DNA of 33,346 bases from Clostridia bacterium (GTDB lineage: Bacteria > Bacillota > Clostridia > Christensenellales > Aristaeellaceae). The stretch's first letter is position 1; each line of letters opens with the position of its first letter. This document shows positions 1 through 33,346 of the stretch, piece by piece. A program made the position numbers and the translations under genes. The notes below the pieces were generated by a model. It was given only the letters and a program-made list of their open reading frames with translations, was not told the DNA's origin and searched no databases. The stretch spans positions 1-33,346 of the forward strand of contig JAFZOG010000186.1 in NCBI GenBank assembly GCA_017550745.1, given 5' to 3'.

Positions 1-118
1 CCCAGATCGACTGGCGAATGTACTCTTCTCTACCCAACAGAGTGATTTCGCCTGTCGGAGTCCAGAGGGTGAAACCCTCTGGCGCAGGTCTGGGCGCGCG
101 GAGCGCCCAGCGTATCCC
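1..118 (+). repeat. Three-hairpin structured intergenic repeat, copy 1
   Basis: This copy shows three consecutive hairpins. Hairpin A pairs GGCGAA (13-18) with TTCGCC (47-52) and ACTCT (22-26) with AGAGT (39-43). Hairpin B is a 9-bp stem, 62-70 with 74-82, closed by a GAA loop. Hairpin C is a GC-rich stem spanning 90-110. A second full copy lies at 13622-13740 with compensatory changes in hairpins A and B, so the paired structure appears to be maintained. The copy may begin upstream of the window. The rest of the 329 bases before the first gene holds AT-richer DNA and the promoter at 248-276. Function is unknown. Confidence 0.8.
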
Positions 119-247
119 CTTACTCACTTAAAGTGCCCTTTTACGCACTGACTGGGCATTTCATAAAAAGAACGACAGAATTTTCGCCATTTCGCGGTAT
201 TATTCCTGCAAAGCGAAAAGATTTTACAGAAGGGCGAAAAGAATGCT

Positions 248-276
248 TTGACAGCGGACAGGTGATCTTATATAAT
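248..276 (+). promoter_or_regulatory. Sigma-A promoter of the exported flavoprotein gene
   Basis: The -35 box TTGACA (248-253) and the -10 box TATAAT (271-276) both match consensus exactly and are separated by 17 bases. The expected transcript start is near 283, leaving a leader of about 47 bases with a strong AGGAGG at 318-323 before the start codon. Confidence 0.9.
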
Positions 277-329
277 GTAAGTAACTGAAAATCTGCCTGG
301 TTTTCGGATTACTGATCAGGAGGAATACA

Positions 330-2222
330 ATGATGCGCAAAAGGATTTTTGCCATGCTGACCGTGCTGGCCGTGCTGCTGTCGCTGGCTCCGGCGGCCCT
401 GGCGTCCACCGCGGAGGTGACCGCCGTGACAGGGACGGCCTCAGCGAAGGGCTTTGGCGGCGACGTGACCGTTTCCATCACGCTGGTGGACGGCGAAATC
501 GCCTATGTGGAAATGGAAGGCAGCGGCGAGACCGCCGGCATCGGCGGCAACATCATCAATGAATGGCCCAAAGCGTTCGTGGACGCCAACGGCATCGTGG
601 ACACCTACACCGGCGCCACCTTTGCCCAGATCACCCGGGCGGGGGTGCTGGAGGCGGCGAAGGCGGCCCTTTCCAACGCGGGCGTAAACCCGGAGGACTT
701 TATTCGCCAGGCCGGCGCCGAAGCCGCTGAGGACGTGGCGGTGGAGGCCGACGTGGTGATCGTGGGCGCGGGCGGCGCGGGCATGACCGCCGCCATCGTG
801 GCCGCGGACGCGGGCAAAAGCGTGGTCATCCTGGAAAGCCAGCCCGCCGTGGGCGGCAACTCCGTCAAGTCCACCGGCGGCATGAACGCCGCCAAAACCG
901 TGTACCAGGACAAGAACGAGTTCGGCGAAAGCGCGGGCGTGGAAAAGACCCTGGCCGCCGCCGAGGCTTACGCGGACAATGGATTTATCACCGCCCTGGC
1001 CAATATCGTCAAATCCCAGTGGGCGGCCTGGCAGGCCAGTCCGGAAGGCTATTTTGACTCCATCCAGCTCTTCGCCCTGGACACCATGATCGGCGGCAAG
1101 GGCATCAACGACCCCGAGCTGGTGAAAATCCTCTCCAGCGACAGCGCAAACGCCATCAACTGGCTGGAAAGCGTGGGCATTGAGCTGAACAACGTGGCGG
1201 CCTTCGGCGGCGCGTCCGTCAAACGCATCCACCGCCCCGTGGACGAAAACGGCAAGGTGGTTTCCGTGGGCGCTTACATCGTGCCCCGCCTGGAAGCGGC
1301 CCTGAAGGAACGGGAAAACATCACCATGTATCTGGACACCACCGCAACCGATATCCTTTCCGATGAAACCGGCGCGGCTGTGGGCGTGAAGGCCGTGGGC
1401 AAGACCGGCAACACCGTCACCGTGAAAGCGAAGGCCGTCATCCTGGCCACCGGCGGCTTCGGCGCGAACCTGGACATGGTAGCCGAGTACAAGCCCGGCC
1501 TCAAGGGCTTCATGACCACCAACGCCTCCGGCATCCAGGGCCAGGGCATCCTGATGGCCCAGGCCCTCGGCGCGGCCACCGTGGATATGGAGCAGATCCA
1601 GATCCATCCCACCGTGCAGGCGGACACCGCCTCCCTCATCACCGAGGGCCTGCGGGGCGACGGCGCTGTGCTCATCAACGCCGACGGCCAGCGCTTCATC
1701 GACGAAGTGGGCACCCGGGACGTGGTGTCCGCCGCCGAAATCGCCCAGCCCGGCTCCTTCTCCTGGCTGGTGGTGGATCAGAAGATGGTGGACGCTTCCT
1801 CCGTCATCCAGGGCTACATCAAGCGCGGCCTGATGCTCAGCGGCGACACCTATGAAGCCCTGGCGGAAGCGCTTAATATCCCCGCCGACGCCTTTTCCGC
1901 CACCATGGAAAAATGGAACGGCTACGTGGCTGGCAAAAACGACCCGGACTTTGGCCGCACCTCCTTTGCCAGCCCCCTGGACACCGCGCCTTACTACGCC
2001 GTGAAGGTCACCGCCGGTATCCACCACACCATGGGCGGCCTGAAAATCGACGCGGAGACCCACGTGCTGAACGCTGACGGCCAGATCATCCCCGGCCTCT
2101 TCGCCGCGGGCGAGGTCACCGGCGGCGTGCACGGCGCCAACCGCCTGGGCGGCAACGCGGTGGCGGACATCATCATCTTTGGCCGCATCGCCGGAGAACA
2201 GGCCGCGATGTATGCGGAATAA
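330..2222 (+). CDS. Exported FMN-binding/FAD-dependent fumarate reductase-like flavoprotein
   Basis: This 630-residue protein resembles the extracytosolic flavin reductases related to flavocytochrome c fumarate reductase. Residues 1-26 form a signal peptide. An FMN-binding domain covers roughly 30-115; its YTGAT motif (Thr about 97) is the type of site that ApbE modifies with covalent FMN. From about 135 a Rossmann motif VIVGAGGAGM starts the FAD_binding_2/succinate dehydrogenase-like domain. Fumarate reductase-type active-site segments are visible: QIHPT, the Arg in GTRD, HHTMGG and GANRLGG near the C-terminus. There are no haem CxxCH motifs, so electrons probably arrive through the FMN. The substrate could be fumarate, urocanate, an acrylate or another enoate; sequence alone does not decide. 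AGGAGG at 318-323 supports ATG 330 or the adjacent ATG 333. The gene has its own consensus promoter and no apbE is present in this window. Confidence 0.9.
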   Translation: MMRKRIFAMLTVLAVLLSLAPAALASTAEVTAVTGTASAKGFGGDVTVSITLVDGEIAYVEMEGSGETAGIGGNIINEWPKAFVDANGIVDTYTGATFAQITRAGVLEAAKAALSNAGVNPEDFIRQAGAEAAEDVAVEADVVIVGAGGAGMTAAIVAADAGKSVVILESQPAVGGNSVKSTGGMNAAKTVYQDKNEFGESAGVEKTLAAAEAYADNGFITALANIVKSQWAAWQASPEGYFDSIQLFALDTMIGGKGINDPELVKILSSDSANAINWLESVGIELNNVAAFGGASVKRIHRPVDENGKVVSVGAYIVPRLEAALKERENITMYLDTTATDILSDETGAAVGVKAVGKTGNTVTVKAKAVILATGGFGANLDMVAEYKPGLKGFMTTNASGIQGQGILMAQALGAATVDMEQIQIHPTVQADTASLITEGLRGDGAVLINADGQRFIDEVGTRDVVSAAEIAQPGSFSWLVVDQKMVDASSVIQGYIKRGLMLSGDTYEALAEALNIPADAFSATMEKWNGYVAGKNDPDFGRTSFASPLDTAPYYAVKVTAGIHHTMGGLKIDAETHVLNADGQIIPGLFAAGEVTGGVHGANRLGGNAVADIIIFGRIAGEQAAMYAE

Positions 2223-2257
2223 TTCACTTTGTATCGCGTAACATTGCAAAAGGAAAC

Positions 2258-2280
2258 GCTGGGCGCGCGGAGTGCCCAGC
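2258..2280 (+). repeat. Partial copy of the structured repeat (hairpin C only)
   Basis: A GC-rich hairpin, GCTGGGC paired with GCCCAGC, matches hairpin C of the repeats at 90-110 and 13714-13734, with one change in the loop-side segment. It lies 35 bases after the flavoprotein stop codon and could help end that transcript, but no T-run follows it directly. The preceding hairpins of the full repeat are missing here. Confidence 0.7.
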
Positions 2281-2339
2281 GTCTCCCTTTGCCGGTTGTT
2301 TTGGTTTTTCTTCCGTTCCGGCTTGGCCTGACGGCAAAA

Positions 2340-2368
2340 TTGACAGACGCTTGAATGTATGGTAAAGT
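2340..2368 (+). promoter_or_regulatory. Probable sigma-A promoter of the Wzy-like gene
   Basis: TTGACA at 2340-2345 and TAAAGT at 2363-2368 are separated by 17 bases. The transcript would start near 2375, only about 10-20 bases before the candidate start codons, so the leader is very short. Confidence 0.7.
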
Positions 2369-2383
2369 GGTTACACGGCTTGA

Positions 2384-3739
2384 ATGGAAGGGATGGTTGA
2401 TACGGAGAACGCAAAAAAGGGTTCCTTTGCGCAGGCGGTGAAGGCCGGCGCGCTTTCGTTTCTGGAAACGGTAAAAAGCGGGCCCGATATTTTTTTCATC
2501 CTTTTGGTGGTGCTTTATGTTGCCGCCGAATATTCAAAGAGGATCAACTGGACGGACGGCACGTACACGCTGTACACGTCCAATTTTCTGAATATCGCCG
2601 TGGTTTTCGGTTCCGGCGCCTACTTATGCTATAAGCTCGCCGTATGGAAAAAGCTGTGGAAGGAGCCCGCGCTCCTGGTGCTGGCCGTGCTGGTCCTGAT
2701 GGGGGCGTCGGGGGGACTGTTCTTTTATCTGAATGAGGACTGGCGGGCCCGCAGGGTCATATACGCGGTGGTCTTTGAGATTTTCCTGTGCCTGATGGCC
2801 TACGGGAAAAATTTTAAAAGGCTGATGCAATGGGTGCTGCTGGTACCCATCCTGACGCTGGTGATTGCCGGGCTGGGCAGGGCCCTGGGCTTTACGCAGG
2901 ACATGACGAAAACCGAGCTGGGAAGGACCACCTCCTCCCTGGGCATCATCTACCCCAACACCTGGGGATACATCGCTTTCCAGGCCATGCTGATCGGCTG
3001 GTACCTGTATCTGAGAAAAAAGAACGCCCTGTCCTATGCGCTGACCTTCGTGCTGTTCTGGGGCATGGCGGCGTTCATGTATTTTATCATCGGGTGCAAG
3101 ACCATCGCGGTGCTTTCCCTGGCCTTCCCGCTGTTTTCAGGGATCATCGTGTGGCTGGAAAGCAGGGAACGGAAGCCGGGGAAAAAGCCCGGGATCGTTG
3201 CCTGGCTGTTCTTCGCCCTGCCGGCGCTGTGCTATCTCCTGACCGTCGTGCTGGGCTTCCAGATGGAATGGGTGGGGGAAACCTTCTATGACACACCGCT
3301 GCACACCATGGCCATGCGCTTTGTGCAGGGGGGCATCGCCCTGGAGTATTTCGGTTTTCCGCTGTTCGGCCATTCCATGCGCATCACCGAATATGTGGGC
3401 CACGTGATCAACGGTACTGCCGAAACGCTGTACGTGATGGATAACGCCTATTCCTCCTTCACCATCACCAAGGGCGTGCTTTGGATGGCAGGCTGTCTTG
3501 CCCTGCTGACCGCCGCCCAGTGGAAGGGCTGGAAACACAAGGATTACGGCATCATGGCCATCGGCGGGTTCATGCTGGTTTTCGCCCTCATGGAACGCCC
3601 GGGGCTGGAGCTGTGGTACAACTTCGTGCTGCTGTATCCCCTGGCTTCCCTGGCGGAGCCGGTTTCCCACAAAGGAGAACTGAAGAAGTATTTCTTCGGC
3701 GATAAAAAACAACATCGGAAAAGGAGAGGAAAAAAATGA
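2384..3739 (+). CDS. Polytopic membrane protein, Wzy/O-antigen polymerase-like
   Basis: This 451-residue integral membrane protein has about 11-12 hydrophobic segments and a basic C-terminal tail (KKQHRKRRGKK). Two features recall Wzy-type polysaccharide polymerases and O-antigen ligases. One is an asparagine-rich turn IIYPNTWGY (about 188-196) entering a membrane helix. The other is an MDNAYSSF segment followed by KGVLW near residues 350-365, like the D-N-x-Y site before a late helix in that superfamily. If so, it would join or transfer polysaccharide repeat units on the outer face of the membrane. No glycosyltransferase or flippase genes adjoin it, so the substrate is unknown. The start is uncertain: ATG 2384 or ATG 2393, neither with an ideally placed Shine-Dalgarno. 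Its stop overlaps the next start by four bases (ATGA). The family call is by motif and topology only. Confidence 0.6.
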   Translation: MEGMVDTENAKKGSFAQAVKAGALSFLETVKSGPDIFFILLVVLYVAAEYSKRINWTDGTYTLYTSNFLNIAVVFGSGAYLCYKLAVWKKLWKEPALLVLAVLVLMGASGGLFFYLNEDWRARRVIYAVVFEIFLCLMAYGKNFKRLMQWVLLVPILTLVIAGLGRALGFTQDMTKTELGRTTSSLGIIYPNTWGYIAFQAMLIGWYLYLRKKNALSYALTFVLFWGMAAFMYFIIGCKTIAVLSLAFPLFSGIIVWLESRERKPGKKPGIVAWLFFALPALCYLLTVVLGFQMEWVGETFYDTPLHTMAMRFVQGGIALEYFGFPLFGHSMRITEYVGHVINGTAETLYVMDNAYSSFTITKGVLWMAGCLALLTAAQWKGWKHKDYGIMAIGGFMLVFALMERPGLELWYNFVLLYPLASLAEPVSHKGELKKYFFGDKKQHRKRRGKK

Positions 3740-3978
3740 GCCAGGACATCGCCAAGTATGTGGAGCAGGTGGTCTCCAAGCTGACGGGCAACCAGAACCT
3801 GATCGAGCAGTTCAAGAAGAATCCCGTGAAGATCGTAACGGACATCCTGGGCATCAAGCTGGACGACCAGCTGATCCAGGCGGTCATCAAGGCCGTGCAG
3901 GGCAAGCTGAACATCGCGGACGTCGCCAAAAACGCCGGCGGCATCCTGGGCAAGCTGAAGTCGCTGTTCGGAAAATAA
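3736..3978 (+). CDS. Small conserved-looking protein of 80 residues, unknown function
   Basis: The ATG overlaps the stop of the membrane-protein gene as ATGA, and AGGAGAGGA (3722-3730) is well placed, so translation is probably coupled. The product is predicted almost entirely helical and has no signal peptide. It contains FKKNP followed by LGIKLDD and a repeated small/hydrophobic pattern, and ends in a glycine-lysine tail (AGGILGKLKSLFGK). The FKKNP...LG...L pattern loosely recalls Nif11/nitrile-hydratase-type leader peptides, and the tail looks amphipathic. No cyclase, radical SAM enzyme or peptidase/transporter lies nearby, so a peptide-precursor role is only a guess. It could equally be a partner of the Wzy-like protein. 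A strong terminator follows at 4004-4034. Confidence 0.75.
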   Translation: MSQDIAKYVEQVVSKLTGNQNLIEQFKKNPVKIVTDILGIKLDDQLIQAVIKAVQGKLNIADVAKNAGGILGKLKSLFGK

Positions 3979-4003
3979 CGGCGCTTCCCGTATCCCCCAC
4001 AGG

Positions 4004-4034
4004 CGCGCGAGCCCGGTCAGGGCCCGCGCGTTTT
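4004..4034 (+). terminator. Rho-independent terminator after the small protein
   Basis: CGCGCG (4004-4009) pairs with CGCGCG (4025-4030), and GCCC pairs with GGGC inside it with a single mismatch. The stem is followed by TTTT at 4031-4034. It closes the two-gene unit 2384-3978 and precedes the pgi promoter. Confidence 0.8.
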
Positions 4035-4047
4035 GTATAATTCGCTC

Positions 4048-4075
4048 TTGCAAGACGGGCAAATTCATGTATAAT
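4048..4075 (+). promoter_or_regulatory. Sigma-A promoter of pgi
   Basis: TTGCAA (4048-4053) and a perfect TATAAT (4070-4075) are 16 bases apart. The predicted transcript start near 4082 leaves about 59 bases of leader before ATG 4141. Confidence 0.8.
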
Positions 4076-4140
4076 TGAAATGGTTACCTGCGTGCAGAGC
4101 GATTGCATCCCTTTGATGGATTTAAGAAAGGAAGATGGAC

Positions 4141-5724
4141 ATGATTGCCTGGAAAAACCTTGATACCACCGCCGCCTACGGAAAACTGCGGCAGCTGAAA
4201 AACCGCGTGCGCTTACAGGAGGCCATGCGGGGCGAAAGCGGCGAAAAGCGCGTGAAGGAATACAGCGTGCCCATGGCCGGGGGCCTTACATATAACTACG
4301 CCGCCAAGCAGGTGGACGGGGAAGTGCTTAACGCCCTCCGCGCCCTGGCCGAAGAAATGCAGCTCACCGAAAAATACGCCGCGCTGTACAACGGCGAGGT
4401 CATCAACACCGGCGAAAAGCGCCGGGTGCTGCATCAGCTGACCCGCGGCCAGCTGGGAAAAGACGTCATCGCCGACGGTGTGGACAAACGGGAATTTTAT
4501 ACGGCGCAGCAGCGGAAGGCCGCCGACTTCGCCGGGAAGGTCCACGCGGGGGAAATCACCAACGCGGCGGGGGAAAAGTTCACCACCGTGGTGCAGATCG
4601 GCATCGGCGGCAGCGACCTGGGGCCCCGGGCCATGTACCTGGCCCTGGAAAACTGGGCGAAGCAGAACGGCTGCTTCAGGATGGAAGCCCGGTTCATCAG
4701 CAACGTGGACCCGGACGACGCGGCCAGCGTGTTAAAGGGCATCGACGTTAAGCATTCCCTGTTCGTGCTGGTGAGCAAGTCCGGCACCACGCTGGAAACC
4801 CTGACCAACGAATCCTTCGTCAAGGACGCGCTGAAAAACGCGGGGCTGGACCCCGCCAGGCACATGGTGGCCGTCACCAGCGAAACCTCCCCCCTGGCCA
4901 AGAGCAGCGATTACCTGGCCGCCTTCTTCATGGACGATTACATCGGCGGCCGCTATTCCTCCACCTCCTGCGTGGGCGGCGCGGTGCTGAGCCTGGCCTT
5001 CGGGCCGGAGGTCTTCGCCCGGTTCTTAAGCGGCGCAGCGGAGGAAGACAGGCTGGCCATGAACCCCGATCTGCTGAAGAACCCCGCCATGCTGGACGCC
5101 CTCATCGGGGTGTACGAGCGCAACGTGCAGGGCTATCCCGCCACCGCCGTGCTGCCCTATTCCCAGGCGCTGAGCCGCTTCCCGGCGCATCTGCAGCAGC
5201 TGGACATGGAGAGCAACGGCAAGTCCGTGAACCGCTTCGGCGAGCCTGTGGATTACGTCACCGGCCCCGTCATCTTCGGCGAGCCCGGCACCAACGGCCA
5301 GCACTCCTTCTATCAGCTGCTGCACCAGGGCACCGACATCATCCCGCTGCAGTTCGTGGGCTTTAAGAAGAACCAGGCGGGCATGGACGTGGACATCCAG
5401 GGCAGCACCAGCCAGCAGAAGCTGTGCGCCAACGTGGCCGCCCAGATCATGGCCTTCGCCTGCGGAAAGAATGACGAAAACCCCAACAAGAACTTTGCCG
5501 GCGGACGCCCCTCCTCCATCATCATCGGCGACCGGCTGACCCCCGAAGCCCTGGGCGCGCTGCTGGCCCACTTTGAGAATAAAGTGATGTTCCAGGGCTT
5601 CGCCTGGAACCTGAACTCCTTCGACCAGGAAGGCGTGCAGCTGGGCAAGGTCCTGGCCAAGCGCGTCCTGGCCCACGACACCGACGGCGCGCTGAAGGCG
5701 TACAGCGATTTGCTGGATATTTGA
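4141..5724 (+). CDS. pgi: Glucose-6-phosphate isomerase, long form
   Basis: The enzyme interconverts glucose 6-phosphate and fructose 6-phosphate in glycolysis in the cytosol. Family signatures are clear: IGIGGSDLGPRAMY and VSKSGTTLET in the first sugar-isomerase domain, the MESNGKSVNRFGE segment with the catalytic glutamate region, GTNGQHSFYQLLHQGT with the catalytic histidine, and the C-terminal SFDQEGVQLGK with the active-site lysine. At about 527 residues it belongs to the long class seen in enterobacteria and eukaryotes, not the roughly 450-residue class usual in Bacillus and many Firmicutes. ATG 4141 is preferred over ATG 4135 because AAGGA (4128-4132) is eight bases from 4141 and only two from 4135. 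The gene is monocistronic, with its own promoter and a downstream terminator at 5825-5852. Confidence 0.97.
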   Translation: MIAWKNLDTTAAYGKLRQLKNRVRLQEAMRGESGEKRVKEYSVPMAGGLTYNYAAKQVDGEVLNALRALAEEMQLTEKYAALYNGEVINTGEKRRVLHQLTRGQLGKDVIADGVDKREFYTAQQRKAADFAGKVHAGEITNAAGEKFTTVVQIGIGGSDLGPRAMYLALENWAKQNGCFRMEARFISNVDPDDAASVLKGIDVKHSLFVLVSKSGTTLETLTNESFVKDALKNAGLDPARHMVAVTSETSPLAKSSDYLAAFFMDDYIGGRYSSTSCVGGAVLSLAFGPEVFARFLSGAAEEDRLAMNPDLLKNPAMLDALIGVYERNVQGYPATAVLPYSQALSRFPAHLQQLDMESNGKSVNRFGEPVDYVTGPVIFGEPGTNGQHSFYQLLHQGTDIIPLQFVGFKKNQAGMDVDIQGSTSQQKLCANVAAQIMAFACGKNDENPNKNFAGGRPSSIIIGDRLTPEALGALLAHFENKVMFQGFAWNLNSFDQEGVQLGKVLAKRVLAHDTDGALKAYSDLLDI

Positions 5725-5747
5725 CGCGCCCTGGCTGCGCCAGCCTG

Positions 5748-5783
5748 CGAATGAAAATGGAATCAGGATTCCATTTTCATTCG
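5748..5783. repeat. Palindromic intergenic repeat, copy 1
   Basis: This is a perfect 17-bp inverted repeat (5748-5764 with 5767-5783) with a 2-base loop, starting CGAATGAAAATGGAATC. A small CTGGC/GCCAG hairpin precedes it (5731-5743). A near-identical palindrome lies at 18034-18075 after the histidine kinase gene, and the bases after both copies are also similar (GGGTTTTCGACA versus GGGTTTTTCGGC). Placement just after stop codons suggests a transcript-end or mRNA-stability element, or a small non-autonomous mobile repeat. Confidence 0.8.
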
Positions 5784-5824
5784 ATGCATCCATTTCCTGC
5801 AAAAATGGGTTTTCGACATCCTGT

Positions 5825-5852
5825 GCCCCTTGCTTGCGCGAGGGGCTTTTTT
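5825..5852 (+). terminator. Rho-independent terminator after pgi
   Basis: GCCCCTTGC (5825-5833) pairs with GCGAGGGGC (5838-5846), including one T-G pair, around a 4-base loop. A run of six T follows at 5847-5852. It ends the pgi transcript ahead of the large glucan synthase gene. Confidence 0.85.
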
Positions 5853-5918
5853 CATGTGTATAAAACATATCCCTTCAGCACACAATAAAGCGATATTTTT
5901 ATGTGTTGGAGGCGAACC

Positions 5919-8900
5919 ATGCAGCAGAAAGCCGATCTTCCATCCATCACCGGGCGCGCGTATCTGCGGGGGCCCAGGGGCATGGCGCGGCGCATTATCC
6001 GGGCGGCCCAGGCTGTCCGGCGCGTGCCGCGGGAGGACGTAAGCCCGGCGGCCCGGTGGATGGAGGATCACGCCCGGCTGCTGCTGGACGCGGCGGACGC
6101 GCTGAACCGGGACCTGCGGTTTTCCCCCAAGGTGCCCGCTGTTCAGGGCACGCCTCGCATTTTGATCCTGGCAAGGCAGGCGGTGAAGGAGGAGGAGCTG
6201 GCCGCCGGGCTTGTTGTGCGCAGCATTCGGGAGGAATTGGGCGAAGAAACGCTGACCCAGGCGGAGATCGACCTGCTGCCCCAGGCAATCACCTGCGCTT
6301 TATTCGAGGAACTGAATGAGCTTCTGGATGCCTGTATCCAGGAGCCGGATCTATATGCCCAGGCCCAGGCCTGGGCCGACGCTTTGGCGAAGGGCCGGAA
6401 GGATCATCTGCCCCGGGGCCCGCTGCTGCTGGGCAGGGTGCTGCTGCGCCTGGACGAACAGGAGGACGCGGACGCCCTGCGCCGGGCGGACGAGCTGCTG
6501 GCCCGGCAGGGCATGCAAGCCGCCGACGCCCTGCAGGCCGCCCAGACCCAATGGGAACGGGACGGGCTCAAGGCCGGCCGCCTCATCGCCGCCATGCAGA
6601 AGAGCCAACGCCTGCCCTATGACCGGATGGGCGAGCGGCTCAGCCCCGTGGCCGCCGCGCTGCGGCAGGACGCCACCTACCGCCGCATGGACGCGGAAAG
6701 CCGGGCGTATTACCACCGCTGCGCCTGCCGGATTGCCAAACGCTTCCATGTTTCCGAAGGGGAAGCGGCCCAGGCCGCCGTGGAAACGGCGAAAAACCGG
6801 CTCGGCCCGGAGGGGGAGGCGGGGTATTACCTGATCGAGCGGCCGGAGCTGCTGGCTGCGGCGCTGGGAAAGAAAGCCTCCGGCTTTGCCCGGAAGCATC
6901 GGCAGGGCCTGGTTTTGCTGCCCCTGTACGCCGCCGCCGCGCTGTCGCCGGCCCTGGCAGTATGGCTTGGTCTGCCTTGGTATGTCTGGCCTTTCATCCC
7001 CCTGTGCGCTTCTGAAGTCTTTCGCATATGCTATCGCCGCCTCCTGCGGAGGATCTTCCCCGCCCGGATGGTCCCCCGCATCCATGTTGACCGCCTGACC
7101 CCGAAAACCCGCACGCTGGTGGTTGTGCCCTGCCTGCTCACTTCCCGGAAGCAGGCCATGCGCATGGCGCGGAAGCTGGCCGTCCTGCGGGCGGCGAACC
7201 CCGACCCCAACCTGGAATACATGCTGCTTTGCGATTTCGCGGACAGCGCCGAGGAAACGGATCCTGCCGATGACGACATCCTGCTGGCCGCCCGCCTCAG
7301 CATCGAGGCGCTGAACCGGCAGCAGGGCGGCGGCTTTTTGTACCTGCACCGCGCCCGGAAGTGGGACATGGGCCAGCGGAAATACACGGGCCGGGAGCGC
7401 AAGCGGGGAGCCCTGGAAGCGCTGAACCGGCTGATCACGGAGGGAGCCTGCCGGGATTCCTTCGCCTATATGTCCGTCAGCGAAAAGGAGCTGCATTGCC
7501 GCTATGCCTACGTAATCACCCTGGACGCGGACACCTTCCTGCCCCCGGGGACCGCCTGCAGGCTGGCAGGGGCCATGCTCCATCCCCTGCAAAAGGGCCG
7601 CACGGCGGTGATCCAGCCCCGGATGGCGGTGCGCCCGGACAGCGTGCGCACCCGCGTCCAAAAGCTGCTGGGAGGCACAGGCGGGGCCGACCCCTATCAC
7701 CTGGCGGTCCAGGACGTGTATCAGGACGTGTTCGGGAAGGGCTCCTTCGTGGGCAAAGGGATCTACGACCCTACGCTGTGGCTGCGGGCGCTGGAAGGCC
7801 GCCTGCCCGCCGGGCGGCTGCTGAGCCACGACCTGATGGAAGGCGAAATCGCGGGCAGCGTCCTGGCGGACGACCTGGTGCTCTATGACAGCCACCCCGC
7901 CGCCCTCTCCGGCTGGCAGAAACGCCTGCACCGCTGGACGCGGGGGGACTGGCAGCTGCTTCCCTTCCTAAAGGATACGCGGCTTTCCTGGCTGTCCCGG
8001 CACAAGATTTGGGACAACCTGCGGCGTTCCCTGGCCCCCGCCGCCCAGACCGTCCTGCTGCTGCTGGGGGCGGGGCTGAACCGGCCCTTCCTGTTCCTGC
8101 TGGCGCTGCCCTGGCCCCTGCGCGGCATGGGGCAGCGGGTGCTTTTGCTGCCCGGCAAGGCCCAGACCTGCCTGGACGCCGCTGCCCGCGCCCTGTGGCG
8201 GCAGTTTGTGAGCCATCGCCATCTGCTTTCCTGGGTGACGGCGGCCCAGGCGGAGGAGGCCGGGCCCCTCCCCTTTTCCTGCCTGCTGGCCCAATTGGCC
8301 GCGGGGGCGGGGATGCTGCTGCTTTCCCTGCGGCCCGGCGGGTTCACGGCGGCAGCAGCCCTGGGCGCGGGCTGGATGGCGGGGCCGCTGCTCCTGCGCT
8401 TTTTGGACGCCCCCGCAAACCGCCCCCGGCCCATGACCCCGGCCCAGCGGGAAACCGTGCGCCTAACAGCCCGGGCCACCTGGCGGTTCTTTGAAGACAC
8501 GGTGAGCGCCGCCACGCTTTTCCTGCCCCCGGACAATGTGCAGACCGACCCGGACAGGGGCCCGGCCCTGCGCACCTCGCCCACCAACATCGGCCTGTAC
8601 CTGCTCTCCTGCTGCGCGGCCCGGGAGCTGAGCTTCATCACCTCCGCCGAAATGGGCAGACGCCTTGGGGAAACGCTGGATACGCTGGAAAAGCTGGAAA
8701 CCTGGCAGGGGCACTTTTACAACTGGTACGGCCTGACAGCCGGGGAAGTCCTCTCTCCCCGCTTCGTATCCACCGTGGACAGCGGCAATCTGGCCGCCTG
8801 TCTGCTTTGCTGCGCCCAGCTCTGCCGCAACCACCTGGAAGAAATGCCCAAGGAAGGGGCCCATCTTCCCGCCCGGCTGGACGCCCTGGCCCGCCGGGCT

Positions 8901-11900
8901 GATTTCCGTGCCCTGTACGACGAAAGGAACGGGCTGTTCTTCATCGGCTGGGACGCGGAGGAAAACCGCCCCACCGCCGCCCATTACGACACCCTGGCCA
9001 GCGAAGCGCGGCTCACCTCCTACCTGGCCATCATGCTGGGCCAGGTGAAGCGCAGGCACTGGGCGCGCCTGAACCGAAGCGTCACCCGGGCGGGGGGCGG
9101 CCCGGCACTGCTCTCCTGGGGCGGTACCCTGTTTGAATACCTGATGCCCAGCCTGCTTTTGCCCCTCACCCCCGGCACGCTGCTGGGGGAAAGCGCCCTG
9201 AACGCCGTGCGCGCCCAGATGGGCCGCCGCCCGGAGCGGCCCTTCGGCGTCAGCGAAAGCGGCTGCGCCGCCTTTGACCCGGACATGAATTACCAGTACC
9301 AGGCCTTCGGCCTGCCCGCCCTGGCCCGCAATCCGGAAACCACGGACCAGGTGGCGGCGCCTTACGCCTCCATGCTGGCCCTGCCCTTCTTCCCCCGGGC
9401 GGCGGCGGAAAACCTGGAGCGGATGCAGAAGCTGGGCTGGGCGGACAAACACGGCCTGTTCGAGGCGGCGGATTACACGCCGCAGCGGATCGGCCCGACG
9501 CCCCGCGTCGTGAAAAGCCACATGGCCCACCACCAGGGGATGATCCTGTGCGCCCTGTGCAACGCCCTGCGGGACAACGTGCTGGTGAGGGCCTTCATGA
9601 CCCCGCCGGAAGCCAGGGCCCAGAGCGGCCTGCTGTTGGAAGCCGCGCCCCGCCATGCCGCCCGGCGGCGGGAATTCCCCGCCCCCCGGCAGGAAGAAAA
9701 AGCCGCCGCCGCCTTCCGCCGTGCCGCCCGGCCCGGCCTGCCCGTGGACGCCCACGTCCTCTTTGGCGCGGGCACCTCCTGGGTGCTGACCGCCCGCGGG
9801 CAGGGGACGCTCGCCCACCGCGGGATGCAGGCCACCCGCTTTGACCCCGAGGCCGGGGCCCAGACCGGGCCCCAGTTCTACGTCAAGGACGGAAGCACCG
9901 GGAAGTTCATCCGCCCCGCCGTGGCGGGAAACGCGGTGTTCGAGGGCGGCACGGTCCGGTACCAGGCGGTATGGGAGGGCTTGCAGCTGACACTGTGCTG
10001 CTGCGTCGATCCCCTGACCGGCGCGGCGGTGGCGGCGCTGCAGGCGGAAAACCCCGGCCCCGGGGAGCGCAGGATCGAAGCGGTATCCTTCCTGGAAATC
10101 GCCCAGGGCTTCCAGGCCGACGACGAATCCCACCCCAATTTCCGGGACCTGTCTGTGCGGGTTTCTCCCTGGGGAGACCACGGGCTTCTTTCGGAGCGCC
10201 TGCCCCGGGACGAAAAAGACAGGATGCCCCCCATCCTCCATGCCGCCGCGGGGGACGGGCTGGTGATCAGGCGGCAGGGGGACCGGGGGCTGTTTCTGGG
10301 CCGCCTGGGAACCTATGCCCGGCCGGCCCAGCTCCTCGAGGAAGACCCCCCTTGCCGCGCCGGGGACGTGATCTCCCCCTGCTGCTCCCTCACCGTCAGC
10401 CTCCGCGTCGCCGCCCGCAAAAAGAGCGCGGTGTATTTCGTGACCGCTTTTTCGGATGCGAAAGAAAAGCCGGAGGAAGCGGCCTGCTCCGTTTCCCGGG
10501 CCAAGGCCGCCTTTTCCCTGGCCGCCGCCCAAAACCTGATGACCGCCCGGATGCTGCGCCTGGACGCTCCTGCCCAGGCCCTGTACCAGCAGATGCTGGG
10601 GGCCCTGCTCTTTACCGGCCAGCCCCACCAGCAGGCTTTTCCCCCCGCCCCCCGCAGCGTCCTCTGGCGCTGGGGCGTGTCCGGCAATCTGCCTGTGCTT
10701 TTGGTGCGGGTGGAGGAAGACGCGGGGCAGGCCGTCATCCGCCACGCGCTGCGCTGCCACGCCTGGCTGCGGATGCGGGGCGTGGCCTTTGACCTGTTGT
10801 TCTTCTGCCCGGAGGAAAAGGAATACGCCCGGCCCTGCCGGGACCGGGTGGCGCGATGCCTGCAGCTGAGCCGGGAAACGCTGGGCGCTCCCGGCGGCGT
10901 GCACCTGGCCTCCGGCACGGAAACGGAAGCCCTGGCCCTGGAAACGGCCGCCCGGCTGACCCTGCGCAGCGGCCGGGGCCTGCGGGAGCAGCTGAACGCT
11001 TTGAAGCTCAGGCTGCCGGACAGCGGGGAAAAAGCGCCGAGCCTTCCCGACCCCGTGCTGCCGGGCAGGCTGACCGCGGACAACGGCTTTGGCGGCTGCA
11101 CCCACGACGGGGCTTACTGCGTCCATGCCCCCGCGCCCGTGCCCTGGCACATGCTGCTCTGCGGGCAGCGCTTCGGCACGGTGGTGTGCGAAACGGGCAT
11201 CCTTTCTTCCTTTGCGGAGAACAGCCGCCTGGGACGCATCACCCGGGCCGTGCCCGACGTGTACCGGGGCGTGCCCAGCGAGGAAATCTACCTGACGGAC
11301 GAAGAAGGCCGGGTGTGGCCCCTGGCCCGGTGCGCGGCGGTGTACGAGCCCGGCATGGCCGTCTATCACGGCATGGCGGGGGACATCCTCTGCCGCACCG
11401 AGGTGTTTTCCCACATAGAAAACCCCCTGGGCATCCGGACGGTGACGCTGCGATGCGAAAAGGAGCGGCAGGTCAGGCTGTATTGGGTGCTGCGCTTTGC
11501 CCTGGGGGAGCGCCCCGAAACCACCCGCTGCCTGGCAGGCGGCCCTATGGCATCCGCCTTCAGCGGCGATTTTCCCGGCGCGGCCTGGGCGGGGATGGAG
11601 GGCGGCCAGGCCCAGGCCCTCTGCCCCGCCTCCTGCTTCGGGATGGCGGGGGAGGCCGTGCCCCCGGCTTTGCTGGGCAGCGTGCCGGGGGTCGGCAGCG
11701 CGGCGCTGCTTCGCGCGGACCTCACGCTGGCGCCCCGGGAACCAAAGCGGGTCACCCTGGCCCTGGGCCATGCCGCCTGCGCGGACAGCGGGAAGGAAGC
11801 CTTTGGCGCCCTCCTTCGGCAGGGCCCCGCCGACGCGGCCCGGGCCGTGCGTTCCTTCTGGAGCGGGCGGCTTTCCAGGCTTTTGCTGTTCTCCTTTGAC

Positions 11901-13304
11901 GACGTGCTGGGCCGCGCGATGAACCGGTGGCTGCCCTACCAGGTGACGGCGTCCCGGCTCATGGGCCGCACGGGGCCGTATCAGGCGGGCGGGGCCTTCG
12001 GCTTCCGCGACCAGCTGCAGGACTGCCTGGCCCTGCTGTACACGGACCCGGCCTTTGTCCGGCGGCACATCCTCCTGTGCGCCGGGCACCAGTACAAGGA
12101 AGGCGACGCGCAGCACTGGTGGCACCCGCCCCTGCGCGGCGTGCGCACCCGCGTCAGCGACGATAAGCTGTTTTTGCCGTACCTGACGGCGAAATATATC
12201 GAAGCGGCGGGGGATGAAAGCATCCTGGCCGAAGAGATCCCCTACCTGGAATCCCCGCCCCTGACCGAAGGGGAAGATGACCGCTACGAGGAACCCGCCA
12301 CCACCTCCTGGACGGAGCCCCTGCTTTCCCACTGCCTGCGGGCCATCGACGCCGTGGGCTTCGGAGCGCACGGCCTGCCCCTCATGGGCGGCGGCGACTG
12401 GAACGACGGCATGAACCGGGTGGGCGGGGAAAGCGTGTGGCTGGCCTTCTTCCTCGCGCTGGTCCTGCAAGCTTTCGCGCCTTATTGTCCAGCGGAAACA
12501 AAAGAAAAATACCGGGCACTGCGGCGGCGGATCCTGGACAATGCGGAAAGCGCCTGGACGGGGCAGTGGTATCTCCGCGCCTGGTACTCGGGCGGCGCGC
12601 CGCTGGCCGGCCCGGACACGGCCCCGCCCCGCATCGACCTCATCACCCAATGCTTCGCCGTGCTGGGCGGCGCGCCCAGGCACCACGCCCGGGCCGCCCT
12701 GGCGGCGGCAGTGGACCGGCTGTACTGCCGGCAGGCGGGCATCGTGAAGCTGCTGGACCCGCCCTTCACCCCGGAGGAAAACGCGGGCTACATCGGCGCG
12801 TACCTGCCGGGCGTGCGTGAAAACGGCGGGCAGTACACCCACGCCGCGCCCTGGCTCATCCTGGCCCTGTGCCGTGTGGGGGAAAACGCCCTGGCCTGGG
12901 AAATCGCCCGGGCCCTCCTGCCTGAACGCCGGGCGGACACGAAAGAAAAGGCCCTCATCTACAGGGCCGAGCCCTATGTGCTCTGCGGCGACGTCTACGC
13001 GGGGGAGAACCTGGGCCGCGGCGGCTGGAGCTGGTACACCGGCAGCGCCGCCTGGCTGTACTGGGTGATCCTCACCGAGCTTTTGGGCTTTGAAAAGCGC
13101 GGGGACAGGGCCCGGCTGCATCCCCTCCGGGAGGAGGGCATGGACTCCTTTACCCTCATCTACCGCTTCGGCACCGCGAATTACCATTTCACCGCCGCGC
13201 CGGACTGCCTCTTCCCTGCCCTGGACGGCGTGAAATCCGATGACGGCTGGGTGGCCCTCGTTTCGGACGGCAAAACCCATGAGGCAAGGTTCCCCCTGCG
13301 CTGA
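5919..13304 (+). CDS. Cyclic beta-1,2-glucan synthase-like enzyme (GT84 plus GH94-type domains)
   Basis: This membrane protein of about 2461 residues has the architecture of cyclic beta-1,2-glucan synthases (NdvB/Cgs/ChvB). Hydrophobic helices occur near 330-370, 705-745 and 785-830. Between the first two sits the GT84 glycosyltransferase, with RTLVVVPCLLTS near 390, the LDADT motif near 535 and an RLHRWTRGDWQ segment near 675. The middle region (about 840-1240, with SPTNIGLYLLSC and KSHMAHHQGM) corresponds to the domain that in Cgs performs ring closure. The rest resembles GH94 phosphorylases, with two sugar-phosphorylase sandwich-like parts and a GGDWNDGMN motif near 2158 that carries the conserved acidic residue. 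In known enzymes UDP-glucose is polymerised, the phosphorylase part trims chains and the middle domain cyclises them. ATG 5919 has GGAGG at 5908-5912; ATG 5901 would include that site in the coding region. No transporter or modification gene adjoins it. A linear-glucan product is an alternative. Confidence 0.9.
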   Translation: MQQKADLPSITGRAYLRGPRGMARRIIRAAQAVRRVPREDVSPAARWMEDHARLLLDAADALNRDLRFSPKVPAVQGTPRILILARQAVKEEELAAGLVVRSIREELGEETLTQAEIDLLPQAITCALFEELNELLDACIQEPDLYAQAQAWADALAKGRKDHLPRGPLLLGRVLLRLDEQEDADALRRADELLARQGMQAADALQAAQTQWERDGLKAGRLIAAMQKSQRLPYDRMGERLSPVAAALRQDATYRRMDAESRAYYHRCACRIAKRFHVSEGEAAQAAVETAKNRLGPEGEAGYYLIERPELLAAALGKKASGFARKHRQGLVLLPLYAAAALSPALAVWLGLPWYVWPFIPLCASEVFRICYRRLLRRIFPARMVPRIHVDRLTPKTRTLVVVPCLLTSRKQAMRMARKLAVLRAANPDPNLEYMLLCDFADSAEETDPADDDILLAARLSIEALNRQQGGGFLYLHRARKWDMGQRKYTGRERKRGALEALNRLITEGACRDSFAYMSVSEKELHCRYAYVITLDADTFLPPGTACRLAGAMLHPLQKGRTAVIQPRMAVRPDSVRTRVQKLLGGTGGADPYHLAVQDVYQDVFGKGSFVGKGIYDPTLWLRALEGRLPAGRLLSHDLMEGEIAGSVLADDLVLYDSHPAALSGWQKRLHRWTRGDWQLLPFLKDTRLSWLSRHKIWDNLRRSLAPAAQTVLLLLGAGLNRPFLFLLALPWPLRGMGQRVLLLPGKAQTCLDAAARALWRQFVSHRHLLSWVTAAQAEEAGPLPFSCLLAQLAAGAGMLLLSLRPGGFTAAAALGAGWMAGPLLLRFLDAPANRPRPMTPAQRETVRLTARATWRFFEDTVSAATLFLPPDNVQTDPDRGPALRTSPTNIGLYLLSCCAARELSFITSAEMGRRLGETLDTLEKLETWQGHFYNWYGLTAGEVLSPRFVSTVDSGNLAACLLCCAQLCRNHLEEMPKEGAHLPARLDALARRADFRALYDERNGLFFIGWDAEENRPTAAHYDTLASEARLTSYLAIMLGQVKRRHWARLNRSVTRAGGGPALLSWGGTLFEYLMPSLLLPLTPGTLLGESALNAVRAQMGRRPERPFGVSESGCAAFDPDMNYQYQAFGLPALARNPETTDQVAAPYASMLALPFFPRAAAENLERMQKLGWADKHGLFEAADYTPQRIGPTPRVVKSHMAHHQGMILCALCNALRDNVLVRAFMTPPEARAQSGLLLEAAPRHAARRREFPAPRQEEKAAAAFRRAARPGLPVDAHVLFGAGTSWVLTARGQGTLAHRGMQATRFDPEAGAQTGPQFYVKDGSTGKFIRPAVAGNAVFEGGTVRYQAVWEGLQLTLCCCVDPLTGAAVAALQAENPGPGERRIEAVSFLEIAQGFQADDESHPNFRDLSVRVSPWGDHGLLSERLPRDEKDRMPPILHAAAGDGLVIRRQGDRGLFLGRLGTYARPAQLLEEDPPCRAGDVISPCCSLTVSLRVAARKKSAVYFVTAFSDAKEKPEEAACSVSRAKAAFSLAAAQNLMTARMLRLDAPAQALYQQMLGALLFTGQPHQQAFPPAPRSVLWRWGVSGNLPVLLVRVEEDAGQAVIRHALRCHAWLRMRGVAFDLLFFCPEEKEYARPCRDRVARCLQLSRETLGAPGGVHLASGTETEALALETAARLTLRSGRGLREQLNALKLRLPDSGEKAPSLPDPVLPGRLTADNGFGGCTHDGAYCVHAPAPVPWHMLLCGQRFGTVVCETGILSSFAENSRLGRITRAVPDVYRGVPSEEIYLTDEEGRVWPLARCAAVYEPGMAVYHGMAGDILCRTEVFSHIENPLGIRTVTLRCEKERQVRLYWVLRFALGERPETTRCLAGGPMASAFSGDFPGAAWAGMEGGQAQALCPASCFGMAGEAVPPALLGSVPGVGSAALLRADLTLAPREPKRVTLALGHAACADSGKEAFGALLRQGPADAARAVRSFWSGRLSRLLLFSFDDVLGRAMNRWLPYQVTASRLMGRTGPYQAGGAFGFRDQLQDCLALLYTDPAFVRRHILLCAGHQYKEGDAQHWWHPPLRGVRTRVSDDKLFLPYLTAKYIEAAGDESILAEEIPYLESPPLTEGEDDRYEEPATTSWTEPLLSHCLRAIDAVGFGAHGLPLMGGGDWNDGMNRVGGESVWLAFFLALVLQAFAPYCPAETKEKYRALRRRILDNAESAWTGQWYLRAWYSGGAPLAGPDTAPPRIDLITQCFAVLGGAPRHHARAALAAAVDRLYCRQAGIVKLLDPPFTPEENAGYIGAYLPGVRENGGQYTHAAPWLILALCRVGENALAWEIARALLPERRADTKEKALIYRAEPYVLCGDVYAGENLGRGGWSWYTGSAAWLYWVILTELLGFEKRGDRARLHPLREEGMDSFTLIYRFGTANYHFTAAPDCLFPALDGVKSDDGWVALVSDGKTHEARFPLR

Positions 13305-13340
13305 CGCTTCCTTTTCCTGGCGGGGCCAGGTATTAGGGGG

Positions 13341-13397
13341 GAACGCTGGGGCTGTTCGCCCCAGACCCGAACCAGGGGCCTGAGGCCCCTGGACCCG
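13341..13397 (-). repeat. Structured repeat, divergent partial copy in reverse orientation
   Basis: Read on the minus strand, this segment has the same order as the full repeats: a 9-bp hairpin B (13372-13380 with 13384-13392), a short spacer ending in GGT, hairpin C (CTGGGGC 13346-13352 with GCCCCAG 13358-13364) and the trailing CGTTCCC. Both stems differ in sequence from copies 1 and 2 yet remain fully paired, so the changes are compensatory. It starts 36 bases after the glucan synthase stop codon. Confidence 0.75.
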
Positions 13398-13479
13398 CAA
13401 TCACGGAAGTTACTTGATATTGAAAACGTAATTTGTTCCCGCAGTTTCTTGAGAAGGATAGAGAAACTTTCGACGTCAT

Positions 13480-13608
13480 GCTTCTGGCCCGGCGGCTGAA
13501 AGCCGCCTGACCGGACGCAAAGCGTCCGGTGAAAGCCAGGGAAAAGCCCTGGGGGGAAAGCTCGCTTTTCCCCCCAGGGCTTTTTCCAGCCTTTCATGGG
13601 CCAGAAGC
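13480..13608. repeat. Branched multi-hairpin palindrome in the 594-bp gap after the glucan synthase
   Basis: An outer 11-bp stem, GCTTCTGGCCC (13480-13490) with GGGCCAGAAGC (13598-13608), encloses three hairpins. They are a 7-bp stem with GAA loop (13491-13507), a 9-bp stem with AAA loop (13510-13530), and a long imperfect stem of about 20 bp (13541-13561 with 13564-13586), itself flanked by GAAAGCC/AGCCTTTC. It folds like a four-way junction. It has no coding potential that looks real and is not similar to a tRNA. It may be a structured RNA, a strong terminator or a MITE-like element. The gap 13305-13898 otherwise holds two copies of the structured repeat and a promoter. Confidence 0.75.
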
Positions 13609-13621
13609 CGCTAACTTCCGT

Positions 13622-13740
13622 ATCCCCAAATCGACTGGCGAAAATTGCTGATTCTATCCAACGAAGCGATTTCGCCTATTGGAGTCCAGAGGACGAAGTC
13701 CTTTGGCGCAGGTCTGGGCGCGCGGAGCGCCCAGCGTTCC
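13622..13740 (+). repeat. Three-hairpin structured intergenic repeat, copy 2
   Basis: This copy aligns along its whole length with 1-118. Hairpin A pairs GGCGAA (13637-13642) with TTCGCC (13671-13676) and GCT (13647-13649) with AGC (13665-13667). Hairpin B pairs 13686-13694 with 13698-13706 around the same GAA loop. Hairpin C (13714-13734) is identical to copy 1. The inner pairs of A and the GGGT/ACCC versus GGAC/GTCC pairs of B have changed on both sides, while the loop segment TCTAYCCAAC is kept. Confidence 0.8.
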
Positions 13741-13798
13741 CTTTGCCGGATGGTTTACTGCTGAATAAAAACCCTGCTTGGCTGGGATTTTGTTTTTG

Positions 13799-13827
13799 AT
13801 GACAACCGGCGTGAACGGTGGTATAAT
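13799..13827 (+). promoter_or_regulatory. Sigma-A promoter of the unknown protein-dus-thioredoxin operon
   Basis: ATGACA (13799-13804, five of six consensus bases) and a perfect TATAAT (13822-13827) are 17 bases apart. The transcript would start near 13834. Confidence 0.85.
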
Positions 13828-13898
13828 AACGGCAGGCCCGAATGGGTACATACCCAGCGTTAAGCGGCGATGATTCTCAATGAAAGCGGAGGAAGCCA

Positions 13899-14435
13899 GT
13901 GAAGTATCTGCGCAGATTGGTGTGGTATCTCACGTCCCGGCTGCTGATTTTATTTTGCGTGCTGGGGCTGATGACCATGGCGTTTTATTTTTCCATGAAC
14001 GCGACCAACATTTACATCATTCTCAAGGACGGGATGGCGAAGCGGGCCCAGGTGGTGATGATGGGCGCGGAGGAGGATTTAAGCGCTTATTTTTCCCCCG
14101 CCTATCTGGAGCGGGACCCGCTGCTGATCGAGGCGCGGAGCGGCCAGTCCGCGTACCAGCGGTTTTATGCCATCACGGGCTTTGACCACCGGATCAGCCT
14201 GGACTCCTTCTGGTGCTGGCCCTGGGAGGACACGGCCCGGGTCACGATCACGGAGCGCATCCCCGCCATCGACGGAAAGCTGAAATCCTCCGCCCGGGAG
14301 GAAGCGGCGGCGGCGGGGGTAAGCCTGACCACGCCCAAATGGCAGGCCACCCAGTACAACGTGCTGCTGAGCCGGGAAAACGGCCAGTGGCGCATCCGGA
14401 ACCTGACCACGGTGAAGGTCATTGAGAATCCGTAG
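13899..14435 (+). CDS. Membrane-anchored protein of unknown function
   Basis: This 178-residue protein has a short basic N-terminus and one hydrophobic segment (about 15-36: LLILFCVLGLMTMAFYF), followed by an extracytosolic domain. The C-terminal half ends with NGQWRIRNLTTVKVIE, the kind of closing strand seen in NTF2-like or anti-sigma/lipoprotein accessory folds. That resemblance is weak and I do not assign a family. A GTG start at 13899 is chosen because GGAGG (13888-13892) is six bases away; an ATG at 13880 belongs to another frame. It is first in an operon with dus, eight bases apart. A role linked to tRNA modification is not implied. Confidence 0.75.
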   Translation: MKYLRRLVWYLTSRLLILFCVLGLMTMAFYFSMNATNIYIILKDGMAKRAQVVMMGAEEDLSAYFSPAYLERDPLLIEARSGQSAYQRFYAITGFDHRISLDSFWCWPWEDTARVTITERIPAIDGKLKSSAREEAAAAGVSLTTPKWQATQYNVLLSRENGQWRIRNLTTVKVIENP

Positions 14436-14443
14436 GAAAGCAT

Positions 14444-15385
14444 ATGCCAAAGTTGTATCTTGCCCCCATGGCGGGGATCACGGACCAGGTGTACCGCCGC
14501 CTGTGCTTTGAGCAGGGCTGCGACTGCGCCACCACGGAAATGGTCAGCGCCCAGGGCTACCTGACCGCGCCGCCGGAGAGGAACGCCTATCGGTTCCTGC
14601 TGGCCCGCTTCCCGGAGGAGGGCCCCCTGGCGGTGCAGATCTTCGGCAGCGAGCCCGGCTTCATGGCCCGGGCGGCAGCCCGGCTGACGGACCTGGGGCT
14701 GTTCTCGTCCGTCGACATCAATATGGGCTGCCCGGCCCAGAAGGTGGTGGGCGGGCAGTCCGGCAGCGCCCTGATGAAGGACCCCGCCCTGGCCGCAAGG
14801 ATCGTATACGGGGTGAAACGGGCCACGACACTGCCGGTGACGGTGAAAATGCGCCTGGGCTGGGACGCGGAACACAAAAACGCCGTCCCCTTCGCCCGGC
14901 TGCTGGAGCAAAGCGGCGCTGACCTGCTCACCGTCCACGGGCGCACCCGGGCGCAGCAGTACGCCGGGAAGGCGGACTGGGACGCCATCGGCGAGGTGAA
15001 GCGGGCAGTAACCATTCCCGTGATCGCCAACGGCGACATCGTGGACGGAAGCAGCGCCCTGGACGCCCTGCGCGTCACCGGCTGCGACGGCCTGGCCATC
15101 GGCCGCGGGGCGCTGGGCAACCCCTGGATCTTTTCGCAGATCAAGGCCGCCATGGCAGGCGCGCCTTACACGCCCCCGCCCTTCTCCCAGGTGATCGACA
15201 CCGCCATGCGCCAGGCCCGGGAAATGGCGGCCTGGAAGGGCGAACGCAGCGCCCTGCTGGAAATGCGCAAGCACTTCGCCTGGTACACCGCCGGGCGGCG
15301 CAGCTCGGCCCAGGTGCGCACGAAGGTGAACCTGGCCTCCTCCTTCCGGGAGGTGGAGGACCTGCTGAGGACCCTGGACCACTGA
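14444..15385 (+). CDS. dus: tRNA-dihydrouridine synthase
   Basis: This is a 313-residue FMN enzyme that reduces specific uridines in tRNA to dihydrouridine with NADPH. The N-terminal TIM barrel starts with LAPMAGITDQVYRRLC and contains the family motif DINMGCPAQKV with catalytic Cys about 96. It also has KMRLGWD, the TVHGRTRAQQY segment with the conserved His/Arg, IANGDI and the C-terminal FMN phosphate-binding GRGALGNPW. A helical C-terminal domain follows. The order and length fit the DusB-like group common in Firmicutes. The start ATG lies eight bases after the upstream stop. A thioredoxin-like gene follows after 36 bases, probably in the same transcript. Confidence 0.95.
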   Translation: MPKLYLAPMAGITDQVYRRLCFEQGCDCATTEMVSAQGYLTAPPERNAYRFLLARFPEEGPLAVQIFGSEPGFMARAAARLTDLGLFSSVDINMGCPAQKVVGGQSGSALMKDPALAARIVYGVKRATTLPVTVKMRLGWDAEHKNAVPFARLLEQSGADLLTVHGRTRAQQYAGKADWDAIGEVKRAVTIPVIANGDIVDGSSALDALRVTGCDGLAIGRGALGNPWIFSQIKAAMAGAPYTPPPFSQVIDTAMRQAREMAAWKGERSALLEMRKHFAWYTAGRRSSAQVRTKVNLASSFREVEDLLRTLDH

Positions 15386-15421
15386 ACCAAAAACGCATCC
15401 ATACACAAGGAGGAAACGAAG

Positions 15422-15946
15422 ATGAAAAAAGCAATCTGCCTGCTCATGGCCCTGTCGCTCCTGTGCGCCTGCGCCCACGCCCTGGCCGGGGCGGAAACCG
15501 CCGCCCTGGGCAAGCCCTTCCAGGACTTTACCGTGACCACCATCGACGGGGAAGAATTTACCCTGTCCAAGGCCCTGGCCCAATACGAGGCGGTGTACAT
15601 CAACCTGTTCGCCACCTGGTGCCCGCCCTGCGCGTATGAATTTCCCGCCATGCAGGAGGTTTATGAGGAATACCGCGACCGGGTGGCGGTGATCGCCATC
15701 TCTGTGGAGGAGACCGACAGCGTAAAGAAGCTGGCGGACTACCGGGCTTCCAAAGGGCTGACGCTGCCCATGGCTTCCGCCGGAAGCGATTGGATCATCC
15801 GGTACACCCAGCTCGAGGCCATTCCCATGAGCCTCCTGGTGGACCGCTCCGGCACGCTTGTCTTTCAGCACGTTGGCATGATCAGCGACCCGGCGGATTT
15901 CAGAAGCATGTTCGACGCGGCGCTGCCCGCGGCGGCCGGGGATTGA
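15422..15946 (+). CDS. Exported TlpA/ResA-like thioredoxin-fold protein, possible lipoprotein
   Basis: This 174-residue protein begins with a signal sequence containing SLLCAC, which could act as a lipobox. The rest is a redoxin/TlpA domain: a PFQDFTVTTIDG strand opening, the active-site motif WCPPC (Cys67 and Cys70) in a NLFATWCPPC context, the cis-proline segment AIPMSLLVD, and a final LVFQHVG strand. Such proteins reduce disulfides or carry electrons outside the membrane. The partner is unknown: no CcdA-type membrane reductase or cytochrome c maturation gene is in the window. AAGGAGG at 15407-15413 supports ATG 15422. A hairpin terminator follows at 15965-16007. A peroxiredoxin role is less likely given the CxxC motif. 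Confidence 0.88.
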   Translation: MKKAICLLMALSLLCACAHALAGAETAALGKPFQDFTVTTIDGEEFTLSKALAQYEAVYINLFATWCPPCAYEFPAMQEVYEEYRDRVAVIAISVEETDSVKKLADYRASKGLTLPMASAGSDWIIRYTQLEAIPMSLLVDRSGTLVFQHVGMISDPADFRSMFDAALPAAAGD

Positions 15947-15964
15947 TTCCCGCCGCTGTTTTCC

Positions 15965-16007
15965 GTCTTCCCCCTGTTTCCTCCGGCAGGGGGAAGACTG
16001 CGGTTTT
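15965..16007 (+). terminator. Terminator after the thioredoxin-like gene
   Basis: GTCTTCCCCCTG (15965-15976) pairs perfectly over 12 bp with CAGGGGGAAGAC (15987-15998). TGCGG and a TTTT run (16004-16007) follow. It isolates the two-component operon from the upstream genes. Confidence 0.8.
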
Positions 16008-16028
16008 GGCCTTTTCGACGATCTGTGT

Positions 16029-16060
16029 TTAAGACTGTCCTAAGGCTCCTGTGCTATTTC
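16029..16060 (+). promoter_or_regulatory. Direct-repeat response-regulator site and weak promoter before the regulator gene
   Basis: TTAAG (16029-16033) and CTAAG (16040-16044) are spaced 11 bases start to start, the helical period typical of OmpR-family sites. The 17-base block TTAAGACTGTCCTAAGG recurs before the VTC operon at 18139-18155 with two differences. Nine bases after the block lies a poor -10 candidate, TATTTC (16055-16060), with no good -35, as expected for an activated promoter. Autoregulation by the adjacent response regulator is inferred. Confidence 0.6.
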
Positions 16061-16098
16061 ATTCCATGAATCCATCAAACAGTAAGGCGGGAGGCAGC

Positions 16099-16773
16099 AT
16101 GCACATTCTTCTGGCAGAGGACGAACAGGCGATGGCCGAGGCGATCGCCGCTTTTCTGCAATATCACCAATACACCGTGGACTGGGTGGACAACGGCACG
16201 GACGCCTATGACCAGGCCAGCCGCATCCCCTACGACGGGCTGATTTTAGACATCATGATGCCGGGCATGGACGGCCTTTCTGTGCTGAGCCGCCTGCGCC
16301 GGGACGGGAAAACCGTGCCCGTGCTGCTCCTGACCGCCAAGGGGGAGGTGGAGCACCGGATCGCGGGCTTCGAGCAGGGGGCGGACGACTACCTGCCCAA
16401 GCCCTTTGACATGACCGAGCTGCTGATGCGCGTAAAGGCCATGCTGCGGCGGCGCGACGCTTACCATTCCGACCTGCTGACCCTGGGGGATATGACGCTG
16501 GATCAAAGCAGGTGCCTGCTGTCCGTGGGTTCGGCCTCCGCTTCCCTGAGCCGGCGGGAATACCAGCTGATGGAATTTCTGATGAACAATCCCGGCATCT
16601 ACTTCTCCGCCGACACGCTGCTGGACCGGGTGTGGGGCATGGACGCCATCATCGAGCAGGGCACGGTGTGGGTGCATATCTCCTACCTGCGCAAGAAAAT
16701 GGCAGCCCTGGGCGCCCACGCGGTGATCCAGTCCAAGCGCGGCATCGGCTACGCGCTGGAGGAGACCCCATGA
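16099..16773 (+). CDS. OmpR-family response regulator
   Basis: This 224-residue regulator has an N-terminal receiver domain (acidic pair EDE at 7-9, phosphoacceptor Asp51 in LILDIMMPGMDG, Thr in LLTAK, Lys in PKPFD). A C-terminal winged-helix DNA-binding domain (LSRREYQLMEFL, VHISYLRKK, IQSKRGIGYAL) follows. It would be phosphorylated by the kinase encoded next to it and bind tandem half-sites. ATG 16099 is chosen because GGGAGG (16089-16094) is just upstream; an in-frame ATG at 16051 has no ribosome site and would lie at or before the transcript start. The stop overlaps the kinase start as ATGA. The likely targets are its own promoter and the VTC-DUF4956-CotH operon, which share a near-identical direct repeat. 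Confidence 0.93.
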   Translation: MHILLAEDEQAMAEAIAAFLQYHQYTVDWVDNGTDAYDQASRIPYDGLILDIMMPGMDGLSVLSRLRRDGKTVPVLLLTAKGEVEHRIAGFEQGADDYLPKPFDMTELLMRVKAMLRRRDAYHSDLLTLGDMTLDQSRCLLSVGSASASLSRREYQLMEFLMNNPGIYFSADTLLDRVWGMDAIIEQGTVWVHISYLRKKMAALGAHAVIQSKRGIGYALEETP

Positions 16774-18002
16774 AGCGATACTACCGCAGGCGCATCATCG
16801 CCTCCGCCATGATGGCGTTCCTGATCCTGCTGTTCGTCGTCATCGGGGGCATCCTGCTGTTCAGCTTTCTGCAGAGCGAACGCACCACCGACCAGACGGT
16901 GCAGCTTCTTCTGTCGCCCCCGGCGGCAGAGCAGCGGCCCTTCGGCGGCCGGGACTTTCCGGGCTTTATGGACAGCGCGCCGGGCCAGACGCCCCTCCTT
17001 TCCGCCTTCTATGAAATCGAGACCGACGCGGAGGGAAAGATCCTGCGGGCAGAGCTGCGGGGCTTTTCGGAGGATACGGACGCCGACATGCAGTCCTACG
17101 TGGACCGGATCTTTGCCCGGGGGAAGGACAGCGGCAAGCTGGACGCCTTTAAGTACGGCCGGGCGCAGGAAGAAAACGGCAATTACCGGGTGATCCTGGT
17201 GAACATCTCCATTCAGCTGGGCATGCTGTACGCCATGCTCAGAAGCGCCCTGATCATCGGCGCGGGGCTGTCGGTGCTGCTGCTGATCATCCTGCTGCCT
17301 GTGTCCTCCAAGGCGGCGGCGCTGATCCTGCAAAACATGGAAAAGCAAAAGCAGTTCATCACCGACGCGGGGCACGAGCTGAAAACCCCCGTGGCCGTCA
17401 TCCGCTCCAACCTGGACGTGATGGAGCTGCTGGACGGCAAGACCAAATGGAGCGGCAACATCCGCAGCCAGGTGGACCGGCTGGAGGGGCTGGTGAAGCA
17501 GCTGCTTCTTTTGGCCCGGCTGGACGAAAAGCAGTGGACGGGGAAGACCGAAATCATCGACCTGACCCATCTGCTGAAGGATGAAATGGATATCTACCGG
17601 GACGAGGCGGCGCAGCGGGAGCTGAAATTCTCCGCCGACATCGCGTCCGGCCTGCGGGTGACCGGCGACAGGGCCGCCCTGAGCCAGATGGTGCACGCCG
17701 TGATGGACAACGCCATGCAGTATACCCCCTCCGGCGGCAACGTGTGGGTGAAATGCGTCCGGGAGAAAAAGCAGCTCCGCTTTGACATTACCAACACCGT
17801 GGACACACTGCCCCAGATCCCCGCCGACCGCCTCACCGACCGCTTCACCCGCGGCGATACCGCCCGCTCCCGCAAGACCGGCGGCACCGGCATCGGCCTT
17901 TCCACCGCCAAGAGCGTGGCCGAAATGTGCCACGGCTCCATCGAAATCAAATACCTCACCGACACCATGTTTGAGGCGGTGATCCTGCTGCCCGCCGCGT
18001 GA
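16770..18002 (+). CDS. Sensor histidine kinase of the two-component system
   Basis: This 410-residue membrane kinase starts at the ATG overlapping the regulator stop, with GGAGGAG at 16758-16764. Transmembrane segments lie at about 9-33 and 149-175 and bracket an extracytosolic sensor region of about 115 residues with no recognised fold. The H-box is FITDAGHELKTPVAVIRSNL (phosphoacceptor His202). The ATPase domain shows the N-box MDNAMQYTP and the glycine box GGTGIGLSTAKSV. The F-box segment DRFTRGDTAR is also present. It is an HisKA-HATPase kinase of the EnvZ/VanS class. The signal is unknown; the neighbouring VTC/CotH operon suggests a surface or envelope cue. Palindromic repeat DNA follows the stop codon. 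Confidence 0.93.
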   Translation: MKRYYRRRIIASAMMAFLILLFVVIGGILLFSFLQSERTTDQTVQLLLSPPAAEQRPFGGRDFPGFMDSAPGQTPLLSAFYEIETDAEGKILRAELRGFSEDTDADMQSYVDRIFARGKDSGKLDAFKYGRAQEENGNYRVILVNISIQLGMLYAMLRSALIIGAGLSVLLLIILLPVSSKAAALILQNMEKQKQFITDAGHELKTPVAVIRSNLDVMELLDGKTKWSGNIRSQVDRLEGLVKQLLLLARLDEKQWTGKTEIIDLTHLLKDEMDIYRDEAAQRELKFSADIASGLRVTGDRAALSQMVHAVMDNAMQYTPSGGNVWVKCVREKKQLRFDITNTVDTLPQIPADRLTDRFTRGDTARSRKTGGTGIGLSTAKSVAEMCHGSIEIKYLTDTMFEAVILLPAA

Positions 18003-18009
18003 CAGAGGC

Positions 18010-18075
18010 TGTCGAAAAAGTATTTTCGACACCCTTCGAATGAAAATGGAATCGGGATTCCTTTTTCATTCGAAG
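18010..18075. repeat. Palindromic intergenic repeat, copy 2, with a preceding hairpin
   Basis: A 9-bp hairpin, TGTCGAAAA (18010-18018) with TTTTCGACA (18023-18031), is followed by an inverted repeat of about 20 bp (18034-18053 with 18056-18075) with one mismatch. The second palindrome matches the one at 5748-5783. It starts 8 bases after the kinase stop and lies between the two-component genes and the VTC operon promoter, so it could separate the two transcripts. Confidence 0.8.
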
Positions 18076-18138
18076 CTTCCAAAGGGTTTTTCGGCAATCT
18101 GAAATGTGCTGAAAAACTCTTTTATTTTTTTGCCGATC

Positions 18139-18170
18139 TTAAGACTCTCATAAGGAAGGCCCTTTACAAT
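18139..18170 (+). promoter_or_regulatory. Direct-repeat operator and promoter of the VTC-DUF4956-CotH operon
   Basis: TTAAG (18139-18143) and ATAAG (18150-18154) form an 11-base-period direct repeat within a 17-base block that matches 16029-16045 at 15 positions. TACAAT (18165-18170), a good -10, begins nine bases after the block, and the expected -35 position has no consensus match. The arrangement fits activation by the OmpR-type regulator encoded upstream. The transcript would start near 18177. Confidence 0.65.
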
Positions 18171-18206
18171 CAAGCCATCCTCACGGAAGGAGAGAAACGA
18201 ACGGCC

Positions 18207-18878
18207 ATGGATTATCGGCATGAAATCAAGCACTACATCACGGCGGCGGACGCCACGGCCATCCGGCAGAACCTGTCCGCAGTGGCTTCCATCGACGTCC
18301 ACGCGCAGAAGGAAGGGTGCTACCGGATCCGCAGCCTGTACTTTGACGATCTGAACAACACCGCCCTGTGGGAAAAGCTGGACGGGGTGAACGAGCGGCG
18401 CAAGTTCCGCATCCGGTATTACAACGACGACCTGTCCTACATCATGCTGGAATGCAAGGTGAAGCGGGACAACGTGGGCTGCAAGCTCCAGGAAAGGCTG
18501 ACGGAGGATGAGCTCCGCCGCATCATGGCGGGGGACATCGGCTGGCTGGTCTCCAGCGGGCGGCCGCTGCTGGCAGTGCTGTATGTGGAGATGAAGACAA
18601 AGGGCTTAAAGCCCAAATGCGTGGTGGAATACATGCGCGTGCCCTTCGTGTACGGCCCGGGCAACGTGCGCGTGACCATCGACTGGAACATCCGCACCGG
18701 CCCCCCCGGGCAGTTCATGGATCCCAAGGGCCTGACGCTGCCGGTGGAAAACAATCCCATGCTGCTGGAAGTCAAGTGGGACGAATACCTGCCGGGCATC
18801 ATCCGCCGGGCCACCGCGCTGAAAAGCCGCGGCCCCACCGCGTTTTCCAAGTACGCCGCGTGCAGGGTGTACGGGTAA
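18207..18878 (+). CDS. VTC-domain protein (polyphosphate polymerase-like)
   Basis: This 223-residue cytosolic protein has the VTC/CYTH-like tunnel fold. It carries the opening YRHEIKHYI, RSLYFDD, RRKFRIRYY, LECKVK, VEMKTK, CVVEYMR and the closing LLEVKWDEYLP. These alternating Lys/Arg and Glu residues line the nucleotide and polyphosphate tunnel in the yeast Vtc4 family, which makes polyphosphate from ATP. Bacterial members are mostly uncharacterised. It is first in a three-gene operon with DUF4956 and CotH, a recurrent bacterial grouping. GGAAGGAGAG at 18184-18193 lies 13 bases from the ATG, slightly long. Enzyme activity is inferred from the fold, and the protein could also be a nucleotide or phosphate sensor. 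Confidence 0.88.
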   Translation: MDYRHEIKHYITAADATAIRQNLSAVASIDVHAQKEGCYRIRSLYFDDLNNTALWEKLDGVNERRKFRIRYYNDDLSYIMLECKVKRDNVGCKLQERLTEDELRRIMAGDIGWLVSSGRPLLAVLYVEMKTKGLKPKCVVEYMRVPFVYGPGNVRVTIDWNIRTGPPGQFMDPKGLTLPVENNPMLLEVKWDEYLPGIIRRATALKSRGPTAFSKYAACRVYG

Positions 18879-18925
18879 ACAGCTTTCAACCATAAAACGA
18901 TCAAAAAGAATTGGAGGATTCGACC

Positions 18926-19597
18926 ATGACTTTTAACGATATTTTCAAGTCCAGCTACCTGGAGAATGTGACCGCCGTTTCCCTGCCCGATATGGCGCTG
19001 GCCCTGGCGCTGAGCTTCTGCCTGGGGCTGTTCATTTACTTCGTGTACAAAAAGACCTACTCCGGCGTCATGTTCAGCCGCACCTTCGGCGGCTCCCTGG
19101 TGGCCATGACGATGATCACCACCATGGTCATCCTGGCCGTCACCTCCAACGTGGTTTTGTCCCTGGGCATGGTGGGCGCCCTGTCCATCGTGCGTTTCCG
19201 CACCGCCATCAAGGAGCCCATGGACATCGCCTTCCTCTTCTGGGCCATCGCGGGCGGCATCGTGCTGGCGGCGGGCATGCTTCCCCTGGCCATCGTGGGC
19301 AGCATCATCATCGGCCTGATCATGATCGTGTTCTGCAACCGGAAAACCGTTGAAAAGCCCTTCATCGCCGTCATCACCTGCGAGAACGCCGAAGCTGAAA
19401 ACAAGGTGACCCAGTACCTGAACAGCCAGGTGAAAAAGGCCGTCGTGAAGAGCAAGAGCGCCCAGAAGGGCAACATCGAGCTGAGCTACGAGGTTTCCCT
19501 CAAGAGCGACGACACCGGCTTCATCACCAATCTGTCCGATATGGAAGGCGTGGGCAGCGCCGTGCTGGTGAGCTATAACGGCGATTACATGGGGTGA
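18926..19597 (+). CDS. DUF4956 integral membrane protein
   Basis: This 223-residue protein has about four hydrophobic segments in residues 25-140. The hallmark stretch GALSIVRFRTAIKEPMDIAF lies between helices 2 and 3. A soluble C-terminal domain of about 75 residues (ENAEAENKVTQYL ... MEGVGSAVLVSYNGDYMG) resembles a small alpha/beta ferredoxin-like fold, as in MgtC-type membrane proteins. Function is unknown. Its constant company with VTC and CotH genes suggests a membrane channel or scaffold for the same process. ATG 18926 has GGAGG at 18913-18917; an upstream TTG at 18911 would place that site inside the gene. The stop touches the next start (TGATG). Confidence 0.88.
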   Translation: MTFNDIFKSSYLENVTAVSLPDMALALALSFCLGLFIYFVYKKTYSGVMFSRTFGGSLVAMTMITTMVILAVTSNVVLSLGMVGALSIVRFRTAIKEPMDIAFLFWAIAGGIVLAAGMLPLAIVGSIIIGLIMIVFCNRKTVEKPFIAVITCENAEAENKVTQYLNSQVKKAVVKSKSAQKGNIELSYEVSLKSDDTGFITNLSDMEGVGSAVLVSYNGDYMG

Positions 19598-21897
19598 TGG
19601 ACATGCTGAAAAGCAAAGCCATTGACCGGATCGGGTGCATCGCCCTGGCCGTGATGCTGGCGCTGACCTGCGTCGTTTGGGCGGGCAAAGCCTCCGCCGG
19701 CAGGCAGACCACCGTGACCGTGGGGTATGAAGGGCTGTTTGACCAGAGCTATGTGCATACCATCGACATCGAGATGGACGACTGGGACACCTTCATCGCC
19801 AACGCCACTCAGGAAGCCTACACCGAATGCAACGTGACCATCGACGGGGAAAAGATCTCCAACGTGGGCATCCGCGGCAAGGGCAACACGTCCCTTTCCT
19901 CCGTGTCCTCCATGGGCAGCCAGAAGTATTCCTTCAAGATCGAGTTCAACCAGTACGTGAAGGGCAAGACCTATAAGGGCCTGGATAAGCTGAGCCTGAA
20001 CAACCTGATCTACGACAGCACCATGATGAAGGACTACCTGGCTTACACCCTGATGGCCCGGGCAGGCGTGCCCTCGCCCCTGTGCAGCTACATCCAGGTC
20101 ACCGTCAACGGCGAGCCCTGGGGCCTGTACCTGGCGGTGGAAGGCGTGGAAGACGGCTTCATGGAGCGCAACAACATGACCACCGGCGAGCTGTATAAAC
20201 CCGACAGCATGAGCTTCGGCGGCGGCCGCGGCAACGGGCGCGACTTTGACTTTGACCAGTTCCGCGTGAAAGAGGACGAGGACGAAGCCGGTTCTGAATC
20301 CACGGAAACCGGCGGCGGGGAAACCGCGGCGCAGCAGCCCCAAACCCAGCAGGATGATTTCGGCGGTTCCTCCGGCGCTTCCTTCGGCGGGCAGATGCCC
20401 GAAGGGTTCTCCATGCCCGAAGGGATGACCGTGCCGGAGAACGGGCAGGGCTTCTCCATGCCCGAGGGCATGACCTTGCCGGAAGGCTTCCAGGCCCCGG
20501 AGAGCACGGAAGAAACAGCCGACTCTTCTGACCGGCGCGGCCCCGGCGGATTCGAAATGCCCACCAATATGAACTTCAATATCGGCGGCGGCATGTTCAA
20601 CTTCGGCATGGGCAGCAGCGACGTGAAGCTGCAATACATCGACGACGATCCGGACAGCTATTCCAATATCTTCAACAACGCCAAGACGGACGTGAGCAAG
20701 CGGGACAAGGCCCGCCTGATCGAAACCCTGAAAACCCTGAACAGCGACAGCGCCCAGGACGCCGTATATACCGATGAGGTGATCTCCTATCTGGCGGTGC
20801 ATGACTTCCTCCAGAACGGCGACAGCTACACCGGCATGATGGTGCACAACTACTATCTCTATGAGGAAGACGGCAAGCTGGCCATCATCCCCTGGGACTA
20901 CAACCTGGCCTTTGGCGGCATGAGCGGGGCAGACGCCTCCTCCACCGTCAACAGCCCCATCGACAACCCGGTCAGCAACGGAACCGGCACCGACCGGCCC
21001 CTCATCAGCTGGATCCTGACGGATGAGGAAGCATTGGAGAAATACCACGCGGTCTACAGCCAGTTCATCGCGGACACGGTGGAAAGCGGCTGGCTGGCCG
21101 GCGAAATCACCCGGGTTTCCGAAATGATCCGTTCCTATGTGGAAGCGGACGAAAACAGCTTCTACACCGTGGAAGAATTTGACACGGGCATTGAAAACCT
21201 GCAGGCGTACTGCGCGCTGCGCGGCGAAAGCGTGCGCGGCCAGCTGGAGGGAACCATTCCTTCCACTTCCAGCGGGCAGAGGGCCGATTCCTCCGCGCTG
21301 GTCGACCCGGGCGACCTGAGCATCAGCGCCATGGGCTCCATGAACAGCGGCAATGGCGGCGGCGGCTTTGGCGGAGGCGGCTTCGGCGGCGGAATGCCGT
21401 CCATGCCCAGCGGCGGCTTCTCCATGCCCTCCGGCACCCAGATGCCCACGCAGGGCGGCACGGAAGGGCAGACCTCTGAGAATCCCTTCGGCGGCAGCGA
21501 CGGCGGGCAGTCCAGCGGCGCTCCCGCCGCCCAGCAGGATACAGCTGCCGGAGCAGACGGCCAATTCCCCGGCAGCCAGGGAAGCCCGGCAGGAACCGAA
21601 GAGCAAGGAAAGACAACGGATGCCCAGGCAGAGACAGGGGAAACCGTGACGCAGACAGCGGAAACCGAAAGCCAGGCGGAGCCCGCCGAAACGGAAGACC
21701 CGGCGAAATCCGGGGACGCGCGGACGGATTCCGGAAGAAGCCGCGGCGGTTTCAATCGGGAAGACTTCAACTTTGACCCCAATTTCCAGGCATCCCAAGC
21801 CAACAGCGGCATGTCCTGGGTCACCTTCGGCATCTATGCCGCCGCGCTGATCCTGGCCATCCTCCTGGTGGCCCGGGCGCCGGGGAAAGAAAACTGA
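19597..21897 (+). CDS. CotH-family kinase-like protein with split domain and C-terminal membrane helix
   Basis: This protein has about 766 residues. An N-terminal signal anchor (about 11-32) precedes a CotH domain in two parts. Part one (about 45-210) has VGIRGKGNTSL, KYSFKIEFN, LDKLSLNN and GLYLAVEGVEDGF. Part two (about 345-480) has LQYIDDDP, FLQNGDSYTGMMVHNYYLY and IPWDYNLAFGG (Asp about 434, the metal/catalytic position). Between them lies an acidic, Gln-rich insert with repeated MPEG(F/M) units. The C-terminal region is Gly/Ser/Pro-rich (GGGFGGG, MPSMPSGG), then Glu/Thr-rich, ending in a transmembrane helix (about 738-760) and a short basic tail. Spore-coat CotH of Bacillus is a protein kinase. 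This version is predicted on the outer face and could modify surface proteins or its own tails. ATG 19597 overlaps the preceding stop; ATG 19603 is possible. Confidence 0.9.
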   Translation: MDMLKSKAIDRIGCIALAVMLALTCVVWAGKASAGRQTTVTVGYEGLFDQSYVHTIDIEMDDWDTFIANATQEAYTECNVTIDGEKISNVGIRGKGNTSLSSVSSMGSQKYSFKIEFNQYVKGKTYKGLDKLSLNNLIYDSTMMKDYLAYTLMARAGVPSPLCSYIQVTVNGEPWGLYLAVEGVEDGFMERNNMTTGELYKPDSMSFGGGRGNGRDFDFDQFRVKEDEDEAGSESTETGGGETAAQQPQTQQDDFGGSSGASFGGQMPEGFSMPEGMTVPENGQGFSMPEGMTLPEGFQAPESTEETADSSDRRGPGGFEMPTNMNFNIGGGMFNFGMGSSDVKLQYIDDDPDSYSNIFNNAKTDVSKRDKARLIETLKTLNSDSAQDAVYTDEVISYLAVHDFLQNGDSYTGMMVHNYYLYEEDGKLAIIPWDYNLAFGGMSGADASSTVNSPIDNPVSNGTGTDRPLISWILTDEEALEKYHAVYSQFIADTVESGWLAGEITRVSEMIRSYVEADENSFYTVEEFDTGIENLQAYCALRGESVRGQLEGTIPSTSSGQRADSSALVDPGDLSISAMGSMNSGNGGGGFGGGGFGGGMPSMPSGGFSMPSGTQMPTQGGTEGQTSENPFGGSDGGQSSGAPAAQQDTAAGADGQFPGSQGSPAGTEEQGKTTDAQAETGETVTQTAETESQAEPAETEDPAKSGDARTDSGRSRGGFNREDFNFDPNFQASQANSGMSWVTFGIYAAALILAILLVARAPGKEN

Positions 21898-21913
21898 TTT
21901 CATTTGAACAACA

Positions 21914-21957
21914 AACCGGAGCGGAAACGCCTGCCACGGCATCCGCTCCGGTTTTTT
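21914..21957. terminator. Terminator between the CotH gene and the convergent reductase gene
   Basis: AACCGGAGCGGA (21914-21925) pairs over 12 bp with TCCGCTCCGGTT (21942-21953), and TTTTTT follows at 21952-21957. The gene on the other strand ends at 22002, so the hairpin may serve both directions, although the minus-strand T-run is interrupted. Confidence 0.88.
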
Positions 21958-22001
21958 CCCGCTGCCCTTGGTTTCATTCTATCGCGGCGCCCTGTATCAG
22001 G

Positions 22002-23138
22002 TCAGTCCGCGTTCAGCTCCCCCCAGGCCCGCTGAAGGCCGTCGATGATGTTCAGGTGCTGGGGGCAGGCCGCTTCGCACGCGCCGCAGGCGATACATTT
22101 GTCCGCGCCGTGATCGTTCCGCTTGATCTGGCTGAAGCCCCAATCCGTTTTGGGATCCGTATTGTACAGGGAAACCTGGTTCCACGCGGAAAAGACGCCG
22201 GGGATGTTCACGCCGTTGGGGCAGGGCATGCAGTAGCGGCAGCCGGTGCAGCCGATCTTGGTGCGGCTGAGATAGGCGGCCCGCACGTCGTCCATGAGCT
22301 TTAATTCCTCCGCGCCCATGATGCCCGGCGCCACGGTGTCGAAGATGCGCAGGTTTTCCTCGATCTGCTCCTTTTCGTTGCAGCCGGACAGCACCACCGA
22401 AACCTCCGGGTGATTGCACAGCCACCGGAAGGCCCACTCCACGGCGGAGCGCTTCACCGGGAAAGCGTCGTAGAGCGCCTGCACGTTATCCGGCGCTTTG
22501 GCCAGCCTGCCGCCCAGCAGCCCTTCCATGATGACCACGGGAATGCCCTTGCCGCCCGCCAGCTCCAGGCCCCTGGTGCCCGCCTGGTTGTTGATGTCCA
22601 TGAAGTTGTACTGGATCTGCACCATGTCCCAGTCCCAGTCGTTGAGGATATATTCAAACTGGTCGTAGGGGCCGTGGAAGGAAAAGCACTTATAGCGGAT
22701 CCTGCCCGCTTTTTTCATGTCGTCAAAGAAGGCGGGGGCGCCGATGGCCTTGAAGCCCTCCCACTTTTCCCTGTTGATGCCGTGCATCAGATAAAAATCG
22801 ATGTGGTCGGTCTGCAGCTTTTCCAATTCTTCCTTTAGCAGGGCTTCCATGCTGGCCCGGTCGTACACGGCCTCGAAGGGCATTTTGGTGGCGATGGTCA
22901 CCTTATCGCGGTAGCCGTCCCGGAGGGCCTTGCCCAGCACGGTTTCGGAGGTCTTGTTCAGGTACACGTAAGCGGTGTCCAGATACGTCACGCCGCCGTC
23001 GATGGCCTTGCGGATCAGGGAAATCGCTTTCTGCTCGTCGATCACGCTGTCCCCGGAGGCCGCGCCGTTAAAGCGCATGCAGCCCAGGCCGAAAGCCGAG
23101 GTTTGGATGCCCAGTTTTCCCATGGTGCGATACTTCAT
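22002..23138 (-). CDS. Aldo/keto reductase with C-terminal 4Fe-4S ferredoxin domain
   Basis: This 378-residue cytosolic oxidoreductase has an N-terminal AKR barrel with LGLGCMRFNG-type opening, DTAYVYLNKTSE (Asp/Tyr of the catalytic tetrad), TKMPF (Lys) and FYLMHGIN (His). The C-terminal part carries two cysteine clusters, CTGCRYCMPCP and CIACGACEAACP, expected to bind two 4Fe-4S clusters. This fusion is common in anaerobes; substrates are mostly unknown and the electron donor may be ferredoxin or NAD(P)H. ATG 23138 is chosen because an AGGAGG-type site lies eight bases upstream on the minus strand; an in-frame start at 23201 lies within the preceding gene. It is last in a three-gene minus-strand unit, 29 bases after the nucleotidyltransferase-like gene. 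Confidence 0.93.
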   Translation of the reverse strand: MKYRTMGKLGIQTSAFGLGCMRFNGAASGDSVIDEQKAISLIRKAIDGGVTYLDTAYVYLNKTSETVLGKALRDGYRDKVTIATKMPFEAVYDRASMEALLKEELEKLQTDHIDFYLMHGINREKWEGFKAIGAPAFFDDMKKAGRIRYKCFSFHGPYDQFEYILNDWDWDMVQIQYNFMDINNQAGTRGLELAGGKGIPVVIMEGLLGGRLAKAPDNVQALYDAFPVKRSAVEWAFRWLCNHPEVSVVLSGCNEKEQIEENLRIFDTVAPGIMGAEELKLMDDVRAAYLSRTKIGCTGCRYCMPCPNGVNIPGVFSAWNQVSLYNTDPKTDWGFSQIKRNDHGADKCIACGACEAACPQHLNIIDGLQRAWGELNAD

Positions 23139-23167
23139 TTGTCTCTTCCTCCTGTTTCCTTGGGGCG

Positions 23168-23935
23168 TCATAGGCGGACGCCGATCATCTCCGCAAAGCA
23201 TCTGTTCAGGGCGGACCAGTCCGGGTTCCTGTCGTCGGGTAAGGAGCGGCTGATGGTTCTCTGGTTTTCCAGCTCCGTTTGGATGAAATCCCTTACGGCG
23301 GGGATGTGGGGGAGGTATTCTCCCTCGGTGGTGGCCTTCTTCTTCTCCAGCAGCTCGCCGATGGCGGCCCGGAGGGCGGGGGCCATGTCCATTTTCAGCA
23401 GGTCGTCAAACAGCACGGGGGGCGGGCAGTGGTACCGCTCGATGTACTGCGCGGCAAGCAGCGGGCGCAGGGCGTAGAAATACTTCTTGTACCGCACGGT
23501 GTCCTGGGTCAGGTGATCCGCCCAGGTGTTCATGGCGATGCCGAAATAGTGGTGCACCGCGGATTTTTCCGAAAAGTAACCGTTGGCCACCTTGCGGACG
23601 GTGTCCCATTCAGGGGTGGTGCGGTACACCACGGGGGAGCCGCTCCACTCGTAGAGCGTGGCGTTTCCCCGGCCAAACTGCTTCATGGCCTTGCGCAGGT
23701 CCCAGCCGTTGATATCCAGCACCTCGTCCAGCTGCCATTCGATCACGTCCCGGGGCTCGTCCAGGCGCAGGTAGTCCGCCCTGGGCATCACGTACACGAA
23801 CCGCACGTCATAATCGCTGTCCGGGGAGGCAAAGCCCCAGGCGCGGCTGCCCGACTCCACGGCGTGCAGCACCCGCGCCCCGTATTTTTCCTCGATCTTT
23901 TTCAGTTCTTCCAGGATGATTTCTTTCATATTCAT
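23168..23935 (-). CDS. Predicted nucleotidyltransferase (YcgL/COG3541-like), second of a pair
   Basis: This 255-residue protein has a polymerase-beta-type nucleotidyltransferase core near the N-terminus: ESGSRAWGFASPDSDYDVRF, a GS...S-D-x-D motif with two metal-binding acidic residues. The downstream acidic strand WQLDEVLDI may supply the third. The rest is helical. Related proteins are annotated only as predicted nucleotidyltransferases and occur in bacteria and phages. Substrates are unknown; nucleotide transfer to RNA, protein or a small molecule is possible. ATG 23935 overlaps the upstream stop by four bases, so the pair is translationally coupled. An alternative ATG lies two codons downstream at 23929. 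It is not a close copy of its partner, since only the core motif is shared. Confidence 0.85.
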   Translation of the reverse strand: MNMKEIILEELKKIEEKYGARVLHAVESGSRAWGFASPDSDYDVRFVYVMPRADYLRLDEPRDVIEWQLDEVLDINGWDLRKAMKQFGRGNATLYEWSGSPVVYRTTPEWDTVRKVANGYFSEKSAVHHYFGIAMNTWADHLTQDTVRYKKYFYALRPLLAAQYIERYHCPPPVLFDDLLKMDMAPALRAAIGELLEKKKATTEGEYLPHIPAVRDFIQTELENQRTISRSLPDDRNPDWSALNRCFAEMIGVRL

Positions 23936-24954
23936 ACTTGCTCCCTCACCGCCTGCCGGTTGATATGCTCCACGAAAGCCCCCACTTTGTCCAGATCCGG
24001 CTCGTCGGGCAGGGTGGTTTCTTTCGCGGCTTCCCGGAAGCGGTTTTCGTATTCGTCCAGAATTTCATAAAAGGCGGGATCCAGCGTGCCGTCCGCAAGC
24101 ATGTATTCCCCGTTGCGGATCTTCATCAGCAGCGGCAGCTCCTGCTGGCGGCAGATGACGATCCTGTGCTCCTTTAGGATGTCGATCGCCGTCATGAGCA
24201 GGCGGATCAGGTGCATGGCGTGCTTGTTCAGGTGGTTCTCGTCCTTCTTGCGGTTCCGCTGGCCGATCCTGTCGTAATCCCGCACCACGTTGCGCAGGGT
24301 ATCCAGCACGCTGTTGTAATCCCGCAGGGGCAGGTGCTGATAGCTGGCGTCCACGAAGATTTCCGTGTCCATCTGAGGCGTCACGGCCCGGTCGATATAC
24401 AGCCGGATGGCGCCCTGGCCCACCCGGGGATTCCTGCGGTTGAAATCGTCCATGGCGTTCTGCACGGAATGCAGGATGTGCTTTTCCCGGTCGGCCTGCG
24501 GCAGGGCGTCCCGGGCGATGGCATTCTGCAGGCGGCGCAGCTGGGCGCTGGCGTAGCCGCCGAAGGCCTTGATGGCGCGCTTGGAGAGGAACAGCTCCTG
24601 GTTTTTCAGCAGTTCTTCCCCCAGGGGCGTCATGACCATATATTTTTCCCGGGGCAGGCCCAGGATCTCGCAGCTGTTGGGATTGCATTCCAGCAGCAGC
24701 TTCACCAGCTTGCAAAAGCCGTACACCACGGTGTCCGTCTTTTCGTCCACGTACTGCTCGAATTCCGTCAGGCCCAGCAGGTCGGAAGGCCGCTGCATCG
24801 CCACGCCGCGGAAATCCACGTCGCTGCCCTCCCGGTTGGTGCCGTACCCGTAGCTGCCGGACAGGCCCAGCAGCATGACGCGGCTGCCCAGGTGCTCGTT
24901 TTCCCGCAGAAAGGAATAGTCGCCGCTTTGGAGTAACTGCTCAAAATCAGGCAT
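23932..24954 (-). CDS. Predicted nucleotidyltransferase (COG3541-like), first of a pair
   Basis: This 340-residue protein has a nucleotidyltransferase core LLGLSGSYGYGTNREGSDVD (about residues 28-47) with the GS-x10-D-x-D arrangement, then a long helical region rich in charged residues. Motifs VYGFCKLVKLLLECNPN and KHAMHLIRLL recall the same predicted nucleotidyltransferase family as the downstream gene. The start ATG 24954 has GAGGT six bases upstream. The consensus promoter at 24971-24999 gives a leader of only about 10 bases, so the ribosome site sits at the very 5' end of the mRNA. The gene leads a unit with the second nucleotidyltransferase (4-base overlap) and the aldo/keto reductase. 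A phage-defence or toxin-antitoxin role is conceivable but unsupported here. Confidence 0.85.
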   Translation of the reverse strand: MPDFEQLLQSGDYSFLRENEHLGSRVMLLGLSGSYGYGTNREGSDVDFRGVAMQRPSDLLGLTEFEQYVDEKTDTVVYGFCKLVKLLLECNPNSCEILGLPREKYMVMTPLGEELLKNQELFLSKRAIKAFGGYASAQLRRLQNAIARDALPQADREKHILHSVQNAMDDFNRRNPRVGQGAIRLYIDRAVTPQMDTEIFVDASYQHLPLRDYNSVLDTLRNVVRDYDRIGQRNRKKDENHLNKHAMHLIRLLMTAIDILKEHRIVICRQQELPLLMKIRNGEYMLADGTLDPAFYEILDEYENRFREAAKETTLPDEPDLDKVGAFVEHINRQAVREQV

Positions 24955-24970
24955 ACGCTTACCTCTGTTT

Positions 24971-24999
24971 ATTATAAATGATTTCCCGCCCGGCTTCAA
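24971..24999 (-). promoter_or_regulatory. Sigma-A promoter of the nucleotidyltransferase pair
   Basis: On the minus strand TTGAAG (24999-24994) and a perfect TATAAT (24976-24971) are 17 bases apart. The transcript should start near 24964, about 10 bases before the ATG at 24954. Confidence 0.85.
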
Positions 25000-25002
25000 G
25001 GT

Positions 25003-25038
25003 AAAAAGCTCCCCCCGTTCCCAGGCGGGGGGAGCTTT
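25003..25038 (-). terminator. Terminator on the minus strand after the small secreted protein
   Basis: A 12-bp perfect stem, AAAGCTCCCCCC (25005-25016) with GGGGGGAGCTTT (25027-25038), is followed on the minus strand by a T-run ending at 25003. It ends transcription from the gene at 25280-25747 just before the promoter of the nucleotidyltransferase unit. Confidence 0.8.
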
Positions 25039-25057
25039 CGTTACGATTCAGGTATTC

Positions 25058-25100
25058 CTGGGGGAACCGCTCTTTGATGCCCAAAGAGCGGTTCCCCCAG
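25058..25100 (+). repeat. Long perfect hairpin element A (19-bp stem)
   Basis: 25058-25076 (starting CTGGGGGAACC) pairs perfectly with 25082-25100 around a 5-base loop. The flank CCCCCTTCCGAGAAAGG (25101-25117) is similar to the flank of element B read on the opposite strand, so A and B are inverted copies of one element. This and element B fill most of the 325-base gap between 24955 and 25279, along with a terminator and a promoter. Confidence 0.85.
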
Positions 25101-25196
25101 CCCCCTTCCGAGAAAGGCTGTAGAAAAGGAAAAGCTTTTACTGTAAGGCTCACCCTACTGTGTTTGTTTTTCTTTATGGCTTTCTTGGAAAGGGAT

Positions 25197-25241
25197 CTGG
25201 GGGAAACCATTCTTTGACCTCCAAAGAATGGTTTCCCCCAG
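25197..25241 (-). repeat. Long perfect hairpin element B (20-bp stem), inverted partner of A
   Basis: 25197-25216 (starting CTGGGGGAAACC) pairs perfectly with 25222-25241 around a 5-base loop. Compared with element A the inner part of the stem differs (ACCATTC versus CCGCTC), and both arms changed together. On the minus strand the hairpin is followed by ATCCCTTTCCAAGAAAGCC, matching the flank of A at most positions. Confidence 0.85.
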
Positions 25242-25279
25242 ATATATGAATAGTAACGAGCTTTCAAGCCGGTCAGCGG

Positions 25280-25747
25280 TTACCGCTGAAAGGCATAAGC
25301 GCGGAGGGTATAGATGTCCTTCGCCGTAGCGGCGGCGATATCCACCACTTCGCCCTTGCGGTTGTAGCTCACGATCCAATCGCCCTGGAGGGTAACGAAA
25401 GCGCGGTCATACTTGGTGCCCATGGCGCGGTTCCAGTCGTCCACGCACGCATAGTAAAGCCACGGGGCCAGTTCATTGTACACCACGCCCAGCTGATAGC
25501 TGTGGCGGGTGGTCAGCACGGAAGCCGTCAGGTCAGAGGACACGGCAAGCTCCACCAGTTCATATTCGCTGGGCCAGTTGGCATACAGCTTGTCAACGGG
25601 CTTGGTCAGGGTGACGGTCACCTTATCGCCCTTCGTCTTGACCTTCATGCCGGCGAAGGTATCCACACCGGGCACGGCGGCCGCCAGAGCGGGGATGCAG
25701 GAGCACAGAAGCACCACGGCAAGAATCAGAGCTGTAATCTTTTTCAT
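25280..25747 (-). CDS. Small secreted protein of unknown function
   Basis: This 155-residue protein has a clear signal sequence (MKKITALILAVVLLCSCIPA, then LAAA), cleaved after LAAA or possibly lipidated at the cysteine of LLCSC. The mature part is mostly beta-strand: VKTKGDKVTVTLTKPV, YELVELAVSSDLTASVLTTR, LAPWLYYACVDDWNRAMG, VTLQGDWIVSYNRKGEVVDI. No enzyme motif or known domain is recognised. ATG 25747 directly opens the signal peptide and has GGAG nine bases upstream; in-frame starts further out add a non-hydrophobic extension. It has its own consensus promoter at 25809-25837. The stop codon is followed by hairpin elements B and A and then a terminator. Confidence 0.8.
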   Translation of the reverse strand: MKKITALILAVVLLCSCIPALAAAVPGVDTFAGMKVKTKGDKVTVTLTKPVDKLYANWPSEYELVELAVSSDLTASVLTTRHSYQLGVVYNELAPWLYYACVDDWNRAMGTKYDRAFVTLQGDWIVSYNRKGEVVDIAAATAKDIYTLRAYAFQR

Positions 25748-25808
25748 CGTAATAATCTCCTCTTCCATTATTTGATTGACCACGTATTTCGGACTTATGA
25801 TCATGCAT

Positions 25809-25837
25809 ATTTTATCTTATTTGGATAAATACGTCAA
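25809..25837 (-). promoter_or_regulatory. Sigma-A promoter of the small secreted protein
   Basis: On the minus strand TTGACG (25837-25832) and TAAAAT (25814-25809) are 17 bases apart in AT-rich DNA. The leader is about 55 bases. The gap 25838-26046 beyond it is AT-rich and shows no gene or clear site. Confidence 0.85.
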
Positions 25838-26047
25838 GAAAAGAATTATGAACAGCTCTTAAACGCTATTACATTTTTATTAAATTTTGTTCTTAATTTC
25901 GTAAAATATAGCCAAATAAAGCCTCCCCTCCGGCCGCTTGACGGCAAACGGCGCGCCCCTCCCCCGACAGGCTTTCCGCGACGTTCAATATCAGGAATCC
26001 GACAAAAAAAGTAACTATTCAGGCATCGAGGAAAGTTGCAAGGGGTT

Positions 26048-26126
26048 ACGCTGGGCGCTCCGCGCGCCCAGATCCGCAGCCTCAAAGGCCCCTGGTTCGG
26101 GTCTGGGGCGAACAGCCCCAGCGTTC
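26048..26126 (+). repeat. Composite copy of the structured repeat with two opposed hairpins
   Basis: The right part (26092-26126: TTCGGGT, then CTGGGGC 26103-26109 pairing with GCCCCAG 26115-26121, then CGTTCC) is nearly identical to the minus-strand copy at 13341-13397. The left part (26051-26071) is hairpin C of copies 1 and 2 in reverse orientation. Hairpin B between them is degenerate. It looks like two repeat ends fused head to head. It lies in the 529-base gap between 25748 and 26276, which otherwise holds two promoters and no gene. Confidence 0.7.
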
Positions 26127-26199
26127 CTCTTGCCTGTTTACTAATAGCCTAATGGCAACATAAAAATTAAAAAAATACAGCCATGTCCGCGGTGCGCCC

Positions 26200-26228
26200 T
26201 TGTATCCGGCGGTTGCTTGTGTTACACT
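26200..26228 (+). promoter_or_regulatory. Probable promoter of the hydrolase genes
   Basis: TTGTAT (26200-26205) and TACACT (26223-26228) are 17 bases apart. A transcript start near 26235 lies after the in-frame ATG-proximal codons at 26217 and so supports the downstream start at 26277. Confidence 0.6.
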
Positions 26229-26276
26229 GTTCTGTGGCGCCAGCCGGTTTATGCTGCGCGGGAAGGATTTGTTCGG

Positions 26277-27047
26277 ATGGTTGAGAAGTGGGGCATCCCC
26301 GTTACGCCCATTACCGGGAAGAAAAAGCCCCGGACGGTATACGTTTATCTGCCCAAAGCGGCAGCGAAGGACCCGGAGGCCCGGTTCCCGGTGCTGTACA
26401 TGTTCGACGGCCACAACGTGTTTTTTGACCAGGACGCCACGTATGGAAAGAGCTGGGGCATGGGAAAATATCTGGACAGGACCCGGGCGCGGCTGATGGT
26501 GGTGGCTGTGGACTGCGACCACCGGCCCCCCAACGGCAGGCTTTCCGAGTATTCCCCCTTCACCTTCCGGGATGAGGAATTCGGCCATGTGACGGGCCGG
26601 GGCAAGCTGTTCATGGACTGGCTGACGGAGGAATTAAAGCCTGCCATCGACGCGCGCTACCCCACGCTGCCCGGCCGGGAGCACACCTGGATCTGCGGCA
26701 GCAGCATGGGGGGGCTGATGAGCCTGTACGCCGTGACGTGCTACAACCGCGTGTTCAGCCGGGCGGCGGCGCTGTCGCCCTCGGTGGATCTGGTGAAGGG
26801 CAAAATGGTGCCCCTCATTCAGGAAGCGGACTTTGCCCCCGGCACGGTGGTCTATATGGACTATGGCTCCCGGGAGATGCGGGGCCAGCCGGGGGTGCTG
26901 CGCAATTTCACGCGCACCGCAAGCGCGCTGATGGAGCAGGGCGTGTTCGTCACCAGCCGCATCGTGCCCAACGGCGACCACTGCGAGGAATGCTGGGAGG
27001 AGCAGATCCCGCTGTTTATGAAAGTACTGCTGTATAACAGGGAGTGA
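26277..27047 (+). CDS. Alpha/beta-hydrolase of the putative esterase family (first of two)
   Basis: This 256-residue cytosolic protein belongs to the esterase D/antigen 85-like group (PF00756 type). It opens with RTVYVYLP, FPVLYMFDGHNVFFD and an oxyanion-region strand LMVVAVDC. The nucleophile elbow WICGSSMGGLMSL has Ser143. The late acid is probably in VYMDYGSRE and the histidine in PNGDHCEECWEE. There is no signal peptide. AAGGA nine bases before ATG 26277 and the promoter position support this start. The next gene, a second hydrolase, begins nine bases after the stop. Natural substrates in this family range from S-formylglutathione to acylated sugars, siderophores and feruloyl esters; none can be chosen here. 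Confidence 0.88.
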   Translation: MVEKWGIPVTPITGKKKPRTVYVYLPKAAAKDPEARFPVLYMFDGHNVFFDQDATYGKSWGMGKYLDRTRARLMVVAVDCDHRPPNGRLSEYSPFTFRDEEFGHVTGRGKLFMDWLTEELKPAIDARYPTLPGREHTWICGSSMGGLMSLYAVTCYNRVFSRAAALSPSVDLVKGKMVPLIQEADFAPGTVVYMDYGSREMRGQPGVLRNFTRTASALMEQGVFVTSRIVPNGDHCEECWEEQIPLFMKVLLYNRE

Positions 27048-27055
27048 GAAATCGG

Positions 27056-27811
27056 ATGGAGATTCAGTATTTCAAGGAATACAGCCCTGCGCTGGACCGC
27101 GACATGGAAATGAAGGTATGGGGCCACGCGGGGCGGCCCGTGCTGTTTATCCCCTGCCAGAACGGAAGGTTTTTCGACTTTGAGAATTTCCACATGCTGG
27201 AGGTGTGGCAGCCCTGGATCGACGCGGGGCGGGTGATGGTGTTCGCCATCGACACCATCGACCAGGAAACCTGGAGCGACACCTGGGGCGACCCCGGCCA
27301 CCGCGCCTGGATGCACGAGCGCTGGATGAGCTTTATCTTTGACGAGGCGGCCCCCTTCATCCAGGACATGGCGAGGAAGAAGAACGGCTGGGACGGCAGC
27401 CCCGGCATCATCGCCTTCGGCTGCTCCCTGGGCGCGACCCACGCGGCCAACCTGTTCTTCCGCCGGCCCGACCTGTTCGACGGCCTGCTGGCCCTGAGCG
27501 GCATTTACACCGCTTCCTACGGCTGGGGCGATTACATGGACGAGCGGGTGTACCTGAACAGCCCCGTGGATTACCTGGGCGGCATGCCCAGCGGCCACCC
27601 CTTTATTGAGCGGTACAATAACAACCGCGGCATCATCGTGGTGGGCCAGGGCCCCTGGGAAATCCCGGAAACCACCTTCCAATTGAAAGGCATCTGCGAG
27701 TCCAAGGGCATCGGGGTCTGGTTCGATATCTGGGGCTATGACGTGCGCCATGACTGGGACTGGTGGTATGCGCAGGTGAAGTACCATGTGCCGCATTTGC
27801 TGGAAGGCTGA
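27056..27811 (+). CDS. Alpha/beta-hydrolase of the putative esterase family (second of two)
   Basis: This 251-residue protein is related in fold to the preceding gene but clearly diverged. The strand RPVLFIPCQNGRFFDFEN precedes a helical cap, and FGCSLGATHAANLFFRRPDLF holds the nucleophile Ser124. The acid/oxyanion strand GIIVVGQGPWE and the likely catalytic His in the C-terminal DVRHDWDWW segment follow. It has no signal peptide. ATG 27056 is preferred, with AGGGAG at 27039-27044; an in-frame GTG at 27044 overlaps that site. Close linkage suggests the two hydrolases act on related substrates or as a heteromer. A 115-base gap with palindromic sites separates it from the ATP-grasp gene. Confidence 0.87.
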   Translation: MEIQYFKEYSPALDRDMEMKVWGHAGRPVLFIPCQNGRFFDFENFHMLEVWQPWIDAGRVMVFAIDTIDQETWSDTWGDPGHRAWMHERWMSFIFDEAAPFIQDMARKKNGWDGSPGIIAFGCSLGATHAANLFFRRPDLFDGLLALSGIYTASYGWGDYMDERVYLNSPVDYLGGMPSGHPFIERYNNNRGIIVVGQGPWEIPETTFQLKGICESKGIGVWFDIWGYDVRHDWDWWYAQVKYHVPHLLEG

Positions 27812-27819
27812 GCAGCAGA

Positions 27820-27869
27820 GTTCAGATAATATAGTGAACCAATGATCGGTTCCTGATTGTTCAGACATT
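27820..27869. promoter_or_regulatory. Candidate operator region before the ATP-grasp gene
   Basis: The palindrome GAACCAATGATCGGTTC (27836-27852) is flanked by a direct repeat GTTCAGAYAWT (27820-27830 and 27859-27869). Several other GTTC/GAAC half-sites occur in this 115-base gap. No convincing -35/-10 pair was found, so the gene may be read from the hydrolase promoter with regulation here. This is suggestive only. Confidence 0.35.
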
Positions 27870-27926
27870 ATGATCTGTACTCTCCTGAACCCAACAATCA
27901 TCTTTACATAAGAAAGGATCACCAAA

Positions 27927-29117
27927 ATGGCAAACTTTATCTTTATCTCCCCCAACTTCCCCACCAACTACTGGAAATTCTGCCGCGAGCTGAAAAACAA
28001 CGGCCTGCGCGTGCTGGGCATCGGCGACCAGCCCTGGGAAGAAATGTCCCAGGAACTTAAGGACAGCCTGAGCGAATACTACAAGGTGGGCAGCCTGGAA
28101 AACTACGATGAGGTTTACCGCGCCGTGGCGTGGTTCATCCACAAATTCGGCCGGGCGGACTGGATCGAGAGCAACAACGAATACTGGCTGGAGCGGGACG
28201 CCATGCTGCGCACGGACTTCAACGTGCAAAGCGGCTTCCAGGTCAGCGACCTGGCCCGCATCAAGTACAAGAGCGGCATGAAGGAATACTACCAGGCCGC
28301 GGGCATCCGCACGGCGCGGTACCACATCGTGGACAACTTTGACAACTGCAGGGCCTTCATCAGCGAGGTGGGCTATCCCGTGATCGTGAAGCCCGACAAC
28401 GGCGTGGGCGCCAACGACACCTACAAGCTGAACAGCGACGGGGAGCTGTGGAGCTTCCTCAACGACAAGCATCCCAACGTCCGCTATATCATGGAGGAAT
28501 TCGTCACCGCCGAGGTGAACAGCTACGACGCCATCATCGACAGCAACGGCAACCCCCTCTTTGAAACCGGCAACGTGAGCCCCATTTCCATCATGGACAT
28601 CGTGAACAACAACGACAATTCCATCTATTATATCGTCAAAAACCTGGCCGACGACGTGCGCGCCGCGGGCCGGGCGGCGGTGAAGAGCTTCGGGGTGAAG
28701 AGCCGCTTCGTGCATTTCGAGTTTTTCCGCCTGACCAAGGACCAGCCCATGGGCAAAAAGGGCGACGTGGTGGCGCTGGAAGTGAACATGCGCCCCTGCG
28801 GCGGGTTCTCCCCGGACATGATGAACTACGCCAACAGCACCGACGTGTACAAGATCTGGGCGGACATGATCGCCTTCAACTGCTCCACCAAGCCCCAGGG
28901 CCAGCACTTCTTCTGCGCCTTCGCGGGCCGCAGGGACGGCAAGCCCTTCCAGATGGGCCATGAGGAATTCGCCGCCAAGTACGCCGGCCAGATACGCATG
29001 ATGGAGCGTATGCCCGACGCCCTTTCCGGCGCCATGGGCAACCAGATGTACATCGCCGTGTTCCCCACGGAGGAAGAAATGAACCAGTTCTACGCCGACG
29101 CCGTTCGGTGCTGGTAA
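27927..29117 (+). CDS. ATP-grasp ligase of unknown substrate
   Basis: This 396-residue cytosolic enzyme has an N-terminal Rossmann-like preATP domain (NFIFISPNFPTNYWKFC, then GLRVLGIGD). The ATP-grasp core has GYPVIVKPDNGVGANDTYK for nucleotide binding, YIMEEFV in the hinge, FVHFEFF and the metal-binding EVNMRPCGGF (about 284-293). It resembles the stand-alone carbamoyl-phosphate-synthase-like ATP-grasp proteins. Such enzymes join a carboxylate to an amine or other nucleophile through an acyl phosphate. The acceptor is not predictable here. AAAGGA nine bases upstream supports ATG 27927. The deacetylase gene follows after 22 bases with its own GGAGG, probably in the same transcript. The two hydrolases upstream could act on the same product. 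Confidence 0.87.
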   Translation: MANFIFISPNFPTNYWKFCRELKNNGLRVLGIGDQPWEEMSQELKDSLSEYYKVGSLENYDEVYRAVAWFIHKFGRADWIESNNEYWLERDAMLRTDFNVQSGFQVSDLARIKYKSGMKEYYQAAGIRTARYHIVDNFDNCRAFISEVGYPVIVKPDNGVGANDTYKLNSDGELWSFLNDKHPNVRYIMEEFVTAEVNSYDAIIDSNGNPLFETGNVSPISIMDIVNNNDNSIYYIVKNLADDVRAAGRAAVKSFGVKSRFVHFEFFRLTKDQPMGKKGDVVALEVNMRPCGGFSPDMMNYANSTDVYKIWADMIAFNCSTKPQGQHFFCAFAGRRDGKPFQMGHEEFAAKYAGQIRMMERMPDALSGAMGNQMYIAVFPTEEEMNQFYADAVRCW

Positions 29118-29139
29118 AACCGGTCGGAGGAAAACACGG

Positions 29140-30936
29140 ATGAAGCGATTATTGGCATGGCTGCTGGCGGCGGCGTTTTTCCTGGCCCCGCTGCAGATGG
29201 GCCGGGCGGAGGAAATCTCGTATACGGCCACGGTGAACACCAGCAGCCTGCATCTGCGCAAGGAGCCGGACGCGTCTTCCAAGGTGCTTGCCACCTACAG
29301 CAGGGGCAAGGAAGTGACCGTGCTGGAAAACGACGGCGAATGGTGCATGGTGCAGGTGGGCGGAAAGGCCATCGGCTACATGATGACCAAATATCTGGAC
29401 ATCAAAGCGAATTACACCCACATGGGCTGGGGCAGAACCCCGGACGACGGCACGGTGCTGAACCTGCGCTCCGAAGCCGGTTCCGACGCGCAGGTGGTGT
29501 ATAAGGCCATGAGCGGCGTATCGGTGGAGCTGGTGGAGGAGCAGGGCGCGTGGTACCGCGTGCGGCTGAACGACAAACTGGGCTGGCTGGAAAAGCGCCA
29601 GGTGGCGGTGATTGAAGGGGATTATTCCCCGGGCTACACCACCCAGGACCACACCGACGAAATCACGGCCGCCCGGATGGCCTCCGCCCCGCGGGCTTTC
29701 GGCAGCACCGCCTCGGTGAGCCGCCGGGAAGGGGATTTCACCTATTCCATCACCTACCCCGTCACCGGCATTTCCGCGGCGGACGAGCGCGTCATCTCCT
29801 GGACGCGGGATACCCTGCGCGCCTTTGAGGCGGACTACAACGCGTTTCACCAGGGCACCCCCGGCGCCACCTTCACCGTGGAATACCAGGCCGTCAGCGT
29901 GGGCAGCCGGTACAAGAGCATACTGCTGTTCGGGGAATACAAGGTGAAGGACTGGACGTGCCAGACGCTGCTGGCCCTGAACCTGGACGCCGCTTCCGGA
30001 ACGGTGCTGGATAACGGGGCCCTGCTGCCCAACAATCCCCTGCGCTCCGGGTTCTTCCTGGAAAGCGCGGCCCAAAAGCTGCTCAGCAAGCCCGCGGACG
30101 GCTACACCGCCCAGCCGGACGCCTCCTGGCTGAAATACGCCGTAATGGGCAACGACGGCCTGCAGCTGTACCTGCCCGCGGGGCTGTACCTGCCCCTGCC
30201 TATGGGCACCCGGAAGATCACGCTGCGCTACAGCTACGTGGCGGAATGCATGGCCGTGGACTCCGAAACCATCCGCAGCAATATGCGGGTCATCGACCCC
30301 AGCCGCCCCATCATCGCCCTCACCTTCGACGACGGGCCCTCCGACCAGACCGACCGCATCCTGGCCCTGCTGGCCGAATACGACCAGCGCGCCACCTTCT
30401 GCGTCATCGGGAACAAGGTGTCCTCCTACGCGGGGGTGGTGAAGCGCACCGTCGCCCTGGGCAACGAAATCGCCAACCACACCTGGAGCCATAAGCGCCT
30501 CACCGAGCTCTCCGCCTCGGGCATCCGCTCCCAGCTGGAGCGCACCAGCGAGGCCGTGGCCAGCGTGGTGGAGGGCTACCAGGTCAAGGTGCTGCGCCCG
30601 CCCTACGGCAAGTTCAATAAGACCCTGCGCTCCGTGTGCGCCGAGATGGGCATCGTGATCGCCGAATGGGAAATCGACACCCTGGACTGGAGCACCCGCA
30701 ACGCCAATAAAACCTATAACAAGATCATGAAGGAGGTCCGGGACGGGGTCATCATCCTCTGCCACGACCTGTACGAGACCACCGCCGACGCCATGGAGCG
30801 GGTCATCCCCGACCTGGTGAACGAGGGCTACCAGCTGGTCACGGTGTCCGAGCTGCTCTCCTTCCATAAAAACGGCGCCCAGCCCGGCGTGGTGTACGCA
30901 AGGGTGGACCCGGAGAACAGGATCACAGGGGACTGA
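29140..30936 (+). CDS. Secreted SH3-domain polysaccharide deacetylase (PdaC-like)
   Basis: This 598-residue exported protein has a signal peptide (1-23) and two bacterial SH3 domains (about 29-88 and 105-165, each with LxLRxE/A and WxxV). A DUF3298/DUF4163-like domain (about 195-370) follows, then a NodB-type deacetylase domain (about 385-580). Catalytic motifs are intact: ALTFDDGPS (base and metal Asp), NHTWSH (metal His447 and His451), LRPPYGKFN and LCHDLYETT with the late catalytic His. It would remove N-acetyl groups from peptidoglycan or another amino sugar polymer at the cell wall, giving lysozyme resistance in relatives such as PdaC and PgdA. GGAGG at 29126-29130 supports ATG 29140. 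No strong terminator is seen in the 40 bases before the convergent spmB gene. Confidence 0.93.
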   Translation: MKRLLAWLLAAAFFLAPLQMGRAEEISYTATVNTSSLHLRKEPDASSKVLATYSRGKEVTVLENDGEWCMVQVGGKAIGYMMTKYLDIKANYTHMGWGRTPDDGTVLNLRSEAGSDAQVVYKAMSGVSVELVEEQGAWYRVRLNDKLGWLEKRQVAVIEGDYSPGYTTQDHTDEITAARMASAPRAFGSTASVSRREGDFTYSITYPVTGISAADERVISWTRDTLRAFEADYNAFHQGTPGATFTVEYQAVSVGSRYKSILLFGEYKVKDWTCQTLLALNLDAASGTVLDNGALLPNNPLRSGFFLESAAQKLLSKPADGYTAQPDASWLKYAVMGNDGLQLYLPAGLYLPLPMGTRKITLRYSYVAECMAVDSETIRSNMRVIDPSRPIIALTFDDGPSDQTDRILALLAEYDQRATFCVIGNKVSSYAGVVKRTVALGNEIANHTWSHKRLTELSASGIRSQLERTSEAVASVVEGYQVKVLRPPYGKFNKTLRSVCAEMGIVIAEWEIDTLDWSTRNANKTYNKIMKEVRDGVIILCHDLYETTADAMERVIPDLVNEGYQLVTVSELLSFHKNGAQPGVVYARVDPENRITGD

Positions 30937-30976
30937 AAAAGGCCGCTGTGGATCCAGGCCCTTTGGGCATTCCGCT

Positions 30977-31447
30977 TCAAACGATTTTTCCCGCCGCGAT
31001 GCTTCCCGCCAGCCACGCCAGCAGGGCGCAGGGAACGGTGTGGCGGGATTTTTTTACCCCCGCCGCGGCCAGGTAGACGCCGCAGGTATAGAACACCGTT
31101 TCGCTGCTGCCCATCATCACGCTGGCCACCCGCCCCGCCCGGCTGTCGGGGCCGCAGTCGCTGAGGATCTGGCGCAGCATCGCCAGGGACGCCGACCCGC
31201 TCAGGGGCTTCAGCAGCATCAGCGGCAGCGTTTCCCCGGGGATGCCCGCCCAGGAGGCCGCCGGCTCCAGGAAGGCGCACAGGGCCTCCATCAGCCCGCA
31301 GGCGGAAAAAGCGCGGATGGCGCAGAGCATCGCCACAAGGGCGGGCAGGATGGCCCGGGCGGTTTCAATGCCCTCCCGGGCGCCTTCCAGGAAAGCGTCG
31401 TACACCGGCACCCGGCGGAACAGCCCGCAGCCCAGGCACGCAAGCAA
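30977..31447 (-). CDS. spmB: Spore maturation protein B
   Basis: This membrane protein of about 156-160 residues, with SpmA, is needed for full dehydration of the spore core in Bacillus. Family features include VPVYDAFLEGAREGI near the N-terminus, the nucleoside-recognition/gate-like helices, KPLSGSASLAM, and the hallmark MGSSETVFYTCGVY. The C-terminus is hydrophobic and ends with AGKIV. No ATG or GTG is available. TTG 31447 gives a short N-terminus and is far from a ribosome site. CTG at 31459 overlaps the spmA stop as CTGA, lies eight bases after GGGGTGAGG, and restores the usual hydrophobic N-terminal helix (TLFLLACLGCGLF). I report the TTG boundary but think CTG is more likely. Confidence 0.88.
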   Translation of the reverse strand: MLACLGCGLFRRVPVYDAFLEGAREGIETARAILPALVAMLCAIRAFSACGLMEALCAFLEPAASWAGIPGETLPLMLLKPLSGSASLAMLRQILSDCGPDSRAGRVASVMMGSSETVFYTCGVYLAAAGVKKSRHTVPCALLAWLAGSIAAGKIV

Positions 31448-31455
31448 AAACAGGG

Positions 31456-32031
31456 TCAGCGTGCGGCCTCACCCCATTTCTCCGCGCATTTGCAGCAGAG
31501 GATCCCCACCGCCGTAGAAATCGCCGTGGCCGCGAACGCAGGCAGCGCCACGCTTCCGGGATCCGCCGACCCCGCCGCCGCCCGCAGGGCGATCACCGTG
31601 GCGGGAAACAGCTGCACCGACGAAGCGTTGACCACCAGAAACAGGCACAGGGCGTCGCTGGCCCGGTCCTCTCCCCGCCCCATCCTGCGGGCGGCCTCCA
31701 TGCCCATGGGCGTGGCCGCGTTGCCCAGGCCCAGCAGGTTGGCGGTCAGGTTCACGGTCACGGGCTCCAGCGCTTCCTGGGGCAGGCTGCTGCCGAACAG
31801 CCGCTTCAGCATGGGGGACAGCAGGTTTCCCAGCCCTTCCGCCGCCCCGGCCCTTCGGGCGATATTCAGCATCCCGCAGAAAAAGGCGTAAGCCCCCGCC
31901 AGCGCCAGCGCCGTGCCCACCGCTTCCTCCGCCGCCTTCAGCATCTGGGCGGCCACCTGCCCGCCGTTTCCCGCCGCCATCCCCCACAGCAGCGCCAGGC
32001 CCATCATTCCGCCAAAGATCCAATGCAGCAT
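31456..32031 (-). CDS. spmA: Spore maturation protein A
   Basis: This 191-residue integral membrane protein is of the SpmA type. Its N-terminal helix (MLHWIFGGMMGLALLWG) is followed by GAYAFFCGMLNIARRAG. The family stretch NLTANLLGLGNAATPMGMEA comes next, then LFLVVNASSVQLFPATVIALR. It works with SpmB in the developing spore, where the pair affects core dehydration and heat resistance. ATG 32031 has GGAGG five bases upstream on the minus strand; an in-frame start at 32133 adds a charged extension not typical of the family. A sporulation sigma-factor promoter is expected upstream, but I could not find a convincing one. The gene is the best evidence that the host forms endospores. Confidence 0.95.
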   Translation of the reverse strand: MLHWIFGGMMGLALLWGMAAGNGGQVAAQMLKAAEEAVGTALALAGAYAFFCGMLNIARRAGAAEGLGNLLSPMLKRLFGSSLPQEALEPVTVNLTANLLGLGNAATPMGMEAARRMGRGEDRASDALCLFLVVNASSVQLFPATVIALRAAAGSADPGSVALPAFAATAISTAVGILCCKCAEKWGEAAR

Positions 32032-32187
32032 GTTTTCCTCCCCTGAATCGGTTTTATGAAAGCGGCATCCTGATTCCGCACAACGCCCCCAAAGGCGCAT
32101 TCTGATCATATGGCGTTCAATTTTAGTGGTCATTTTTTGATAAAGTGTCCTTTTATCCCAAATAATACAAATAAATCCGAGATTTGC

Positions 32188-32216
32188 TTGACAATATTAC
32201 CAAAGAAGTGTAGAAT
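32188..32216 (+). promoter_or_regulatory. Sigma-A promoter of the AbrB-like regulator
   Basis: A perfect TTGACA (32188-32193) and TAGAAT (32211-32216) are 17 bases apart in AT-rich DNA. The transcript would start near 32223, giving a leader of about 35 bases. Confidence 0.9.
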
Positions 32217-32257
32217 TTTGATTGATATAGAAAATACTGCCTTTGGGAGGGGAAAAA

Positions 32258-32503
32258 ATGAAATCGACAGGCGTTGTTCGTAAGTTGGACGATCTGGGAA
32301 GAATCGTGATTCCCATAGAAATGCGGAGAACGATGGATATTGGTCTGCGGGACACGCTGGAAATTTTTGTGGAGGATGATAAAATCATACTGAAAAAATA
32401 TCATCCCGCCTGCATTTTCTGCAACGACGCCCGGGACGTGATCCGCTATAAAGACAAGCTGATCTGCAGAAACTGCCTGGAGCAGCTGAAAAAGGAAATA
32501 TGA
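32258..32503 (+). CDS. AbrB/SpoVT-family transcription regulator with a zinc-ribbon-like tail
   Basis: This 81-residue DNA-binding protein has a swapped-hairpin AbrB domain (MKSTGVVRKLDDLGRIVIPI ... LEIFVEDDKIILKKY). It is followed by a short tail with CIFC and CRNC, a CxxC-x17-CxxC arrangement likely to bind zinc. Relatives act as transition-state or sporulation regulators in Firmicutes and bind as dimers or tetramers. ATG 32258 has GGGAGGGG five bases upstream; an in-frame start at 32243 lies in front of that site. It has its own promoter and terminator. Its position between spmA and gap may be chance. It is too short and diverged to decide between AbrB, Abh and a paralogue. Confidence 0.93.
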   Translation: MKSTGVVRKLDDLGRIVIPIEMRRTMDIGLRDTLEIFVEDDKIILKKYHPACIFCNDARDVIRYKDKLICRNCLEQLKKEI

Positions 32504-32510
32504 GCCCGTG

Positions 32511-32540
32511 AAAAGCCGCGTTTCACAGCGCGGTTTTTTT
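32511..32540 (+). terminator. Terminator after the AbrB-like gene
   Basis: CCGCG (32516-32520) pairs with CGCGG (32529-32533), extended by A-T pairs, and is followed by seven T at 32534-32540. It starts within ten bases of the stop codon. Confidence 0.85.
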
Positions 32541-32637
32541 CATGCCCAAAGAAAGCATACGCTCCCGGGATGAAAAAAAGAACCGGAAAAGCGGGCAGAA
32601 AACGCTGCGGCGGGCATAAATTGACCCGATGAAAGAC

Positions 32638-32666
32638 TGGACAAACTGCCATCAATTGGGTATAAT
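32638..32666 (+). promoter_or_regulatory. Sigma-A promoter of gap
   Basis: TGGACA (32638-32643, five of six consensus bases) and a perfect TATAAT (32661-32666) are 17 bases apart. The transcript start near 32673 gives a leader of about 48 bases with AAGGAGGAG just before the start codon. Confidence 0.88.
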
Positions 32667-32720
32667 AAATGGTGGGTGAATCTATCGCCCGCCACTTGAA
32701 TTTTTAAGGAGGAGTTCCCC

Positions 32721-33346
32721 ATGGTGAAAGTTGCTATCAACGGTTTTGGCCGCATCGGTCGTCTTGCTTTCCGTCAGATGTTCGGCGCTGAAGGTTACGA
32801 CGTCGTCGCCATCAACGACCTGACCAGCCCCGCTATGCTGGCCCATCTGCTCAAGTACGATACCGCCCAGAAAGGCTACTGCGGCGTGATCGGCGAAAAC
32901 AAGCACACCGTCTCTTCCAAGGAACCCGTGTTTGAGGAAGACGGCAAGACCGTGAAGGTGCCCGGCTCCATCACTGTGGATGGCAAGGAAATCACCATCT
33001 ACGCCGAGCCCAAGGCTGCCAACCTGCCCTGGAAGGCCCTGGATGTTGACGTGGTGCTGGAGTGCACCGGCTTCTACACCAGCAAGGCCAAGGCTCAGGC
33101 CCATATCGACGCCGGCGCCAAGAAGGTCGTTATCTCCGCTCCCGCGGGCAACGATCTGCCCACCATCGTATACAATGTCAACCATGACACCCTGAAGCCC
33201 GAAGATACCATTATCTCCGCCGCTTCCTGCACCACCAACTGCCTGGCCCCCATGACCAAGGCCCTGAACGACACCTTCCCCATCGTGAGCGGCATCATGA
33301 CCACTGTGCACGCCTACACCGGCGACCAGATGATCCTGGACGGCCC
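32721..33346 (+). CDS. gap: Glyceraldehyde-3-phosphate dehydrogenase, truncated by the window end
   Basis: This is the first 208 codons of a type I NAD-dependent enzyme that oxidises and phosphorylates glyceraldehyde 3-phosphate in glycolysis. The N-terminal Rossmann motif [23 protein letters not shown] and ECTGF are typical. The catalytic cysteine is in [12 protein letters not shown] (Cys about 170). Its number is higher than in many GapA proteins because of a longer NAD-domain loop around residues 60-90. [10 protein letters not shown] follows, and the rest of the catalytic domain is outside the window. AAGGAGGAG at 32706-32714 and its own promoter support ATG 32721. Codon choice looks strongly biased, as expected for a highly expressed gene. 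Confidence 0.97.

Follow-up and report, generated by a model that had tools for sequence, protein, structure and literature searches.

Excerpts from the published accounts describe several response regulators that bind direct repeats of the type considered here. The box of CiaR reads NTTAAG-N5-TTTAAG, with TATAAT 10 bases beyond the last TTTAAG, and the recognition helix of this protein is VVEVYVSKVRKKL (PMC3091779). The PmrA box is TTTAAG-N5-TTTAAG in Acinetobacter and consists of YTTAAK repeats in Salmonella, with CTTAAT and CCTAAG as the half-sites in Klebsiella (PMC10927774). The CiaR-like BAS0540 binds its own promoter, as well as that of an RND-efflux MFP gene, at boxes of the same type (PMC4938410). 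In C. difficile, the OmpR-family regulator RR_1586 binds a TTAAG direct repeat of period 11, with its own locus as a putative target; reporter assays on two promoters that carry TTAAG repeats show repression by it, and at most of the sites tested its binding was lost on phosphorylation (PMC6222199). Both the box and the mechanism discussed below are already known. CmrR of C. difficile was rejected as a model, since its site, in the part of the description available, is an inverted repeat.

The window, i.e., the whole stretch of 33,346 nucleotides that was analysed, belongs to a draft metagenome assembly of 3.75 Mb in 186 contigs, 88.8% complete and 7.45% contaminated. A domain search agrees with the gene content given in the preliminary description, namely an OmpR-type regulator and a histidine kinase, forming a two-component system (TCS), followed by VTC, DUF4956, and CotH genes. 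The features of this locus are as follows.

16028..16045, + strand: candidate operator box of the regulator promoter, TTTAAG-ACTGT-CCTAAG-G (pattern match, shuffles, orthologue conservation)
16055..16060, + strand: weak -10-like hexamer of the regulator promoter, TATTTC, 9 bases after the box
16099..16773, + strand: OmpR/PhoB-family response regulator with recognition helix TVWVHISYLRKKM (domain search)
16770..18002, + strand: sensor histidine kinase (HisKA, HATPase_c) with two membrane passes by eye (domain search)
18006..18081, no strand: copy of a dispersed palindromic repeat, in the gap that separates TCS and operon (genome search)
18081..18131, + strand: hairpin with U tract resembling an intrinsic terminator, ahead of the operon and behind the TCS (sequence)
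18138..18155, + strand: candidate operator box of the VTC operon, CTTAAG-ACTCT-CATAAG-G (pattern match, shuffles)
18165..18170, + strand: -10 hexamer of the VTC promoter, TACAAT, 9 bases after the box
18207..18878, + strand: VTC-domain protein, polyphosphate-polymerase-like (domain search)
18926..19597, + strand: DUF4956 membrane protein (domain search)
19597..21897, + strand: CotH kinase-family protein (domain search)

The response regulator consists of a receiver domain (PF00072, 104.2 bits) and a winged-helix Trans_reg_C domain (PF00486, 73.4 bits), both over the cut-off, which places it in the OmpR/PhoB family. The VTC domain scores 114.3 bits (PF09359, cut-off 23) and the CotH domain 188.8 bits (PF08757, cut-off 23.8). 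Many Arg, Lys, and Glu columns are invariant in the VTC alignment, and a comparison of the VTC protein with PDB sequences gave no match at 1e-3. The DUF4956 protein bears a weak resemblance to MgtC/SapB (24.8 bits, far below the cut-off of 214). In the alignment of 18 DUF4956 sequences, columns 71–106, around SNVVLSLGMVGALSIVRFRTAIKEP, are invariant almost without interruption, which suggests a conserved membrane site. Since the hairpin and U tract separate the TCS from the operon, the latter probably needs a promoter of its own. The palindromic repeat that precedes the hairpin is ~76 bases long; at E < 1e-17, 18 places of the genome match it, the window included, and a partial copy lies at 5738–5792. 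Elsewhere in the window, a 2467-residue protein with GH94, glucoamylase, and DUF3131 domains is encoded at 5901–13304, which we take to resemble cyclic beta-1,2-glucan synthase, and a gene of the RlaP family (RNA repair pathway DNA polymerase beta family) lies on the minus strand at 23171–23935. No pel gene was found among nine further window proteins that were scanned.

The two 17-base blocks on the + strand, TTAAGACTGTCCTAAGG at 16029–16045 and TTAAGACTCTCATAAGG at 18139–18155, were compared directly and, as had been claimed for them, are identical at 15 positions, with half-sites 11 bases apart in both. Extended one base further to the left, they read TTTAAGACTGTCCTAAGG (16028–16045) and CTTAAGACTCTCATAAGG (18138–18155), and each agrees with YTTAAG-N5-YTTAAGG at 12 of 13 positions, the final G counted. 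It had also been claimed that both blocks end nine bases before a -10 hexamer; this holds well on the VTC side, where TACAAT shares five of six bases with TATAAT, whereas on the regulator side the hexamer is weak because TATTTC shares only three, although TG and one further base precede it. With the period-11 direct repeat and the fixed distance to the -10 (the regulator one being weak), the two candidate sites are, by their letters, PmrA/CiaR-type boxes, YTTAAG-N5-YTTAAGG, positioned 9 bases before the -10. The statement of the preliminary description that OmpR-family regulators bind such repeats is likewise borne out, the published PmrA and CiaR boxes being of the same type.

A pattern merged from both 17-mers, searched with up to three mismatches, matches only these two places in the window, whereas shuffled versions of the window gave a mean of 0.05 matches and reached two in none of 100 trials. 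On the scale of the genome, the scans are noisy. The same pattern and threshold give six matches in the window genome, compared to 49 for the backward pattern; the general box, with at most one mismatch, gives 11 compared to 21 in this genome alone, and 50 compared to 171 in nine genomes, i.e., no enrichment. The case thus rests on the position of the boxes and not on their number. That the two sites merely represent a chance resemblance of promoter-like AT-rich stretches would accord with this noise and with the weak -10 of the regulator; the shuffles, as well as the specificity for period 11 and the conservation before orthologues described below, count against it, the latter two largely contradicting it, so that we regard it as extremely improbable. 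A third site of the merged pattern, with at most one mismatch, is found at C26:5773–5789 (ATTTAG-N5-CATAAG), 9 bases before TAAAAT, and precedes a nitroreductase-family gene starting at 5827. Another, with two mismatches (C35:10645), was taken as chance, as it precedes an ETF-alpha gene and has no -10 at the right distance.

The spacing was analysed in 126 stretches comprising 1.53 Mb, 24 of which had been chosen on account of box matches; among the 49 distinct sites of at least 12/13 in this sample, 23 have a TATAAT match of at least 4/6 at a gap of exactly 9 bases, and the next most frequent gap has 10 sites. A second analysis assumed no TTAAG and relied on 124 distinct VTC modules from genomes of the family and order, the window, and 80 named loci (the best 80 of 577). 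In the 121 modules whose upstream region spans 150 bases or more, the search was for a direct repeat of hexamers alike at five or more of six positions, with a -10 of at least 4/6 lying 9 or 10 bases further on. Such an arrangement with period 11 precedes 60 of the 121 modules, whereas the other periods from 7 to 20 gave 5–15, and dinucleotide shuffles gave a mean of 9.8 and a maximum of 17. Among control upstream regions, taken from the remaining genes of these loci, 36 of 296 carry it and period 11 does not stand out (period 12 gave 47); the difference from the VTC modules corresponds to p = 4e-15, relatedness being ignored. At period 11, the single gaps of 9 and 10 bases gave 47 and 48 modules, gaps of 8 and 11 gave 41 and 39, and the other gaps from 3 to 19 gave 20–34; the peak around gaps 9 and 10 is therefore real but broad. 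The period-11 repeat is present in 24 of the 28 modules that have a regulator within 2.6 kb, compared to 36 of the 93 others.

Conservation at the regulator gene was evaluated in the 308 genomes of the family, 23 of which, the window genome included, hold an orthologue of the kinase (E <= 1e-60). The preliminary description had staked its proposal on the block being conserved upstream of orthologues, and this conservation was found: a box of at least 11/13 lies within 250 bases upstream of 13 of the 23 orthologous regulator genes. For six of the other ten, a linked run or a divergent promoter holds either the box or the gene itself. G307 carries VTC-DUF4956-CotH-regulator-kinase in one run, with an 11/13 box at -167 of the VTC gene, and in G066 the order is DUF4956-CotH-regulator-kinase at a contig end, where the box could not be seen because the contig ends before VTC. 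In G218, VTC and the regulator are divergent, and an 11/13 box is located at the VTC promoter. As far as the genes of these runs were scanned, which was done in part, boxes of 12/13 head runs whose first genes are HlyD or ABC and which continue into the regulator and kinase (G030, G116) or precede a divergent run including ABC and HlyD genes (G217). In the remaining four (G129, G243, G215, and G087), no box was found in any linked place.

The block is conserved on the VTC side as well. By hand count, a box of at least 11/13 precedes VTC in all four genomes with a VTC at least 70% identical and an orthologue of the kinase, compared to two of the 12 genomes with such a VTC but no kinase orthologue (p = 0.008), the absence of the latter being uncertain because the genomes are incomplete. 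The two exceptions are G028 (13/13, the VTC match being partial) and G193 (11/13, in the TTTTAG variant); the VTC of G193 is 81% identical and has this variant box, and that of G180 is 85% identical and has none. In G025 and G006, which belong to the same genus, 12/13 boxes are found at -64 before VTC, and the TCS orthologues (regulator 73%, kinase 57% identical) are located on other contigs behind 11/13 boxes of their own. In G051, a member of another family, boxes precede both VTC (12/13) and a 42% identical regulator (13/13). Within 160 bases of VTC, only 16 of the named loci (80, the best of 577) have the TTAAG form at 11/13 or better. Together with the published box type of OmpR-family regulators, the conservation before orthologues supports the candidate regulon proposed earlier, and the VTC-DUF4956-CotH operon is probably controlled by the adjoining TCS or a close relative of it.

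The same box type recurs in other surroundings, divergent VTC-DUF4956 pairs among them. The window genome has two further VTC-DUF4956 pairs (L281, G000:C7:91128; L050, G000:C75:44897), the former behind a 13/13 box that is followed by TATAAT after 9 bases. In G025, G006, and G003 (L273, L274, and L275), one box heads a run of a divergent, short regulator (~200 residues), a kinase, and VTC, which in G025 and G006 also includes DUF4956. A gene for a phosphodiester glycosidase (NAGPA) is located directly behind the box at L131, L276, and L286, and in G034 and G030 this gene is the first of a run with VTC, DUF4956, the regulator, and the kinase among its members. Boxes also precede HlyD/ABC genes and other ABC transporters. 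In 2.0 million positions of loci selected for VTC or TCS genes, the window left out, there are 22 sites of at least 12/13, eight at regulator promoters with four overlapping extra matches there, five at VTC promoters, three at transporter runs linked to a regulator and kinase, and two elsewhere. Matches in G030 (two kinases and one VTC, L061 and L276) and in G209:C88 (one VTC) read across in-frame TAG codons.

Such a distribution bears on the question of which regulator would occupy the boxes. Eight OmpR-type regulators of the window genome, the window regulator included, match at E <= 1e-30, and any of the seven others could share the specificity of the window regulator, in which case the neighbouring TCS would not be the chief controller. 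The perfect box at C7:91128, the perfect VTC box of G028 with no close regulator orthologue, and RR_1586, which according to the available part of its description also binds a period-11 TTAAG repeat (PMC6222199), are all consistent with this explanation. It is nevertheless unlikely, since the box is kept before 13 of 23 orthologues of the window regulator itself, and since the two window boxes, 15/17 alike, share only 9–12 of 17 positions with nine other boxes of the genome, although some of these reach 14–15/17 among themselves.

The preferred reading, to which we assign a probability of roughly 0.8, is class II activation by a phosphorylated dimer of the window regulator, both of its own gene and of the VTC-DUF4956-CotH operon; binding, dependence on phosphorylation, and activation are what we infer. 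The kinase would phosphorylate the regulator, two molecules of which would then occupy the 11-base direct repeat at the -35 position in head-to-tail orientation and bring RNA polymerase to the -10 that lies nine bases further on. The regulator would thereby activate its own gene, whereas the operon would be activated from a separate promoter beyond the terminator. The window regulator might instead use the same boxes as repressor sites, relieved on phosphorylation, as the reporter and binding results excerpted for RR_1586 would allow (PMC6222199). However, the box occupies the -35 place, 9 bases from the -10, as at the CiaR-activated promoters in the published excerpt, and no TTGACA match is found 17 bases before either -10, where the box reads AGACTC or AGACTG; repression is therefore decidedly unlikely. 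The operon would be one of several outputs of an envelope-type response, which would extend to HlyD/ABC (MacAB-like) and other ABC transporters in relatives. By analogy, the operon is probably part of such a response, a role that we propose because CiaR, PmrA, and the efflux target of BAS0540 serve as precedents.

At least 28 of the 124 VTC modules, a lower bound because of contig ends, have an OmpR-type regulator within 2.6 kb, on the same strand, divergent, or downstream. These regulators do not form one clade: with a fragment (L321) dropped, the tree requires nine changes of the VTC-neighbour label, of which the well supported branches (27 of 57 rows) make at least seven unavoidable. The label is still more clustered than in 500 shuffles (mean of 19.3 changes), and several branches are long. 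Where the helix is VEVYVGFLRKKL or nearly so (a class that includes VEAYVGF and VEVYIGF), the first half-site has TTCAG in 11 of 11 cases and both halves have it in ten. With the helix VW--IS--RKK, the fourth base of the half-site is A (TAAG type) in five of seven cases, C in L333, and T in L335. The classes were drawn post hoc with the boxes already seen, cover 18 of 28 related rows, and rely on boxes picked with a pattern favouring A or C at the fourth base; the relatedness of the rows makes the p value obtained for them indicative only. The rows left unclassed are L241, L246, L247, L250, L265, L269, L321, L326 (VW with Gly, TTTCAG/TTTGAG), L368 (an unrelated helix, TTTCAG), and L369. Judged from these classes, and post hoc, helix type tracks the half-site, TTAAG or TTCAG. 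We can tentatively speculate, while considering it somewhat doubtful, that VTC-DUF4956(-CotH) modules across Clostridia are envelope-stress effectors, i.e., a surface polyphosphate or phosphorylation system, repeatedly captured by PmrA/CiaR-like TCSs, with helix and half-site (TTAAG, TTCAG, TTTAG) changing together.

In the literature searched, neither the TCS-VTC-DUF4956-CotH regulon nor its recurrence was found, and no paper joined DUF4956 with a VTC domain and CotH, or polyphosphate polymerase with CotH and a response regulator. Little physiology has so far been assigned to DUF4956, which three papers of the literature searched name, and to bacterial VTC proteins, and the conserved candidate operator ties them to the box type of regulators, such as PmrA, that handle antimicrobial peptides and envelope stress. 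The signal that switches on the box, once found, would make the role of the operon assayable. Additionally, the pairs of helix and half-site represent a natural set for reading the DNA specificity of the OmpR family.

Among the known systems, RR_1586 differs in its putative targets, which in the part of the account available are sporulation, germination, signalling, and hypothetical genes, and in its reporters, which show repression (PMC6222199). The Gram-positive pel clusters contain a similar accessory set, named poly-phosphate polymerase, CotH, and DUF4956, and the NELoc-2 locus of C. perfringens contains one described as VTC and CotH; neither excerpt mentions a TCS or an operator in connection with them. 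In comparison with PmrAB (BasRS), the window regulator scores 143.5 bits, far below the cut-off of 330 for the NCBIfam PmrA equivalog, and the kinase 91.6 bits against a cut-off of 314 for PmrB. We know of no case in which a VTC-DUF4956-CotH operon is a PmrA target. The Klebsiella half-site CCTAAG, as excerpted, is nevertheless the exact second half of the window regulator box. For CiaR and BAS0540, the available parts of the published descriptions name no VTC-DUF4956-CotH target, and the CiaR helix VVEVYVSKVRKKL, the printed helix being all of CiaR that was compared, agrees with TVWVHISYLRKKM at 6 of 13 positions by eye. In turn, CiaRH of streptococci, as excerpted, is like the window in both the direct repeat and the distance to the -10, and the binding of BAS0540 to its own promoter and to an efflux promoter resembles the predicted autoregulation of the window type and its HlyD/ABC neighbours.
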